A stretch of 64,000 nt of DNA from Primorskyibacter flagellatus (lineage in GTDB: Bacteria; Pseudomonadota; Alphaproteobacteria; Rhodobacterales; Rhodobacteraceae). The translations under genes and the position numbers were made by a program. The stretch spans positions 310,001-374,000 of the forward strand of contig NZ_BMFJ01000001.1 in the NCBI RefSeq assembly GCF_014638275.1, given 5' to 3'. Of the stretch, positions 1 to 64,000 are shown in pieces. Numbering within the stretch: position 1 is the stretch's first letter; every line of letters starts with the position of its first letter. The notes beneath the pieces were generated by a model, which was given only the letters and a program-made list of their open reading frames with translations, searched no databases and was not told where the DNA came from.

Positions 1-903
1 GCGGAGCTGGCGGCGAACGGGATCACCACGGCGGTACTGGCGCAGTTCTATAGCTGGGAAGGCGGGATGCGGGGGCCGGATTTCGCGCGCGCCATGCTGG
101 CGGCTCTGGACGGTACGCGGGGGCGGCTGACCACGGAGATGATGGTGCAGCTGAGGGTGGAAAACCATCTGATCGACGCCTTCGCAGAGGTGCGGACCCT
201 GGTTGCAGACCATTCGATCCGTTACGTGGTCATGAACGACCACCTGCCGCATGAGGCGCTGGACAAAGGCAAGCGTCCGCCCCGGCTGACCGGGCAGGCG
301 CTTAAATCCGGCCGGAGTCCGGAGGCGCATCTGGATCTGCTCAACGCCCTGCACGCCCGTCGCGGCGAGGTGCCGGCCAGGGTGGCAGAGCTTTCGGCCT
401 GGCTGGCCGCGCGGGGTGTCCTGACCGGCAGCCATGACGACCGCTCTGCCGGGATGCGGCAGGAGGCACGGGCGCAGGGGCTGAGGGTGTGCGAGTTTCC
501 AGAAACCCGCGATGCGGCTGAGGAGGCCGAGCGCGTAGGCGAACCGGTCGTTCTGGGTGCTCCGAACGTGGTGCGGGGCGGCTCGCATGCGGGCAAGGTC
601 GCGGCTGTTGATCTGGTCCGCATGGGGCTCTGCACGGCGCTCGCGTCGGACTATCACTATCCCGCGCCGTTGCAGGCCGCGCTGTCCTTGGTGCCCGACC
701 TGGGGCTTGAGGAGGCCTGGGGCCTGGTCTCCTCGGGTCCGGCGCGGCTGCTCGGGCTGGCGGATCGGGGACGGTTGGCGGCGGGGATGCGCGCGGACCT
801 GATCGCGCTGAACCCGGCGACCGGGCGGCCGGGGCTGACAGTCTGCGGCGGGTGCATCTCCTATGCCGATCCGGCGGGGGCGGCGGCCCTGCTGGCGGCC
901 TGA
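1..903 (+). CDS. phnM: PhnM-type phosphonate hydrolase, 3' part
   Basis: This is the C-terminal part of alpha-D-ribose 1-methylphosphonate 5-triphosphate diphosphatase, the metallo-hydrolase of the C-P lyase pathway that releases pyrophosphate from the phosphonate triphosphate intermediate. The frame is open from base 1, so the start lies outside the window; the internal ATG at 67 is not the real start. Family signatures are clear: GSHDD near 427-441, GAPNVVRGGSH near 557-589, and LASDYHYP near 643-666, all typical of PhnM within the amidohydrolase superfamily. The C-terminus (GMRADLIALNP) is the usual closing strand. The rest of any phn operon would lie upstream, out of view. The next gene, aspS, is 117 bases away and functionally unrelated. 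Confidence 0.93.
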   Translation, partial: AELAANGITTAVLAQFYSWEGGMRGPDFARAMLAALDGTRGRLTTEMMVQLRVENHLIDAFAEVRTLVADHSIRYVVMNDHLPHEALDKGKRPPRLTGQALKSGRSPEAHLDLLNALHARRGEVPARVAELSAWLAARGVLTGSHDDRSAGMRQEARAQGLRVCEFPETRDAAEEAERVGEPVVLGAPNVVRGGSHAGKVAAVDLVRMGLCTALASDYHYPAPLQAALSLVPDLGLEEAWGLVSSGPARLLGLADRGRLAAGMRADLIALNPATGRPGLTVCGGCISYADPAGAAALLAA

Positions 904-1020
904 GGCGGCGAAACCGCAGCGTCGCGGGCGAATGGCCCCCCGCATGCTTGACTTCCGGCCTGTGACAAGGTGTATCGGCCCATGCCGAAACAGCGGCACC
1001 AGACCGAAGGAAAATGCCCC

Positions 1021-2796
1021 ATGCACGCCTATCGCAGCCACACCTGCGCCGCGCTGACCTCAGCCAATGTCGGCGAGACCGTCCGCCTATCGGGATGGGT
1101 CCACAGGGTGCGTGATCATGGCGGCGTCCTGTTCATCGACCTGCGCGACCACTACGGTATCACGCAGGTGCTTTGCGACAGCGACAGCCCGGTGTTTTCC
1201 GAGGTGGAGAAGGTGCGCTCCGAATGGTGCATCCGCATCGACGGGACGGTGAAGGCACGGGACGCGAGCCTCGTGAATCCCAAGCTGCCGACCGGTGACA
1301 TCGAGGTCTATATTCGTGACATGGAAGTGCTTGGCGCGGCCAAGGAACTGCCGCTGATGGTCTTCGGCGATCAGGAATACCCCGAGGAGACGCGGCTGCG
1401 CTACCGCTACCTCGACCTGCGGCGCGAGCAGATGCAGAAGAACATGGTGCTGCGGTCCGACGTCGTCGCCTCGATCCGGCAGCGGATGTGGGGGCAGGGG
1501 TTCAAGGAATTCCAGACGCCGATCATCACCGCCTCCTCTCCCGAGGGCGCGCGCGATTTCCTCGTGCCGTCGCGGCTGCATCCGGGCAAGTTCTACGCGC
1601 TTCCGCAGGCGCCGCAGCAGTTCAAGCAGCTGCTGATGGTGTCGGGCTTCGACAAGTATTTCCAGATCGCCCCGTGTTTCCGGGACGAGGACCCGCGCGC
1701 CGACCGGTCGCCGACCGATTTCTACCAGCTTGACCTGGAAATGAGCTTCGTGAAGCAGGAGGACGTCTTTGCCACGATCCAGCCGGTCGTGCAGGGCATC
1801 TTCGAAGAGTTCGGCAAGGGCCGTTCCGTCGATACGGACTGGCCGCTGATCTCCTACGCGGACTCGGCGCTGTGGTACGGGACGGACAAACCGGACCTTC
1901 GCAACCCCATCAAGATGCAGGTGGTGTCAGACCATTTCGCCGGATCGGGTTTTGCCATCTTCGCCAAACTGCTTGAACAGGAGGGGACGGAGATCCGCGC
2001 CATTCCCGCGCCGACTGGCGGGTCGCGGAAGTTCTGCGACCGGATGAACTCCTTCGCGCAGCAGCAGGGGCTGCCGGGCATGGGGTACATCTTCTGGCGG
2101 GACGGCGACAACGGCATGGAAGCCGCCGGCCCCCTGGCCAAGAACATCGGGCCCGAGCGGACAGAGGCGATCCGCCAGCAGCTTGGCCTTGGCGTCGGGG
2201 ATGCGGCATTCTTCCTGGGCGGCAAGCCTTCGGCCTTCGAGGCCGTGGCAGGGCGGGCGCGCACCGTGATCGGCGAAGAGCTCGGCCTGACCGAGAAGGA
2301 CCGTTTCGCCTTCGCCTGGATCGTCGACTTCCCGATGTACGAAAAGGACGAGGAGACGGGGGAGATCGACTTTTCCCACAACCCGTTCTCCATGCCGCAG
2401 GGTGGGCTTGAAGCGCTGGCGGGCGATCCTCTCAAGGTGCTTGGCTACCAGTACGACCTGGCGTGCAACGGGTACGAACTGATTTCGGGCGCGATCCGGA
2501 ACCACAAGCTCGACATCATGATCAAGGCGTTCGAGCTGGCGGGCTATGGCGAGGACGAGGTGCGCAAGCGCTTCGGCGGGATGGTCAACGCGTTCCAGTA
2601 CGGCGCACCGCCGCACGGGGGCTGCGCGGCCGGGATCGACCGGATCGTGATGCTGCTGGCGGACGAGATGAACATCCGCGAGGTCATCCTCTTCCCGATG
2701 AACCAGAGGGCGGAGGACCTGATGATGGGCGCACCCTCGGAACCCACCTCCGACCAGCTGATGGAGCTGTCCCTCAGGGTTATACCGCAGGAATAA
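1021..2796 (+). CDS. aspS: aspartyl-tRNA synthetase
   Basis: Charges tRNA(Asp) with aspartate in the cytoplasm. The 591-residue product has the bacterial AspRS layout: N-terminal OB fold binding the anticodon ([13 protein letters not shown] near the start), class II catalytic domain with motif 2 FRDED near residue 220, the bacterial insertion domain, and motif 3 [14 protein letters not shown] near residue 532. I placed the start at 1021 (MHAYRSHT) because homologues begin this way and a GAAGG box lies just upstream; an in-frame ATG at 970 would add 17 unconserved residues. gatC and gatA are elsewhere in the window, so this enzyme may also charge tRNA(Asn) for transamidation, but the sequence alone does not decide that. 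Confidence 0.97.
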
Positions 2797-2830
2797 CCTC
2801 TGGCCGGGCGGTGGCGAATCGCCTGGCCAT

Positions 2831-2870
2831 CGTTTCCATACGGGCGATTATTGTTCACCATACGGAAACG
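2831..2870. repeat. inverted/direct repeat upstream of the CTERM gene
   Basis: CGTTTCC (2831-2837) is mirrored by GGAAACG (2864-2870), and CCATACGG occurs twice in direct orientation (2836-2843, 2858-2865). It lies in the 260-base AT-richer gap between aspS and the CTERM protein gene. It could be a regulator-binding site or part of the aspS 3' end; neither role can be shown here. Confidence 0.35.
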
Positions 2871-3056
2871 CACGCAATTCTGGGTTGAGGTGTCTGTCAT
2901 CGCCGCCGTCATGCGGTATCCGAGGTGTGCAATTTGCCCAGTAAATATCACAAGTTTGAAATATATTAATGATTGCTTAAGGCATGTATACCGCAGCATG
3001 GCGAATTATGTCATGTTTGTGTCACGCCCTCGTCCATTCCATGGAAGGAATATTTT

Positions 3057-3635
3057 ATGAAATTTGCAAAGACCCTCATTGCCGCCGCCGGACTGGCGGT
3101 CGCTGGTTTCGCGGCCCAGGCGTCGACCGTTCTGAACGTCGGTTCGCTGCCCTCGAACATCGAAGTGACCTACACCGGCAACGTGAGCACGCCGTCCGAC
3201 TCCAGCTGCTCCAACTCTCCGGCGCCGGAACCGACCTGCTTCAAGCTGAACATCGGTGGCGGCCCGTCCTCCACCGGGGCGACGGTGACGATTACCGCGA
3301 CGTCCGGCACGTTCGACCTTTACCCGTTCTGGGCAGGTCACAACGGCCAGCCGGCCGAGCTGTACTTCGCCGCCTTCGCCGGTGCGACCCTGGTGTTCGC
3401 TGACACCTACACCACTGGCAACGGGGTTGTGGAATTCGACGACGCTGGAACCATCCTGCCGAAGTTGACGGGTCTGACGTCCATCTTCTTCGACAACCTC
3501 GGGGCAGGGACGGTCGAGATTTCGGCGATCATCTTCGACAACGCTCCGGCGGTTCCGCTGCCGGCGGGTGCGGTCCTGCTGATCGGCGGGCTCGGGGGGC
3601 TTGCCGGCCTGCGCCGCCGCAAGTCGCGCTTCTGA
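3057..3635 (+). CDS. secreted protein with VPLPA-CTERM sorting signal
   Basis: A 192-residue exported protein of unknown function. It starts MKFAKTLIAAAGLAVAGF with a cleavable signal peptide ending near AQAS. The central region is rich in Thr, Ser and Gly and looks like a beta-sandwich. The C-terminus is a tripartite sorting signal: VPLPAGAVLLIG, a hydrophobic stretch, then the basic tail RRRKSRF. Such PEP-CTERM-like signals are recognised by exosortase-type membrane proteases; no exosortase is in the window. ATG 3057 has a strong AAGGA box about 7 bases upstream, which excludes the in-frame upstream ATG at 2973. The gene appears monocistronic, with a strong terminator right after it. Surface or matrix function is inferred. 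Confidence 0.85.
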   Translation: MKFAKTLIAAAGLAVAGFAAQASTVLNVGSLPSNIEVTYTGNVSTPSDSSCSNSPAPEPTCFKLNIGGGPSSTGATVTITATSGTFDLYPFWAGHNGQPAELYFAAFAGATLVFADTYTTGNGVVEFDDAGTILPKLTGLTSIFFDNLGAGTVEISAIIFDNAPAVPLPAGAVLLIGGLGGLAGLRRRKSRF

Positions 3636-3660
3636 TCCGGGCGACCTAACGACGAACATG

Positions 3661-3690
3661 AAAAAGGCGCCGGTCGATCCGGCGCCTTTT
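3661..3690. terminator. bidirectional intrinsic terminator
   Basis: AAAAAGGCGCCGG (3661-3673) pairs with CCGGCGCCTTTT (3679-3690) around a 5-base loop. A T run follows the stem on either strand, so it can end both the plus-strand CTERM gene (stop at 3635) and the minus-strand CHAP gene (stop at 3714). Confidence 0.9.
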
Positions 3691-3713
3691 GCTTTGTCCG
3701 TTCAACGATTTGT

Positions 3714-4262
3714 TCAGACGTCGTTCGGCAGGATGAACCCGTTCACGGGGTAAACGCTGCCATAGGCACCGGGGTTGGTTTCGACCTTCACCCGGCTCCA
3801 GTCGTTAGCGTCGGAAACGTCGATCACCGACATACCGAGCGAGATCTTGTTGCGGTGCCAGTTGGCGTGGTCGATCTTGATCATGCGTTCCGAGACGATC
3901 TCGGACACCACCGCGACGTGACCCATGGGCATGCCGCGCGTCCCGGCGAAGGCCATGACCGATCCGACCTGGGGCTTTCTGGTGCGGTCGAATTCGCCCG
4001 CCGCCTGGCTCCACCAGGTGTTGGCATTGCCACGGATGTCGACGCCGCTCATGTCACGGGCGAAGGGCACGCACCAGACGCGCATCCCGTTGGCGCGCTT
4101 GATGCGGGCCTCGTGGATCGCCATGGCGCGGAGTTCCAGGTTCACGGTTGCCGTTTCGGCAGCCTGTTCAGGCGTGAGATGAGCGCAGCCGGCGCCAAGT
4201 AGCAGAAATGCGGCAATCATCATCTTGCCGCGCAATGGCGGAGTGGCGCGTTTTACGCTCAT
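3714..4262 (-). CDS. CHAP-domain lipoprotein
   Basis: A 182-residue predicted lipoprotein with a CHAP-type cysteine peptidase/amidase fold, the class that cuts peptide or amide bonds in peptidoglycan. The N-terminus is MSVKRATPP, then a hydrophobic segment and the lipobox LGAGC, so it should be lipidated and exported. Catalytic candidates are Cys in RVWCVPFAR, His in MGHVAVVSE and Asn/Asp in IDHANW, in the order seen in CHAP enzymes. ATG 4262 is preceded by a GAGGG box about 6 bases upstream. It is convergent with the CTERM gene and divergent from another small lipoprotein gene across a 270-base gap. Substrate is inferred from the family only. Confidence 0.8.
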   Translation of the reverse strand: MSVKRATPPLRGKMMIAAFLLLGAGCAHLTPEQAAETATVNLELRAMAIHEARIKRANGMRVWCVPFARDMSGVDIRGNANTWWSQAAGEFDRTRKPQVGSVMAFAGTRGMPMGHVAVVSEIVSERMIKIDHANWHRNKISLGMSVIDVSDANDWSRVKVETNPGAYGSVYPVNGFILPNDV

Positions 4263-4444
4263 AGGTCCCTCTTTTTGTCCCGGCTCCGCATTTTTGCGTG
4301 AGCACATCGGTTTTTCCGCATGTTCCCTTCAAAAACAAGCTGGCCAAATGCGCCTTGGCGGGATCTTGCCGATTCCGGGCATGAGAACAGGATGTTGGGA
4401 ACCAAAACTCAGGTTGTGGCGTGGCCGCATCCGGCGGTGGAAAA

Positions 4445-4486
4445 GCACGGATTGAAGCCGTGCGGCGGTTGACCAGCCACGGCTGG
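4445..4486. repeat. two adjacent short inverted repeats
   Basis: GCACGG/CCGTGC (4445-4450, 4458-4463) is followed by CCAGCC/GGCTGG (4473-4478, 4481-4486). They sit in the gap between the divergent CHAP and small lipoprotein genes, 50-90 bases ahead of the latter. No T run follows, so a terminator is unlikely; a structured 5' UTR or operator is possible. Confidence 0.3.
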
Positions 4487-4532
4487 CGGCGGATCACTGG
4501 GGCATGTTTTTCCTGATCCGCGACCCGAAGCG

Positions 4533-5075
4533 ATGCTGACCCGACGCCTGTTTCTTCTGATGCCTTTGGCAGTGGCCGCCTGTTCCGCCGGGCCGGCTGC
4601 GACCACGTCGTCGCGATCGGAAATCGGCGCGCTGGCGCAGGCCATAGCGGCGCTGTCGCCGGCCGTCGATGAGGGAGAGGCAGAGCGGGCGGCGGAAATT
4701 GCGATAACTTATCCGATGGAACTGCGGCAGCGTTACGGCGTCACCGATCCCCCGCTGATCCACAATACCAAGGTGAACATGGGGTTGCGACCGCGCGGGC
4801 TGTGCTGGCACTGGGCGGACGATCTGGAAGCGCGGCTTGCGCAGGAGGATTTCGCGACGCTGGACCTGCAACGGGCGATCGCAAATGCGGACAAGCTGCG
4901 CATCGACCATTCCACCGTCATCGTATCGGCCAGGGGCGCGCCGATGGAGCAGGGGATCGTACTGGACGGATGGCGGAACGGGGGAGATCTGTTCTGGGCG
5001 CGGGTGCCGGATGACCGGCGCTATGTCTGGGAACGCCGCGCCGATGTGATGGCGCGGCGTCAAGGGGCCATCTGA
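4533..5075 (+). CDS. conserved lipoprotein of unknown function
   Basis: A 180-residue predicted lipoprotein. The N-terminus MLTRRLFLLMPLAVAAC has a twin-Arg-like pair, a hydrophobic core and a lipobox ending at Cys17. The mature part has no catalytic motif I recognise. The stretch GLCWHWADDLEARL and the following IDHSTVIVSARG look like a compact conserved domain; I recall similar hypothetical proteins in Rhodobacterales but cannot name a family. The start is fixed by the signal peptide; the upstream box (GACCCGAAGCG) is weak. It ends 6 bases before the convergent hemerythrin gene. Confidence 0.7.
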   Translation: MLTRRLFLLMPLAVAACSAGPAATTSSRSEIGALAQAIAALSPAVDEGEAERAAEIAITYPMELRQRYGVTDPPLIHNTKVNMGLRPRGLCWHWADDLEARLAQEDFATLDLQRAIANADKLRIDHSTVIVSARGAPMEQGIVLDGWRNGGDLFWARVPDDRRYVWERRADVMARRQGAI

Positions 5076-5081
5076 GGGGGA

Positions 5082-5558
5082 TCAGTCCTCCAGCGCGTCC
5101 TCACGCTTTTCCTCAACAAGCTTGGCTTCCTCGGCCTTTCGCTTGAGGAAGCGCTCGCCATAGGCGGCGTCCTCCTCCTTGCCGACGACTTCCTTGGCGC
5201 GCTCGAACACCTCGTCCTCTTCCTCGTCCATGTGGTGTTCGTAATCGTGTTTCAGTGTCTTGAAACGCGTCAGCCAGCCGGGGGAGGCCATGTCCATCTC
5301 GCGCAGTTCCTCCAGGATCTCGTCCATTTCGGCATGTTCGTGCACCGAATGCCGGGCGGCGTCCTGACCCCAGGTCTGTTGCATCAACTTGGAGTAGAAC
5401 GTCTCTTCCTCCGCCGCGGCATGGCTTTTCACATCATGGTAGAATTCGTCCCAGGCCTCGCGACGCTCGGGGCTGTCCCCTTCCGTCTCCGCGAGGATGT
5501 CGAGCAGTTCGCGATGGCGCTGATGGTCCTTGCGGATGGCGTCGTAGATGGATGGCAT
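5082..5558 (-). CDS. hemerythrin-domain protein
   Basis: A 158-residue cytoplasmic protein with an HHE cation-binding four-helix bundle, a fold that holds a diiron centre and senses or stores O2, NO or iron. Candidate iron ligands are His12 (RKDHQRH), His46 and Glu50 (SHAAAEEE), His70/73/75 and the HHMDEEE segment in the fourth helix. The last 40 residues are a very charged Lys/Glu helix. ATG 5558 is chosen because it is preceded by GGAGAG and begins the domain (MPSIYDAI); an upstream in-frame start would add 50 unrelated residues. It is divergent from the DUF1800 gene. The physiological ligand is unknown. Confidence 0.87.
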   Translation of the reverse strand: MPSIYDAIRKDHQRHRELLDILAETEGDSPERREAWDEFYHDVKSHAAAEEETFYSKLMQQTWGQDAARHSVHEHAEMDEILEELREMDMASPGWLTRFKTLKHDYEHHMDEEEDEVFERAKEVVGKEEDAAYGERFLKRKAEEAKLVEEKREDALED

Positions 5559-5692
5559 GGGGGCTCTCCGGTTGGTTGGGGTTACGCGTGTAACGCGGAT
5601 TTGTGCCGCGCAGTTCCACAGGCGGAACCGCAAGGGCTGCGGTGAAGGCCGCATCGTGATAGGGTTTCGGCAAGAGCCGGAGGAGGCCGAGC

Positions 5693-7060
5693 ATGTCCTA
5701 TTCCCCACGACGCGCGGAGGTGCGTTTCGGCTGCGGCCTGTCGCCCGCGGTCGTGCCGGCGGGAGATGCGGCGGCTTTTCTCGCCCGGCTCAAGCAGCCG
5801 GACGAGGCCGCGCGGCGCTTCCCTGTCGAAACCTTCGACGAATTCCGTGTCCGCATTGCCGAACAGCGCGAGATGATGGCGGAGGCCAAGGCGACGGGCA
5901 CACGCAACAAGGCGGCCAAGGACGCGCGGCGTGCGCGGCGGGACGCCCGGCTGGACGAACAGCGCTGGATGGCGCAGGCGTTGCTGCGCCGGGCGACGAC
6001 GCGGGACGGGTTCCGCGAACGGCTGACCGCGTTCTGGGCCGATCATTTCACGGTCGTCGGCAAGGGCGGGCTGCTGCGCTTCGGTGAACTCCCCTATGTG
6101 GAGCAGTCGATCCGCCCGCATGTCGCCGGGAGGTTCGGTGACATGCTGAAGGCGGTCGCGACGGCGCCGATGATGCTCCGCTATCTCGATCAGGAGCGCA
6201 GCACGGGGCCGAATAGTGCCTTTGCCGCGCGGCATCCGGGGGCGGGCGTGAACGAAAACCTCGCACGGGAGATGCTGGAGCTGCACACCCTTGGCGTCGA
6301 TGGCGGCTATTCGCAGACGGATGTGAGCGAACTGGCGCTGTTGCTGGCTGGACTGTCTGTCGATGCGGAGGAGGGCTTCACCTTCCGCGCACGGGTGACG
6401 GAGCCGGGGGCGCAGAGGGTGCTGGGCGTGTCCTACGGATCCGACGGGCCGGGCAGTCTGGAAGAGGTCCACGCCGCGCTTGACGATCTGGCCCGGCACC
6501 CGGCAACGGCGGCGCATCTGGCGCGCAAGCTGGCGGTGCATTTCGTGGGCGATGAACCCGACGCAGGTCTGGTTGCGGCGATGGCGTCGGCCTACCGGGA
6601 CTCTGATGGCGCACTGATGCCGGTCTATGCGGCGATGCTGGCGCATCCGGCGGCGTGGTCGGGGGCGGGGAACGTCAAGGCACCGGTGGATTACATGGGC
6701 TCGGCGCTCAGGGCGCTGTCGGTCGGGGCGCTTCCGGTGCGGCAGGCGGACAAGCTGGCGGTCCTGCTGTCGCAGCCGCTGGAATTGATGGGACAGCCCT
6801 GGATGTATCCCGAAGGACCGGACGGCTGGCCCGAGCGGGACGAGGACTGGATCACGCCGCAAGGCCTTGCCGGGCGGCTGCAATGGGCGCTGAACGTGCC
6901 GCAGGTGCTGGTAGAGGTGTTGCCGGACCCGCGCGGCTTCCTGTCCGTCGCATTGCCCGACCCCGCGCCCGAGGCGCTGCGCTTTGCCGCCGGCGCGGCC
7001 GAGACACGGGCCGAAGGCATCGCGCTGATCCTCGCCTCGCCCGCGTTCCAGAGGATGTGA
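5693..7060 (+). CDS. DUF1800 family protein
   Basis: A 455-residue member of the DUF1800 family, whose biochemical role is not established. Typical family segments are visible: RLTAFWADHFTV near residue 108, MLRYLDQERSTGPN near 161, NENLAREMLELHTLGVDGGYSQ near 188, and HLARKLAVHFV near 275. An AGGAGG box lies 7 bases before ATG 5693. The stop is 5 bases ahead of the DUF1501 start, so the two are surely one operon; the DUF1800-DUF1501 pairing is widespread. I see no clear signal peptide here, whereas the partner carries a Tat signal, which raises the question of how this protein reaches its partner. Confidence 0.9.
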   Translation: MSYSPRRAEVRFGCGLSPAVVPAGDAAAFLARLKQPDEAARRFPVETFDEFRVRIAEQREMMAEAKATGTRNKAAKDARRARRDARLDEQRWMAQALLRRATTRDGFRERLTAFWADHFTVVGKGGLLRFGELPYVEQSIRPHVAGRFGDMLKAVATAPMMLRYLDQERSTGPNSAFAARHPGAGVNENLAREMLELHTLGVDGGYSQTDVSELALLLAGLSVDAEEGFTFRARVTEPGAQRVLGVSYGSDGPGSLEEVHAALDDLARHPATAAHLARKLAVHFVGDEPDAGLVAAMASAYRDSDGALMPVYAAMLAHPAAWSGAGNVKAPVDYMGSALRALSVGALPVRQADKLAVLLSQPLELMGQPWMYPEGPDGWPERDEDWITPQGLAGRLQWALNVPQVLVEVLPDPRGFLSVALPDPAPEALRFAAGAAETRAEGIALILASPAFQRM

Positions 7061-7065
7061 GAGCC

Positions 7066-8322
7066 ATGGAAACCACCCGCCGCCAGTTTCTGACCCGCAG
7101 CCTTGCCGCCGGCTGTTCGCTGGCTGCCAGCCCGCTGGTTGCGCCGGTCGCCATTGCCTCCGCCCCATGGGAGAACCGGCTGGTCGTGGTGATCCTGCGC
7201 GGCGGCATGGACGGGCTGGGCGTGGTGCAGCCCTGGGGCGATCCGGATTTCGCGACGCTCCGCGCGGGCAGCGGCATGCGGGAGCGGGGGCAGCCGGGTG
7301 GTCCGGTCGAACTGGGCGACTACTACGCGATGCACTCCGCGCTCGCGCCGCTGCTGCCGCTCTGGCAGGCGGGGGAACTGGGGTTCGTAAATGCGGTTTC
7401 CACCCCCTATCGCAACCGGCGCAGCCATTTCGACGGGCAGGACCTTCTTGAGGCGGGGCTGGCGGATTTCGGCCCCGGTATCCGCGACGGCTGGCTCAAC
7501 CGGATGCTGCAGGCCGTGCCGGGGATCGAGGCAGAGACGGCCTATACCATCGGCGCTTCGGGCATGCTGCTGACCAAGGGTGAGGCCCCGGTGGCGGAGT
7601 GGTCGCCGCAGGCGGTGCTGGCGATGAGCCCGCAGGCGCGTCGACTGATGGAAGAGGTGATGCATGACGACCCGCTCTTCCGGGACGTACTGGCCGAGGC
7701 GCTGACCCTGTCGGATTCGGGCGGCTACGCGGCGATGATGCAGTCGGGCGGCATGGATGGCAGCCCCGACGACATGCTGGGCGGCATGGCGGCGGTCCGG
7801 CAGAGCGCGCAGCTGGCCCGCGACAACGCGGGGGCGGAGCATGTCGCCCGGTTCGCGGCCGACCGCCTGCGGGGGGATGCGCGTATCGCGGCGTTTTCGA
7901 TCAACGGCTGGGATACGCACGCGCGGCAGGACGCGGCGCTTCGCGGCCCGCTGGAGCAGCTGGCGCAGATGATCCTGACCCTGCGCGACGGGCTGGGCCC
8001 GGTCTGGGCAAAGACCGGCGTGATCGCGATGACCGAATTCGGCCGGACCGCGCGGATCAACGGCACCGGCGGGACGGATCACGGCACCGGCGGAACCATG
8101 GTCCTCGCCGGGGGCGCGCTGCGTGGCGGGGTGGTTCACGGCGACTGGCCGGGGCTGACGGAGGCCGCGCTTTACCAGGGGCGGGACCTGATGCCGACCT
8201 CGGACGTGCGGGCGCAGGCGGCGGCGGTGATGCAGGGGCTGTTCGGCCTGCCGCGCGACGTGCTCGAGCGCACGGTGTTTCCGGGGCTCGACATGGGCGG
8301 GGCGGGTCGGCTGGTGCTGTAG
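7066..8322 (+). CDS. DUF1501 family protein, Tat-exported
   Basis: A 418-residue DUF1501 protein, related to the alkaline phosphatase/sulfatase superfamily but without an assigned reaction. The N-terminus METTRRQFLTRSLAAG is a twin-arginine signal, so it should be exported folded. Family landmarks are VVVILRGGMDGLGVVQPWGD near residue 40, NRRSHFDGQD near 124, INGWDTHARQD near 280 and EFGRTARINGTGGTDHGTGG near 324, where Asp/His residues could bind metal. ATG 7066 follows the DUF1800 stop by 5 bases. The two products probably act together in the periplasm or at the surface; this is inferred from conserved pairing. Confidence 0.9.
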   Translation: METTRRQFLTRSLAAGCSLAASPLVAPVAIASAPWENRLVVVILRGGMDGLGVVQPWGDPDFATLRAGSGMRERGQPGGPVELGDYYAMHSALAPLLPLWQAGELGFVNAVSTPYRNRRSHFDGQDLLEAGLADFGPGIRDGWLNRMLQAVPGIEAETAYTIGASGMLLTKGEAPVAEWSPQAVLAMSPQARRLMEEVMHDDPLFRDVLAEALTLSDSGGYAAMMQSGGMDGSPDDMLGGMAAVRQSAQLARDNAGAEHVARFAADRLRGDARIAAFSINGWDTHARQDAALRGPLEQLAQMILTLRDGLGPVWAKTGVIAMTEFGRTARINGTGGTDHGTGGTMVLAGGALRGGVVHGDWPGLTEAALYQGRDLMPTSDVRAQAAAVMQGLFGLPRDVLERTVFPGLDMGGAGRLVL

Positions 8323-8387
8323 GCTCCCTTGGCTTCGCCCGGGGTTCTGCCTAGGGTCATTCGGACCCTGCCTTACGGACTTTTCCC

Positions 8388-9104
8388 ATGACCGATCCCC
8401 GCCCGCGCGGTTTTCCCGTCGCCAACTGGACACCTCCGGCGCCCCCGCCCGCCGATCTGCGGCTCGAAGGGCGGCATGTGACGCTGGAACCCCTTCGGGC
8501 CGAGGCCCACGCCGCACTGCTGTTCAAGGAGATTGAGGGCGAGGACTGGCTCTGGGAGTACATGCCGGTCGGGCCGTTCAATTCCGCCGCGGCCTTTCAC
8601 CGCTTTGTCGCGGGGACCGAGGAGACGCGCGATCCCTACTTCCTTGCCGTTCGGCTGAAGTCGGATCGCCGTGTCGTGGGGTTTGCCTCCTTCCTGCGGA
8701 TCACGCCTGCTGCCGGGTCGATCGAGGTCGGGTTCATCATGATGTCCCCGGCGTTGCAGAAGACCCCGGCGGCGACGGAGGCGATGTTCCTTATGATGAA
8801 ATGGGCCTTCGATGCGGGCTACCGGCGCTACGAATGGAAATGCGACGCGCTGAACAGGCCCTCGCGACGCGCGGCGCAGCGGTATGGCTTCAGCTATGAG
8901 GGCGTGTTCCGGCAGGCGACGGTGGTCAAGGGGCGGAACCGGGATACGGCCTGGTTCGCGGTGATCGACAAGGACTGGCCCGCGCTGAAGGAGGCGTTCG
9001 GCGTGTGGCTTGACCCGGCGAATTTCGACGCTGGCGGGGCGCAGCGGGAGAGTCTGGCGGACCTGACGCGGCTTGTGCGAGTGGCGTCTGATCCGACCTT
9101 GTAG
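8388..9104 (+). CDS. GNAT family N-acetyltransferase
   Basis: A 238-residue acetyltransferase of the RimJ/RimL-like branch, expected to move an acetyl group from acetyl-CoA to a protein or small-molecule amine. Features include the N-terminal LRLEGRHVTLEPLR strand, SIEVGFIMMSPALQKTPAATEAM near residues 117-136 (beta4 and CoA pyrophosphate-binding region) and the LNRPSRRAAQRYGFSYEGVFR segment near 163, typical of this subgroup. The substrate cannot be told. It stands alone, 65 bases after DUF1501. Its last 16 bases are tandemly duplicated beyond the stop codon. Confidence 0.85.
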   Translation: MTDPRPRGFPVANWTPPAPPPADLRLEGRHVTLEPLRAEAHAALLFKEIEGEDWLWEYMPVGPFNSAAAFHRFVAGTEETRDPYFLAVRLKSDRRVVGFASFLRITPAAGSIEVGFIMMSPALQKTPAATEAMFLMMKWAFDAGYRRYEWKCDALNRPSRRAAQRYGFSYEGVFRQATVVKGRNRDTAWFAVIDKDWPALKEAFGVWLDPANFDAGGAQRESLADLTRLVRVASDPTL

Positions 9105-9120
9105 TGATCCGGCCTTGTAG
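9089..9120 (+). repeat. 16-bp tandem duplication across a stop codon
   Basis: TGATCCGACCTTGTAG (9089-9104) is followed directly by TGATCCGGCCTTGTAG (9105-9120), one mismatch. The first copy contains the TAG stop of the GNAT gene and the second lies just outside it, which suggests a slippage event at the gene end. Confidence 0.7.
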
Positions 9121-9518
9121 ACCGTTCTCCCTGGCGCGGAGACGGGCCTCGAGGGGCCGCGATGCGGCGATCCAGCCTTTGAACTTTGCGCTTTTTGGCA
9201 GCGTTTAGCCGTCAAATCCGAACGTCTCGCCAACATCGGCCAATCGCCGTGCCAAGGGGCGGTCGCTATTGATGTGCCGTCGGCCCGAGCGACAATGGCG
9301 ACGCGATGCGCGGCGGCATTCGGCCTTGGAGCCGCGCGGATGCGGTGATCGAGCGTTGGCGGGACTAGAGACCCGTCATCCTCCGGCTTGACGGGAGGAG
9401 CTCCCCCCAGGTGCGCCGCGTCTGGCTCGGATCACGTCCGAGGATGACGATCCGCAAGCAACGTGGGTGGCGCCTGTCCGGGGGCGAGAAATGCAACCAG
9501 CGCCGGAACGGTCCGACT
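9105..9518. other. 414-base repeat-rich intergenic region
   Basis: Gap between the convergent GNAT and aminotransferase genes. No supported ORF or RNA gene. It holds the second copy of the 16-bp tandem repeat, two imperfect direct copies of a roughly 38-base stretch (about 9143-9180 and 9321-9358, both containing GATGCGG and GATC), a palindromic repeat element (9374-9449) and a GGCGCCTGTCCGG motif (9469-9481) that recurs near 12.9 and 13.0 kb. Confidence 0.6.
9374..9449. repeat. dispersed palindromic repeat, copy A
   Basis: Begins CGTCATCCTCCGG (9374-9386) and ends CCGAGGATGACG (9438-9449). Between the outer arms is a second hairpin CTCGGA/TCCGAG (9426-9431, 9437-9442). The same CATCCTCGG...CCGAGGATG core recurs at 13049-13116, 38027-38055 and 43017-43044. 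It lies at a convergent gene junction, where it might act as a transcription end. Confidence 0.75.
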
Positions 9519-10388
9519 CTAAAGCACCGTATCCGTCGCCGCCCAGTCCCAGTACATCTCACGCGCGCGGCGGGTCATCGGGCCGGGCTGGTACTGACGA
9601 TCCTCGATCGCCGTGACGGGCGTGACCTTGGACATGTTGCCGGTCAGAAAGACCTCGTCCGCGTCGTGGAAATCCTCGAAGCTCAGCACCGTCTCGTTCA
9701 CCGTCACGCCGTCAGCGCGGAAGTTGGCGATGTGGCGGGCTCGGGTGATCCCGGCGAGGAAGGTGCCGTTGGCGGCAGGGGTGAAAAGCTCTCCGTCCTT
9801 GACCATGAAGACGTTGGCGGTGGCGCTTTCGGCGACGTTGCCAAGGGCGTCGGCGACCAGCGCATTGCCGAAGCCGCGCTTGCGGACCTCGAGGATCATG
9901 CGCGCGTTGTTCGGATAAAGGCACCCGGCCTTCGCGTTCACGACGGAGGAGGCCATGACCGGGCGTTCGAAACTGGTGTAGCCGAGCGTGGTGGAGGCGT
10001 CGGGCGCGGCCATCGGGATTTCCTCGAGGCAGAGCGCGAAGCCGGTGGAGTCGGGCTTCGGGTCGACGCCAAGCGGGCCGCCGTCCAGCGCCCAGTACAT
10101 CGGGCGGATGTAGACCGGCGTGCCCTTGGGATACATCGCCAGCCCCTCTTTCGCGATGTCGACCATGCGGGAGGTCTCCACCGTCGGTGTGATCATCAGC
10201 GCGCGGGCGGAGCGATTGACGCGGGCGCAGTGCGCCTCGAGGTCCGGGATCATGCCGTCGAACATCCGCGCGCCGTCGAAGACCGAGGTTCCCAGCCAGG
10301 ACCCGTGATCCGCGGCCTTCATGATCGCGACGTCCCCGTCGTGCCACTGGCCGTCGAAATAGGTGCGGATGTTGGTACCGGTTGCCAT
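9519..10388 (-). CDS. ilvE: branched-chain-amino-acid aminotransferase family protein
   Basis: A 289-residue class IV PLP aminotransferase, most likely interconverting branched-chain amino acids and their 2-keto acids. Evidence: SWLGTSVFDGARMFDG near residue 30, VNAKAGCLYPNNARM near 150 (catalytic Lys region), ALGNVAESATANVFMVKDGELFTP near 180 (PLP phosphate and Glu region) and FLTGNMSKVTPV near 248. The start at 10388 (MATGTNIRTYFDG) has AGGGA upstream; an in-frame extension to 10544 is unconserved and crosses a terminator. D-amino-acid transaminase or ADC lyase are alternatives in the same fold, but overall resemblance favours IlvE. Confidence 0.82.
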   Translation of the reverse strand: MATGTNIRTYFDGQWHDGDVAIMKAADHGSWLGTSVFDGARMFDGMIPDLEAHCARVNRSARALMITPTVETSRMVDIAKEGLAMYPKGTPVYIRPMYWALDGGPLGVDPKPDSTGFALCLEEIPMAAPDASTTLGYTSFERPVMASSVVNAKAGCLYPNNARMILEVRKRGFGNALVADALGNVAESATANVFMVKDGELFTPAANGTFLAGITRARHIANFRADGVTVNETVLSFEDFHDADEVFLTGNMSKVTPVTAIEDRQYQPGPMTRRAREMYWDWAATDTVL

Positions 10389-10453
10389 GATCGTGATCCC
10401 TCTGTTGCCGGATGTATGGCAGCGGCGCCGGGGAAGGGGAAGGCCGCGCCACG

Positions 10454-10479
10454 AAAAACCCCCGGCGCGGGGCCGGGGG
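10454..10479 (-). terminator. intrinsic terminator of the VOC gene
   Basis: CCCCCGGC (10459-10466) pairs with GCCGGGGG (10472-10479); the A run at 10454-10458 becomes a T run on the minus strand. It lies downstream of the minus-strand VOC gene and upstream of the aminotransferase gene, so these two are transcribed separately. The 140 bases between it and 10621 show nothing else clear. Confidence 0.85.
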
Positions 10480-10620
10480 CGATACTGATGAAATAGACTC
10501 ACGGACTTGCGATGAGATCTTGGGGATGTGGCCGCAATATCCACGCCGCGCAGGCTATCGTCGATTTGATTCAGCTTTGCGACAGGGCTTTGACGGTTCC
10601 TTGAAGGATTTGCTGCGAAC

Positions 10621-11106
10621 TCAGGCGGCCTCGTCCAGCAGGGCCTGAAGGTCGAGCGGGCTGTTCACCATCTCGAGCTCTCCCTTCGCGTTGCGGGGCC
10701 AGTCGGCCTCTGCCCGGTCGCGGTAAAGCTCAACGCCGTTGCCATCGGGGTCGCGCAGGTAGATCGCCTCGCTCACCCCGTGATCCGCTGCGCCGTCCAG
10801 CGGTATGCCGGCCTGCACGATGCGCTTCAGAGCATCGCCGAGGCTGGCGCGGTCGGGGTAGAGGAAAGCGGTGTGATACAGACCGGTATGGCCCGGAGGG
10901 GGCGGGGTGCCGTTGCGGCTTTCCCAGGTGTTGAGACCGATGTGGTGGTGATAGCCGCCGGCCGAGAGGAAGGCGGCCTGCTTGCCGTACATCTGCTGGA
11001 CCTCGAAGCCGAGTACGCCGGAGTAAAATGCAATGGCGCGGTCGAGATCGGCCACCTTGAGGTGAACATGGCCGATGCGGGTTTCGGGATGGACTGGGTT
11101 GGTCAT
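10621..11106 (-). CDS. VOC family (glyoxalase/extradiol dioxygenase fold) protein
   Basis: A 161-residue protein of the vicinal oxygen chelate fold. IGHVHLKVADLDRAIAFYSGVLGFEV opens the first beta-alpha-beta-beta-beta module, with His14 as a metal-ligand candidate; YHHHIGLNTW (His near 53-55), TGLYHTAFLYPDR and DPDGNGVELY (Glu ligand) follow. Two such half modules bind one divalent metal. The sequence is closest to CatE-like catechol 2,3-dioxygenase family members, but the substrate could be anything from an aldehyde-glutathione adduct to an antibiotic. Monocistronic, with its own terminator. Confidence 0.87.
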   Translation of the reverse strand: MTNPVHPETRIGHVHLKVADLDRAIAFYSGVLGFEVQQMYGKQAAFLSAGGYHHHIGLNTWESRNGTPPPPGHTGLYHTAFLYPDRASLGDALKRIVQAGIPLDGAADHGVSEAIYLRDPDGNGVELYRDRAEADWPRNAKGELEMVNSPLDLQALLDEAA

Positions 11107-11160
11107 GGGCGTGTTCCTTGTTGCGGAGACATACCTACGCCCGGGGAAGCTGTGAATCTA

Positions 11161-11172
11161 CGGAGATCTCCG
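11161..11172. promoter_or_regulatory. 12-bp perfect palindrome upstream of the VOC gene
   Basis: CGGAGATCTCCG lies 55 bases upstream of the VOC start (11106, minus strand), a reasonable operator position for a dimeric regulator. No regulator gene is adjacent, so the role is speculative. Confidence 0.3.
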
Positions 11173-11224
11173 CAGGGTTTCTGTGCGTCAGCGCCCAGAC
11201 AGGTGCTCGGGCGCTTGGTTGAGG

Positions 11225-12490
<1,266 letters not shown>

Positions 12491-12904
12491 TACGTGATGT
12501 CCTTTCGGGCCGCGCAGGTCAGCGGGCCTCGTGTGAATGTGCCAGGAAGCGGCAGTTCGGGCGGCGACGGGTTCCGGGCCGGATGCCTTCGGAACCGCAG
12601 TCGCGAGAGCCCCTTCGCGAAACAGATGCCTGTTGCGGGAAATGGGTCGCAGGACCGGAGGAGGGCTCCGGGCCGGTAAGGGTGCCGGCGACTACGAGGG
12701 GGGACATGGCGGTTCCCGACGCAGAAGTCAATGCGCTGCGGTGCAGAAGGGTTGATGTTGGCAGATGGTGTGGGGGAGGCGCATGGGGTGAAGGGTGGGG
12801 GTAATGGGTGTGAACGTGGGGGCAATGATGGGTGTGAACACCCATCTTACGGCTTGCTTTCGGGTGACGCTCCCCGCCCGATGCGGCCGCAAAGCGGCCC
12901 GGGC

Positions 12905-12933
12905 AGCGCCTGTCCACCCCCCGGACAGGCGCT
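12905..12933. repeat. perfect 11-bp hairpin of the GGCGCCTGTCC family
   Basis: AGCGCCTGTCC (12905-12915) and GGACAGGCGCT (12923-12933) form a perfect stem around a C-rich 7-base loop. Single arms recur at 9469-9481 and 13018-13028, each time within 100 bases of a CATCCTCGG-type palindrome, so the two repeat types seem to travel or persist together. Confidence 0.7.
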
Positions 12934-13048
12934 ACGTTGTCGTTGGCGCGACGATTGATTGGGGAACTACCACGACAGGATAAGGTGGCGACCACTTGCG
13001 GAGTGGCCCCTACCCGCGGACAGGCGCCGCCCTCCGTCGTTCAGGGAT

Positions 13049-13116
13049 CGTCATCCTCGGACTTGATCCGAGGATTTCGTGGACGGGAAATCCTCCGGTC
13101 AAGCCGGAGGATGACG
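13049..13116. repeat. dispersed palindromic repeat, copy B
   Basis: Outer arms CGTCATCCTCGG (13049-13060) and CCGGAGGATGACG (13104-13116) enclose two internal hairpins: ATCCTCGGA/TCCGAGGAT (13053-13061, 13067-13075) and TCCTCCGG/CCGGAGGA (13091-13098, 13104-13111). It ends 20 bases before the trpS stop on the minus strand, so it could also serve as the trpS transcription end. Confidence 0.78.
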
Positions 13117-13135
13117 GGTCACGCGGCGACGTCCG

Positions 13136-14170
13136 TCAGGACACCATCCCGACGATCTCGTAGGTCCGCTTAAGGATCGGTGCGGCCATGACGCGCGCCC
13201 GGTCGGCACCGGAACGCAGGATCGCGTCGATCTCATCCGGTGCCTGCATCAGCCGCGCCATCTCTCCGGAAATCGGCGACAGCTTGGCCACCGCCAGGTC
13301 CGAGAGCATCGGCTTGAATTCGGAAAACTGCCGGCCGCCCACGTCCCTGAGCACCTCATCGACGCTCTGGTCGTTCAGTGCGGCGTAGATATTGACGAGG
13401 TTGCGCGCCTCGGGTCGGCCTTCCAGCCCGGCGGCTTCCGAGGGCAGGGCGTCCGGGTCAGTCTTCGCCTTCCGGAACTTCTGGGCGATCGTGTCGGCAT
13501 CGTCTGTCATGTTGATGCGGCTGGCATCCGAGGGGTCGGACTTGGACATCTTCTTGGAGCCGTCGCGCAGGGACATGACGCGGGTCGCCGCGCCTTCGAT
13601 CACGGGCTCGGTCAGCGGAAAGAAGTCGACGCCGAAGTCGTGGTTGAACTTGGCGGCGATGTCGCGGGTCAGCTCCACATGCTGCTTCTGGTCCTCGCCC
13701 ACGGGCACATGGGTGGCGTGGTAGATCAGAATGTCGGCGGCCATGAGCGCCGGATAGGCGAACAGCCCGAGCGAGGCGTTCTGCGAATTCTTCCCGGCCT
13801 TGTCCTTCCACTGGGTCATCCGCTGCATCCAGCCCATTCGGGCGACGCAGTTGAAGATCCAGGCAAGCTGCGCGTGTTCGGCGACCTGCGACTGGTTGAA
13901 GAGGATCGACTTCGCCGGGTCCAGTCCCGCGGCGATGTATCCGGCGGCCAGTTCGCGGGTGTTGCGGGTCAGCGCTGCGGGGTCCTGCCAGACGGTGATC
14001 GCGTGCTGGTCAACCATGCAGTAGATCGTTTCGATGCCGCTGTCCCGGTTGGCGTTCTGCGTGTCCACGAAACGCCGGATCGCGCCGAGATAGTTGCCAA
14101 GCGTCAGCCCGCCGGACGGCTGGATGCCCGAGAACACGCGCGGCTGGAAGGTCGTCGGAGTGCCGGTCAT
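13136..14170 (-). CDS. trpS: tryptophanyl-tRNA synthetase
   Basis: Attaches tryptophan to tRNA(Trp). The 344-residue product is a class I synthetase: the HIGH-like signature is [13 protein letters not shown] (residues 18-30, with TLGN) and the KMSKS loop is [10 protein letters not shown] near residue 205. VDQHAIT and the GLDP/FNQSQV segments are typical of bacterial TrpRS. ATG 14170 ([20 protein letters not shown]) has AGGA upstream; a longer in-frame version to 14278 is unsupported. In many alphaproteobacteria trpS follows glnD-murJ; here phospholipase D and rhomboid genes separate them. Confidence 0.97.
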
Positions 14171-14265
14171 GGCCTGTCCTTTGGCTGGATTTCCCTGCGG
14201 CGCTGGCTTACCCATGCCCCCGGTGCCCGTCAAGCGCAGGGCCGCATTGCAACAAGGTGTCCGAG

Positions 14266-14952
14266 ATGTCGCACGCACCGGGGGAAAGCCCCGTCAATCC
14301 GATCCCGCCGCTGATCCTGGCGCTGTTCGTGCTGATCCTGGGGGTCGAACTGACCTTCCAGCTTGGCGCGCGCGGTCTGGCCGGCGGGCCGCAGGCGATT
14401 GGCTGGCGTCAATCGGCGCTGACCGATTTCGGGTTTCAGGGTCAATACCCGACCTTCATGGTCGAGACCGGTCAGATCCGGGCGGAATACCTTCTGCGCT
14501 TCGTATCCTACCCCTTCGTCCATGGCAGCTTCACACAGGCGATCTTTGCCGGGATCATGCTGCTGGCGCTTGGCAAGTTCGTCGGTGAGATCATGGCGCC
14601 GGTCGCCGTCTTCGTGCTGTTCGTCGTGTCGACCATTGGCGGGGCCATGGCGATGTGGGCGCTTGGCGGGGCGCAGGACTGGATGTTCGGGGCCTTTCCG
14701 CCGGTCTACGGGTTGATCGGCGCGTTCACCTACCTGCTCTACGTCAGGCTCGGTCAGGTCGGGGGGCCGCAGATACAGGCGTTCCGCCTGATCGCGGTTC
14801 TGGCGGCGATCCAGTTCGTGTTCGGCATCCTGTTCGGCTTTGCACCCGACTGGCCGGGCGATCTTGGCGGCTTCCTGACAGGCATCGCCTTTGCGCCGGT
14901 TCTGGTGCCGGGCGGGTTCTCCGCGCTGGTCGACCGGTTGCGGCAGCGGTAG
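14266..14952 (+). CDS. rhomboid-fold membrane protein lacking the catalytic dyad
   Basis: A 228-residue polytopic protein with about six hydrophobic segments and rhomboid-family spacing, including [18 protein letters not shown] (the usual loop-1/TM2 region). At the nucleophile motif, where active rhomboids have GxSG before a V-Y-x-L-x-G helix, this protein reads [12 protein letters not shown], so Ser is replaced by Phe. In the last helix the expected His (A/G-H-x-x-G) is Asp: [10 protein letters not shown]. Both catalytic positions are thus lost, suggesting a pseudoprotease. ATG 14266 sits 8 bases after AAGG; a GTG at 14257 is the alternative. It is divergent from trpS and its stop is 2 bases from the convergent phospholipase D gene. 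Confidence 0.78.
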
Positions 14953-14954
14953 GC

Positions 14955-16502
14955 TCAGAACATGGCGGCGGGCAGGATCGGTACGTAGCGCGCGAAGCGG
15001 CGGTTGCGCTCTTCCGGGTAGGGCAGGACTTTGGTCGTCCGCTTCTCGGGCGGGAGGGCCGCGGCGGCGGTGGCGGCATCGGTCCAGGTCTGCGCGAGGG
15101 CCGGGTCGCCGGGCGCGTCCGCCAGCCATTTCGAGGACAGACGCAGGCGCAGGGCCCGGACGGCTTCGGGATCGCGGATTTCCAGCGCGGCCTCGGTATC
15201 CCAGAGCAGGGACCGCCCGTTGAGATTGGCAGAGCCGACGATTCCGATGCGGTCGTCGACCAGCGTTACCTTGGAATGCAGATAGATGATCCCGGCCCCG
15301 GCAACCGGCATCGGGGTGCCGTCCGGCGCGGGACGCGGCTGCGCCGGTGACACGACCGTCATCCGGTCCCCGAAGGCGCGGCGCAGGATGGCGAGGCAGC
15401 GGATTTGCAGCGCCTGAGCGTGCCGCGCGTCCATGCCGTTGTCGCGGCCAAAGATGATACGCTCGGGTTCCGTCGGCACGACGAGGACCAGGTTCAGGTC
15501 CGGGATCTCACGCGCGCGGCGGGCGAGGGTGCGCGCCAGCGGGATGTGCCGGAAGAATTGCGTTTCGATGTAGACGGAGTGTTCTGCGGCGGCGAAGGCG
15601 TCCAGATGCGCCTGCTCGATCTCGCGTGTTTCCACCTTCGGGCCGAAACGCAAGGCGCCGGGGGCATGGGTGGATAGCGTGCGCAGCAGGCGCGGTGCTA
15701 CACCGGCCGACGTCGGGGCAAGCTGCGGGACAGGGGTCGCATCGGCGGAAAAGACCGTGCCGCAGGTGGCGCGGGCGCGTGACCAGCAGTCGGCGAAATG
15801 GGCGCGGATCGGGCCGGTGACGGGACCGGAGACCTGAAGGCTGACATCGTGCCAGGTCTCTTCCGGGCGCTTGTCGTGGTCGTCGTCGTCCCATCTGCGG
15901 TCGTCCACGTCGATGCCGCCGATGATGGCATCGGTCCCGTCGATCACCGCGAATTTCTGGTGAAGGGAGACCGGGCGCAGGCAGAAATCGCCGCTCAGCG
16001 CGCGCATCTGGGGGCCGGTGAGATGCTCCTCCGGGGTCTGGCGCAGCTTGTCGAGCCGCTTGCGGGTGGCGGCCGAGAAGACGCGGTGCCAGAGCGGGGC
16101 AGGCGCACAGTCGTGCAGGGCACAGACGATTTCTGCCCCCGGGAATCCGTTCAGGCGGGTGGCGAACTGGCCTGCGCTGCGCCAGGCTGCGCGATGCAGG
16201 TCAGCGGCGAAAACCGGATCGAAGTCAGACATGAGCAGCCGGATCGCGACCCCGCGCGCGGCCGTGTGATGCAGCAGGTCGGCCCAGGTCTTCAGCTCCA
16301 GCTTCTCCGCCTCTTCGGACCGGAGCAGGGCGCGGGCGTCGAAGATGCGGAAGGCCAGCAGAACCTCGCGCTCCGCCTTCAGGATCAGGCGTTCAAGCGC
16401 CGGAAACATCTCGGCTGCGGTCACGAGGGGGGTGACCGCCGCTGATGCCGGGGGCGGGGCGGAGGGCATGTCTCGGGTCATCATCTGCAGGTCATCGCGC
16501 AT
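14955..16502 (-). CDS. phospholipase D family protein
   Basis: A protein of about 515 residues with two HKD half-sites, LHQKFAVIDGTDAIIGGIDV and LHSKVTLVDDRIGIVGSANLNGRS, which together form one phosphodiesterase active site. These enzymes hydrolyse or transfer phosphatidyl groups; cardiolipin synthase-like and PLD-toxin-like members share the fold. There is no clear signal peptide and no membrane helix, unlike typical cardiolipin synthases. The start is uncertain: ATG 16502, 16484 and 16481 are all possible and none has a strong ribosome site. It begins 44 bases after the murJ stop on the same strand, so it is probably the tail of the glnD-murJ transcript. Confidence 0.85.
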   Translation of the reverse strand: MRDDLQMMTRDMPSAPPPASAAVTPLVTAAEMFPALERLILKAEREVLLAFRIFDARALLRSEEAEKLELKTWADLLHHTAARGVAIRLLMSDFDPVFAADLHRAAWRSAGQFATRLNGFPGAEIVCALHDCAPAPLWHRVFSAATRKRLDKLRQTPEEHLTGPQMRALSGDFCLRPVSLHQKFAVIDGTDAIIGGIDVDDRRWDDDDHDKRPEETWHDVSLQVSGPVTGPIRAHFADCWSRARATCGTVFSADATPVPQLAPTSAGVAPRLLRTLSTHAPGALRFGPKVETREIEQAHLDAFAAAEHSVYIETQFFRHIPLARTLARRAREIPDLNLVLVVPTEPERIIFGRDNGMDARHAQALQIRCLAILRRAFGDRMTVVSPAQPRPAPDGTPMPVAGAGIIYLHSKVTLVDDRIGIVGSANLNGRSLLWDTEAALEIRDPEAVRALRLRLSSKWLADAPGDPALAQTWTDAATAAAALPPEKRTTKVLPYPEERNRRFARYVPILPAAMF

Positions 16503-16546
16503 GGCAGGCAAACCCGCAGGCCGGGGGGCCGGTTCCCCTTTTTTTC

Positions 16547-18082
16547 CTAGCCCCGGCGCATCGCGGTCCTGAGTTCGGAAAAGCGGAACGCGTCGAGAAG
16601 GTGGCTGAACACGAAGTAGAGCATTGAGCCGCCAACGACGAGCAGTGCCAGCGCCCCGCCGCGGGTGATCGCGGCCAGCGGGCGCAGCGCCCATTCCCCG
16701 AGGATCAGCACCGCGCCAAGCCCTGCGCTGGCCGCGAGAATTCGCCAGACGCGGCGGCGCAGACGGTCGTCGATCTCTGCCGCCATGCCCATGTCCCGCG
16801 CCCCGCGCCAGAGCAGCGCCATCATGGCCCAGCCCGCGGCAGAGGTCGCCACGGCGGCGGCGAGATAGCCGATCACCGGCGACAGGCCGATGGCCAGAAC
16901 GACGTTTACCACCATGGCGACAACGGCATAGCGGAAGGGGCTGCGCGTATCCTCGCGCGCGTAGTAGAGCGGCTGAAGCACCTTCTGCATCACGAAGGCC
17001 GGCAGACCGAGCCCGTAGATCGCGACGGCAAGGGCGGTGGCGGTGGTGTCCTCAGCGGTGAAACGGCCGCGCTGGAACAGCGTGCCGATCAGGGTTTCGG
17101 GGATGACGACCAGCGCGACGGCGGAGGGCACGGTCAGGAACAGCGCAAATTCGATGGCGCGGTTGTAGGCATGCCGCCCGCCCGCGTCATCGGCGGCACG
17201 CAGGCGGCGCGACAGGTCGGGCAGCAGGACCACACCTATGGCAATCGCGACCACGCCGAGGGGCAGCTGGTAGAGACGATCGGCGAGGTTCAGGTACTGG
17301 ATCGCGCCTTCGTAAAAACTGGCTACCTGCCGTCCGACAAGGAGATTGACCTGCACGACGCCCCCGGCCAGTGCGGCGGGGGCAGCGATGATGGCGAGCT
17401 TCTTCATCTCGGGCGTCAGGCGGGGCCAGCGGGGGCGCAGGGCGAACCCGGCCCGGGCGGCGGCGATCCAGATCATCGCGACCTGGGCGATGCCGGCCAC
17501 CGGCACACCCCAGGCCAGCGCATGGCCGATGTTGATGTCGCGGTGCGCGCCCCAGATCATCGCCCCGGTCAGAACGATGTTCAGCAGCACCGGAGCGGCG
17601 GCGGCGGCGGCAAACCGGCCCGTGGCGTTCAGCACGCCGGAGAGCAGCGCGGCGATGGAAATGAAAAAGATGTAGGGAAAGGCCACGCGGCCATAATCCA
17701 CCGCCAGGTCGAAACGTTCGTCGCCGACAAAGCCCGAGGCCATGGCCCAGACCAGCGCGGGCATGAACAGCGTCGCCAGCAGCGTCAGTACGATGAGGGC
17801 CGTGGCCAGCAGGGACATCGCCTCTTCCGCAAAGGTCCTGGCGTCCTCTCCGGCTTCGACTTTCTTTGCGAATTGCGGGACAAAGGCCATGTTGAACGCG
17901 CCCTCGGCAAAGAAGCGGCGGAACATGTTGGGCAGGGCGAAGGCGATGACAAAGGCCTCCGCCGCGGGTCCGGCACCCAAGTAGGCGGCGAACATGATGT
18001 CGCGGACAAAGCCGAGGATGCGACTGGCCAGGGTCCAGACGCCCACGGTCAGGAAGCCGCGGATCAGACGGATGGGTTTCAA
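16547..18082 (-). CDS. murJ: lipid II flippase MurJ
   Basis: Moves undecaprenyl-linked peptidoglycan precursor across the inner membrane. The 511-residue protein has about 14 hydrophobic segments; the N-terminus carries the MurJ signature SRILGFVRDIMFAAYLGAG, with ALPNMFRRFFAEGAFNMAFVP next, as in MviN/MurJ proteins. Its start overlaps the glnD stop by 4 bases (ATGA), so translation is coupled to glnD. Linkage of nitrogen signalling (GlnD) to a cell-wall flippase is a conserved alphaproteobacterial arrangement. Confidence 0.96.
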   Translation of the reverse strand: MKPIRLIRGFLTVGVWTLASRILGFVRDIMFAAYLGAGPAAEAFVIAFALPNMFRRFFAEGAFNMAFVPQFAKKVEAGEDARTFAEEAMSLLATALIVLTLLATLFMPALVWAMASGFVGDERFDLAVDYGRVAFPYIFFISIAALLSGVLNATGRFAAAAAAPVLLNIVLTGAMIWGAHRDINIGHALAWGVPVAGIAQVAMIWIAAARAGFALRPRWPRLTPEMKKLAIIAAPAALAGGVVQVNLLVGRQVASFYEGAIQYLNLADRLYQLPLGVVAIAIGVVLLPDLSRRLRAADDAGGRHAYNRAIEFALFLTVPSAVALVVIPETLIGTLFQRGRFTAEDTTATALAVAIYGLGLPAFVMQKVLQPLYYAREDTRSPFRYAVVAMVVNVVLAIGLSPVIGYLAAAVATSAAGWAMMALLWRGARDMGMAAEIDDRLRRRVWRILAASAGLGAVLILGEWALRPLAAITRGGALALLVVGGSMLYFVFSHLLDAFRFSELRTAMRRG

Positions 18083-20838
18083 GAAGTGGCCCTTTCCTGG
18101 CCTTCGGATATGGCCAGCCGCAGCCTCGCCTCAAGCTGCTTCTGCTTGGCCTCGCTGAACAGCTTCAGTCCGAACATGTCCTTGACGTAGAAGGTGTCCA
18201 CCACCTGTTCGCCATAGGTCGCGATCACGGCGGAGGAGATCTGCACGTTCGCCGCCGCCAGCGTCCGGGTCAGGTCGAACAGCAGGGCGGGGCGGTCGCG
18301 GGTGTCGACCTCGATGATGGTGAAGATCTCCGACCCCTCGTTGTCGAAGCTTATGGCGGTGTTGACCTTGAACGCACGCTCGCGCTTCTTGATCTTGTCG
18401 CGGTCCTTCATCGCCTCGCGCGGGACGACCTCTCCCTTCAGGGTCTTGCGGATCATCTGGCGCAGGCGCGTCAGCTTGTCGGTTTCATAGGGGTGGCCGT
18501 CGGCGTCCTGGATCCAGAAGGCCGCCGTCGCATAGCCATCCTTGGAGGTATAGGTGCGTGCGTCCACCACGTTCGCCCCGACCAGAGCGAGCGCGCCCGC
18601 AAGGCGGGAGAAGATGCCGGGGTGATCCTCCATCGCGAAGAGGGCGCGGGTGGCGTCGCGATCCTCGTCCGGGTGCAGGTCGATGCGGATTTCGTCCGCG
18701 GGAAGATCGCGCAGCATCTCTGCCAGGACCTTGTGGGCGGTGACGTGCAGACCGGGCCAGTAGGAGGGGTAGTGGCGTCGGATCTCCCGGTCGAGATCGG
18801 CCTTGGACCAGTCGGGCAGGGCTTCGCGCAGGGCGCGCTTGGCCTCGATCCCGCGGGACTGGCGGTTGAGGTCCTCGAGCCCCGTTTCCAGCGCCCGTCG
18901 GGTCTGGCGGTAGAGCGCGCGCAGCAGCGCGGCCTTCCAGTTGTTCCAGACGCCGGGGCCGACGCCGCGGATGTCGCAGACCGTCAGCACGCAGAGCAGA
19001 TCCAGCCGTTCGCGGGTGCGGACCGCCTTGGCGAAGTCGCGCACCGTCCGGGGGTCGGCGATGTCGCGTTTCTGGGCCATGTCGGACATCAGCAGGTGGT
19101 AGCGCACCAGCCATTCGACCGTCTCCGCCTCCGCCGGTTTCAGGCCGAGGCGCGGGGCGACGGTGCGGGCGATGCGGGCGCCGACGATGGCGTGATCCTC
19201 GTCCCGGCCCTTGCCGATGTCATGCAGCATCAGCGCGAGGTAAAGCACCTTGCGGTTCACGCCTTCGCGCAGGATCGACGAGGCGACCGGCAGTTCCTCC
19301 TTCAGGTCGCCGTGTTCGATCAGGGCGAGGTGGCGCAGGCACTGGATGGTGTGTTCGTCCACCGTGTAGTGGTGGTACATGTTGAACTGCATCATCGCCA
19401 CGATCGGTTCGAATTCGGGAATGAAAGCGGCCAGCACGCCCAGTTCGTTCATCCGGCGCAGCGCGCGTTCCGGGTTGCCGTGGTTCAGCAGGGTGCCCAT
19501 GAAGATCCGCGCAGCCTCGGGGTCGCTGCGCATCTCTTCGTCGAACTTGTCGAGGTTCGCGGTGACCATGCGCATGGCGTCCGGGTGGATCAGCATGCCG
19601 GTGCGCAGGCCCTCGTCGAACAGGCGCAGCAGGTTCAGCTTGTCCTTGAGAAAGGTCTTCTCGTCCGCGACGGCCAGGCGGTTGTGCACCACCTCGTAGC
19701 CTTCCGCGACAGAGGGGCGGCGGCGGAAGACACGGTCCAGCAGGGGTTCGGATTTGACATGCGCGGCCTCCATCTTGGTGAGGAAGATGCGAGTCACCTC
19801 GCCCACGATGGTGGCGTGGCGGAAGTAGTCCTGCATGAAGACCTCGACCGCGCGGCGGCCTGCGCGGTCCTTGTATCCCATGCGTTCGGCCACGGTGACC
19901 TGCATGTCGAAGGTCAGCTGGTCCATCGGCCGGTCGGCGATCAGGTGCAGGTGGCAGCGCACGGCCCAGAGGAAATCGTCGGCCTTGCGGAACTGGGCGT
20001 ATTCTTCCTTCGTGAAGACGCCAAGTGCGACCAGCTGGGAAGTGTCGGAGACCCCGTGCACATACTTGGCGATCCAGTAGAGCGACTGGAGATCGCGCAG
20101 CCCGCCCTTGCCCTCCTTCACATTGGGTTCGACCATGTAGCGCTGCCCGCCCTGCCGGGTGTGGCGGGCGGCGCGTTCGGCCAGCTTCGCCTCGACGAAG
20201 TCGCGCTCCGTGCCGTGGAACAGCTCTGCCCAGAGTCGGTTTTCCAGCTCCTTCGCGAGGGGACGGTTGCCGGTGAGATAGCGCATCTCCAGCAGGGCGG
20301 TGCGGATCGTGTAATCCTCCGCCCCGAGCTTGAGGCACTGCTTGATGGTGCGGCTGGAATGGCCGACCTTCAGGCGCAGGTCCCAGAGCACGTAGAGCAC
20401 TGTTTCAATCAGCGTTTCAAGATCGGCGGTGATCCGGCGCGGGGCGAGGAAAAGCAGGTCGACATCCGACTGCGGGGCCATTTCGCCGCGCCCGTAGCCG
20501 CCGACGGCGCAAAGCGCGAAGTCGCCGGGCTTCGACTTCGGCGGGGTCAGGTGGGTCTGTGCAAGGTGCAGCGCGGCGGCGACAAGCCCGTCGGTCAGCC
20601 AGCAGTAGGCGCGGGTGGTCGGGCCGGAGTTCCGCGGATTGCGGGTGAAATCCTCCGCAATGCGGTCGCGTCCGGCATCGCGTGCCTCGTTCAGCAGGCG
20701 GATCGCCTCCTTTCTGAAGACCTTGTCGTCGCGATGCGCCTTGCGCGCGGCGTCGATCGCGTCACAGAGCGCCGCCGGGTCGAGGATGTCGCGGGCCGGG
20801 GAGATCAGGTCTTCGGGGAAGGCAAGGTCGTCTTTCAT
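18079..20838 (-). CDS. glnD: [protein-PII] uridylyltransferase/uridylyl-removing enzyme
   Basis: Senses glutamine and uridylylates or deuridylylates PII proteins, thereby setting nitrogen assimilation. The 919-residue protein shows the full domain order: nucleotidyltransferase with GGYGRGEMAPQSDVDLLFL near residue 113, a linker, an HD hydrolase domain with LMLHDIGKGRDEDH near 540, and two C-terminal ACT domains (from about 730 and 845) that bind glutamine. The start at 20838 (MKDDLAFPEDLI) begins a conserved N-terminal region. It is first in a coupled operon with murJ. Confidence 0.97.
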   Translation of the reverse strand: MKDDLAFPEDLISPARDILDPAALCDAIDAARKAHRDDKVFRKEAIRLLNEARDAGRDRIAEDFTRNPRNSGPTTRAYCWLTDGLVAAALHLAQTHLTPPKSKPGDFALCAVGGYGRGEMAPQSDVDLLFLAPRRITADLETLIETVLYVLWDLRLKVGHSSRTIKQCLKLGAEDYTIRTALLEMRYLTGNRPLAKELENRLWAELFHGTERDFVEAKLAERAARHTRQGGQRYMVEPNVKEGKGGLRDLQSLYWIAKYVHGVSDTSQLVALGVFTKEEYAQFRKADDFLWAVRCHLHLIADRPMDQLTFDMQVTVAERMGYKDRAGRRAVEVFMQDYFRHATIVGEVTRIFLTKMEAAHVKSEPLLDRVFRRRPSVAEGYEVVHNRLAVADEKTFLKDKLNLLRLFDEGLRTGMLIHPDAMRMVTANLDKFDEEMRSDPEAARIFMGTLLNHGNPERALRRMNELGVLAAFIPEFEPIVAMMQFNMYHHYTVDEHTIQCLRHLALIEHGDLKEELPVASSILREGVNRKVLYLALMLHDIGKGRDEDHAIVGARIARTVAPRLGLKPAEAETVEWLVRYHLLMSDMAQKRDIADPRTVRDFAKAVRTRERLDLLCVLTVCDIRGVGPGVWNNWKAALLRALYRQTRRALETGLEDLNRQSRGIEAKRALREALPDWSKADLDREIRRHYPSYWPGLHVTAHKVLAEMLRDLPADEIRIDLHPDEDRDATRALFAMEDHPGIFSRLAGALALVGANVVDARTYTSKDGYATAAFWIQDADGHPYETDKLTRLRQMIRKTLKGEVVPREAMKDRDKIKKRERAFKVNTAISFDNEGSEIFTIIEVDTRDRPALLFDLTRTLAAANVQISSAVIATYGEQVVDTFYVKDMFGLKLFSEAKQKQLEARLRLAISEGQERATS

Positions 20839-20955
20839 TGCGTCTTATTGCGTATAGTGCCCGCGATTTGCCAAGCGGTAAATGCGCGGACGGGGGCCGG
20901 TGAGCCCCCGTCGCAGCGGATTGTGATCGCCCCTGCCACAGGGACGCTGGCGCGG

Positions 20956-22134
20956 TCAGAAGCCGAAGCCGCCGAAACCGCGCGGGGCGGGGTCCACGAC
21001 CACAACCTGCCGGTTGCGGATCGTCGCCACGGCCAGGCCGCGTTCGACCACGCCGTTCGGACGGAACCGGAAGACGCCGTTCACGCCCTGGAAGCCCGCG
21101 CCCTGGGTGAGGGCGGCGGCGGTCAGGGCATTGGCCTTGCCCTGCTTGACCAGGGCTCCGATCGCCGCGATGCCGTCATAGGCGAGGCCGGCGAGCGGGT
21201 GCGGCTGGCTGCCGTAGGCGGCCGAATACCGGCTGTTGAACTGCGCGGCCAGCGTCGGGTCGGGCAGGGCGAACCAGCCCCCCTGCAGGCCCGGCAGGTC
21301 CAGCGTCTGCGGCGGCACATCCCATCGTGTCAGGCCGATGTACTGGGTGACGGCCGGATCGACGCCGCGCTCCGGCAGGAGTTGGGCGAAGAAGGGCAGG
21401 GCCGCGTCGGTGTTGGAGGTCAGAAAGACCGCATCCGCCTGCGTCGCGCTGACGGTGGAGGCGACCTCGCCCACGGCGGCATTCACGCCCTGCTGCGAAT
21501 AGCTGTAGGTCACGTTCCCGACGACGCTGGCACCGGAGGAGGCGGCGGCGGAGGCGATGGCCGTACGGCCGAGTTCGCCCGCGGCGTTCTGGGCCGATAC
21601 GGTGACGATGCGCCGCTTCCCCTGACGCGCGGCGTAGGAGACGAGCCGTTGCGCCGTGTTCTCGAATGTGTGGCCCAGGACAAATACGTTGCCGCCGGCG
21701 AGGGAGGCATTGTTCGTGAAGGCCAGCACGTTCACGCCAGACGCCGCGGCGACATGGCCTGCGGCGTTGGTATTCCCGCCGTAGAGCGGACCGAGGATGA
21801 TCTTCGCCCCGTCGTTGATCGCCTTCGTGGCGACGGCGGTGGCCTGCGCCTCGTTCCCGGCGGTGTCGTAGACGCGCAGGTCGATGCGGGCACCGTTCAG
21901 CTCCGCGATGGCGAGGCGCGCGGCATTCTCCAGCGAGGCGGAGACAAAGCTGTCGCCGCCGCCGCCGCTCTTGGGAATCAGCAGGGCGACGGGAACCGGT
22001 GCGCCGGGATCGACGGACGGCCCGCCGGCCGTGGTATTGCCGAGGCTGATCGGCTCACAGGCGGCCAGGGTCAGAGAGGCCACGGCGGCCAACAGGGTTC
22101 CGGCCTTGCGGGTCTTTCGCAAAAGGGCGAACAT
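20956..22134 (-). CDS. LpoA-like penicillin-binding protein activator lipoprotein
   Basis: A 392-residue lipoprotein with a periplasmic-binding-protein type I fold, as in the C-terminal domain of LpoA, the outer-membrane activator of PBP1a. The N-terminus ends in the lipobox LTLAAC. The body begins PVPVALLIPKSGGGGDSFVSASLENAARLA and runs through IILGPLYGGNTNAAGHVA and GLAYDGIAAIGALV, the usual receptor-fold landmarks. It lacks the long N-terminal TPR domain of E. coli LpoA. ATG 22134 has a perfect AGGAG box. Its divergence from rsmI-yraN mirrors the E. coli lpoA-rsmI-yraN locus, which supports the call. An amino-acid-binding role is the alternative. Confidence 0.86.
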   Translation of the reverse strand: MFALLRKTRKAGTLLAAVASLTLAACEPISLGNTTAGGPSVDPGAPVPVALLIPKSGGGGDSFVSASLENAARLAIAELNGARIDLRVYDTAGNEAQATAVATKAINDGAKIILGPLYGGNTNAAGHVAAASGVNVLAFTNNASLAGGNVFVLGHTFENTAQRLVSYAARQGKRRIVTVSAQNAAGELGRTAIASAAASSGASVVGNVTYSYSQQGVNAAVGEVASTVSATQADAVFLTSNTDAALPFFAQLLPERGVDPAVTQYIGLTRWDVPPQTLDLPGLQGGWFALPDPTLAAQFNSRYSAAYGSQPHPLAGLAYDGIAAIGALVKQGKANALTAAALTQGAGFQGVNGVFRFRPNGVVERGLAVATIRNRQVVVVDPAPRGFGGFGF

Positions 22135-22233
22135 GTAAAACTCCTCGGTTGCTGGCGTCGGGCGCGCATGCCGCACGACCGGGCCGAATTCGCATTGCGG
22201 CGATCATAGCCGCCTCGGGATGAGGATCCAGTT

Positions 22234-23106
22234 ATGAATGCGCCGACAGGCACAGTGCCGCCCGGACCGGCCCCCGGTCTCACGCTCGTCGCGGTTCCGA
22301 TCGGGGCGGCGCGGGACATCACCCTGCACGCGCTCGACGTGCTGCGAGGGGCCGACGTGCTGGCGGCAGAAGACACGCGGACACTGCGGCGACTGATGGA
22401 CATCCACGGAATCCCGATCGGCGACCGGCCCCTGATCGCCTATCACGACCACAACGGAGACCGCGCGCGCCCCCGCCTTCTGGCCGCGATGGCGGAAGGC
22501 AAGTCGGTCGCCTACGCCTCGGAAGCGGGCACGCCGCTGATCGCGGATCCCGGTTACCACCTCGCCCGTGCCGCGCGGGAGGCAGGGCATGCGGTGACGA
22601 CGGCGCCGGGCGTCTCGGCCGTGGTGACCGCGCTGAGCCTCGCGGGCCTGCCGACCGACCGTTTCCTGTTTGCCGGCTTCCTGCCCAACCAGTCGGGCGC
22701 ACGGAAGTCCGCGCTGCGGGAACTGGCCGGGGTGACGGCGACGCTGGTGTTCTACGAATCGCCGAAACGGCTGGCCGCGATGCTGGCGGATGCGGCGGCG
22801 GAGTTGGGCGGGGATAGACCTGCGGTCGTCTGCCGGGAACTGACCAAGAAGTTCGAGACGGTGCAGCACGGCAATTTGTCTGACCTTTGCGAGATGTACC
22901 GCGCCGAGGCGCCGAAGGGCGAGATCGTGGTGCTGATCGACAGGGCGGAGACAGAGGTTGTTAGCGAAAAATTCGTGATTGATGCGCTAAGGTCGGAACT
23001 GGAAGAGGGCAGTTCGGTAAGGGATGCGGCGGCGAATGTCGCCCGGGACACCGGCTGGCCAAGGCGGTCGGTCTACAAGCTGGCGCTCGACATCGGCTCC
23101 GTATGA
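22234..23106 (+). CDS. rsmI: 16S rRNA (cytidine1402-2'-O)-methyltransferase
   Basis: Methylates the 2'-O of C1402 in the ribosomal P site using SAM. The 290-residue protein has the tetrapyrrole-methylase fold: LTLVAVPIGAARDITLHALDVL near the start, AAEDTRTLRRLM, the YHDHN segment near residue 70, AYASEAGTPLIADPGYHL near 92 and FYESPKRL near 172. It starts 99 bases from the divergent LpoA-like gene and probably heads the rsmI-yraN-gshB operon. Confidence 0.95.
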   Translation: MNAPTGTVPPGPAPGLTLVAVPIGAARDITLHALDVLRGADVLAAEDTRTLRRLMDIHGIPIGDRPLIAYHDHNGDRARPRLLAAMAEGKSVAYASEAGTPLIADPGYHLARAAREAGHAVTTAPGVSAVVTALSLAGLPTDRFLFAGFLPNQSGARKSALRELAGVTATLVFYESPKRLAAMLADAAAELGGDRPAVVCRELTKKFETVQHGNLSDLCEMYRAEAPKGEIVVLIDRAETEVVSEKFVIDALRSELEEGSSVRDAAANVARDTGWPRRSVYKLALDIGSV

Positions 23107-23146
23107 CGCTGCGGCGGGATCGGGACCGGCAGATCAGGATTGGGAC

Positions 23147-23626
23147 ATGCTGCACCGGCAATATGAATTCGATCTCCGCGGCAGTGCTCCGGTGACGGGT
23201 GCCGGGGTGACGGCTGCAGGCGCGGTGTCCGATCCTTGCGTGCCGGCACCTTCGGCCCGCCAGCGGCGCGGCAGTCGCTCGCATCTGTCGGGCATGGCCG
23301 CCGAGGATGCGGTCGAACGGGACTATCTGTTCCGTGGGCTGACCTGCACGGACCGGCGGTGGCGCTGCAAGGCCGGGGAAATCGACCTCGTCTTTCGGGA
23401 TGGCGACACTGTCGTTTTTGTCGAAGTGAAAGCTTCCGCGACCCATGATTCCGCCGCGCAGCGCATCCGCCCCCGGCAGGCCGACAGGATCGCTTCTGCT
23501 GCGCTTGTCTACCTCGACACTCTGGCTGGCGGCGGGCTGACGGACATGCGCATCGATGTGGCCTTGGTCGATGGCGGCGGTGCCGTTCAGGTAATCGAAA
23601 ACGCCTTTGCGGGGTGGTGGCACTGA
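23147..23626 (+). CDS. YraN/UPF0102 endonuclease-fold protein
   Basis: A 159-residue UPF0102 protein, a small restriction-endonuclease-like fold of unknown function. The core reads MAAEDAVERDYLFRG, CKAGEIDLVFRDGDTVVFVEVKAS, and DVALVDG; the E-I-D-L and E-V-K residues are the expected metal/nuclease residues. AGGAT lies 7 bases before ATG 23147, but this start adds about 49 residues ahead of the conserved core. An ATG at 23294 would give the usual short form, with no good ribosome site. Position after rsmI agrees with the common rsmI-yraN arrangement. Confidence 0.85.
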   Translation: MLHRQYEFDLRGSAPVTGAGVTAAGAVSDPCVPAPSARQRRGSRSHLSGMAAEDAVERDYLFRGLTCTDRRWRCKAGEIDLVFRDGDTVVFVEVKASATHDSAAQRIRPRQADRIASAALVYLDTLAGGGLTDMRIDVALVDGGGAVQVIENAFAGWWH

Positions 23627-23739
23627 CCGCGGGCTGACCTCCGCGGCATTTTCGCAGAGGTCGCTGCGGTTGCTCTGCATTGCACCCGTTCCGGGTTTCC
23701 GTCATCAAAGTCGGGCGGCGACAGTCAGGAGGCCCGGCG

Positions 23740-24678
23740 ATGAAGGTTGCAATCCAGATGGACCCGATCGGTTCGGTGAACATCAATGCGGACAGTACGT
23801 TCCGGATTGCCGAGGAGGCGCAGGCGCGCGGGCATGAGCTGTTCTATTACACGCCGGACCGGCTGTCCTATCAGGAAGGGCGGGTTCTGGCGCGCGGGCA
23901 GGCGCTGACGGTTCGGCGGGACGTCGGGAATCACGCGACACTCGGCGAGATGACGGAGATCGATCTGGCGGAATTCGACGTGGTCTGGCTGCGGCAGGAC
24001 CCGCCTTTCGACATGTTCTACATCACAACCACGCATCTGCTGCAGCGGCTGAGCCCCGGCACGCTGGTGGTCAACGATCCGTTCTGGGTCCGGAACTCTC
24101 CGGAAAAGCTTCTGGTGCTGGACTTCCCCGATCTCACACCGCCGACGGCCATCGCGCGCGATCTGGAGACCTTGCGCGCGTTCCGGGCAAAACATCAGGA
24201 CGTCATCGTCAAGCCGCTTTACGGCAATGGCGGGGCAGGGGTGTTCCGGATCACGCCGGAAGACCGCAATCTCGCCTCGCTGCATGAGCTGTTCACGGGG
24301 TTCTCTCGCGAACCTCTGATTGTGCAGAAATTCCTGCCCGCCGTGTCCAAGGGCGACAAGCGGGTCATCCTTGTGGACGGGGAGGCGGTCGGCGCGATCA
24401 ACCGCGTTCCGGCGGAAGGCGAGACGCGGTCCAACATGCATGTCGGCGGGCGGCCCGAGAAGATCGGCTTGAGCGATCGGGATCGCGAGATTTGCGCGCG
24501 AATCGGGCCGGTGCTGCGCGAGAAGGGGCAGATCTTTGTCGGGATCGACGTGATCGGTGACTGGCTGACAGAGATCAACGTGACCTCGCCAACCGGCATC
24601 CAGGAGCTCGAGCGGTTCGACGGGGTGAATATTGCCGCGAAAATCTGGGAAGCGATCGAGGCGCGTCGGGCAGGCTGA
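23740..24678 (+). CDS. gshB: glutathione synthetase
   Basis: Ligates glycine to gamma-glutamylcysteine using ATP, the last step of glutathione synthesis. The 312-residue product matches bacterial GshB throughout: [21 protein letters not shown] at the N-terminus, [20 protein letters not shown] near residue 84, [13 protein letters not shown] near 160 (ATP-grasp loop), and [20 protein letters not shown] near 268. AGGAGG precedes ATG 23740. It closes the rsmI-yraN-gshB cluster. The 101 bases between it and comM hold nothing I can name. Confidence 0.96.
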
Positions 24679-24779
24679 CCGTGGCTTTGTCAGTTCCCGA
24701 GGCGCCGTCCGAAGCGATCGAGACGGTCGGCGGGATGGAAGCCCGACGCGCCGTGCTGATGCTGCCCGGTGCGGGAGCG

Positions 24780-26306
24780 TCACGCTGCCCTGTCGCTTGG
24801 GCGTTCCACGGTCAGGCGATAGCTTAGCGCTTCGGCAATGTGGTCGGCTTCGACATCGTGACTTTGCGCCAGGTCGGCGATGGTCCGGGCGACGCGCAGG
24901 ATTCGATGATAGCCCCGTGCCGTAAGGCCGAAGCGTTCGGCTGCGCGGTGCAGCAGGTCGCGACCTTCGGCGTCCGGGGTGGCGATCTCCTCCAGCAGGC
25001 GGCCTTCGGCGTCGGCGTTCAGCGCGGCATGCGGGTGCCCGGCAAAGCGGTGCGCCTGCAGCGCGCGGGCGGCACGGACGCGGGCGGCGACGGTGGCGGA
25101 ATCGTCGCCGGAGGGGGGCAGGTCGAGGTCCATGAAGGAAACCGGGGGCACTTCGATCCGAAGGTCGATGCGGTCCATGATCGGGCCCGAGATCCGTCCC
25201 AGGTAGTCCAGGCCGCATTGCGGCACGCGGGCGCAGGCGCGGGACGGATCGGGCAGGTAGCCGCATTTGCAGGGGTTGGCGGCGGCGACCAGCAGGAAAC
25301 GGCAGGGGTAGCGCATATGGGCGTTGGCGCGGGAGACGACGACCTCTCCGGTTTCGATGGGCTGGCGCAGGGTCTCGAGAACAGCGCGGGGGAATTCGGG
25401 CAGTTCGTCCATGAAGAGCACGCCGTTATGGGCGAGGCTGATCTCTCCGGGTTTTGAGCCGCGCCCGCCGCCGACAATGGCGGCCATGGAAGCGGTATGG
25501 TGGGGTTCGCGAAAGGGCCGCTGCCGGGAGATGCCGCCGTCGGTCAGCAGCCCGGCGAGGGAGTGGATCATCGAGGTGTCGAGCGCCTCTGCCGGGGTGA
25601 GATCGGGCAGGATGGAGGGCAGGCGGGCGGCCAGCATGGATTTGCCGGACCCGGGCGTGCCCGAGAGGAAAAGGTGATGGCGCCCGGCGGCGGCGATTTC
25701 CAGCGCGCGCTTGGCCCGTTCCTGTCCCTTGATGTCGCGCAGGTCGCGGGGGGTGAGACGGGCGGCTGCTTCGCCCGGTTCGGCGGGGGCGATGGCGGCC
25801 TGACCGGTCAGGTGGCGCACAAGGTCGGTGAGGGAGGCGGCGGCGATGACCTGGGTGGTGTCGATCCAGGCGGCTTCGGCCCCGCAGGCGGCGGGACAGT
25901 AGAGGGCGCGGTCATCCTCTGCGGCGGCGACGGCGGCGGGCAGGCAGCCGAGGACCGGGACAAGCGAGCCGTCGAGCGACAGTTCGCCGAGGGCCACGGC
26001 GGTTTCAACCGCGTCCTTCGGCAGGATCTCCAGCGCCGAAAGCAGGGCGAGCGCGATCGGCAGGTCGAAATGGCTGCCTTCCTTGGGCAGGTCGGCGGGG
26101 GAGAGGTTGACCGTGATCCGCTTTGACGGCAGGGCGATGTGCATGGCCGTCAGGGCGGAGCGGACGCGGTCCCGCGCCTCGCTCACCGCCTTGTCGGGCA
26201 GGCCGACGATGGAGAAGGAGGGCAGGCCCAGGGTCACGGCGCATTGCACCTCGACCGGGCGGGCCTCGATCCCTTCGAATGCAACTGTGTAGGCTCTGGC
26301 AATCAT
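24780..26306 (-). CDS. comM: YifB/ComM family AAA+ ATPase
   Basis: A 508-residue Mg-chelatase-like AAA+ protein. ComM members act as hexameric helicases that promote branch migration during natural transformation. N-terminal Lon-like domain: GLPSFSIVGLPDKAVSEARDRVRSAL; the ATPase core has GTPGSGKSM (Walker A) near residue 217 and GVLFMDELPEF (Walker B) near 285; AANPCKCGY follows; the C-terminal part is the Mg-chelatase lid. ATG 26306 follows a GGGGGACA stretch. Two TTAACC half-sites lie 22-53 bases upstream. In Rhodobacter, ComM is part of the DNA-uptake machinery of gene transfer agent recipients. Confidence 0.92.
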   Translation of the reverse strand: MIARAYTVAFEGIEARPVEVQCAVTLGLPSFSIVGLPDKAVSEARDRVRSALTAMHIALPSKRITVNLSPADLPKEGSHFDLPIALALLSALEILPKDAVETAVALGELSLDGSLVPVLGCLPAAVAAAEDDRALYCPAACGAEAAWIDTTQVIAAASLTDLVRHLTGQAAIAPAEPGEAAARLTPRDLRDIKGQERAKRALEIAAAGRHHLFLSGTPGSGKSMLAARLPSILPDLTPAEALDTSMIHSLAGLLTDGGISRQRPFREPHHTASMAAIVGGGRGSKPGEISLAHNGVLFMDELPEFPRAVLETLRQPIETGEVVVSRANAHMRYPCRFLLVAAANPCKCGYLPDPSRACARVPQCGLDYLGRISGPIMDRIDLRIEVPPVSFMDLDLPPSGDDSATVAARVRAARALQAHRFAGHPHAALNADAEGRLLEEIATPDAEGRDLLHRAAERFGLTARGYHRILRVARTIADLAQSHDVEADHIAEALSYRLTVERPSDRAA

Positions 26307-26327
26307 GCGGTGTCCCCCGGCGACCAT

Positions 26328-26359
26328 GGTTAACGGGGGAATGGTTGCCAGACGGTTAA
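26328..26359 (-). promoter_or_regulatory. possible CtrA half-sites upstream of comM
   Basis: On the minus strand TTAACC occurs at 26354-26359 and again, as TTAACCAT, at 26326-26333, just upstream of comM. TTAACCAT matches the CtrA half-site consensus, but the two halves are 26 bases apart rather than the TTAA-N7-TTAA spacing, so at best they are separate half-sites. Confidence 0.35.
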
Positions 26360-26381
26360 TCGACCGTGCGGTGATGGCGGA

Positions 26382-27257
26382 TCAGGCGGTGAGCAGGGCC
26401 ATGAAGGCCGGGAAGGCCTCTGGATCGTTCACCGTCTTGTCGCGGCAGTTCGCATTACAGAAGCCGAAGGTGCGCCCGTCGATTTCCAGCATATGCGAGG
26501 TGTCGGCCTTGCCGGAGTAGGGGCAGGTGGCGTTTTCCGGCGTTCCGGTCGCGACGGCGCGGGCGGGGCGCGGTGCCGGGCCGGGCCACGGACGTTTCGG
26601 CAGGTCGAGTTCGTAGGGCACGGGGTCGTAGCTGACGGTGAGCCCCTGCGCCCGCCAACGGCGGAAGGCGGGATCGGAGAGCGTGAGGTCGACATAGGCC
26701 TGCGCCTCCGGCCCGACGGGCAGGCCGTAGCCGGCGATCCGGGCCGCGACGGGGGCAAAGAAGACATCGGCCAGCGAATAGGTGCCGAACAGCCAGGGCC
26801 CGGCCTGACCATGGCGATCGCGTGCGAGGTTCCAGAGCGTTTCGACGCGTACGACATCGGCCAGCACCGCCTCGGACGGGGTGAAACCGTCGTACTGGTA
26901 CAGAAGCTGGCAGTTGCAGCTGCCGCGCAGGGCGGTGAACCCGGCGTGCATTTCGGCGCTGATCCAGCGGGCGAGGGCACGGGCGGAGGGATCGGCGGGC
27001 CAGAGACCGGCGTCGGGATGGCGTTCGGCAAGCGTTTCGGCCATGGCCATGGTTTCGCCGATCACGATGCCGTCCGGGGTCCGCATCACCGGGACAAGCC
27101 GGGCGGGGGCGAGGTCGCCGAGGTCGGCCAGAAGCGTGCCGGAGTAGAGCCCGACCATATGGGTGCGCACCGGGATGACGAACTTTTCGAACATCAGCCA
27201 GCCGCGCAGCGACCAGGACGAAAAACTGCGGTCACCGATGTAGAGGTCGTAGGTCAT
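26382..27257 (-). CDS. glutathione S-transferase fused to a YHS-like Cys domain
   Basis: A 291-residue protein. Residues 1 to about 210 are a GST: a thioredoxin-fold N-terminus (LYIGDRSFSSWSLRGWLMFEKF, with Ser candidates for thiolate stabilisation), VIGETMAMAETLAERHP, then an all-helical domain. After a Pro-rich linker near 225, the last 50 residues form a separate Cys domain, CPYSGK...GFCNANCRDK..PEAFPAF, resembling YHS/TRASH metal-binding modules with three cysteines. The GST part conjugates or reduces with glutathione; the C-terminal part may bind a metal. The fusion is unusual. It is followed on the same strand by a histidine phosphatase gene's region but separated from it by promoter-sized gaps. 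Confidence 0.8.
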   Translation of the reverse strand: MTYDLYIGDRSFSSWSLRGWLMFEKFVIPVRTHMVGLYSGTLLADLGDLAPARLVPVMRTPDGIVIGETMAMAETLAERHPDAGLWPADPSARALARWISAEMHAGFTALRGSCNCQLLYQYDGFTPSEAVLADVVRVETLWNLARDRHGQAGPWLFGTYSLADVFFAPVAARIAGYGLPVGPEAQAYVDLTLSDPAFRRWRAQGLTVSYDPVPYELDLPKRPWPGPAPRPARAVATGTPENATCPYSGKADTSHMLEIDGRTFGFCNANCRDKTVNDPEAFPAFMALLTA

Positions 27258-27340
27258 GACCCGGGCCCTTTTCTGAGAGGTTTCCGGCAGCCTATCCCGT
27301 GCAATGGGTTCACCAAAACGAATGATTGTTGGCTAATTGA

Positions 27341-27916
27341 TCAGAAAATGTGATTGATCAGATGCACGTCCCAGCCCGGATTCAGCCGCTGGATGGTGGT
27401 AACCGAGAGATTGTCGATCTTCTGGCCGAGCGTCAATGCCGGGTCCTCGCCGCGGGCGCGGCCCAGTTGGGTCAGGATCATCCCGAAATGGCCGACGACG
27501 ATAATGTCCGCCGCATTGTGGGCGTGCAGCCGGTCCAGCGCCCGGGCCACGCGGTCGGCCACCGTATTCCAGCTTTCGCCGTTCGGGGGCGCAAGGTCCC
27601 CAGGTGTTTCCCAGAAAACGCGGGAAAGGTCGGGGTGCGTGTCCGCGGCCTCGCGGAAGTGCTTTCCGTCCCAGTCCCCGAAGTCGAATTCGCGCAGGTC
27701 CGGATCGTGCGGCAGGCGGTGGCGCGTGCCGGCGATGGCGTCGGCCGTCTGCACGGCGCGCGAAAGGTCGGAAGAGATCACCAGTGCGCCCGGGGGCAGG
27801 GCGGCTTCAAGCCGGGCCAGCGCGGCGGTGTCGGAGAGGTCGGCGGGCACGTCGCGCCAGCCGACGAAGGTTTTTTCGTGCGTCGGCCCATGTCGGACCA
27901 TGTGGAACCGGGTCAC
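27341..27916 (-). CDS. histidine phosphatase family protein (CobC-like)
   Basis: A 191-residue phosphatase with the RHG motif MVRHGPTH near residue 6, where the His becomes phosphorylated, and the second catalytic His in VVGHFGMILTQL near 150; LREFDFGDWDG and PPNGESW are typical. I use GTG 27916, whose GTGA overlaps the cobU stop by 4 bases; the ATG at 27901 is the alternative. Coupling to cobU suggests it is the alpha-ribazole phosphatase of cobalamin assembly (CobC), the usual neighbour, but the family is broad and this stays an inference. Confidence 0.83.
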   Translation of the reverse strand: MTRFHMVRHGPTHEKTFVGWRDVPADLSDTAALARLEAALPPGALVISSDLSRAVQTADAIAGTRHRLPHDPDLREFDFGDWDGKHFREAADTHPDLSRVFWETPGDLAPPNGESWNTVADRVARALDRLHAHNAADIIVVGHFGMILTQLGRARGEDPALTLGQKIDNLSVTTIQRLNPGWDVHLINHIF

Positions 27917-28434
27917 GCGAGTGTTCCCTTCAACACGTTCGGAAGGCCCGCGACGACCTGCACCACGCGGTCGGCGCGGGCAGCCATCACGATGTTCAGG
28001 CGGCCCTGCGCCTCGCGGAAACGGCGCCCGAGCGCGGTGTCGGGAACAATGCCCGAGCCGACCTCGTTGCTGACAAGCCAGACCGGGGCGGGGCAATGGT
28101 CGAGCGCCTTCATCAGGTCGGTCGTGGCGGCGTCGACATCCTGTTCGGCCAGCATCAGGTTGGTGAGCCAGAGCGTCAGGCAGTCGATCAAAACGGCGTG
28201 ATCGGCGTTGACCTGCCGAAGCGCGCCGGAAAGGTCGGTCGGGGCTTCGCGGGTGGTCCACCGCGCACCGCGCCTTTCGACGTGGCGCGCGATTTTTTCT
28301 GTCATTTCAGCGTCGAAGGCCTGGGCGGTGGCGATGTAGTAGGGTCGTCCTCCGGCAGACAGTATAGCATTTTCGGCAAAAGCCGACTTGCCCGAGGCCG
28401 CTCCGCCAAGCACCAGGGTCACGGGCGCTGCCAT
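27913..28434 (-). CDS. cobU: adenosylcobinamide kinase/guanylyltransferase
   Basis: Bifunctional enzyme that phosphorylates adenosylcobinamide and then attaches GMP, activating it for nucleotide-loop assembly of vitamin B12. The 173-residue product has Walker A GGAASGKSAFAE (residues 10-21), YYIATAQAFDAEM, DCLTLWLTNLM near 86, SNEVGSGIVPD near 120 and GRRFREAQGRLN, matching CobU/CobP. ATG 28434 follows GGGACAAG. It is divergent from rpoH across 120 bases. No cobalamin riboswitch is visible in that gap. Confidence 0.95.
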   Translation of the reverse strand: MAAPVTLVLGGAASGKSAFAENAILSAGGRPYYIATAQAFDAEMTEKIARHVERRGARWTTREAPTDLSGALRQVNADHAVLIDCLTLWLTNLMLAEQDVDAATTDLMKALDHCPAPVWLVSNEVGSGIVPDTALGRRFREAQGRLNIVMAARADRVVQVVAGLPNVLKGTLA

Positions 28435-28451
28435 ATTCTTGTCCCATCTCG

Positions 28452-28481
28452 TGAACCAAATCCGGGTTTCAAGCGTATAGC
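28452..28481 (+). promoter_or_regulatory. candidate ECF (RpoE-like) promoter of rpoH
   Basis: TGAACC (28452-28457), an 18-base spacer, then TATAGC (28476-28481) inside CGTATAG. This fits the Rhodobacter RpoE pattern TGATCC-N18-TA(A/T)A with one change in the -35. It predicts a start near 28488 and a 67-base leader. In Rhodobacter sphaeroides rpoHII is a known direct RpoE target in the singlet-oxygen response, which makes the position sensible. Not proven by sequence. Confidence 0.5.
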
Positions 28482-28554
28482 TCATAGCAACGATAAGACA
28501 ACCGTACCGGCCCTGCACAATTGCCGGAGGCCGGACCGTCATACCGGGGGGTCC

Positions 28555-29433
28555 ATGGCACAAGAACATTCGACCGACATGTCTCTTTCGCGGCGCGCCA
28601 TGAAGGCGGAGCTGCTGGATGCGGAGACCGAACTGCGGCTTGCCTACGCCTGGCGCGACGACCGGGATGAAGCGGCACTGCACCGGTTGATCACGGCTTA
28701 CATGCGGCTGGCGATCTCCATGGCGTCGAAGTATCGCCGGTACGGCGCACCGATCAACGACCTGATCCAGGAGGCCGGGCTGGGCCTGATGAAGGCGGCG
28801 GACAAGTTCGATCCGGACCGGGGCGTTCGCTTTTCGACTTACGCTGTATGGTGGATCAAGGCATCCATTCAGGACTACGTGATGCGCAACTGGTCGATGG
28901 TGCGAACCGGGTCCACGTCCTCCCAGAAATCCCTGTTTTTCAACATGCGACGGGTTCAGGCCCGGATAGAACGCGAGGCGCTTGGCCGGGGAGAGCTGCT
29001 GGACAAGCACCAGTTGCACCAGATGATCGCCACCGAGGTTGGCGTTCCCCTGCGTGATGTCGAGATGATGGACGGGCGGCTCTCCGGCTCGGACTTTTCG
29101 CTGAACGCCACGCAGTCGATGGAGGACGAGGGGCGCGAGTGGATCGACACGATCGAGGACGACAGCGCACAGGCCTCGGACGTGGTGGAAGAGCGTCATG
29201 ACAGGGTGCGGCTGCGCGGCTGGCTGGCCGAGGCGCTGTCCTCTCTCAATGACCGCGAAACGCTGATCGTGCGGGAGCGCAAGCTGCGCGATGCCCCGCG
29301 CACGCTGGAGAGCCTGGGCGAGGAGCTCGGTCTGTCCAAGGAGCGCGTCCGGCAACTTGAGGCGGCGGCGTTCAAGAAGATGCGCCGTCATCTTGAACAG
29401 AATGGGGCCGGGGCGGAAACGCTGCTGAACTGA
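28555..29433 (+). CDS. rpoH: RNA polymerase sigma factor of the RpoH family (RpoHII-like)
   Basis: A 292-residue alternative sigma factor for heat and oxidative stress. Region 2 is evident (NDLIQEAGLGLMKAADKFDP, FSTYAVWWIKASIQDYVMRNWSMV); the segment SQKSLFFNMRRVQARIE is the RpoH-box core-binding region; region 4 ends LGEELGLSKERVRQLEAAAFKKMRRHL. The start MAQEHSTDMSLSRRAMKAELLD resembles the RpoHII rather than the RpoHI paralogue of Rhodobacter, as I remember it. The region ahead of ATG 28555 has only a weak G-rich ribosome site, so translation control is possible. Convergent with the flavin oxidoreductase; an RpoH-type promoter is seen near hsp20 in the same window. Confidence 0.93.
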   Translation: MAQEHSTDMSLSRRAMKAELLDAETELRLAYAWRDDRDEAALHRLITAYMRLAISMASKYRRYGAPINDLIQEAGLGLMKAADKFDPDRGVRFSTYAVWWIKASIQDYVMRNWSMVRTGSTSSQKSLFFNMRRVQARIEREALGRGELLDKHQLHQMIATEVGVPLRDVEMMDGRLSGSDFSLNATQSMEDEGREWIDTIEDDSAQASDVVEERHDRVRLRGWLAEALSSLNDRETLIVRERKLRDAPRTLESLGEELGLSKERVRQLEAAAFKKMRRHLEQNGAGAETLLN

Positions 29434-29472
29434 CGGGATCTGCCCGCGCGTTGCGTGCGGAAGGAATGTGAG

Positions 29473-29503
29473 ACGGGGCCGGGAGGAATTCCCGGCCCCG
29501 TTT
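29473..29503 (+). terminator. intrinsic terminator of rpoH
   Basis: ACGGGGCCGGG (29473-29483) and CCCGGCCCCGT (29491-29501) form an 11-bp stem with a 7-base loop, followed by TT. It lies 40 bases after the rpoH stop and 26 bases before the convergent oxidoreductase stop. Confidence 0.85.
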
Positions 29504-29528
29504 CGTCATGTCTGCCGTTCCGGCTGCG

Positions 29529-30899
29529 TCAGGCCGCACGGACCTTCTGTGTGCCCAGGGCCGCGCCGAACAGACCCTTGGGGTCGTATTTCGACCGGAG
29601 GGCGGACAGGCGGGCGGCGACAGGGGTGCTGTGCGCCAGATCGATCCGGCCGGGTTGGTCCAAGTCGCAATATCCGACATAGACCCCGGCTTTCATTGGT
29701 GCGGCGGCGTCCATCGCGGCGCGCAGCCAGGCCATCTGGTCGGCGTCCTTCGTCTCATCCTGCCAGACCGTGTAGATCGCGCCGAAGTGACGCGCGATGC
29801 GGGAGAAGGCCGCGTCGCCGGTCTGGATGCCGTGACCGGAGCCGGGCGAGACGATCGCAAAGCTCATCGGCGAAGGGGCCGCCTTGAGCGCGGTGACGAA
29901 ATGTTCCAGCACGGTCGCGGTGTCCGCGTCGGACCAGAGGCTGTCGACGGCGAAGCGGTGGCCCTTGGGTGCGCCCGCGCCGGTCATCTGGTACAGGTCC
30001 GCAACCGCGGTCGGCATGGCGGGAACCTCGACGAATGCGCCTTCCGGGGCATCTGCGAAGACCTCTGCCAGGATCGACTGCGCCTGTTCCTCACTTTCAC
30101 CGAAGACCGTGACAATGGCGGAGATGGCGGTCATGTGGCCGATCGGGGAGGCTTCGGTCGAAATCCTGAGCGTCACCTCCACCTGCGCCGGGGCGCGGCG
30201 GGCGGCGGTGTCGATCCAGGCGGCGACGGCGGCATGGTGATCCGCCCCGTAGACTCGGACGGCGGTCATGATGGCGGGCTTGGCCTCCTTCAGCTTCAGC
30301 CGGTAGCTGGTGACGATGCCGAAGAAGCCGGGGCCGGCGCCGCGGACCGCCCAGAACAGGTCCGGGTGTTCCGTCGCGCTGACGTGCAGCAGTTCACCGT
30401 CCGGGGTGACGATGTCCGCACCTTCGACGAGGAAGCAGGCGATGCCCCACTCACCGGAGTTCCAGCCGACGCCGCCGCCCAGAAGGTAGCCGCCGAGCGC
30501 GACGCTGGCGCAGTGACCGACCGGGAAGGCGAGACCGAGACGGGTCAATTCCTCGTTCAGGCGGGCGTTGGTCACCGAGGGGCCGGTTTCGCAGGTCCGG
30601 GTGGCGACGTTGATGCGCAGATGATTGAGCGCTTCGAGGTCGATCACCACGTCGGCCTGGCTTGCGATGCCGGTGAAATGGTGGCCGCTGCCGCGGGGAG
30701 AGACGGTCAGGCCGTTGGCGGCGGCAAAGCGCACCGCCTCCTGCACGTCTGCGGCATTGGCTGCCCGCACGATGTAGCGGGCGCGGACGGCCGGTTTGCG
30801 GCCGTTCCAGATCAGGTCGTCTGCGGCAGCACCGAACCCGGGGTCGAAAGCGGTTACCAGCTTGCCGGTAAGACGCTTTCTCAAAGTTGCTTCGTTCAT
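29529..30899 (-). CDS. FAD-binding oxidoreductase, berberine-bridge type
   Basis: A 456-residue flavoprotein of the FAD_binding_4/BBE family, which oxidises sugars, alcohols or alkaloids with O2 or another acceptor. PRGSGHHFTG holds His73, the usual 8-alpha-histidyl FAD site, and FPVGHCASVALGG holds Cys130 at the usual 6-S-cysteinyl site, so a bicovalent flavin is expected. The C-terminal BBE segment is SKYDPKGLFGA. No signal peptide. ATG 30899 has GGAGAAAG 5 bases upstream; ATG 30911 lacks one. Downstream of two PNPOx-fold genes on the same strand, from which it is separated by 225 bases containing tandem repeats. Substrate unknown. Confidence 0.85.
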   Translation of the reverse strand: MNEATLRKRLTGKLVTAFDPGFGAAADDLIWNGRKPAVRARYIVRAANAADVQEAVRFAAANGLTVSPRGSGHHFTGIASQADVVIDLEALNHLRINVATRTCETGPSVTNARLNEELTRLGLAFPVGHCASVALGGYLLGGGVGWNSGEWGIACFLVEGADIVTPDGELLHVSATEHPDLFWAVRGAGPGFFGIVTSYRLKLKEAKPAIMTAVRVYGADHHAAVAAWIDTAARRAPAQVEVTLRISTEASPIGHMTAISAIVTVFGESEEQAQSILAEVFADAPEGAFVEVPAMPTAVADLYQMTGAGAPKGHRFAVDSLWSDADTATVLEHFVTALKAAPSPMSFAIVSPGSGHGIQTGDAAFSRIARHFGAIYTVWQDETKDADQMAWLRAAMDAAAPMKAGVYVGYCDLDQPGRIDLAHSTPVAARLSALRSKYDPKGLFGAALGTQKVRAA

Positions 30900-31084
30900 G
30901 TCTTTCTCCAATGGTAAGTCAAAATCCCTCGGGCCGGCGGGACAGCCGGCTTTCGGGCGGATCGTTCAAAAAGGGTCTGCGGGGCATGTGCCGTTGGCTG
31001 TTTCAGGGCCTCTGGCGCCGGTGCTGCCGCATGGCGCCTGATAGGCTGCGGCGCGGAGGAAGGCTTGTTAAGAAAACCCTCTCC

Positions 31085-31115
31085 GAATGCTAAAGAATGC
31101 TAAAAGACTGCTAAG
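31085..31115. repeat. three tandem 10-11 bp repeats
   Basis: GAATGCTAAA (31085-31094), GAATGCTAAAA (31095-31105) and GACTGCTAAG (31106-31115) are in direct, helically phased order. They lie about 190 bases upstream of the oxidoreductase start and just after the stop of the PNPOx-GAF-winged-helix gene. A 6-bp hairpin AAGACT/AGTCTT (31104-31109, 31114-31119) overlaps the third unit and could end transcription of the regulator gene. OmpR-type winged helices commonly bind such phased direct repeats. Confidence 0.6.
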
Positions 31116-31124
31116 TCTTGCGGC

Positions 31125-32462
31125 TCAGTCCGTGATTTCCACCAGAGTCAGCCCGCAGAGCACGTTCAGACGGAACCGGCCGCGCCCTGTCTTGTCGATG
31201 CGCAGGCAGGCGTTGCGCTCCTCCAGCCGCTTGCGCAGCAGGATCAGCCGGGCGTCGAGGTTCTCCGCATGAGCGGGCAGGCGGAGAGAGCCGTCGAGTC
31301 GCAGTTCGCGCGTGGTGAAATCGGTGCGGCCGGTGTCGGCATGTTCGCGCGCGAGTCGCCAGAGGATCGCCCCGGCCACCCCCTTGATGAGATAGTCGTT
31401 GTCGAGGAAAACGCTTTGGTCCAGCGGATGGAAGCGCAGGGCGACCCCGCCGCTGACCGGGGGCGGGGCGGTGTCCTCGGGGCCTTCCGCCTCGGGTTCG
31501 TCGCGCTGGAGCAGGGTGATGCGCAGCGCAAGGTGCGCGGCGCAGGTGGCAAGCGCGTCCTCCATCTCGAAGTCGAATCGCATGGGTTCGGGCGTTTCGG
31601 CAAAGAGCACGCCAATGCAGGTGCTGCCGGACATCAGCGGCAGGGCGATCTGGCTGCCGGGTTCGGTCAGGCCGGGGAAGGGGATCTGACGGCCCGGACC
31701 GGCAACCAGCCCGGCGGCCCGCGCGGTTTCGCTGATCGAGGCGCCGTAGCCATAGTCGCTGGTCATGTGGCAGATTCGGATTGGCACGCATTCCCGGGCG
31801 GCGACGCCGATGACTCCTTCCCCGAAGGCCACTTCGGAGCCGATGCCGGATCGAGGGTATCCGTGCGAGGCGACGGTAAACAGACGACGCGCGCCGTCGC
31901 CGACCATCAGCACCATGGTGTTCGAGATGTCGAAACGGTCGTGCAGCGTCACCACCGCCGCGTCGAGCAGGTCGTCGAGGTCGGTGCAGGCGTCCATCGC
32001 GGCGCAGGTCGCGCGGGTGGCGGCCAGCAGGGGGCGCGGCACGGGCCGGGGCGGGATGGCGTGGCCGGCGACGGGTTCGATACTGCGCACGCTGAAGATG
32101 TCGGCGCCAAGCAGGCGGAACACGCCGTCCATCCCGTGGTGAGAGGCGATCCCGGCAAGCTTGGCCTTCATGGTCTCGAAGATCGGGCCTTCGGTGCGGG
32201 TTTCTATATAGTCGAGGTCAAGCCGGTACTGGGCAAAGGTTTCCGGATCGGCGATCTGAACCGCGGCCATGCGGGTGGTCATCAGGTTCGCGCGGGTCTT
32301 GTTGAAGAACTGGTAGGAGAGCGCGACGTGCTGCGGATCGACGTAGTGCACCTGGCTGATCATCGACACGTTCGGCATGCCGTCTTCGTCGAGAGTGGCC
32401 ATGATGGAGGCATAGACACCCTCCATCGCGCTGCGCAGGGGTTCCAGGCTTGGCGCTGTCAC
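31125..32462 (-). CDS. PNPOx-fold / GAF / winged-helix protein
   Basis: A 445-residue multidomain protein. Residues 1-120 look like a pyridoxamine-phosphate-oxidase split barrel (IMATLDEDGMPNVSMISQVHYVD, then NLMTTRMAAVQIADPE). About 145-320 is a GAF sensor domain (FDISNTMVLMVGDGARRLFTVASHGYP, SEVAFGEGVIGVAARE, IALPLMSGSTCIGVLFAE). The last 100 residues (ILWRLAREH, DFTTRELRLD, LILLRKRLEERNACLRI) resemble an OmpR-type winged helix. A ligand-sensing transcription factor is the natural reading; flavin, heme or F420 may bind the split barrel. Its ATGA start overlaps the stop of the upstream PNPOx gene by 4 bases, so the two are coupled. I do not recognise a named family. Confidence 0.75.
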   Translation of the reverse strand: MTAPSLEPLRSAMEGVYASIMATLDEDGMPNVSMISQVHYVDPQHVALSYQFFNKTRANLMTTRMAAVQIADPETFAQYRLDLDYIETRTEGPIFETMKAKLAGIASHHGMDGVFRLLGADIFSVRSIEPVAGHAIPPRPVPRPLLAATRATCAAMDACTDLDDLLDAAVVTLHDRFDISNTMVLMVGDGARRLFTVASHGYPRSGIGSEVAFGEGVIGVAARECVPIRICHMTSDYGYGASISETARAAGLVAGPGRQIPFPGLTEPGSQIALPLMSGSTCIGVLFAETPEPMRFDFEMEDALATCAAHLALRITLLQRDEPEAEGPEDTAPPPVSGGVALRFHPLDQSVFLDNDYLIKGVAGAILWRLAREHADTGRTDFTTRELRLDGSLRLPAHAENLDARLILLRKRLEERNACLRIDKTGRGRFRLNVLCGLTLVEITD

Positions 32463-33019
32463 GGCCGGAGCTCCGCACCCGCGCCGGGGCCCGGGGTCTG
32501 GGTGAAGATGCGTTCGGGCTCCACCTCCACGGCGATCATGTCCTCGGTATCCGCGAAGAGCCAGCCGGCGGCGAGCTCCTTCGTGAAGCCGATTTCGGCA
32601 AGGCCTTCGCAGAATAGCAGCCCCTGACGTTCGATTTCGGGCATGTCCTCGGGGCGGGCGGGGGTGATGACCGCCGTTTCCGCCTTGATCTGGAAGGCGC
32701 GGTGGTGCTGGTTCGACCCGGTGAAGGTGACGGCGACACGACTGCCCTCGCGCAGGGCGTCGATGACGGGTTTTCCCGCGCCGCGCGACATGATGATCCG
32801 CAGCCGGGTCGGCGAAAGGGCGCGGCAGGCTGCGGCGGCGGCGCTGGTCGGGCGCCCCTCCGCGGTACGCGCGGCCAGCAGGATCGTCGCGCCCGACTGG
32901 GCCAGAGCCAGCAGGTCGGGGGTCAGCATGACGCGGCCCGAGCGCAGCGCGCTCTGGTCCGTCCAGGCGCGGATGTCTGCCTCGGGTGTCGTCGGTCGGG
33001 CTGCGGTGCGGAACGTCAT
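32459..33019 (-). CDS. PNPOx-fold protein
   Basis: A 186-residue protein with a pyridoxamine-phosphate-oxidase-like split barrel: GATILLAARTAEGRPTSAAAAACRAL, RLRIIMSRGAGKPVIDALREGSRVAVTFT and FQIKAETAVI are the expected strands for FMN- or heme-binding members. There is no signal peptide. The ATG at 33019 lacks a clear ribosome site and ATG 32929 is an alternative that would drop 30 residues. Coupled by a 4-base overlap to the downstream GAF/winged-helix gene and divergent from coaBC across 198 bases, in which I see no clear promoter. Enzymatic role unknown. Confidence 0.75.
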   Translation of the reverse strand: MTFRTAARPTTPEADIRAWTDQSALRSGRVMLTPDLLALAQSGATILLAARTAEGRPTSAAAAACRALSPTRLRIIMSRGAGKPVIDALREGSRVAVTFTGSNQHHRAFQIKAETAVITPARPEDMPEIERQGLLFCEGLAEIGFTKELAAGWLFADTEDMIAVEVEPERIFTQTPGPGAGAELRP

Positions 33020-33217
33020 CGGTGTTGCGGAGAAAGCCGCCCCTTCCGGAGCGATGACAGAGTCTTTAGTGCGGAGCCGGGCCGTTTGCCAAGCGTTTTG
33101 CGCAGGATCGCCCCCGCACCGTCGGCGGGTGCCGCTTGTCTTGGCCCCGGGCGCGCCCTAGTGTCGGCAGCGCTTGCCGAGTTCGCAGGCGCGCAGGGTG
33201 CAATCCGGGGGGCGGCG

Positions 33218-34411
33218 ATGCTGTCGGGCAAGACCATTCTTCTCATCATCGGGGGCGGTATCGCGGCCTACAAGTCGCTGGACCTGATCCGTCGGCTGCG
33301 GGACCGTGGCGCAGCGGTGGTGCCTGTGATGACGCAGGCAGCGGGGGAGTTCGTAACGCCCCTGTCGGTGTCCGCGCTGGCTGGTCGCAAGGTCTATTCC
33401 GACCTGTTCGACCTGACCGACGAGGCTGAGATGGGGCATATCCAGCTGTCGCGCGCCGCTGACCTGATCGTGGTGGCCCCTGCGACGGCGGACCTGATCG
33501 GAAAGGTTGCGGGCGGGCTGGCGGGGGACATGGCCTCCACCCTGCTGATGGCGACGGATACCGATGTGCTGATGGCCCCGGCGATGAACGTGCGGATGTG
33601 GCTGCATCCCTCGGTACAGAAGAACGTGGCGCAGCTGCGGGAGCAGGGGGTGGCGTTTGTCGGCCCGAACGAGGGCGACATGGCCTGTGGCGAATACGGT
33701 CCCGGACGCATGTCGGAGCCGCTGGAGATCGTCACGGCGGTGGAGGCGAAGCTGGCCGCCGGTCCGCTGAAGGGGCGGCGGGTGCTGGTGACCTCCGGTC
33801 CGACGCATGAGCCGATCGACCCGGTACGCTACATCGCGAACCGGTCTTCGGGTGTGCAGGGGACGGCGATTGCCCGCTCGCTCGCGGCGCTCGGGGCTGA
33901 GGTGGTCTTTGTCACCGGACCGGCGGACGTGCCCCCGCCCGAAGGCGTGCAGGTGATCAGGGTCCAGTCTGCGTCGGAAATGGCCGATGCGGTCGCGGCG
34001 GCCCTGCCGGTCGATGCGGCGGTGATGGCGGCCGCGGTGGCGGACTGGCGGGTCAAGACGGCCTCGGGGTCGAAGATCAAGAAGGTCGCGGGGGCGCTGC
34101 CGGTGCTCGAGTTCGAGGAGAATCCCGACATACTGGCCACCGTGTCGCAGATGGCGAGCGGGCGGCCCGCACTGGTGGTGGGGTTCGCGGCAGAGACGGA
34201 TGACGTCGTCGCCCATGCCACGGCAAAGCGCGCGCGCAAGGGCTGCGACTGGATCGTGGCAAACGACGTATCCCCGGCCACCGGTATCATGGGCGGGACG
34301 GAGAATGCCGTGGTGCTGATTTCCGACGCGGGGGCCGAGGAATGGCCGCGCATGGGCAAGCAGGCGGTGGCAGACCGGCTGGCCAAGCGGATCGCGGCGG
34401 AGATCGGGTGA
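33218..34411 (+). CDS. coaBC: bifunctional phosphopantothenoylcysteine synthetase/decarboxylase
   Basis: Carries out two steps of coenzyme A synthesis: CTP-dependent joining of phosphopantothenate with cysteine (CoaB, C-terminal half) and FMN-dependent decarboxylation (CoaC, N-terminal half). The 397-residue product shows [31 protein letters not shown] and the catalytic Cys motif [15 protein letters not shown] near residue 158, then the CoaB part [33 protein letters not shown] and the KIKK site near 289. ATG 33218 follows a G-rich box. It is followed 28 bases later by dut, an arrangement seen in many proteobacteria. Confidence 0.96.
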
Positions 34412-34412
34412 T

Positions 34413-34444
34413 GCCTCCGGCGGGAGTATTTTCGGCAAGATGAA
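34413..34444 (+). repeat. dispersed CTCCGGCGGG-ATATTT repeat, copy 1
   Basis: GCCTCCGGCGGGAGTATTTT followed by CGGCAAGATGAA fills the whole gap between coaBC and dut. Related copies are at 52491-52520, 57291-57358 (minus orientation) and 59761-59798. Here the ATG in the element's GGCAAGATGAA end is the predicted start codon of dut. Confidence 0.75.
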
Positions 34445-34895
34445 GCGGATCGGGATCACACGGGTCGAGGGGGCGGATGTATCGGTTGCCCTGCCGTCCT
34501 ATGCCTCTGCCGGAGCGGCGGGGGCGGATGTGCGCGCGAACCTTGCCGATCGCGGTCAGGTGGTGATCGCACCGGGTGCGCGGGCGCTGGTGCCGACGGG
34601 TCTGCGCATGGCGATACCGGAGGGGTTCGAAGTGCAGGTCCGCCCCCGCTCCGGGCTGGCGCTGAAGCACGGGGTGACTGTGGCGAACGCGCCGGGCACC
34701 GTGGACAGCGATTACCGCGGGGAGGTCGGGGTGATCCTGGTGAACCTCGGGGCGGAGGCCTTCGTGGTGGCGCACGGCGACCGGGTCGCGCAACTGGTGG
34801 TGGCGCCGGTGGTGCAGGCGGCGTTCGGGATCGTGGAAGAGCTGGACGCGACGGAGCGGGGCTCCGGCGGGTTCGGGTCGACTGGACGCGGCTGA
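34440..34895 (+). CDS. dut: dUTP diphosphatase
   Basis: Trimeric dUTPase that removes dUTP and supplies dUMP for thymidylate synthesis. All five motifs are present in 151 residues: [11 protein letters not shown] (1), [12 protein letters not shown] (2), [17 protein letters not shown] (3), GDRVAQLV (4) and the C-terminal [10 protein letters not shown] (5) that closes over the active site. The start ATG 34440 lies inside a dispersed intergenic repeat. No ribosome site of usual strength is placed before it: GGGAG is about 17 bases away and GGCAAG is adjacent. The stop overlaps the next start by one base (TGATG). Confidence 0.95.
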
Positions 34896-35956
34896 TGCTG
34901 CTGGTTCTCGTCATTGCCGGCGTGATCTGGGGCGCGGGTCTACTGACAGGTGCTCCGGTTCGGCTGCGGCTGGCGGGGATCGGGCTGCTCTGGCTGGGTG
35001 TCGTGCTGGGGCATGTGGTCCTGCCTGAGCGCCACGGACTGCGGCTCGCCACCGGCGGATCGGCGGCGCCCTGGCTGCTGCTTGGCGGGATGGTTGCGGT
35101 CGTGATGGGGTATCGCGCGGCGCTCGGCTGGCTGAAGCGGCGGGTGCATGTGCCGGAGCCCGTCGTTGCGGACGGGCCGTTCCGGGAGGCGGAATTGCGG
35201 CGGTATGCCCGCCATATCATCCTGCGTGAGGTCGGCGGGCCGGGGCAGGTGAAGCTGAAACAGGCAAGGGTGCTGGTGATCGGAGCGGGGGGCCTCGGTT
35301 CGCCCGCGCTGATGTATCTTGCCGCCGCCGGGGTCGGGACCATCGGGTTGATCGACGATGACTCGGTTGATGCGACGAACCTGCAGCGGCAGGTGATCCA
35401 CGGGGATGCGGACATCGGGCGGCCCAAGGTGCAGTCCGCGACGGACCGGCTGCGCGGGCTGAACCCGTTCGTGGAGATCAGGCCTTATGGACGGCGGCTG
35501 GTGGCGGAGGAGGCCGAGGCGCTGTTCGCCGATTATGACGTGATCCTAGACGGGACGGACAATTTCGATACGCGGTACCTGGTGAACCGGGTGGCCGCGG
35601 CGCAGGGCAAGCCTTTGATTTCCGGCGCGCTGACGCAGTGGGAGGGGCAGGTTTCTGTGTTCGATCCGGCACTGGGGGACCCCTGTTACCAATGCGTCTT
35701 TCCGGAAGCGCCCGCTCCCGGCCTCGCACCGTCCTGCGCGGAGGCGGGCGTGATCGGCCCGCTGCCGGGCGTCGTCGGGTCGATGATGGCGGTGGAGGCG
35801 GTAAAGGTCATCACCGGGGCGGGCGCGGCCCTGCGCGGAGAGATGCTGATCTATGACGCGCTTTGGGGCGAGACGCGGAAAATTCGCGTGAAGCCGCGCG
35901 CGGACTGTCCCGTTTGCCACGGGAGAGGACTGGCGAAGGACACGGGCAGGGCCTAG
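34895..35956 (+). CDS. membrane-anchored MoeB/ThiF-type adenylyltransferase
   Basis: A 353-residue E1-like enzyme that adenylates the C-terminal Gly-Gly of a sulfur-carrier protein such as MoaD or ThiS. The first 80 residues hold three hydrophobic segments (LLVLVIAGVIWGAGLL, IGLLWLGVVLGHVVL, PWLLLGGMVAVVMGY) absent from E. coli MoeB. The catalytic body has RYARHIILREVGGPGQ, GAGGLGSPALMYLAAAGVG, DDDSVDATNLQRQV and the zinc motifs CYQC and CPVC. So the enzyme is likely tethered to the inner membrane. It overlaps dut by 1 base. Whether it serves molybdopterin, thiamine or both cannot be decided here. Confidence 0.88.
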   Translation: MLLVLVIAGVIWGAGLLTGAPVRLRLAGIGLLWLGVVLGHVVLPERHGLRLATGGSAAPWLLLGGMVAVVMGYRAALGWLKRRVHVPEPVVADGPFREAELRRYARHIILREVGGPGQVKLKQARVLVIGAGGLGSPALMYLAAAGVGTIGLIDDDSVDATNLQRQVIHGDADIGRPKVQSATDRLRGLNPFVEIRPYGRRLVAEEAEALFADYDVILDGTDNFDTRYLVNRVAAAQGKPLISGALTQWEGQVSVFDPALGDPCYQCVFPEAPAPGLAPSCAEAGVIGPLPGVVGSMMAVEAVKVITGAGAALRGEMLIYDALWGETRKIRVKPRADCPVCHGRGLAKDTGRA

Positions 35957-35981
35957 GTTTCCGGTCAAAGGAGAACCGCTC

Positions 35982-38003
35982 ATGACCAACCCGCTGCTCG
36001 CCCCCTGGGACACGCCCTTCGACCTGCCGCCCTTCGGGGCCATTTCCGATGAGGACTACGCGCCCGCGCTGGACAAGGCGCTGGCGGCGCACGATGCGGA
36101 GATCGCCTCCATCGTCGCCAACCCCGTCGCGCCGGATTTCGAGAACACGATCGCGGCGCTCGAGGCCTCGGGCGAGGCGCTGGAGCGGGTGCTTTCACCG
36201 TTCTTCGCCGTGGCGGGGGCGGATGCGACGCCGCGGCGGCAGGAGTTGCAGCGGGAGTTTTCGCCCAAGCTGGCCAAGCATTTTGCGGCGATCTCGGCCA
36301 ATTCCGAGCTTTTCGCGCGGATCCGTGCGGTGTGGGATCAGCGGGCGACGCTCGGGCTGGACGAACAGGACGCACGGCAATTGTTCCTCGTGCATCGCGG
36401 CTATGTCCGCTCGGGCGCGGCGCTCAAGGGGGCGGAGGCTGACCGGATGAAGGAGATCAAGGAACGGCTGGCGGTTCTTGGCACCGAATTCACCCAGAAC
36501 CTGCTGAAGGACGAAAGCGACTGGGTCATGGACCTTGCCGAGGCCGATCTGAGAGGGCTGCCCGGTTTCCTCGTCGACGCCGCACGGGCGGCTGGTGAGG
36601 AAAAGGGAAGAGCGGGGCCGGTTGTGACCCTGTCGCGGTCGCTGATTGTTCCTTTTCTGCAATTTTCGCCGCGACGAGAATTGCGGGAGAAGGCGTGGAA
36701 GGCGTGGTGCGCACGGGGCGCTTTCGGCGGGGAGACGGACAACCGGGGCATTGCGGCAGAGATCCTCGCGCTCAGGGAAGAGCGGGCCAAGCTGCTCGGC
36801 TACGCAAATTTCGCGCGCTACAAGCTGGACACGGAGATGGCCGGGACGCCGGATGCGGTGCGCGGTTTGCTGGCGGAGGTCTGGGCCCCGGCCAAGCGGC
36901 AGGCGCTGGCGGATCAGGAGGTCCTGTCGGCCATGGCAGCGGAAGACGGCGTGAACGGTCCGATCGAAGGCTGGGACTGGCGCTATTACGCGGAGAAGCG
37001 GCGCAAGGCGGAGCATGATCTCGATGAGGCCGCGCTCAAGCCGTATTTCCAGTTGGAGAAGATGATCGAGGCGGCGTTCGACTGTTCGACGCGCCTGTTC
37101 GGGCTGGAGTACCGGCCGCTGGATTTCGAGAGCTATCATAAGGACGTGCGGATGTGGGAGGTGACGCGCGGCGGAGAGCATGTGGCGGTGTTCATCGGCG
37201 ACTATTTTGCGCGTGGGACCAAGCGGTCGGGGGCCTGGTGTTCGGCAATACGGTCGCAGTCGCGGCGGCCTCGGGTGCAGGCCCCGGTCGTGGTGAACGT
37301 GTGCAACTTTGCGAAGCCGCCCAAGGGGCGGGCGGCGCTGCTGTCCTATGACGATGCGCGGACGCTGTTCCACGAATTCGGCCATGCGCTGCATCAGATG
37401 CTGTCGGACGTGAGGTGGGAGGGCGTTTCAGGGACTTCGGTCGCGCGGGACTTCGTTGAACTGCCGAGCCAGCTGTATGAGCACTGGCTGGAGGTGCCGG
37501 AAGTGCTTGAGAAATATGCGGTGCACGTCGACACGGGCGAGGCGATGCCAAAGGCGATGCTGGACAAGGTGCTTGGCGCGGCGAATTTCGACATGGGGTT
37601 CCAGACGGTGGAATATGTCGCCTCGGCTCTTGTCGACCTTGAATTCCACGACGGCGCAGCCCCGGTGGACCCGATGGCGCGGCAGGCCGAGGTCCTTGCC
37701 GATCTCGGCATGCCCTCCGCCATTCCGATGCGCCATGCGACGCCACAGTTCGCGCACGTGTTTTCGGGGGATGGCTATTCCTCGGGCTATTACAGCTACA
37801 TGTGGTCGGAGGTGATGGATGCGGACGCCTTCGCCGCCTTCGAGGAAGCGGGCGGTGCGTTCGACCCGGCGACGGCGAAATCGCTGGAGGAGAATATCCT
37901 CTCCAAAGGCGGATCGGTCGAGGCGGCGGAGCTTTACGAGCGGTTCCGGGGACGCCTGCCGGGGGTCGAGGCGTTGCTGAAGGGCCGCGGGCTGGCGGCG
38001 TGA
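35982..38003 (+). CDS. M3 family oligopeptidase (Dcp/oligopeptidase A type)
   Basis: A 673-residue zinc metallopeptidase that degrades short peptides. The HExxH zinc site is FHEFGHALHQM near residue 464, with the third ligand Glu about 25 residues on (FVELPSQLYEHW). N-terminal helical region begins NPLLAPWDTPFDLPPFGAISDEDYAPALDKAL, as in Dcp/PrlC. No signal peptide is visible, so it probably acts in the cytoplasm. A GGAGAA box lies just before ATG 35982. Dipeptidyl carboxypeptidase and oligopeptidase A cannot be told apart by sequence reading alone. Confidence 0.92.
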   Translation: MTNPLLAPWDTPFDLPPFGAISDEDYAPALDKALAAHDAEIASIVANPVAPDFENTIAALEASGEALERVLSPFFAVAGADATPRRQELQREFSPKLAKHFAAISANSELFARIRAVWDQRATLGLDEQDARQLFLVHRGYVRSGAALKGAEADRMKEIKERLAVLGTEFTQNLLKDESDWVMDLAEADLRGLPGFLVDAARAAGEEKGRAGPVVTLSRSLIVPFLQFSPRRELREKAWKAWCARGAFGGETDNRGIAAEILALREERAKLLGYANFARYKLDTEMAGTPDAVRGLLAEVWAPAKRQALADQEVLSAMAAEDGVNGPIEGWDWRYYAEKRRKAEHDLDEAALKPYFQLEKMIEAAFDCSTRLFGLEYRPLDFESYHKDVRMWEVTRGGEHVAVFIGDYFARGTKRSGAWCSAIRSQSRRPRVQAPVVVNVCNFAKPPKGRAALLSYDDARTLFHEFGHALHQMLSDVRWEGVSGTSVARDFVELPSQLYEHWLEVPEVLEKYAVHVDTGEAMPKAMLDKVLGAANFDMGFQTVEYVASALVDLEFHDGAAPVDPMARQAEVLADLGMPSAIPMRHATPQFAHVFSGDGYSSGYYSYMWSEVMDADAFAAFEEAGGAFDPATAKSLEENILSKGGSVEAAELYERFRGRLPGVEALLKGRGLAA

Positions 38004-38026
38004 CACGTATTGCCAGTCAGTGAGGT

Positions 38027-38055
38027 GTCATCCTCGGGCTCGACCCGAGGATGAC
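38027..38055. repeat. dispersed palindromic repeat, copy C
   Basis: GTCATCCTCGGG (38027-38038) and CCCGAGGATGAC (38044-38055) make a perfect 12-bp stem with a 5-base loop. It lies in the 69-base junction between the convergent peptidase and UPF0173 genes and is the only stem-loop there, so it may end transcription of one or both, although no T run follows. Confidence 0.85.
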
Positions 38056-38072
38056 GGTGCGCGGTGTGACGG

Positions 38073-38753
38073 TCAGAGGTCGATGGCTTTCAGAACCTCG
38101 GGTTCGATAACCTTCGTTCCCGGTAGCGCGTCGATGAGTTCCTGTGCGGACTGGGCGAGGACCGGGAAGGTCTTGTAGTGGCAGGGGATGATCGTTTTGA
38201 AATCGAAAAAGGCTTTCGCGGCATAGGCGGCGCGGCGCATGTCCATGGTGTAGAAACCGCCGCAGGCGAGAATGCCGATATCGGGTTTATGCAGGTCGTG
38301 GAAGACTTTCATGTCAGCCATGACGTCTGTGTCGCCGGAAAAGTAGATCACATGGCCCTCTCCCTCGATCATGAAGCCGGCCTCGCTGCCTGCATAGGCG
38401 CCGTCGGGCGTGGCGGAAGAGTGTGTGGCGTGTACCATCGTTACCTTCACATCACCGATAGAGACCGTACCGCCCTTGTTGAACCCGTTGGCCTTTTCCA
38501 CGCCCTTGCCCTTCAGCCAGCCGGCGAGTTCGACCATGGTGTAGACCGGCAGGGTGCCTCCCGCGATGTCGATCACGTCGCCGACGTGATCGCCGTGACC
38601 GTGGGACACGAGAATGGCGGTGACGCCTTCAGAGGCCTCTGCCTTGCGGTCCTGCGGGAATGCGGGGTTGCCCGAGAGGAAGGGGTCGATCAGCAGGCAT
38701 TGACCTGCGATGTCGATCTTGAAGCCGGAATGGCCAAGCCAGGTGATTTTCAT
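38073..38753 (-). CDS. UPF0173 metal-dependent hydrolase
   Basis: A 226-residue metallo-beta-lactamase-fold protein. MKITWLGHSGFKIDIAGQCLLIDPFLSGNP opens the domain and SHGHGDHVGD (near residue 54) is the HxHxDH metal motif; YFSGDTDVM and PCHYKTFP supply further ligands. It matches the UPF0173 group, whose substrate is not known. ATG 38753 follows AGGA. No neighbour suggests a pathway; it is divergent from the ceramidase-like gene. Confidence 0.9.
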   Translation of the reverse strand: MKITWLGHSGFKIDIAGQCLLIDPFLSGNPAFPQDRKAEASEGVTAILVSHGHGDHVGDVIDIAGGTLPVYTMVELAGWLKGKGVEKANGFNKGGTVSIGDVKVTMVHATHSSATPDGAYAGSEAGFMIEGEGHVIYFSGDTDVMADMKVFHDLHKPDIGILACGGFYTMDMRRAAYAAKAFFDFKTIIPCHYKTFPVLAQSAQELIDALPGTKVIEPEVLKAIDL

Positions 38754-38827
38754 GTCTGTTCCTCCGATGGTGTCAGGGGCAAGCCTAGCGCGGGAATGTG
38801 ACAAGGGAAGAGGCAAGAGGAGAGGCG

Positions 38828-39490
38828 ATGGACTGGACCGAAGCGGTTGACGGGTACTGCGAACGACTGGGGCCGGGACTCTGGGCGGAGCCGTGGAATG
38901 CGGTGACCAACCTCGCCTTCATCCTTGTCGGCCTCTGGATGTGGCGGCGGTCGGCGGGAGTGGCTCCGGCGCGGCTGCTGTCGGCGGTGCTGGTGGTGAT
39001 CGGGATCGGATCGGGGCTGTTCCACACCTTCGCCCAGGCGTGGGCCGGGGTGGCGGATGTGGTGCCGATCCTGGTCTTCGTGTTGCTCTATGTCTGGTTC
39101 GCGAACCGGTATTTCTGGCGGCTCGGCCCGGTCTGGTCGGGGGTGGGGACGGCGCTGTTCGTACCCTACGCCGCCGCCACCGTGCCACTGTTTGCGATGA
39201 TCCCCGGCCTTGGCGGATCCTCGGCCTATGCGCCGGTGCCTGTCCTGATCGCGGCATACGGGGTGGCACTCTGGCGAAGGCTGCAGGTCGCGCGGGGGCT
39301 GCTGACCGGGGCCGGAGTGCTTTGCCTGTCGATCCTGTTCCGGGCGTTGGACGCGCCGCTCTGCGGGGTCTGGCCGGGGGGCACGCATTTCCTCTGGCAT
39401 CTGCTGAATGCCGCGATGCTGGGCTGGATGATCGAAGTGCTGCGGCGGCATCTGAGCGGGTCCCTTGCGGGGGGCGGCGGGGGGCGGTAA
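38828..39490 (+). CDS. ceramidase-like (CREST superfamily) membrane protein
   Basis: A 220-residue protein with about seven transmembrane segments. VDGYCERLGPGLWAEPWNAVTNLAFI at the N-terminus, GSGLFHTFAQAW, GVADVVPILVF and the C-terminal GGTHFLWHLLNAAM carry the Ser/His, Asp and HxxxH residues that hold zinc in alkaline ceramidases and relatives. These enzymes hydrolyse an amide in a lipid; in bacteria the substrate may be another N-acyl lipid such as an ornithine or glutamine lipid. AGGAGAGG precedes ATG 38828. No sphingolipid gene is nearby. Confidence 0.82.
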   Translation: MDWTEAVDGYCERLGPGLWAEPWNAVTNLAFILVGLWMWRRSAGVAPARLLSAVLVVIGIGSGLFHTFAQAWAGVADVVPILVFVLLYVWFANRYFWRLGPVWSGVGTALFVPYAAATVPLFAMIPGLGGSSAYAPVPVLIAAYGVALWRRLQVARGLLTGAGVLCLSILFRALDAPLCGVWPGGTHFLWHLLNAAMLGWMIEVLRRHLSGSLAGGGGGR

Positions 39491-39532
39491 ACCGGCCCGG
39501 ATTTTGATGTCCCGCGAGAGAAGGGGAAGCGC

Positions 39533-39820
39533 ATGTCCATCGACGAAGGCACCGCCGCCAAGGTGGCGAAGCTGGCCCGGATCAAGGTCGATCCCGCCGA
39601 CCTGCCGGTGCTGGCGCAGGAATTCAACACCATCCTCGGTTTTATTGAACAGTTGAACGAGGTCGATGTCGAGGGTGTCGAGCCGATGGTATCGGTTACA
39701 CCGATGAGGCTGAAACGGCGCGAGGACGTGGTGACGGACGGCGACCAGCAGGGCAAGGTCCTGTCGAATGCGCCGGACGCGCGCGAGGGGTTCTTTGCGG
39801 TGCCGAAGGTGGTGGAATGA
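39533..39820 (+). CDS. gatC: Asp/Glu-tRNA amidotransferase subunit C
   Basis: Small 95-residue subunit of the GatCAB amidotransferase, which converts Glu-tRNA(Gln) and Asp-tRNA(Asn) to the amidated forms. [20 protein letters not shown] and [15 protein letters not shown] are characteristic, as is the ending [24 protein letters not shown] precedes ATG 39533. Its stop overlaps the gatA start by 4 bases. gatB is not in the 20 kb that follow. Confidence 0.95.
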
Positions 39821-41304
39821 GCGAGCTGACGAAACTGACCATCGCGGCGGCCCGGGATGCGCTACGCAAGGGCGAGGTGACAAGCGTCGAACTGACGGAG
39901 GCCTGTCTGGCGGCCATCGACAAGGCCGATGCGCTGAATGCCTTCGTGCACAAGACGCCCGAAATCGCGCGGGAAAGGGCAGCGGCGGCGGATGAGCGCA
40001 TCAAGGCGGGGGATGCGCCGGACATGTGCGGGATCCCGGTCGGGATCAAGGACCTGTTCTGCACCGAAGGCGTGCCTTCGCAGGCGGCCTCGGGCATCCT
40101 TCGGGGGTTCGTGCCGCAGTATGAATCGACCGTCAGTCAGAACCTGATCGACGCGGGTGCGGTGATGCTGGGCAAGCTGAACATGGACGAATTCGCCATG
40201 GGGTCGTCCAACGAAACCTCAGTTTACGGCAATGCGGTGAACCCCTGGCGGCGCGGCAATGACGACACAGCGCTGACGCCCGGCGGTTCTTCGGGCGGGT
40301 CGGCGGCGGCGGTTGCGGCGGACCTCTGCCTTGCGGCGACGGGCACGGATACCGGCGGGTCGATCCGCCAGCCCGCGGCCTTCACCGGGATCACCGGCAT
40401 CAAGCCGACTTACGGGCGCTGTTCCAGATGGGGCGTGGTGGCTTTCGCCTCCTCTCTCGATCAGGCGGGGCCGATGACGAAGGACGTGCGCGACTCGGCG
40501 ATCATGCTGCGGGCAATGTGTTCGCATGACCCGAAGGATTCCACCTCCGCCGATCTGCCCGTACCGGATTTCGAAGCCGCGCTGACCGGCGACATCAAGG
40601 GCAAGACCATCGGGATTCCCAAGGAATACCGGATGGACGGGATGCCGGAGGAGATCGACGCGCTCTGGACCCAGGGCAAGGAGATGCTGCGCGATGCGGG
40701 GGCGAAAATCGTCGACATCTCGCTGCCGCACACGAAATACGCGCTGCCGGCCTATTACGTGATCGCCCCGGCCGAGGCGTCCTCGAACCTCGCGCGCTAT
40801 GACGGGGTGCGCTATGGGCACCGGGCAAAGCTGTCGCAGGGCGACGGCATCACCGAGATGTACGAAAAGACTCGCGCGGAGGGCTTCGGCAAGGAGGTTC
40901 AGCGCCGGGTGATGGTGGGGACCTATGTGCTGTCCGCCGGGTTCTACGACGCCTATTACAACCGCGCCCGCCGGGTCAGGACACTGATAAAGCGCGACTT
41001 CGACGACGCTTTCGCCGCCGGAGTCGACGCGATCCTGACACCGGCCACCCCGTCGTCGGCCTTCGGGCTGGGCGAGATGGCGGAGGCCGATCCGGTGCAG
41101 ATGTATCTCAACGACGTGTTTACCGTGACCGTGAACCTCGCCGGGCTGCCCGGCATCGCCGTGCCAACCGGACTGGATCGTCAGGGGCTGCCGCTTGGAC
41201 TGCAGCTGATCGGACGGCCGTGGGAGGAGGGCGACCTGCTCAACACCGCCTACGCGCTGGAAAAGGCGGCGGGGTTTGTGGCGAAGCCGGCGAAATGGTG
41301 GTAA
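39817..41304 (+). CDS. gatA: Asp/Glu-tRNA amidotransferase subunit A
   Basis: Glutaminase subunit of GatCAB. The 495-residue amidase-signature protein has the Ser-cisSer-Lys triad: Lys in [14 protein letters not shown] near residue 76, [15 protein letters not shown] near 151 and [16 protein letters not shown] near 173. Ammonia released from glutamine passes to GatB. Translationally coupled to gatC. Full length, with no defects seen. Presence of GatCAB implies that tRNA(Gln) and perhaps tRNA(Asn) are charged indirectly in this organism. Confidence 0.97.
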
Positions 41305-41357
41305 CCTGTTGCAAACATGCCCGTCCCGCAGGACAGGGTGAGCAGTGAGATGATGCC

Positions 41358-42128
41358 ATGATCATGACGACGACAACCTTCCGGCTGGGGCTTGGCGCCC
41401 TGGCTCTGACGGCGCTGGCCGCCTGCCAGCCGCCGGTGCCCGACAGCGGGGCCGGGGTGGGGTTCGGCGACTACACCCAGTATCAGCGCCAGCGCGAGGC
41501 GCAGCTGAGCGGGCAGGCGGCGTCCTCCCTGCCGCCGGCGAGCGCGGTGTCCTCCGAAACGCTGGAGCCGACCGGGGCCGGCACAACCGCCGTCACGCCG
41601 CTGAACGGCGGAACGGTGGACGCGGGGTCCGAGATCGCGGCGGAAACACGCGCGGTGCTTGGCGGTGCGGGCGCGGGAGGAACGGCTCCGCTGGATGCCA
41701 GCCCGTCGAACCCGCCGCCGGTTGCGGTGAACTCCGCCGGCCTGTCGGCAGAGAACGACTTCTCCGCCGTTGGCGAACAGCGCAGCATTGCCGATGACAA
41801 GGCGCTGATCGCGCAGAACCGGGCGGCCTACACCCAGGTCCAGCCAGAGGCGCTGCCGACGCGGACGGACACGGGGCCGAACATCGTGGCTTATGCGTTG
41901 CAGACCAGTCATGCGCCCGGTCAGTCGCAATATCGCCGGACGTCCCTGCCGGGGGCCGAGGGGCGCTATCAGCGGGCCTGTGCGGCCTATCCGTCGCCCG
42001 ATCTGGCACAGACGGAGTTCCTGAAGGCAGGGGGGCCTGAGCGGGACCGCAAGGGGGTCGATCCGGACGGGGACGGGTTCGCCTGTTCCTGGGATCCGCG
42101 CCCGTTCCGCAAGGCGGCAGGCGGCTGA
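41358..42128 (+). CDS. lipoprotein with C-terminal Excalibur-like motif
   Basis: A 256-residue predicted lipoprotein: hydrophobic N-terminus, lipobox ALAAC, then a long low-complexity Ala/Ser/Thr/Pro/Gly region (about residues 40-160) and a C-terminal domain ending DPDGDGFACSWDPRPFR. The D-x-D-x-D-G-x-x-C pattern matches the Excalibur calcium-binding motif. It is directly followed by an N-acetylmuramoyl-L-alanine amidase whose GTG start is only 3 bases away, so a role near the cell wall is likely. ATG 41364 is an alternative start. Confidence 0.75.
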   Translation: MIMTTTTFRLGLGALALTALAACQPPVPDSGAGVGFGDYTQYQRQREAQLSGQAASSLPPASAVSSETLEPTGAGTTAVTPLNGGTVDAGSEIAAETRAVLGGAGAGGTAPLDASPSNPPPVAVNSAGLSAENDFSAVGEQRSIADDKALIAQNRAAYTQVQPEALPTRTDTGPNIVAYALQTSHAPGQSQYRRTSLPGAEGRYQRACAAYPSPDLAQTEFLKAGGPERDRKGVDPDGDGFACSWDPRPFRKAAGG

Positions 42129-42131
42129 TCC

Positions 42132-42881
42132 GTGGCGCCTTCGGGCTACCGGCATCCTGACGCGATCTGGCGCGCCTCACCCAACATCAACGACCGCCGG
42201 CACGGCGGCGGGCCGGATATGGTGATCGTTCACCATACCGCCATGGCCAGTGCCGAGGCAGCCCTTGATCGGCTTTGTGATACGGACCCGCCAGAAGGTC
42301 TGCCTCCTGTGTCCTGTCATTATCTGATTTCGGAAACTGGCGGCCTCTGGCAGATGGTGGATGAGAAAGACAGGGCCTGGCATGCGGGTCTCGGTGCCTG
42401 GGGGGATGTGAAGGAGGTCAATTCCCGCTCTGTCGGAATCGAACTCGCGAATACCGCGTGCCACCCTTATCCGGAGCCTCAGATGGCGGTGCTGGAAGAT
42501 CTCCTGTCCGGTATCCTGTCGCGGTGGTCGATCCCGCCGGAGCGGGTGATCGGGCATTCCGACATGGCGCCGCACCGGAAATCCGATCCCGGCGCACGGT
42601 TCGACTGGCGGCGGCTGGCGTGGCGCGGGCTGGCCATCTGGCCGGAGGCGGGGACGCATGAGGGCGAGGACGAGGCTGGCTTTGCGGCCAATCTGGAGCG
42701 GATCGGGTATCGCGCGCCGGAGGTGGCGGATGCGCAGGCGCTGCTGCTCTGGGCGTTCCGGCTGCGGTTCCGACCCTGGGCGGCGGAGGAGCGGGGGGCT
42801 CTGGATGCGGAGGACTGCCGGATCGCGGCGGATATCGCGCGGCGGTATCCGGCGAAGAACGGGGGCTCAGCGGCGGGCTGA
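42132..42881 (+). CDS. AmpD-like N-acetylmuramoyl-L-alanine amidase
   Basis: A 249-residue Amidase_2 zinc enzyme that splits the bond between MurNAc and the stem peptide. IVHHTAM (His ligand near 34), CHYLISETGGLWQMVDEKDRAWHAG, and GHSDMAPHRKSDPGARFDW (second His and catalytic residues near 140-150) are typical; the C-terminal 60 residues (EDEAGFAANLERIGY) resemble a peptidoglycan-binding helix bundle. It lacks a signal peptide, so it is likely the cytosolic recycling form. I use GTG 42132, 3 bases after the upstream stop; the first ATG would cut the domain. The stop codon lies inside a palindromic repeat. Confidence 0.88.
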   Translation: MAPSGYRHPDAIWRASPNINDRRHGGGPDMVIVHHTAMASAEAALDRLCDTDPPEGLPPVSCHYLISETGGLWQMVDEKDRAWHAGLGAWGDVKEVNSRSVGIELANTACHPYPEPQMAVLEDLLSGILSRWSIPPERVIGHSDMAPHRKSDPGARFDWRRLAWRGLAIWPEAGTHEGEDEAGFAANLERIGYRAPEVADAQALLLWAFRLRFRPWAAEERGALDAEDCRIAADIARRYPAKNGGSAAG

Positions 42882-42944
42882 AGCCCGCCCTACGGGCTTG
42901 GTCTGAACCGGGTGGATGGGGCGCAGGCCGGGCTTCAGCCCGGC
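42872..42944. repeat. two copies of a GGCGGGCT palindrome
   Basis: GGCGGGCTGAAGCCCGCC (42872-42889) and GCCGGGCTTCAGCCCGGC (42927-42944) are near-identical self-complementary elements, 8-bp arms with 2-base centres. The first includes the last codons and TGA stop of the amidase gene. The gap continues to 43069 with a CATCCTCGG-type repeat and no gene. Confidence 0.75.
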
Positions 42945-43016
42945 GGCGGCCTTCGCGTCAAGCCGGTGTCTCACGCGTTCTTCTTGAGGCTTGTTCCGGG
43001 GACCGTTGTCCGGAGA

Positions 43017-43044
43017 GATCTTCGGATCAAGTCCGAGGATGACG
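43017..43044. repeat. dispersed palindromic repeat, copy D (partial)
   Basis: GATCTTCGGATCAAGTCCGAGGATGACGG has the right arm CCGAGGATGACGG (43032-43044) intact and a shortened left arm (TCGGA, 43022-43026). Like copies A and C, it lies at a convergent junction, here between the amidase and GhrA-like genes. Confidence 0.65.
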
Positions 43045-43069
43045 GTTTGAAGACATGTCGATGTCCCGC

Positions 43070-44002
43070 TCAGTACCCCTGATCCCTGTCAACCAGATGC
43101 AGGAACGGCTCTCCGGCCTCGCCCCGCCGGACGTTTTCCGCGATCACCCGCGATGCCGTGTTCGCGCGGGTTTCCGACGCGATATGCGGGGTAACGGTCA
43201 CGCGGGGGTGGCTCCAGAACGGATGTTCGTGGGGGAGAGGTTCGACCCTGAAGACGTCCAGCGTCGCATGTGCGACATGGCCTCTGTCCAGCGCCGCGAG
43301 CAGGGCGTCGTCGTCGATCAGCGGGCCGCGACCGGGGTTCACGATCATTGCGCCCTCGGGAAGGGTCGCCAGGGCCCCGGCGTCGATCAGGTTCACGGTC
43401 TGCGGTGTGTCCGGCAGAAGCAGAACGAGTATTTCGGCGGATGCGAGCGCGGCTTCCAGTCCGCCCGCCCCGTAGCGGGTGGTCAGACCCGGCACGTCTT
43501 TCGCCCGGCGGCTCCATCCCGTCACCGGAAAGCCGAGACCGGCCAAGGCCTTCGCGCAGGCGGTGCCGAGTTCGCCGAGGCCCAGCACCGTTACGGGGCG
43601 CTCCGCGGCTACCGGGGGCACGTGGCGTTCCCATTTCCCGTTCTGTCGCGCGAGGAAGAAGTCTATGTTCAGGTGGTGACGCAGCACGTGGCCTGTCACC
43701 CATTCGACCATGCCCTGCGTCAGGCTCGGGTCCACCATGCGGGCCAGCGGCTGCGTGAGGGTGGTGTTGCCGACGATGGTCTCGACCCCGGCCCAGAGGT
43801 TCAGCACCGCCTTGCAACGGGAGTAAGGGGTGAAATCCTGCACCGCGCTGTTCGGGGCGTAGACGATGTAGTCGACCTCCTCCGGCGGCATCTCGGTGGA
43901 CAGGTTCACGTCGAGACCATGTTCGGCGAAAGCCTCGGTCAGCGGGGCGCGGTATTCCGACCACCGTTCTTCGGTGGCGGCGAAAAGGACGTTTACGGTC
44001 AT
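43070..44002 (-). CDS. glyoxylate/hydroxypyruvate reductase, GhrA-like
   Basis: A 310-residue D-2-hydroxyacid dehydrogenase that reduces glyoxylate or hydroxypyruvate with NAD(P)H. Rossmann loop VLGLGELGTACAKALAGLGF near residue 139, WSRRAKDVPG (Arg residues suggesting NADPH), NPGRGPLIDDDAL with the catalytic Arg near 223, and TPHIASETRANTAS with catalytic His near 272. The N-terminal half matches GhrA rather than GhrB. It overlaps the rodA stop by 1 base on the same strand, so a metabolic enzyme is coupled to the shape operon. Confidence 0.9.
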   Translation of the reverse strand: MTVNVLFAATEERWSEYRAPLTEAFAEHGLDVNLSTEMPPEEVDYIVYAPNSAVQDFTPYSRCKAVLNLWAGVETIVGNTTLTQPLARMVDPSLTQGMVEWVTGHVLRHHLNIDFFLARQNGKWERHVPPVAAERPVTVLGLGELGTACAKALAGLGFPVTGWSRRAKDVPGLTTRYGAGGLEAALASAEILVLLLPDTPQTVNLIDAGALATLPEGAMIVNPGRGPLIDDDALLAALDRGHVAHATLDVFRVEPLPHEHPFWSHPRVTVTPHIASETRANTASRVIAENVRRGEAGEPFLHLVDRDQGY

Positions 44003-45141
44003 CAGCGGGGCCTGTGTATATGGGCGCTCTGCACCAGACCGAAGGCGGCGAGGAGGACCAGCATGGCCGATCCGCCGTAGGACACCAGCGGCAGCGGCAC
44101 CCCGACAACCGGCGCAAGGCCCATGACCATCGACATGTTCACGGCAAAGAACAGGAAGAAGGTCGTGGCGATGCCAAGCGTCAGCAACGACGCGAAGCGG
44201 TCCTTGTTGGCCAGCGCGGAGGAGACGCAGAACACGATGATCAGCGCGTAGAGCGCGAGGAGGGAGAAGGCACCGACAAAGCCGAACTCCTCTGCCAGGG
44301 TGGTGAAGATGAAGTCGGTGTGTTTTTCCGGCAGGAAGTTCAGCCGGGACTGCGTGCCCTGCATGTAGCCGCGCCCGGTCCAGCCTCCGGAGCCGAGGGC
44401 AATCTTGGCCTGGGTGATGTGATAGCCTGCGCCAAGCGGATCGTTGGAGGGATCAAGGAACGTGTCGATACGGCGGAACTGGTAGTCCTTGATAAGCTGC
44501 CAGTCGGTGCCGCGCGACTTGAAGACGGCGGTGACGGCCCCGATTCCGGCGGTCAGGACGGCCACGAAATAAGCCCAGTGCACCCCGGCCAGGAACATGA
44601 CCGCGGCGCCTCCGATCATCAGCAGCAGCGCGGTGCCGAGGTCGGGCTGGGTCAGCACCAGGTAGGTCGGCGTCAGGATCAGCAGCACCGGGATGATGAC
44701 CCAGAGCGGGCGCGAGGTCCGGCTGACGGGCAGGGCGTCGTAATAGGCGGCGAGCACCATGACGAGGGTGATCTTCATGAGCTCCGACGGTTGCAGGCGC
44801 ATGAAGCCGAGGTCGATCCAGCGCTGCGCACCCATGCCAACCGCGCCGAAGAACTCCACTGCCAGCAGCAAGACCAGAGAGCCGAGGTAGGCCACCACCG
44901 ACAGGTTGCGCCACAGCCAGATCGGCACCATGGCGACGGCGAACATCACTGTGAGGCCCAGCACGAAACGCTTCATCTGCGGCATCGCCCAGGCACCGAG
45001 GTTCCCGCCAGCCACGGAGTAGAGCATCAGGAACCCGAAGGAGGCCACCGCCGCCAGCAGCAGGATCAGCGGCCAGTTCAGGTAGAGAACCTTGCGGATG
45101 CCGCTTGGCGTGGTCTTGACGTTGTACTCGAGAAAACTCAT
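44002..45141 (-). CDS. rodA: rod-shape peptidoglycan polymerase RodA
   Basis: SEDS-family glycosyltransferase that polymerises lipid II for lateral wall growth, partnered with PBP2. The 379-residue protein has about ten membrane segments; SGGWTGRGYMQGTQSRLNFLPEKHTDFIFTTLAEEFGFVG near residue 250 holds the SEDS catalytic Asp region. GVPLPLVSYGGSAMLVLLAAFGLV is the usual C-terminal signature. It overlaps mrdA by 4 bases (45138-45141). Confidence 0.97.
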   Translation of the reverse strand: MSFLEYNVKTTPSGIRKVLYLNWPLILLLAAVASFGFLMLYSVAGGNLGAWAMPQMKRFVLGLTVMFAVAMVPIWLWRNLSVVAYLGSLVLLLAVEFFGAVGMGAQRWIDLGFMRLQPSELMKITLVMVLAAYYDALPVSRTSRPLWVIIPVLLILTPTYLVLTQPDLGTALLLMIGGAAVMFLAGVHWAYFVAVLTAGIGAVTAVFKSRGTDWQLIKDYQFRRIDTFLDPSNDPLGAGYHITQAKIALGSGGWTGRGYMQGTQSRLNFLPEKHTDFIFTTLAEEFGFVGAFSLLALYALIIVFCVSSALANKDRFASLLTLGIATTFFLFFAVNMSMVMGLAPVVGVPLPLVSYGGSAMLVLLAAFGLVQSAHIHRPR

Positions 45142-47081
45142 GCGCGGCTCTTGGCGTCGGTGCCTGCGGCGGGGCGGTATTCACGCAGCTTCTTCTGCAT
45201 TTCCTGGACGCGCGGCCTGTCCTTCTGCGGGTAGGCGTCCAGCGGCGGTTCGCCCTGAAACAGCGCCTGAAGGGTGATGTCACGGGCCACCGGGGCGGCC
45301 ACGGCCGATCCGCCGCCGCCGTGTTCGATCACGACTGCCACCGCCACCTTGGGGTTTTCGTAGGGGGCGAAGTTCACGAAAAGCGCGTGGTCGCGGCGCT
45401 CCCAGGGCAGGTCGGCGTTCGACCGCACACCGGCCGCGCGTTCCTTCGCCGTGATGTTGCGCACCTGGCTGGTGCCTGTCTTGCCCGCCATGCGGTATTG
45501 TTCCGCGATGATCCGGCTGCCGTAGGCCGTGCCCTTGCGGTTGTTGGAAACAGAGAACATGCCCTTGCGTATCTGGCGCAGGTGGTTTTCGTTCAGGCCA
45601 AGGCTCGGCGCGTCGGCGATCGGCTGTTCGATGCCGTTGATCTTCTTGATCAGGCGGGGCTGCACCGCCCGTCCTGCTGCGATGCGCGCGGTCATCACCG
45701 TCAGCTGCAGCGGAGAGGCGAGCACGAAACCCTGCCCGATGGCAGAGTTGACCGTGTCGCCGATCATCCAGTCCTCGCCCCGCGCCTCGCGTTTCCAGGC
45801 CTTCGTGGGCGCAAGACCCTGCGCGACGGCGGACATGGGCAGGTCGATCCGGTCGCCGAGGCCGAGCTTCTGCGCCATGGCGGAGATCTTCTCGATCCCG
45901 AGCTGCATCGCCAGTTCGTAATAATAGATGTCGCAGCTTTCCCTGAGCGATCCCTCAAGGTTCATGCTGCCGTGGCCCGACCCTTTCCAGCAGTGGAACC
46001 GGCGGCCCGAGACCTCGAGGTGACCGCGGCAGTAGAACGTGTCCTCCGGCCCGATGATCCCCGCATCGAGCCCGGCAAGACCGACAACCATCTTGAAGGT
46101 CGAACCGGGCGGATAGATGCCCTGCACAGATTTGGCGGCGAGGGGGCGGTACTTGTTTTCGGTCAGGGCCCGGTAGTCGCTGACGGAGATCCCGCGGACA
46201 AAGAGGTTCGGATCGAAAGAGGGGGCAGAGCCGATGGCGAGGATGTCGCCGTTGGTCACGTCCATCACCACGGCGGCTGCGCTTTCCCCGTCCAGGCGCC
46301 CCTGCACATAGGTCTGGAGGTTGGCGTCGATGGTCAGTTGCAGATTTTCGCCCTGCTGGCCTTCGCGCCGGTCGAGTTCGCGCATCTCGCGGCCGACGTG
46401 GTTGACCTCCACCCGGCGGGCGCCGGCCTTGCCGCGCAGTTCCTCCTCCAGCTTGGCCTCCACCCCGACCTTGCCGATCTGGAAGCGGGGGATGAGGAGA
46501 AGCTGGTCCGGCGCTTCCATCTTGGACAGGTCATAGTCCGAAACGGGCCCAACGTAGCCGACGACATGGGCAAAGTCCGAACCCTGCGGATAGGTGCGGG
46601 TGAGCCCGACCTCGGGCGTGACGCCGGGCAGGGCGGGGGCGTTGACGGCGATCTGGGTCACGTCGCTCCAGGCGACCTGATCCGCGACCGTGACGGGGAA
46701 GAAGGGCTGGGTGCGTTTCAGTTCGGTCTGCGCCCGTTCCAGTTCCTCGTCCGTCAGCTTGATGAGGGAGGTGAGGCGGCGCAGCACCTCCTCGACGTCG
46801 CCTGCATCCTCGCGGGTCAGGGAAATCCGGTAAGCGGGGTTGTTGACGGCAATCGGGGCACCGTTGCGGTCGAAGATCTCTCCGCGTGCGGGGGGGATGA
46901 GGCGGATGTTGATCCGGTTTTCCTCGGCCAGAAGGCGGAACTTGTCGGCCTCCTCCACCTGCATGTAGCGCATGCGCAGGGCGAGAAGGCCCATGAACCC
47001 GGCCTGCGCCCCGCCGAGGATCAGGGCACGGCGGGTCATCTTGCGTGCGCCCGCCGCGCTGTCCTTGTCCGGGCGCTTCAT
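45138..47081 (-). CDS. mrdA: penicillin-binding protein 2
   Basis: Monofunctional class B transpeptidase of the elongasome. The 647-residue protein has an N-terminal membrane anchor (ALILGGAQAGFMGLLALRM), a pedestal dimerisation domain, and the transpeptidase domain with the Ser nucleophile in PPGSTFKMV (Ser327), SCD motif in LRESCDIYYY and KTG in MAGKTGTSQV. ATG 47081 (MKRPDKDSAAG) overlaps the mreD stop by 4 bases, fixing the start; a longer frame to 47294 runs inside mreD. Confidence 0.97.
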   Translation of the reverse strand: MKRPDKDSAAGARKMTRRALILGGAQAGFMGLLALRMRYMQVEEADKFRLLAEENRINIRLIPPARGEIFDRNGAPIAVNNPAYRISLTREDAGDVEEVLRRLTSLIKLTDEELERAQTELKRTQPFFPVTVADQVAWSDVTQIAVNAPALPGVTPEVGLTRTYPQGSDFAHVVGYVGPVSDYDLSKMEAPDQLLLIPRFQIGKVGVEAKLEEELRGKAGARRVEVNHVGREMRELDRREGQQGENLQLTIDANLQTYVQGRLDGESAAAVVMDVTNGDILAIGSAPSFDPNLFVRGISVSDYRALTENKYRPLAAKSVQGIYPPGSTFKMVVGLAGLDAGIIGPEDTFYCRGHLEVSGRRFHCWKGSGHGSMNLEGSLRESCDIYYYELAMQLGIEKISAMAQKLGLGDRIDLPMSAVAQGLAPTKAWKREARGEDWMIGDTVNSAIGQGFVLASPLQLTVMTARIAAGRAVQPRLIKKINGIEQPIADAPSLGLNENHLRQIRKGMFSVSNNRKGTAYGSRIIAEQYRMAGKTGTSQVRNITAKERAAGVRSNADLPWERRDHALFVNFAPYENPKVAVAVVIEHGGGGSAVAAPVARDITLQALFQGEPPLDAYPQKDRPRVQEMQKKLREYRPAAGTDAKSRA

Positions 47082-47626
47082 ATCCTGTGCCCCAGTGTGT
47101 CGACCTCGCCCGGCGTGACGCGCCTGATACCGAAGAGGATGGCGGATCCGAGCACCATCAGAGGGTAGGCGATGACCGTGGCGACAAGCTGTGACAGGGA
47201 GAGCAGGATCGGCGCCTGCGGGATCACGAAGATCGCAAGCACGACGCGGTACCCGGCCAGTACGGCGAGGATGCCAAGCGCAGCGGTCAGCCATTCCACG
47301 GTGAAGGGCAAAGTGCGCACCCCTTCGGAGCGGTTTCGCAGCGCCTCGCTCGCCAGAACGGTCAGCCCGGCCATCAGACCCGGGGGCCGTTGCAGCAGCA
47401 GGTCGGCGAGCACCATGACCAGTGCCACCACTCCGGGAGGCACGAACTCCGGGCGGCGCAGGGCGAAGGTGAAGGTCAGCAACAGGATCATGTCTGGCCC
47501 GGCAAACCCGCGCGGCTGTGTCTGCAGCGGAAGGAGTTCGAGCAGCAGGATGCCGAGCGCGATGCCGAAATAGACGGCGCGCATGGACCAGATCCGGGTC
47601 GGAGAGGTAGCGGCATGCTCAGCCAT
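47078..47626 (-). CDS. mreD: rod-shape-determining protein MreD
   Basis: A 182-residue inner-membrane protein of the elongasome with about five hydrophobic segments (FGIALGILLLELLPL, MILLLTFTFAL, VVALVMVLADLLL, LGILAVLAGYRVVLAIFVI, VIAYPLMVLGSAIL). MreD is poorly conserved, so the call rests on size, topology and its position between mreC and mrdA. GGGAGGG lies 6 bases before ATG 47626; this start overlaps the mreC stop by 8 bases. Confidence 0.9.
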   Translation of the reverse strand: MAEHAATSPTRIWSMRAVYFGIALGILLLELLPLQTQPRGFAGPDMILLLTFTFALRRPEFVPPGVVALVMVLADLLLQRPPGLMAGLTVLASEALRNRSEGVRTLPFTVEWLTAALGILAVLAGYRVVLAIFVIPQAPILLSLSQLVATVIAYPLMVLGSAILFGIRRVTPGEVDTLGHRI

Positions 47627-48536
47627 CTGTGCCCTCCCGCGTGGTGAGATTGACGCCGTTTTCCGCTTCGGGATCAAGCTCCGGTTCGATCAGACTGCCG
47701 GGGTCGCGGATCGATTCCGTCCCCAGATGACGCAGGACGCGGAGGTATTCGAGGCGTTCGAAATCTGCGGCGAGGCGCACGCGCAGGCGACCGCCCGGGT
47801 CTTCAGCCACGCGCCCGACCAGCAGGCCTGCGGGGAAGACGCCGCCGTCGCCGGAGGAGATGATGCGGTCACCGGGGCGCACCAGTTCCGGGGCTTCTAG
47901 GAATTCGATCGGCGGGGCGGCGGAGTTGTCGCCCTCGATCAGCGCGCGCTGGCCGGAGGGCTGGATGACCACCGGCAGGCGCGAGGATGTGTCGGTCAGC
48001 AGCAGCACTCGCGCGGTCTTTTGTCCCACGCCGGAGATTCGCCCGACCAGCCCGATACCGTCCATCGTGGCCCAGCCATCGACGATCCCGTCGCGCGCGC
48101 CGACGTTCAGCAGCACCGACTGACGGAACGGGCTGCCGCTGTCGGCCATGACCACGCCGGTGACATGGGTCAGCCGGGGGTCGAGCCGCACCTTGTTCAG
48201 GTCGAGCAGGCGGGCGTTTTCCTGTTCCAGCTGGAGCGCGGCTTCCTTCCACGCCTTCATCTGCTGAAGCTCGCGGCGAAGTTCCTGGTTCTGCTGGTGA
48301 ATCCGCGTGTAGCTTTGAAAGTCGCGCAGGATGTTGAGGGTGCCGTTCACTGGCGCCATGGCCCAGTCGAAAGATGGCACGACCTGGTCGAGCACCTGCG
48401 CACGGAACCGTTCGACGCGCGGGCTGTCGATCCGCCAGAACAGGAACAGGGCAAACAGCAGCAGGACAACGACGCTTCCCAGCAATCTGCGAAGCGGTGT
48501 CAGATAGTCAACGTCCTGTCTGCGGTCCTTTGCCAA
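47619..48536 (-). CDS. mreC: rod-shape-determining protein MreC
   Basis: A 305-residue bitopic protein that links MreB to the periplasmic PBP2 complex. One N-terminal transmembrane helix (LGSVVVLLLFALFLFWRI), then a coiled coil (about residues 75-110, NQELRRELQQMKAWKEAALQLEQ) and the MreC beta domain with VMADSGSPFRQSVLLNVGARDGI and GLVGRISGVGQKTARVLLLTD. The last 35 residues are an acidic tail. It starts 32 bases after the mreB stop. Confidence 0.95.
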   Translation of the reverse strand: MAKDRRQDVDYLTPLRRLLGSVVVLLLFALFLFWRIDSPRVERFRAQVLDQVVPSFDWAMAPVNGTLNILRDFQSYTRIHQQNQELRRELQQMKAWKEAALQLEQENARLLDLNKVRLDPRLTHVTGVVMADSGSPFRQSVLLNVGARDGIVDGWATMDGIGLVGRISGVGQKTARVLLLTDTSSRLPVVIQPSGQRALIEGDNSAAPPIEFLEAPELVRPGDRIISSGDGGVFPAGLLVGRVAEDPGGRLRVRLAADFERLEYLRVLRHLGTESIRDPGSLIEPELDPEAENGVNLTTREGTDG

Positions 48537-48568
48537 TGCGGCCCCTCTGACGCTTCAGCGTGGGGTGG

Positions 48569-49642
<1,074 letters not shown>

Positions 49643-49647
49643 TTATT

Positions 49648-49670
49648 CCCGCGACTCGGCCAGTCGCGGG
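49648..49670. repeat. 9-bp inverted repeat upstream of mreB
   Basis: CCCGCGACT (49648-49656) and AGTCGCGGG (49662-49670) are perfect arms with a 5-base loop, in the 185-base gap between divergent mreB and rlmJ. It is close enough to mreB to be an operator or a 5' UTR hairpin. Confidence 0.45.
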
Positions 49671-49800
49671 CTGTCCGCCCTTTTAACGGGACGGGTGGCG
49701 GGGCGAAAGTGTCTCGGGTCGCAAATCAGCGTCATTTCGCGCGGCGGGGCCTGCGGCAAAGGGACATTGCCGGGGCGCGGCGCGGCGGGTAGGGAAGGCC

Positions 49801-50589
49801 ATGCTGTCCTATCAACACCTCTATCACGCGGGGAACCCGGCGGATGTTCACAAGCACGCGCTTCTGGCGTGGATGCTGGCGCGGCTCACCGAGAAACCGA
49901 AACCGCTGAGCTATGTCGAAACCCATGCGGGGCGGGGGTTGTATGACCTGTCGGCCCCGGAGGCGCTGAAGACAGGAGAGGCGGCGGCGGGCGTGGGACG
50001 GATGCTGGCGCGTTTTGCGCCGGATCATCCGTACCGGCAGGCGGTGGAGCAGGTGCGGGCGGAACACGGCGCGACGGCCTATCCGGGATCGCCCCTGATC
50101 GCGGCGACGCTGCTGCGTCAGGAGGACCGGGTAACGCTGGCCGATCTGCATCCGCAGGAGCACGGAGCGCTGCATGCCGCTCTCGGAGGCAGGGCTCAGG
50201 TGCGGCAGATGGACGGGTTCGAACTGGCGCTGTCGGTCTGCCCTCCGACGCCTCGGCGGGGGCTGATGCTGATCGACCCGAGTTACGAGGTGAAGGCGGA
50301 CTACGAAACCATCCCGAAGGTCATCGCGCAATTGCACCGGGCCTGGAATGTCGGGGTCATTGTGCTCTGGTATCCGATCCTGACGGACGGGCGGCACAGG
50401 CGTATGGTTGAGGCGCTGGAAGGGGCCGGGATGGCGAAGATGCTGCGCCACGAGGTCGGTTTTCCCCCGGTGCGCCCGGGGCACGGAATGGTGGGGTCCG
50501 GGCTGTACGTGGTCAATGCGCCGTTCGGACTTGAGGAAGAGGCGGCGCGGGTCGGGGCGCTGTTCGCCGGGTTGTTACCCTCCTCGTGA
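49801..50589 (+). CDS. rlmJ: 23S rRNA (adenine2030-N6)-methyltransferase
   Basis: Methylates A2030 of 23S rRNA with SAM. The 262-residue product opens MLSYQHLYHAGNPADVHKHALLAWML, diagnostic for RlmJ; VETHAGRGLYDL near residue 40 binds SAM and LIDPSYEVKADY near 158 is the catalytic (N/D)PP(Y/F)-type motif, here with Ser in place of the second Pro. HGMVGSGLYVVNAPFGL is the usual C-terminal segment. Monocistronic, divergent from mreB. Confidence 0.95.
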   Translation: MLSYQHLYHAGNPADVHKHALLAWMLARLTEKPKPLSYVETHAGRGLYDLSAPEALKTGEAAAGVGRMLARFAPDHPYRQAVEQVRAEHGATAYPGSPLIAATLLRQEDRVTLADLHPQEHGALHAALGGRAQVRQMDGFELALSVCPPTPRRGLMLIDPSYEVKADYETIPKVIAQLHRAWNVGVIVLWYPILTDGRHRRMVEALEGAGMAKMLRHEVGFPPVRPGHGMVGSGLYVVNAPFGLEEEAARVGALFAGLLPSS

Positions 50590-50618
50590 CGGCGTCGCAC
50601 CGGTTGGATCGGGGCGCG

Positions 50619-50647
50619 GCCCCCTCCCCCTGGCAGGGGGAGGGGGC
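50619..50647. repeat. C/G-run hairpin between rlmJ and leuA
   Basis: GCCCCCTCCCCCT (50619-50631) and AGGGGGAGGGGGC (50635-50647) form a perfect 13-bp stem with a 3-base loop at a convergent junction. It may end transcription. A second inverted repeat, GCTAGGGC/GCCCTAGC (50662-50669, 50693-50700), overlaps the leuA stop codon. Confidence 0.75.
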
Positions 50648-50695
50648 TTGGATGACCGTGGGCTAGGGCGCTTCTGACGGAACGCCGATCAAGCC

Positions 50696-52267
<1,572 letters not shown>

Positions 52268-52296
52268 GGGGTTCTCTTTCTTAATCCAGATGCCAT

Positions 52297-52349
52297 GGCG
52301 CGAGACGGCTGTCCTCTGAGCGGTCGCGCCGATCCGGCACGCTCAGAGG
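52297..52349 (-). promoter_or_regulatory. leuA leader: two mutually exclusive hairpins
   Basis: On the minus strand CCTCTGAGCG (52349-52340) pairs perfectly with CGCTCAGAGG (52322-52313). GGCGCGA (52330-52324), in the loop of that hairpin, pairs perfectly with TCGCGCC (52303-52297), while one arm of the first lies in the loop of the second, so both cannot form as simple stems. The TGA of the leader peptide is within the first stem. No T run follows the second stem, so a Rho-independent terminator is not evident; masking of translation or Rho action are options. Confidence 0.65.
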
Positions 52350-52426
52350 CGGATTAGGAGTAGGCGCAGAGCAGCGGCGCGCGAGATGCGCGGGTCCGTC
52401 GATGCGATATGCCCTTTGAGTTCCAT
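52343..52426 (-). CDS. leucine-rich leader peptide of leuA
   Basis: A 27-codon frame ahead of leuA: begins MELKGH and ends AAALRLLLIRL then TGA. Six of 27 residues are Leu, five of them in the last eight positions, and two use CTA, which should be a rare codon in DNA this GC-rich. The last Leu codon and stop lie within the base of an RNA stem. No ribosome site precedes the ATG, but a -10-like TATATC ends 6 bases upstream, so the mRNA would start at or next to this ATG (leaderless). Rhizobial trpL is a known example of a leaderless attenuator peptide. By analogy, ribosome stalling at Leu codons would switch the downstream hairpins. Confidence 0.72.
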   Translation of the reverse strand: MELKGHIASTDPRISRAAALRLLLIRL

Positions 52427-52432
52427 GAGGGC

Positions 52433-52461
52433 GATATAGCGCGGCCCGCGCGGTTTGGAAA
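52433..52461 (-). promoter_or_regulatory. candidate promoter of the leuA leader
   Basis: Minus strand: TTTCCA (52461-52456), 17-base spacer, TATATC (52438-52433), then 6 bases to the leader ATG at 52426. Spacing fits a housekeeping promoter and places the transcript start at about the A of the leader ATG. Confidence 0.5.
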
Positions 52462-52469
52462 CCCGTGAA

Positions 52470-52520
52470 ACATGCTGCGTGGCAGCATGTGCCTCCGGCG
52501 GGGATATTTAGGAAAACCAA
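52470..52520 (+). repeat. hairpin plus CTCCGGCGGG-ATATTT repeat, copy 2
   Basis: ACATGCTGC/GCAGCATGT (52470-52478, 52482-52490) is a perfect stem, immediately followed by GCCTCCGGCGGGGATATTTA and GGAAAACCAA. It lies between the divergent leuA leader and the SDR gene. The other long copies of this repeat family also carry a hairpin directly ahead of the CTCCGGCGGG-like core. Confidence 0.75.
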
Positions 52521-52531
52521 AGAGCGTGGAT

Positions 52532-52560
52532 TGATCCGGGCGGGCCGGGCGCCACGTATC
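52532..52560 (+). promoter_or_regulatory. candidate ECF promoter of SDR-cryB, leaderless
   Basis: TGATCC (52532-52537) is a perfect RpoE-type -35; CGTATC (52555-52560) follows after 17 bases, one more than in the classical TGATCC-N16-CGTA arrangement. A start about 7 bases later would fall on the SDR ATG (52567), which indeed lacks a ribosome site. In Rhodobacter, photolyase-family genes belong to the singlet-oxygen response, which suits this reading. Confidence 0.45.
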
Positions 52561-52566
52561 CCTGAC

Positions 52567-53232
52567 ATGAAACGGGCTTTGATCATCGGGGCGAGCGGGG
52601 CGGTCGGCGGCGCGGTGGCGTCGCGGCTGGAGGATCAGGGTTCCGCTGTCGTGCGGCTGTCCCGGTCGCGGGACGGTCTGGACCTTACGCATGAGGCATC
52701 GGTCGAGAAGGTGCTTGGTGGGATCGCGGGGCCATTCGACCTGGTGCTGGTGGCTTCCGGAGCGTTGGAGATCGACGGGTCGGGGCCGGAGAAGGCCCTG
52801 CGCGAAGTGTCGTCGCAGGCGATGCTGGCGCAGTTCGCGCTGAACGCGGTTGGTCCGGCGCTGGTGCTGCGCCACGCGGCACGGTTGCTGCCGCGGGATC
52901 GGCGCTCGGTCTGCGCCGTGTTGACCGCGAGGGTGGGATCGATCGGGGACAACAGGCTGGGCGGGTGGTATTCCTACCGCGCGGCCAAGGCGGCGGCGAA
53001 CCAGATCGTGCGGACAGCGGCGGTCGAGGTGGCGCGGACGCATGCGCAGGCCTGCGTCGTCGCGCTACATCCGGGCACCGTGCGGTCGGCGCTGACGGAA
53101 CGGTATCTGGGGCGTCACCCGGCCGTCGCGCCCGAGGCGGCGGCGGAAAACCTGCTTTCGGTGATCGGCGGGCTGACGGCGCAGGACAGCGGCGGGTTCT
53201 TCGACTGGCGGGGCGCGCGGGTGGAATGGTGA
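52567..53232 (+). CDS. short-chain dehydrogenase/reductase
   Basis: A 221-residue SDR. The nucleotide loop is ALIIGASGAVGGAVASRL (residues 4-21) and the catalytic Tyr/Lys lie in WYSYRAAKAA near 138-147; ALHPGTVRSALTERYLG is the usual post-active-site loop. It resembles the CsgA/YciK-type SDRs often found beside photolyase genes. The stop overlaps the photolyase start by 7 bases, so they are coupled. The start is ATG 52567; no Shine-Dalgarno is visible. Substrate unknown. Confidence 0.86.
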   Translation: MKRALIIGASGAVGGAVASRLEDQGSAVVRLSRSRDGLDLTHEASVEKVLGGIAGPFDLVLVASGALEIDGSGPEKALREVSSQAMLAQFALNAVGPALVLRHAARLLPRDRRSVCAVLTARVGSIGDNRLGGWYSYRAAKAAANQIVRTAAVEVARTHAQACVVALHPGTVRSALTERYLGRHPAVAPEAAAENLLSVIGGLTAQDSGGFFDWRGARVEW

Positions 53233-54734
53233 GGCGCGTCATCCTCGTGCTTGGCGACCAGCTGTCGCCGGAGCTGGCCGTCCTGCGGGACGGTGATCCG
53301 GAACAGGACGTCGTCGTCATGGCGGAGGTGCCGGACGAGACGGGCTATGTCCCCCATCACCCGAAGAAAATCGCCCTCGTCCTTTCTGCCATGCGGCACT
53401 TTGCGGAAGAGCTGCGCGCGGACGGCTGGACGGTCCGCTACTTCCGGCTGGAGGAGGACGGGCCGCGGTCGATCTGCGGCGCGCTCATGGCGGTACATCA
53501 GGAGGTGTCGCCCGAAGAGGTCGTGGCCGTCCGCCCCGGCGAACACCGGCTGATCGAGGCCTTGGAGGCCTGCCCGGTCGGCGTGCGCATGGTCGAAGAC
53601 GACCGGTTCCTCTGCTCCGTTGACCGGTTCCGGGACTGGGCGCAGGGGCGCAAGGAACTGCGGATGGAGTGGTTCTACCGCGAGATGCGGCGCGAGACCG
53701 GGCTTCTGATGGACGGCGACCAACCCGCCGGGGGGACGTGGAACTACGATAAGCAGAACCGCAAGCCGGCGCAGCGGTCCCTCCTGCAATCCGGCCCGAT
53801 GGAGTTCACGCCCGACGCGATCACGGAGACGGTGCTGGCGATGGTCCGGGAGCGTTTCGCAGAGAATTTCGGCACGCTCGATCCCTTCACTTTCGGTGTC
53901 ACGCGAACCCAGGCCCGCCGCGCGCTGGCGCATTTCGTGAAGACCCAGCTGCCCGGTTTCGGGGACACCCAGGACGCCATGCTGCTGGACGAACCCTACC
54001 TGAACCACGGGGTGCTGTCGGTCTACATGAACCTTGGCCTGCTTCTCCCGCGGGAGGTCTGCGAGGCGGCGGACGCGGCCTATCGCGATGGTCAGGTGCC
54101 GATCAACTCGGCCGAGGGGTTCATCCGGCAGATCCTCGGCTGGCGGGAATACGTGCGGGGGATCTATTTCCTGAAGGGGCCGGAGTATGTGACGTCAAAC
54201 ACGCTTGGCCACACCCGGGACCTTCCCGCCGCCTACTGGGGCGGAGAGACCGACATGCGCTGCATCCGGGAGGTCGTCGCCCAGACCCGCGACCTGGCCT
54301 ATGCGCATCACATCCAGCGGCTGATGATCACGGGGAACTACGCCCTGTTGCTGGGGGTCGATCCGGCCCAGGTGCACGAATGGTACCTGTCGGTCTACGC
54401 GGATGCCTATGAGTGGGTGGAGGCGCCGAACACCGTGGGCATGTCGCAATGGGCGGACGGAGGGGTGGTGGCGTCGAAGCCCTATGTCTCCTCGGCCAAT
54501 TACATCGACCGGATGTCGGATTACTGTACGGGGTGTGCGTTTGATCCGAAGGTGAAGGTGGGGGAGGGGGCGTGCCCGTTCAACTTGCTCTATTGGGATT
54601 TTCTGGTGCGGCACCGGGAGCGGTTCGAGGGGAACCGGCGGATGGGGGTTGTTTATAAGGCTTGGGATGGGATGGGGGAGGAGAAGAGGCGGGAGGTGCT
54701 GAGGGGGGCGGAGACCTTAGGTGAAGTGATATGA
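53226..54734 (+). CDS. cryB: Fe-S bacterial cryptochrome/photolyase (CryB/PhrB type)
   Basis: A 502-residue prokaryotic (6-4) photolyase-like flavoprotein. It begins VRRVILVLGDQLSPELAVL and includes HHPKKIALVLSAMRHFAEELR, the antenna-binding domain; EGFIRQILGWREYVRGIYF and WYLSVYADAYEWVEAPNTVGMSQWADGG line the FAD pocket. Four cysteines, Cys346 (MRCIREVV), Cys434, Cys437 (DYCTGCAF) and Cys450 (GACPFN), match the [4Fe-4S] ligands of Agrobacterium PhrB. Family members bind FAD and 6,7-dimethyl-8-ribityllumazine, repair (6-4) photoproducts and in Rhodobacter affect light-dependent genes. The last 60 bases become visibly G-rich; the AT-rich insert begins right after the stop. Confidence 0.93.
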   Translation: MVRRVILVLGDQLSPELAVLRDGDPEQDVVVMAEVPDETGYVPHHPKKIALVLSAMRHFAEELRADGWTVRYFRLEEDGPRSICGALMAVHQEVSPEEVVAVRPGEHRLIEALEACPVGVRMVEDDRFLCSVDRFRDWAQGRKELRMEWFYREMRRETGLLMDGDQPAGGTWNYDKQNRKPAQRSLLQSGPMEFTPDAITETVLAMVRERFAENFGTLDPFTFGVTRTQARRALAHFVKTQLPGFGDTQDAMLLDEPYLNHGVLSVYMNLGLLLPREVCEAADAAYRDGQVPINSAEGFIRQILGWREYVRGIYFLKGPEYVTSNTLGHTRDLPAAYWGGETDMRCIREVVAQTRDLAYAHHIQRLMITGNYALLLGVDPAQVHEWYLSVYADAYEWVEAPNTVGMSQWADGGVVASKPYVSSANYIDRMSDYCTGCAFDPKVKVGEGACPFNLLYWDFLVRHRERFEGNRRMGVVYKAWDGMGEEKRREVLRGAETLGEVI

Positions 54735-54780
54735 ATGGCTACTTCGAATAATCATCCGATACCTCAGAAAGGATCGTGTT

Positions 54781-54798
54781 ATTGTTTATTGAAACAAT
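54781..54798. terminator. small AT-rich hairpin after the DUF2971 gene
   Basis: ATTGTTT (54781-54787) and AAACAAT (54792-54798) are perfect 7-bp arms around ATTG. It lies 28 bases beyond the stop of the minus-strand DUF2971 gene and 47 after cryB. It is weak and only a candidate terminator. Confidence 0.35.
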
Positions 54799-54825
54799 GC
54801 CTTCATTAAGTTGCTGATCGCCGCG

Positions 54826-55581
54826 TTACCGAAGAGCGCGCTCATAAAGAGATGATTGCTGAATGGGCGCGGTTATTCCCAGTTCTTTGAAAGTTTGAGT
54901 AAGCGCGTCATATTCCCAATTAGGAGATTCTGGGGATACGTATACTTTTTCAATTAAGGTATTCGGGTCTATCGATACATGAGCGCCTTCGCCGTAATAT
55001 GATACGCCTTCCATTACACCTAGGTTGTCTCCGAGGTTAATGGCGACCAATCGAACTTCGCGTTCGTGCTCGAATGACCGTCTTTTATGCATGATAGGAT
55101 AAAACAAATTGTCTTCATTGAGCCACTCGTTCTCGAAATCTATGTAGCGAACCATACCCGAGTAAATGCCCGAAGGAGCCGCGGAAATCAGTTTCCGATA
55201 GGTTGTTTGGATAGCAACCGCAGTCTGGCCACCGCCATAAAGGTCCCACATCGCAGCTGACTCATGGGCATTGATGTGCCAACAATTCACGAACGATTTG
55301 GATCTGGTGTTCGCGCGAACTTGTTCTAACTTCAAGATCAGTTCGTCCACGTCTATATTGGGGTGGTCTTGAAATTGTGCTGCATATCTCTCGCGGTTGT
55401 TCGTTAGGTTCGGGTTGGGCAAAGTCCCTTCAAAGGTGTCTCTAAGCCTATCTAGCCTTGTAAAGTGTAGCGTCTTGCTAGTAGCCAGGCTCAGGAACTT
55501 TGGGATACTCATGAAGCGCCATAATTTCGCGTCAATCGATGTTGGTTGTGGAAAGCAAGGGTGATCTACGTTCGCAGGCAT
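54826..55581 (-). CDS. DUF2971 family protein on an AT-rich insert
   Basis: A 251-residue protein with the DUF2971 layout: KLWRFMSIPKFLSLATSKTLHFTRLDRLRDTFEGT near the N-terminus, SFVNCWHINAHESAAMWDLYGGGQTAVAIQTTY near residue 100, and RRSFEHEREVRLV near 172. The family is found sporadically in bacteria and phages, often among defence or accessory genes; its function is unknown to me. Base composition and codon use (many A/T-ending codons) differ sharply from both neighbours, suggesting recent transfer. I use ATG 55581, with AAAGAG upstream; a GTG at 55596 is possible. Confidence 0.8.
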   Translation of the reverse strand: MPANVDHPCFPQPTSIDAKLWRFMSIPKFLSLATSKTLHFTRLDRLRDTFEGTLPNPNLTNNRERYAAQFQDHPNIDVDELILKLEQVRANTRSKSFVNCWHINAHESAAMWDLYGGGQTAVAIQTTYRKLISAAPSGIYSGMVRYIDFENEWLNEDNLFYPIMHKRRSFEHEREVRLVAINLGDNLGVMEGVSYYGEGAHVSIDPNTLIEKVYVSPESPNWEYDALTQTFKELGITAPIQQSSLYERALR

Positions 55582-55666
55582 TTTGAACTCTTTCACATCA
55601 TTTGCACGGTAAGTTCTATACTAGTTTACAAATCGTTTAAGGGGAAAAATTGCCGTTTGAACTGCC

Positions 55667-56731
55667 TCACCCAACCTTATTCACATGCCCCATCTTCCGC
55701 CCCGCCTTGACCTCTCCCTTCCCATACAGATGCACCGCCACGCCACGCTCCCCGGCCAGCCCTGCCACCCGCTCCACATCCTCCCCGATCAGGTTCTCCA
55801 TCACCACATCCGCGTAGCGTGAGCCATCGCCCAGAGGCCAGCCGGCCACGGCCCTCACGTGCTGCTCGAACTGGTCCACGACGCAGCCGTTCTGCGTCCA
55901 GTGGCCGGAGTTATGCACCCTCGGCGCGATTTCGTTGACGATCAGGCCTCCCGGAGTGACGAACAGCTCCACCCCCATGACCCCGACATAATCGAGCGCG
56001 TTCAGCACCTTGGCCGCCAGCAGGACCGCGTCCGTCCGCAGCGCCGCCGACAGCGAGGCGGGTACGGTCGTGGTGCGCAGGATGCCTTCTCGGTGCACGT
56101 TCTCGCCCGGATCGTAGCACGACACCGACCCGTCCAGCCCTCGGGCGGCGATGATCGAGACCTCGGCCGTGAAGTCGACAAAACCTTCCAGCACAGCGGG
56201 CGTTCCGTTCATCGCGACAAGCGCGGCGGGGGCGTCGGCGGGGGACATCAGCCGCGCCTGTCCCTTGCCGTCATATCCGAAGCGGCGGGTCTTCAGGATC
56301 GAGGGGGTGCCGATCGTCCCGAGCGCCGCCTCCAGCGCGGCGGCGTCGGGGATGTCGGCATAGGGCGCGACGGAGAGGCCGAGAGAGGTCAGGAATTCCT
56401 TTTCCGTCAGCCGGTCCTGGGAGATGCGCAGCGCCTCGCGCCCCGGGCGGATCGGCTTCAGCGACTCGAGGATGTCGAGGGCGGAGGTCGGGATGTTCTC
56501 GAATTCGTAAGTAATGACGTCGACGGAGTCCGCGAAACGGCGCAGCGCGTCCTTATCGGTGTACTCGGCCTGAAGGTGATAGTTGGCGACGTGGGACGCG
56601 GGGCAGTCCCCGCCCGGTTCGAAGATCACCGTCTTCAGGCCAAGCCGCGCGGCGGCGACCGACAGCATGCGGCCAAGCTGGCCACCGCCGAGGATGCCGA
56701 TGGTCGATCCGGGGGGCAGCATCTCAGTCAT
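55667..56731 (-). CDS. purK: 5-(carboxyamino)imidazole ribonucleotide synthase
   Basis: Purine synthesis: ATP-dependent carboxylation of AIR to N5-CAIR. The 354-residue ATP-grasp protein begins [37 protein letters not shown] near residue 75, [15 protein letters not shown] near 145 and [26 protein letters not shown] near 262 are diagnostic. The start ATG 56731 overlaps the purE stop by 8 bases; ATG 56743 is an equal alternative, since neither has a good ribosome site. AT-rich DNA starts about 40 bases after the stop. Confidence 0.95.
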
Positions 56732-57212
56732 CGGCGGGCTCATCAGGAATGGAGGCAGAGAGCGCCTCGCGCCATGCGTCCAGCCGTCCGGCCAGCGCGG
56801 GGTCGTTCAGGGCGAGGATCCCGGCGGCCATGAGACCGGCATTGGCCGCCCCGGCCGCCCCGATCGCCATGGTCGCGACAGGGAAGCCCTTGGGCATCTG
56901 GACGATGGAATAGAGCGAATCCACACCCGACAGCGCCTTCGTCTGCACCGGCACGCCGATCACCGGCACGCGGGTCTTCGACGCCATCATGCCCGGCAGA
57001 TGCGCCGCCCCTCCGGCCCCGGCGATGATGACGTGCAGGCCCCGGTCCGCAGCCGCCTTGCCATAGGTCCACAGCCGGTCGGGCGTGCGGTGCGCGGAGA
57101 CGATCTTCGTCTCATAGGCGACGCCAAGCTCGTCGAGTATGGTCGCGGCCTCCTTCATCGTGGGCCAGTCGGACTGGCTTCCCATGATGATGCCTACGCG
57201 AATGTCGGTCAT
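56724..57212 (-). CDS. purE: N5-CAIR mutase
   Basis: Converts N5-CAIR to CAIR, the step after PurK. The 162-residue class I PurE starts [18 protein letters not shown] and has [11 protein letters not shown] near residue 43 and [15 protein letters not shown] near 65, with the conserved His for carboxylate shift. GGAGA precedes ATG 57212. It is coupled to purK by overlap. Confidence 0.97.
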
Positions 57213-57290
57213 GTCGGTCTCCGATCTGAGACTTCGGGTTATAAGGGGTTCGGCGCGTGGCGCAATCAGAGAGCGGCGCGCGCCGCCGCG

Positions 57291-57358
57291 CCCCTTTCGC
57301 CTTGCTCCAAATATCCCGGGGGAGGCGCGGGTCCCGCGCCCGGGGGCAGAGCCCCCGT
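57291..57358 (-). repeat. dispersed CTCCGGCGGG-ATATTT repeat, copy 3
   Basis: Read on the minus strand: hairpin GGGGGCTCTGCCCCC, hairpin GGCGCGGGACCCGCGCC, then TCCCCCGGGATATTTGGAGC and AAGGCGAAAGGGG. It lies between DUF465 and purE, both minus strand, so it sits in a 172-base tandem gap. The end GCGAAAGGG is shared with copy 4 at 59.8 kb. Confidence 0.75.
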
Positions 57359-57384
57359 CCGGTCCCGACCATCCTGCCGGACCG

Positions 57385-57609
57385 TCAGGCGATGATGTCG
57401 GGGGTCAGGCGGTCCTCGATCTGGGCGATCCGGTCCTTTAGCAGCAGCTTCTGCTTCTTCAGCCGCTGCAGGGTCAGCTGGTCGGCGGTGCCGCGGTCGT
57501 GCAGCGCGGCAATCGCGGCGTCCAGATCGGCATGTTCGCGGCGGAACACCTGCAGTTCGACCCTCAGGACCTCATCGGTCTTCATCGAGATGTCGCTGCG
57601 CGCATTCAT
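57385..57609 (-). CDS. YdcH family protein (DUF465)
   Basis: A 74-residue, mostly helical protein: [22 protein letters not shown] and [22 protein letters not shown] are the two helices of DUF465, ending in the typical LKDRIA(Q)[11 protein letters not shown]. These small proteins are common and of unknown function. GGGGAAT precedes ATG 57609. It is divergent from the hsp20 operon. Confidence 0.88.
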
Positions 57610-57673
57610 GTCGCGATTCCCCTCAGGTTGCAGGACTTTGACAATACCCCAGCTTCCGGGTCGCGGCAAAGCC

Positions 57674-57702
57674 CTTGCGCCGCACCGGGGGGCTGCCCAT
57701 AT
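57674..57702 (+). promoter_or_regulatory. RpoH-type promoter of hsp20
   Basis: CTTGCG (57674-57679), 15-base spacer, GCCCATAT (57695-57702). This resembles the sigma-32 consensus CTTGAA-N13-15-CCCCATNT closely, predicts a start near 57709, and lies upstream of an Hsp20 gene. An RpoH gene is 29 kb away in this window. Confidence 0.65.
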
Positions 57703-57737
57703 TTGCATCACGGGGCCGCCGCAACGGGGCCTCGCCC

Positions 57738-57769
57738 GACTGTCGCTTAAAGACCAAGGACGTGTCATG
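57738..57769 (+). ncRNA. ROSE-like RNA thermometer hairpin over the hsp20 start
   Basis: GTCGCTT (57742-57748) pairs with the Shine-Dalgarno AAGGAC (57756-57761) across a 7-base loop, leaving one bulged G (57745). The stem can extend through GAC/GTC (57738-57740, 57764-57766) up to the ATG. The anti-SD part TCGCT equals the ROSE signature U(U/C)GCU, in which an unpaired or mispaired G is essential for melting with heat. ROSE elements control hsp20 genes in rhizobia; here the predicted leader is about 58 bases, so this would be a short version. Confidence 0.6.
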
Positions 57770-58180
57770 ACAAAGATGACCCTGGGGGCACACCCCTACA
57801 TGCTGGGGTTCGAGCAGCTGGAACGGCTGTTGGAACGATCTGCGAAGACCGGCAACGACGGCTATCCCCCGTTCAACATCGAACAGACCTCCGACCGGTC
57901 CTACCGCATCACGCTCGCCGTCGCCGGGTTTGCCGAAAGCGATCTGAGCATTACTCTTGAAGACAGCCAGCTGGTGATACGCGGCCGTCAGGGCGAGGAG
58001 GCGGAGGGCCGTCACTTCCTGCACCGCGGGATCGCGGCGCGTCAGTTCCAGCGCAGCTTTGTGCTGGCCGACGGCGTCGAGGTCGGCGAGGCGATCATGG
58101 AGAATGGTCTGCTGCATGTCGATCTCACCCGGGTGGAACCCGAAAAGGTCGTACAGACCATCCGCATCAGAAAGGGGTAA
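57767..58180 (+). CDS. small heat shock protein Hsp20
   Basis: A 137-residue alpha-crystallin-domain chaperone that holds unfolding proteins. PPFNIEQTSDRSYRITLAVAGFAESDLSITLEDSQLVIRG forms the first half of the domain; HRGIAARQFQRSFVLADGVEVGEAIMENGLLHVDL the second, with the A-x-x-x-n-G-x-L motif as MENGLLHVDL; the C-terminal I-x-I anchor is IRI near residue 133. ATG 57767 has AAGGA 6 bases upstream, inside a thermometer-like hairpin. It forms an operon with a DUF1150 gene 3 bases downstream. Confidence 0.95.
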   Translation: MTKMTLGAHPYMLGFEQLERLLERSAKTGNDGYPPFNIEQTSDRSYRITLAVAGFAESDLSITLEDSQLVIRGRQGEEAEGRHFLHRGIAARQFQRSFVLADGVEVGEAIMENGLLHVDLTRVEPEKVVQTIRIRKG

Positions 58181-58183
58181 GTC

Positions 58184-58408
58184 ATGAACGTAGAATACGA
58201 AATTCCGCAGGATGCCGCCCGGATTGTCTATGTCCGGGAAGTGAAGGTTTCCGATCTGCCCCACGAAGTGCAGGTGCAGGCCGAAGGGCTCGACCACCTC
58301 TATGCGGTGCATGACGAGAGCGGCGAACGGCTGGCGCTTGTGAAGGACCGTGACATGGCCTTCGTGCTGGCTCGGCAGAACGACATGGCACCCGTGGCCG
58401 TCCACTAG
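58184..58408 (+). CDS. DUF1150 family protein
   Basis: A 74-residue protein of the alphaproteobacterial DUF1150 family, commonly found behind Hsp20 genes. IVYVREVKVSDLPHEVQVQAEG and LYAVHDESGERLALVKDRDMAFVLARQNDM match the family. Function unknown; co-occurrence suggests a stress-related helper of the small heat shock protein. AAGGGG lies upstream of ATG 58184. Confidence 0.88.
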   Translation: MNVEYEIPQDAARIVYVREVKVSDLPHEVQVQAEGLDHLYAVHDESGERLALVKDRDMAFVLARQNDMAPVAVH

Positions 58409-58540
58409 GACCCATCTTGCGCGCCGGTCCACCCGGCGCGTCTTCTGCGAAACACCCCCGACAGACCGGACCATCGCGCAGCGCAATCCCCTTGCGCGGG
58501 TTGCTGCGGCGCGGCTAGCTGGCGGCGAGGGGGTGCGGGC

Positions 58541-59578
58541 ATGGGCACACGAGACGCGTTCACCATCGGAGAGACCACCGTCGCCGCCGGGCGGCGGGAG
58601 ACGGCCGACCTGCCGGTTTCGGTACTCCCGGATCACACGCCGGTGTCCCTGCGCGTCCATGTGATCCACGGCAAGCGCCCCGGCCCTGTCTGTTTCGTCA
58701 GTGCCGCCGTGCACGGGGACGAGGTGATCGGGGTCGAGATCGCCCGCCGTCTTCTGGGGCAGAAGTCGCTGTCCGGTCTGCGCGGTACGTTGCTGGTGGT
58801 GCCGATCGTGAACACCTTCGGGTTCCTGAACCGGTCGCGCTATCTGCCGGACCGGCGCGACCTGAACAGGTCGTTTCCCGGCAGCGAAGGCGGGTCGCTC
58901 GGCGCGCGGCTGGCGCATCTGTTCCTGCATGAAGTCGTCCTGCGCTGCGATTTCGGCATCGACCTGCATTCCGCCGCGATCAACCGCACCAACCTGCCTC
59001 AGGTCCGGGTCACGCCCGAAGATACGCGGCTGATGGAACTGGCGCGGGTCTTCGGCGCGCCGGTCATCATCCCGTCGTCAGAACGGGGCGGATCGCTGCG
59101 CGCGGAGGCGCGGGGGCGGGGCGTCGAGACGATCCTTTACGAGGCGGGCGAGGGGCTGCGGGTGGACGAGACCGCCGTGCGGATCGGCGTGGCCGGAATC
59201 CTGAGGGTGCTGAGGCATCGCGGCATGCTGGCGGGGCGGACCCCGAAGGTCCGTGCGCCGTTGCTGGCCCGCCGTTCGCTCTGGGTGCGAGCGCCGGGGG
59301 GTGGTCTGCTGACCAGCTTTCACGAGGATGGGGCGCAGGTCATGCGTGGCGACCTGCTGGCGCGGGTGGCCAACCCTTTCGGCGGGGAAGAGGCGGAACT
59401 GCGCGCGCCGATCGACGGGATCGTCGTGGGACGCGCGGTGATGCCGGTGGTGAACGAGGGCGACGCCGTGTTCCACATCGCCGAGATCGAGAAGGCGCTG
59501 CCTGAGGGGCTGGCCCTGGAGGAGATCGCAAAGCATCTGTCGAGGGATCCCCTGTTCGATGAGGACGAGATCATCTGA
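58541..59578 (+). CDS. AstE/AspA family zinc hydrolase
   Basis: A 345-residue M14-type zinc deacylase of the succinylglutamate desuccinylase/aspartoacylase group. AVHGDEVIGVEIARRLL near residue 63 holds the His and Glu zinc ligands, DRRDLNRSFPG near 110 the substrate-binding Arg residues, and DFGIDLHSAAINRTNLPQVR near 136 the third ligand; YEAGEG near 190 includes the catalytic Glu. The C-terminal third is a biotinyl-like beta barrel (GDLLARVANPFGGEEAELRAPIDGIVVGR). In many proteobacteria it is paired with a RimK-type ATP-grasp ligase; none follows here. The substrate is probably an N-acyl amino acid or peptide. Confidence 0.87.
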   Translation: MGTRDAFTIGETTVAAGRRETADLPVSVLPDHTPVSLRVHVIHGKRPGPVCFVSAAVHGDEVIGVEIARRLLGQKSLSGLRGTLLVVPIVNTFGFLNRSRYLPDRRDLNRSFPGSEGGSLGARLAHLFLHEVVLRCDFGIDLHSAAINRTNLPQVRVTPEDTRLMELARVFGAPVIIPSSERGGSLRAEARGRGVETILYEAGEGLRVDETAVRIGVAGILRVLRHRGMLAGRTPKVRAPLLARRSLWVRAPGGGLLTSFHEDGAQVMRGDLLARVANPFGGEEAELRAPIDGIVVGRAVMPVVNEGDAVFHIAEIEKALPEGLALEEIAKHLSRDPLFDEDEII

Positions 59579-59734
59579 CGCCGGGCAGGCGTGTCAGGTA
59601 AGGTCACCCTCGGGCTTGGCCCCAAGAACTCCGGTCATTGGTGCCCGCTGTCGGATGGACGCTCTGGGCGAACACGATGACGGAGCAGGGCAGGATCACT
59701 AGATTTGTTGCGCCGCGCGGCTGGTCGACGGGAT

Positions 59735-59798
59735 GGGGGCGCTGCCCCCGTCCTGCGGACTCCTCCGGGATATTTCAGGCAAGATGAAAAGCGAAAGG
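59735..59798 (+). repeat. dispersed CTCCGGCGGG-ATATTT repeat, copy 4
   Basis: Hairpin GGGGGCGCTGCCCCC (59735-59749), GTCCTGCGGAC, then TCCTCCGGGATATTTCAGGC and AAGATGAAAAGCGAAAGG. It lies in the 264-base gap between the AstE-like and sat genes (convergent). A decayed CATCCTCGG-like stretch is at about 59603-59622. The GCGAAAGGG end of the repeat also supplies one arm of the sat terminator. Confidence 0.75.
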
Positions 59799-59821
59799 GC
59801 CTCCGCGGCGGGAGGCCCTTT
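59794..59821 (-). terminator. intrinsic terminator of sat-cysC
   Basis: AAAGGGCCTCC (59794-59804) and GGAGGCCCTTT (59811-59821) form an 11-bp stem with a 6-base loop. It lies 22 bases after the stop of the minus-strand sulfurylase/kinase gene. The A tract becomes a T tract on that strand. Confidence 0.85.
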
Positions 59822-59842
59822 CTCACGGGTTTGTCTGGCCAC

Positions 59843-61558
59843 TCAGTGTGCGGCGATCAGGCCCATGCTTTCCAGTTTCAGGATCACCTGATGCGCGCAG
59901 TTGTCGACATCGGTGCCTTCGGTCTCGACCCGCAATTCGGGGTTTTCGGGCACGTCGTAGGGGTCGGAGATCCCGGTGAACTCCTTGATCTTGCCTTCGC
60001 GCGCCAGCTTGTAGAGCCCCTTGCGGTCCCGCTTTTCGCATTCCTCGATAGAGGTGGCGACGTGGACCTCGATGAAGGCGCCGAATGCTTCAATGTCCTC
60101 GCGCACAGCACGGCGGGTGGTGGCGTAGGGCGCGATCGGGGCGCAGATGGCAATACCGCCGTTCTTGGTGATCTCGGAGGCGACGTAGCCGATGCGGCGG
60201 ATGTTGAGATCGCGGTGCTCTTTCGAAAAGCCGAGTTCCGAGCTGAGGTTCTTGCGGACGATGTCACCGTCGAGCAGCGTCACCGGGCGGCCGCCCATTT
60301 CCATCAGCTTGACCATGACGGCGTTGGCGATGGTGGACTTGCCGGAGCCGGAGAAGCCGGTGAAGAAGACCGTGAAGCCCTGCTTGGAGCGCGGCGGCCG
60401 GGTCTTGCGCAGTTCGGCGACGACCTCGGGGAAGGAGAACCATTCGGGGATCTCCAGACCCTCGGCCAGGCGGCGGCGAAGTTCGGTGCCGGAGATGTTG
60501 AGGATCGTGACGTCGTCCTTGTCCGCGATCTCGTCATTGGGTTCGTACTGGGCGCGCTCCTGCACATAGACCATGTGTTTGAAGTCGACCATTTCGATGC
60601 CCATCTCCTCCTGATGCTGGCGGAACAGGTCCTGCGCATCGTAGGGGCCGTAGAAATCCTCGCCCTTGGAGTTGTTGCCGGGGCCGGCGTGGTCGCGGCC
60701 GACGATGAAATGGGTGCAACCGTAGTTCTTGCGGATCAGGCCGTGCCAGACGGCCTCGCGCGGGCCGGCCATGCGCATGGCAAGCGGCAGGAGCGACATG
60801 GTGGTGGTGGATCCCGGGTACTTGTCCAGAACCGCCTCGTAGCAGCGAACGCGGGTGAAGTGATCGACGTCGCCCGGCTTGGTCATGCCCACAACCGGAT
60901 GGATCAGCAGGTTGGCCTGGGCTTCGCGTGCGGCACGGAAGGTCAGTTCCTGGTGCGCGCGGTGCAGCGGGTTGCGGGTCTGGAAGGCGACGACCTTGCG
61001 CCAGCCAAGCTTGCGGAAATAAGCGCGGAGTTCGTTCGGGGTGTCGCGACGGGCGCGGAAGTCATAGTGCACCGGCTGCTGGATGCCGGTGACCGGGCCA
61101 CCGAGGTAAATCTTGCCGGCGGTGTTGTGCAGGTAGTTCACTGCGGGGTGCGCCTGATCGTCTGCACCGAAGACCTTCTCGGCCTCGCGCGCCTTGTTCG
61201 GCTCCCAACGATCGGTAACGGTCATGGTGGCGAGGATCACGCCTTCCTGGTCGCGCAGGGCGATGTCCTGACCGATCTCAAGGCTGTCCGCGAATTTTTC
61301 GGATACATCGAGGGTGATCGGCATCGGCCAGAGCGACCCGTCCGCCAGGCGCATGTTTTCAACGACGCCGTCGTAATCCTCTTCCGAAAGGAAGCCTTTG
61401 AGCGGGTTGAACCCGCCGTTCATCAGCAGTTCGAGGTCGCAGATCTGGCGCGGGGAAAGGTCCCAGCTGGTCAGATCGGCCGCTTCGACCTTGAGTTTCT
61501 GGGCAGATTCGTAGGAAACGAAAAGTTCTGGAATGGGGGCAAGATTGTTGGTGGCCAT
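59843..61558 (-). CDS. bifunctional sulfate adenylyltransferase/adenylylsulfate kinase
   Basis: A 571-residue fusion that activates sulfate to APS and then PAPS. Residues 1 to about 390 are an ATP sulfurylase of the single-chain Sat/Met3 type, with QTRNPLHRAHQ near residue 197, GRDHAGPG near 284 and MSLLPLAMRMAGPREA near 258. From about 395 to the end is APS kinase: Walker A FTGFSGSGKST, DGDIVRKNLSSELGFSKEHRDLNIRRIGYVA, and FTGISDPYDVPENPEL. This order (Sat-CysC) differs from the CysDN route of E. coli. ATG 61558 (MATNNLAPIPELF) has GAGAG upstream. Assimilation rather than sulfur oxidation is inferred from the kinase domain. Confidence 0.95.
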   Translation of the reverse strand: MATNNLAPIPELFVSYESAQKLKVEAADLTSWDLSPRQICDLELLMNGGFNPLKGFLSEEDYDGVVENMRLADGSLWPMPITLDVSEKFADSLEIGQDIALRDQEGVILATMTVTDRWEPNKAREAEKVFGADDQAHPAVNYLHNTAGKIYLGGPVTGIQQPVHYDFRARRDTPNELRAYFRKLGWRKVVAFQTRNPLHRAHQELTFRAAREAQANLLIHPVVGMTKPGDVDHFTRVRCYEAVLDKYPGSTTTMSLLPLAMRMAGPREAVWHGLIRKNYGCTHFIVGRDHAGPGNNSKGEDFYGPYDAQDLFRQHQEEMGIEMVDFKHMVYVQERAQYEPNDEIADKDDVTILNISGTELRRRLAEGLEIPEWFSFPEVVAELRKTRPPRSKQGFTVFFTGFSGSGKSTIANAVMVKLMEMGGRPVTLLDGDIVRKNLSSELGFSKEHRDLNIRRIGYVASEITKNGGIAICAPIAPYATTRRAVREDIEAFGAFIEVHVATSIEECEKRDRKGLYKLAREGKIKEFTGISDPYDVPENPELRVETEGTDVDNCAHQVILKLESMGLIAAH

Positions 61559-61761
61559 CGATAACTCTCTGTCAGCAAATGTCGGCGCGATCAGGCGGTG
61601 CGTCGCAAGGTGCCTAGTCCGCCGGGCATGCAAAAGGCAAGCCGATCTGTAGTGAAAAGCTCAAGTTCGGGCGGGAATGCCGCACTGCGGCGACACCGGG
61701 GAATGAAATTCCGGAAAATCGGGCAATGTGGCGGAAATTGTTTCCCTTTGGTGCCTGCCGG

Positions 61762-63432
61762 TTACTCGGCGAAGATGCCTTGTGAAAGGGCGAACAGCGA
61801 TCCGGCGTGAATCCGCTTGAGCACGCGGGCGCGCACCATGTAGCGCCCTTCGGGCAGGGGATCAGGGTCGGTAAAGGTGGTGGCGTCGATGCTTTCGGGG
61901 CCGAGGGGGGCAAAGATCCCGTCAGGGCCGGCGCGGTAGAGCCGGTAGGTCGCGCCGGCTTCGGCGCTGGCCGTCCAGGTCAGCGTGACGTCGTCTGCCG
62001 TGCGGGTCAGAGTGAGGTCGGCAGGCGGCAGGACAGGGAAGGCGTGCAGGGTCGGGTCGCCAAGCAGGGTGCCCCAGACCGGGTGAAACATAGGGTACTG
62101 ACCGGTCGGCAGGTAATCTGAGGTGTCGAAGCGGCCCGGCATGTCGGGCCCGTTGTTCACGGTGCGCATCTGGGCGTCGCCGATGGTCCGTCCGACAGCC
62201 ATCCCATGCAGTCGCCATGCGGGGCGCGCGCCCCAGGCCACGGCGAGCGCCTGGTTCGGCTCGGCCATGATGGCGGCCATGGCGTTGTTCACCCGTTCGA
62301 TACTGGGTTTGTAGCTGCCGAAGTTGATCGCGAAGGTCGGGCGGGCCGCGTGCTCCGTAAGGTAGCGCCGACCGTTGGCGTCGCCGAAATCCACGCCGAA
62401 CAGCCAGCGCCGGGTTTCACCGGCGTCGTGGTGGCCGCCTTCGGTCACGTTGACCGGACCGACAATATTGGCGAGGCCCTCACCCTCGACAAAGAGGTGG
62501 TGCGGTCTGCCCAGATACGCCTCCCGCAGGTCGCCCCATTCGCCGTGCCGCCAGGCATGGTTGCGGTCGAAATAGGCGCGGAGAAAGGTGGTTTCCATCT
62601 CGGGCTGACGCGGGGCGGTGCGGGAGAAGTCGATACGACCCACCATGGCCTCGATCCGGCCGTCGGGAATGGTGGAGGGCACCAGAATTCCGTCCTCGCG
62701 GGCCGGCCATTCGGTATCGAGATCGGCGTAGAACAGATCGGTCCCGAAAGCCCGCGCCTCATGCCCGTCGGGTGCGATGCGTCCGCTCTGTACGAGCGGG
62801 ACGGGACCGACGAGGACGATGGCGAAGTCACCGGCACTTCGGGTCAGATAGGCGGTGCGGATCTCGGATTTCAGTGTCCGGGCCAGCGGCAGGGTCTGCG
62901 CGGGGTCGAGATCGCGACCGGATGGGACGGACAGGTCGACAAGATGCCAGCCGTCGCCGGTCAGGTCATCGCGGAACCGGTCAAGCTGCGGCGCGATCAC
63001 GTCTCCGGTGCCCTCGGCCACCACTAGGACGGCGGTGCCCCGGTGGTCGGGGGTGTCGAGGCCGGTTCCGCCAGCCCAGTATCCCTGGTCTATCACCCCG
63101 CGCCCGATGCGGCGGACGCGATATTCCCATTCGGTTCCGGGCGTAGCGGTATCGTCGCGATAGAACTGTACAGGCCCCGCGCCGGGCGCGATGACCTGCC
63201 AGCTGGCGATGCCTGTCTCGCCAAGCGGACGGCGGCTGATTTCGGCGTTTCCGGCAATGCGGGGCCTGGCGTCGGGCCAGATCAGGCGGATCGACCCGTC
63301 AGAGGTTTCGGCGTCCAGCGGCAGGCCGCCGGGCAGACCGCCGCGGGTTTCAGCCTGCAGGGGCAGGGCGGAGAGGGCGCAGACCAGTACCGCGCCCAGA
63401 CATGTGGCAAACCGGGTGGCCGGGTCAGGCAC
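61762..63432 (-). CDS. secreted protein with gingipain (C25)-like core and FnIII-like ends
   Basis: A 556-residue predicted exported protein. After a signal peptide (LGAVLVCALSALPLQAET) there is a beta-rich domain (SDGSIRLIWPDARP) that looks fibronectin-like, then a central region with DFAIVLVGPVPLV, AFGTDLFYADLDTEWP and IPDGRIEAMVGRIDFS, the order of features seen in C25 (gingipain-type) peptidases. A second FnIII-like domain (LTLTRTADDVTLTWTASAEAGATYRLYRAG) closes it. A single Cys is in the signal region only, so the usual catalytic Cys is missing. I use GTG 63432, which overlaps the trxB stop by 8 bases; no ATG is near. Function unknown. Confidence 0.68.
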   Translation of the reverse strand: MPDPATRFATCLGAVLVCALSALPLQAETRGGLPGGLPLDAETSDGSIRLIWPDARPRIAGNAEISRRPLGETGIASWQVIAPGAGPVQFYRDDTATPGTEWEYRVRRIGRGVIDQGYWAGGTGLDTPDHRGTAVLVVAEGTGDVIAPQLDRFRDDLTGDGWHLVDLSVPSGRDLDPAQTLPLARTLKSEIRTAYLTRSAGDFAIVLVGPVPLVQSGRIAPDGHEARAFGTDLFYADLDTEWPAREDGILVPSTIPDGRIEAMVGRIDFSRTAPRQPEMETTFLRAYFDRNHAWRHGEWGDLREAYLGRPHHLFVEGEGLANIVGPVNVTEGGHHDAGETRRWLFGVDFGDANGRRYLTEHAARPTFAINFGSYKPSIERVNNAMAAIMAEPNQALAVAWGARPAWRLHGMAVGRTIGDAQMRTVNNGPDMPGRFDTSDYLPTGQYPMFHPVWGTLLGDPTLHAFPVLPPADLTLTRTADDVTLTWTASAEAGATYRLYRAGPDGIFAPLGPESIDATTFTDPDPLPEGRYMVRARVLKRIHAGSLFALSQGIFAE

Positions 63433-64000
63433 CTGCCGTCTCGGGGGCTCCGTGGCCAAGCGGTAGTGTCGTATCGCGCGAAGAGACGTCGCCCTGCTCC
63501 GCCAGGAACCGCTCCGCATCCAGCGCCGCCATGCAGCCCATCCCCGCGGAGGTGACGGCCTGACGATACTTGTGATCGGTCAGGTCGCCGGCCGCGAAGA
63601 CGCCGGGGACGGAGGTTTCGGTGGACCCGGGGTTCACCTTGACGTAGCCGCCATGGTGCAGTTCCAGCTGGTCCTTGACCAGTTCGCTGGCGGGCGCGTG
63701 GCCGATGGCGATGAACACGCCCTTGGCCGGGATTTCGCTGACTTCGCCAGTATCGACATGCTTCACGCGGACGGCGGTTACGCCCTTGGGGCTGTCCTCG
63801 CCCACGACTTCGTCGAGCACGTGGTGCCAGAGCGGTTCGATCTTGGGGTTCTTCATCAGCCGGTCGACAAGAATGCGTTCGGCGCGCAGTTCGTCGCGAC
63901 GATGGATCAGCGTGACCTTGGAGGCGAAATTGGTCAGGAACAGCGCCTCTTCCACGGCCGTGTTGCCGCCACCGATCACCACGATCTCCTGCCCGCGGTA
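63425..64000 (-). CDS. trxB: thioredoxin reductase, C-terminal part
   Basis: Flavoprotein that reduces thioredoxin with NADPH. The window edge cuts off the N-terminal part, including the CxxC centre. The visible 191 residues hold VVIGGGNTAVEEALFLTNFASKVTLIHRRDELRAERIL (NADPH-binding loop with the His-Arg-Arg signature) and GVFAAGDLTDHKYRQAVTSAGMGCMAALDAERFL (FAD-binding loop), ending in a short unconserved tail. The frame is open to base 64000. The stop is overlapped by the next gene. Confidence 0.95.
   Translation of the reverse strand, partial: YRGQEIVVIGGGNTAVEEALFLTNFASKVTLIHRRDELRAERILVDRLMKNPKIEPLWHHVLDEVVGEDSPKGVTAVRVKHVDTGEVSEIPAKGVFIAIGHAPASELVKDQLELHHGGYVKVNPGSTETSVPGVFAAGDLTDHKYRQAVTSAGMGCMAALDAERFLAEQGDVSSRDTTLPLGHGAPETAGA

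Follow-up and report, generated by a model that had tools for sequence, protein, structure and literature searches.

A conserved leucine-codon leader upstream of leuA in Alphaproteobacteria and its predicted pairing with the leuA initiation region: a candidate translational attenuator

The leuL attenuator of gammaproteobacteria (Leu_leader, Rfam family RF00512) combines Leu codons in a leader peptide with competing hairpins in front of leu genes. In translational attenuation of the ermC type, a ribosome stalled on the leader, in this case by an antibiotic, frees the Shine-Dalgarno sequence of the next gene. Upstream of leuA in actinobacteria lies the LEU element, in which a Leu-codon run inside a leader ORF is joined by a base stem to the leuA Shine-Dalgarno sequence; two inner helices are depicted either as a pseudoknot or as an alternative hairpin, and the description includes no terminator (PMC1262725). 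Seliverstov et al. (2005) judged attenuation unlikely on the basis of Streptomyces coelicolor mutants and favoured a binding protein: mutations in the leuA leader of this organism reportedly had some effect inconsistent with classical attenuation, and the paper concluded that mutation of the Leu codons was without influence on regulation (PMC1262725). The leuA leader of Streptomyces lividans, MRFGLLLLSCRGEGL, is leaderless and shows no typical Rho-independent terminator (PMC8079986), four consecutive Leu codons occur in the presumed leuA leader of Corynebacterium glutamicum (PMC4046766), and the trpL (rnTrpL) leader peptide of Sinorhizobium meliloti is translated from a leaderless mRNA that starts at its AUG (PMC10117765). 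A search of open-licence papers by title and by the beginning of the abstract returned no account of an alphaproteobacterial leuA leader. Lopatovskaya 2010 and Vitreschak 2004 may describe attenuators of alphaproteobacterial leuA, and the priority of the element presented here is thus unsure.

The window, that is, the whole 64 kb stretch of DNA that was analysed, carries leuA on its minus strand, and the leader discussed below starts with an ATG located 159 nt 5' of the leuA ATG (Table 1). The leuA product shares 75.8% identity with a Phaeobacter inhibens protein annotated as 2-isopropylmalate synthase. The same genome encodes a second LeuA-like protein (32% identity), which was considered as a second leuA and is probably not one; the annotated records among its best matches are citramalate synthases. 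Downstream of leuA, an open frame at 49801-50589 (+) has the place and orientation of rlmJ, the 23S rRNA methyltransferase gene found beside leuA in P. inhibens. At the P. inhibens locus L261 (NZ_CP081282.1), leuA, its leader and rlmJ are found on a 17.9 kb record labelled as a plasmid. An initial annotation of the stretch had read the region upstream of leuA as a leaderless leucine attenuator, and the leader frame, the Leu cluster and the perfect arms that it listed were all confirmed at the positions given in Table 1. It had missed two elements: helix C, formed by the Leu-codon stretch and RNA lying between helix B and leuA, and the inner stem that joins GTGCC (52340-52336) to GGCGC (52330-52326).

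Table 1. Features read upstream of leuA, with coordinates in the window.
Feature	Coordinates	Strand	Remarks
-35-like TTTCCA	52456..52461	(-)	read from the sequence; 17 nt 5' of the -10
-10-like TATATC	52433..52438	(-)	ends 6 nt before the leader ATG
Leader ORF, 27 codons, MELKGHIASTDPRISRAAALRLLLIRL	52343..52426	(-)	ATG 52426-52424, TGA 52345-52343; ending LRLLLIRL
Leu codons CTA CTC CTA	52355..52363	(-)	codons -6, -5 and -4 counted from the stop
Helix C, 5' strand TAATCC	52351..52356	(-)	overlaps Leu codon -4
Helix A, 5' strand CCTCTGAGCG	52340..52349	(-)	spans the leader stop codon
Inner-stem strand GTGCC	52336..52340	(-)	partner of GGCGC (52330-52326) in the loop of A; competes for the B 5' strand
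Helix B, 5' strand GGCGCGA	52324..52330	(-)	7 bp with TCGCGCC, perfect
Helix A, 3' strand CGCTCAGAGG	52313..52322	(-)	10 bp with CCTCTGAGCG, perfect
Helix B, 3' strand TCGCGCC	52297..52303	(-)	no U-run after
Helix C, 3' strand GGATTA	52282..52287	(-)	14 nt 5' of the leuA ATG; followed by purine-rich AGAAAGAGAA
leuA, 2-isopropylmalate synthase, 523 aa	50696..52267	(-)	annotation of a relative

Within the genus (Pseudooceanicola, the window's own genome included), a full-length leuA was found in 21 of 22 genomes, the remaining one being 66% complete. All 21 loci preserve the leader frame with its Leu cluster as well as both pairs of arms, which is more than chance would give; their leaders invariably end in LL(I/T)RL, and CTCCTAA, CGCCTCTGAGC and GTGCC are without change. 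A further 110 loci were gathered (80 named and 30 from a family search, partly overlapping), of which 109 had a readable leuA start, and a mechanical rule recognized a Leu-rich leader frame in 104 of these 109. In a stricter pass, six of these loci lacked a suitable frame. L086 carries a short version of the leader (ALLLTRP) and L093 a degenerate one, nothing was seen upstream of leuA when L098 was read for a leader, and in L036, L060 and L068 leuA follows close behind another frame and the leader is absent, so that these three provide natural comparisons for leader function. Once identical stretches had been merged, as the same places had entered through several collections, 117 distinct loci having the leader were retained; they are still unequally related, and the counts take in all of them. 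The fourth codon before the stop (codon -4) encodes Leu without exception in the 117 loci, 115 of which use CTT or CTA there; these two represent only 8.0% and 0.7%, respectively, of the 4,276 Leu codons counted in the corresponding leuA genes. The same codon is CTT or CTA in 37 of 38 loci outside the window's family. The string LLLLSC, shared with the leuA leader of S. lividans, is found in 7 of the 117 leaders. By this comparison, the presence of a real and conserved Leu-rich leader before leuA is confirmed.

A -10 element was searched for in the interval 4-11 nt 5' of the leader ATG, and a well-scoring one was found in 91 of 116 loci, in every case at 6-9 nt before the ATG (12, 48, 29 and 2 loci, respectively); the other 25, which include five Rhizobiales loci, score poorly. 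The -10 sequences of Pseudooceanicola often lack the final T (TATAGA, TAAAGA, TATATC). The -35-like region, CTTTTCATT, is conserved as CTTT(T)C(A/C)TT, unlike TTGACA, and T occupies two of its positions in 91 and 86, respectively, of the 91 loci with a good -10. When matches to the promoter plus an ATG were sought regardless of frame in 112 loci (the five Rhizobiales loci being excluded), 93 of the 94 matches were in frame with the Leu codons and open up to them; 21 of the loci were without a match, and three matches were counted in 37,951 nt of control stretches. With a stricter -10 pattern, 54 of the 117 loci gave matches, every one of them in frame and open, and the other two frames of the same stretch were open in 30 of 108 cases. 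Therefore, the promoter spacing together with the in-frame ATG indicates a probable transcript start at the leader ATG or adjacent to it, and the leaderless character claimed in the initial annotation is, from promoter spacing only, supported as probable. Since a scan of the window from 52200 to 52700 with an E. coli-type sigma-70 consensus, at a threshold of 9 matches out of 12, found no promoter, the claim of a promoter rests on conservation. Outside the window's family, a similar pattern revealed such a promoter in only 5 of 38 loci, and leaderlessness thus seems to be a trait of the window's group and not of the whole class. Folding energy was also unremarkable (z of -1.28 for 162 nt and of -2.03 for 231 nt) and was discarded as weak evidence for the element. 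Because neither the promoter consensus nor the folding energy stands out, the evidence for the element is its conservation. As a separate observation, leader codons 6-7 are His-Ile, nearly always written CATATC, in 57 of 111 leaders (52406-52411 (-) in the window), at a place that overlaps none of the three helices A, B and C; of 67 instances of CATAT near the leader start, 60 share the frame of the ATG.

Helices A and B were examined in an alignment of 100 of the 117 loci, which omits by name L087, L100 and the Rhizobiales loci L105 and L107-L110, and the rest for exceeding 85% identity. Helix A is paired in 99.0% of the cells and helix B in 83.8%, compared with just 33-55% for versions of both helices slid along the sequence. 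Changes on both sides of a pair were observed at three pairs of helix A and two of helix B, and they occupy 52 cells, against 17.8 in shuffled alignments (none of 500 shuffles was as high); the number of pairs involved, five, is less striking, being equalled or exceeded in 31 of 500 shuffles and ranging from 3 to 7 in slid versions. On these grounds, both helices are supported by covariation. The inner stem of A, formed by GTGCC and GGYGC, is paired in 95.8% of the cells in the same loci and, because GGYGC doubles as the B 5' strand, helix A with its inner stem would compete with helix B. The notion of two mutually exclusive stems, as formulated in the initial annotation, thus holds as regards competition for shared sequence; strict exclusion is less sure, as the order of the strands (A1-B1-A2-B2, with B1 inside the loop of A) is that of a pseudoknot and could let A and B coexist. 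In 39 of the 100 loci, the A2-B2 loop, which in a full pseudoknot would need to stretch across A, measures only 4-6 nt, and such a pseudoknot is therefore unlikely there.

Helix C takes a variety of forms: TCCTTAGCC with GGCTAAGGA (L051 and L136), TTCTTAGCC with GGCTAAGAA (L079), TCCTAAGCC with GGCTTAGGA (L054 and L075), CTGCTAAGC with GCTTAGCAG (L119) and, in several Pseudooceanicola, CTCCTAA with TTAGGAG, the window using another register, TAATCC with GGATTA. Five of the 117 loci did not match the pattern for the 3' strand of A, and in the other 112 the mean score of helix C was 16.48, compared with 13.24 after swapping the 3' regions between species (sd 0.23, maximum of 200 swaps 13.86), a control for any Leu codons resembling an anti-Shine-Dalgarno sequence, and with 13.02 (sd 0.21) when the 3' regions were shuffled. 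Helices of at least 7 bp occur in 62 of the 112 loci (24.4 after swapping, with a maximum of 32 in 200 swaps), and helix C is short, of 6 bp or fewer, in 50. Covariation was tested in loci whose helix is fixed by adjacent bases. At codon -5, the wobble base forms a Watson-Crick pair with its counterpart in 30 of 40 loci, T-A, C-G, G-C and A-T all being used, against a mean of 14.3 under permutation, and none of 20,000 permutations reached the observed number; at codon -4, the wobble base is so paired in 35 of 41 (25.5 permuted; p 5e-5). Helix C positions -8 (30 of 46 versus 18.5), -7 (35 of 40 versus 24.3) and -6 (20 of 41 versus 14.5; p 0.007) also covary, and the covariation is not significant for two of the seven positions tested, -9 (p 0.09) and -5 (p 0.26). 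The wobble changes are synonymous and, therefore, what is kept is the RNA and not the peptide. The type of pair changes at least 10 times on the LeuA tree (30 paired loci), and an independent-pairs test, which is underpowered for having few supported branches, gave 1.6 the same way and 0.1 the other for three starred pairs.

Outside the family, 85 loci were considered (25 given and 60 fetched), taken with some gaps from the upper part of a listing in which 270 of 385 genomes matched and therefore not a random sample; the leuA start could be read in 84 of them, a loose rule that admits some plainly chance cases gave a Leu-rich frame in 56, a CCCCT or CCTCT stop context was present in 38, and 36 loci were used for helix C. 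Their mean score was 16.69, against 14.08 after swapping (sd 0.41, maximum 15.08), and the Leu run and helix C persist there even though the remaining sequence has changed. In about 10 of the 36, helix C lies on or at the Shine-Dalgarno sequence, as in L254 (GCTCCTTAT/ATAAGGAGC), L216 (TCCTTATCC/GGATAAGGA), L210, L180, L201, L200, L229, L239, L245 and L247. Within the family it coincides with the Shine-Dalgarno sequence itself in Paracoccus (L042, where the 13 bp stop 8 nt short of the ATG), L096, L116 and L092; in the 62 loci with at least 7 bp, the 3' strand of C ends at a median of 18 nt before the leuA start (37 at 14-22 nt, 8 within 11 nt and 17 further away), the start being the ATG nearest to a protein motif, a mechanical choice that misplaces it or leaves it in doubt in a few loci (helix C at distances of 73-191 nt). 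Several of the counts depend on such mechanical choices, of the helix as well as of the start codon. It could be argued that helix C is a by-product without function, given that CTCCTT Leu codons are inherently complementary to any AAGGAG and that swapped pairs still score 13-14. However, own pairs beat swapped pairs in both data sets, the wobble bases covary and, in the 37 loci at 14-22 nt, helix C is placed 5' of the usual Shine-Dalgarno position, and such an origin was considered very improbable. The core of the element, expressed as an RNA model, was detected in 21 of 385 genomes of the class at an E value of 0.01 or better under strict filters, and 14 of the 16 matches outside the family had a leuA start in the same locus, with a convincing leader frame in part of them; in the window's genome, the match was convincing at leuA only, the next one having an E value of 0.14. 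The sequences compared thus indicate that the leader arrangement is recurrent in many Alphaproteobacteria, Paracoccus denitrificans and P. inhibens being among the species that have it.

Comparison among loci shows the frame, the promoter spacing and helices A, B and C to be conserved, and we infer, with a probability of roughly 0.65, that the leuA leader is a leucine-sensing translational attenuator, an estimate that covers the sensing, its direction and the translational level. In this model, translation would begin on an mRNA whose 5' end is at or beside the leader ATG, and the late Leu codons of the leader, one of them almost always the rare CTA or CTT, would double as one strand of helix C, whose other strand would be located just 5' of the leuA Shine-Dalgarno sequence or be identical to it. 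When leucine is plentiful, the ribosome would run through the leader, end at the UGA inside A and depart, and helix C would close over or beside the initiation region (off). When charged tRNA-Leu is scarce, the ribosome would halt on the Leu codons and cover the 5' strand of C, hairpin A would fold ahead of it and the leuA initiation region would be open (on). Helix B would be favoured over A when the ribosome sits on the leader stop codon. The attenuator of the initial annotation is therefore retained in its Leu-codon leader, its competing stems and its lack of an intrinsic terminator, and is amended in that its key element, helix C, had been missed; for the acting element, helix C, running between the Leu codons and the leuA upstream stretch, is likelier than the second stem proposed there.

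Predicted folds in which a ribosome-sized mask covered the Leu codons are consistent with this switch. In 107 loci, the mean openness of the C 3' strand went from 0.18 to 0.53 (up in 91, down in 8), a low starting value that is partly built in, as this strand was picked for its pairing. Openness within a fixed window directly 5' of the leuA start rose in 75 and fell in 16 of the 107 loci (narrower window and threshold), and in a wider fixed window it increased from 0.49 to 0.59, with changes above 0.05 upwards in 65 of 106 loci and downwards in 4; control masks placed upstream gave 12-17 loci up and 10-13 down in the same wider window. Length limits removed 5 or 6 more loci from these folds (hence 107 and 106). 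For the locus of the window itself, the predicted openness of the initiation region changed from 0.52 to 0.72 with the Leu mask. A mask on the stop codon shifted the fold to helix B (mean 0.75, versus 0.07 when free), and it also opened the initiation region in 60 of 106 loci (down in 4); the off state would therefore require that the ribosome be released. This requirement is the model's weakest joint, and the role of helix B its least certain part.

The behaviour of helix B bears on a different proposal, namely, that transcription is attenuated in the classical manner or through Rho, B or the untranslated stretch bringing about termination after full translation of the leader and A preventing it upon stalling. 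In this respect, A and B compete as an antiterminator and a terminator would, the stop-codon mask moves the fold to B, and in the same bacterial order a uORF attenuator with an intrinsic terminator has been predicted before cysS (PMC8632094). The absence of a U-run noted in the initial annotation was borne out, however, as the 10 nt following B never contain more than four T in the 107 loci (12 have four); between the leader stop and leuA, a run of four T was present in 13 of 112 loci and one of five in a single locus, and a scan of the minus strand of the window from 52200 to 52700 detected no terminator-like site. An intrinsic terminator after B or C was consequently rejected for lack of a U-run. 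Termination would, in addition, leave helix C and the covariation of the wobble bases unexplained, and the likely action of C on leuA favours control of translation initiation over Rho. Attenuation of transcription was thus regarded as unlikely.

A regulatory protein that binds the leader RNA, the leader peptide being incidental or merely coupling translation, might also be invoked, as it was for the actinobacterial LEU element (PMC1262725), and it would account for the very strong conservation of primary sequence around CTCTGAGCGTGCC. Against this possibility, the frame is tied to the promoter (93 of 94 matches), Leu at codon -4 is universal (117 of 117) and, outside the family, the Leu run and helix C survive sequence change elsewhere; taken together, a protein-based mechanism was judged quite unlikely. 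Translational attenuation by a leucine-sensing ribosome has counting against it the shortness of helix C in 50 of the 112 loci, its placement 5' of the usual Shine-Dalgarno position in 37 of the 62 longer cases, and the S. coelicolor mutants (PMC1262725). Nevertheless, mutations in the Leu codons of that leader would also break the base stem, and we infer that the result need not contradict sensing by the ribosome.

It may be proposed, at even odds, that in Alphaproteobacteria at large leucine synthesis is controlled by a translational switch specific for the amino acid, with the Leu codons themselves as its anti-Shine-Dalgarno strand, and that the same reasoning extends to the actinobacterial LEU element. 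If this were true, sensor and lock would be the same nucleotides, CUC CUU being both Leu-Leu and the complement of AAGGAG. The loss of sensor and lock together would then explain why earlier Leu-codon mutants did not fit classical attenuation. The leader would also represent an amino-acid-specific attenuator acting on translation throughout the class and matching an element whose mechanism was left open in 2005.

The proposed leuA switch resembles that of ermC in that the initiation region of the next gene is freed, stalling in ermC being induced by an antibiotic. It differs from Leu_leader in the lack of a terminator U-run, and no Rfam family, Leu_leader included, matched the 64 kb window at gathering score; a search of 401 bases with E values up to 10 returned one miRNA family only, at 9.5. 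In common with the tryptophan attenuator of trpE in S. meliloti, trpL (PMC10117765), it has an alphaproteobacterial leader peptide and, probably in the case of leuA, a leaderless mRNA, and it is set apart by having no terminator and by a helix reaching the initiation region of the next gene. The uORFC-8-2 motif of cysS belongs to the same order, Rhodobacterales, and shares amino-acid codons within a uORF and presumed stalling, but it concerns cysteine, and an intrinsic terminator followed by a U-run closes its consensus (PMC8632094). The closest known system appears to be the actinobacterial LEU element, likened here through its published description, with which the leuA leader would share both logic and architecture. 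The two differ in phylum and in the sequence of the inner helices, and the base stem is often displaced upstream in Alphaproteobacteria. A stem of this kind is supported in the loci compared here, being placed on the Shine-Dalgarno sequence in Paracoccus and in about 10 loci outside the family but 14 nt before the start in the window. Both systems possess a leader with a run of Leu codons before leuA (21 of 21 loci in the genus, with Leu at codon -4 in 117 of 117 loci) and two inner helices in the order A1-B1-A2-B2, each of which exhibits changes on both sides in the alphaproteobacterial loci.
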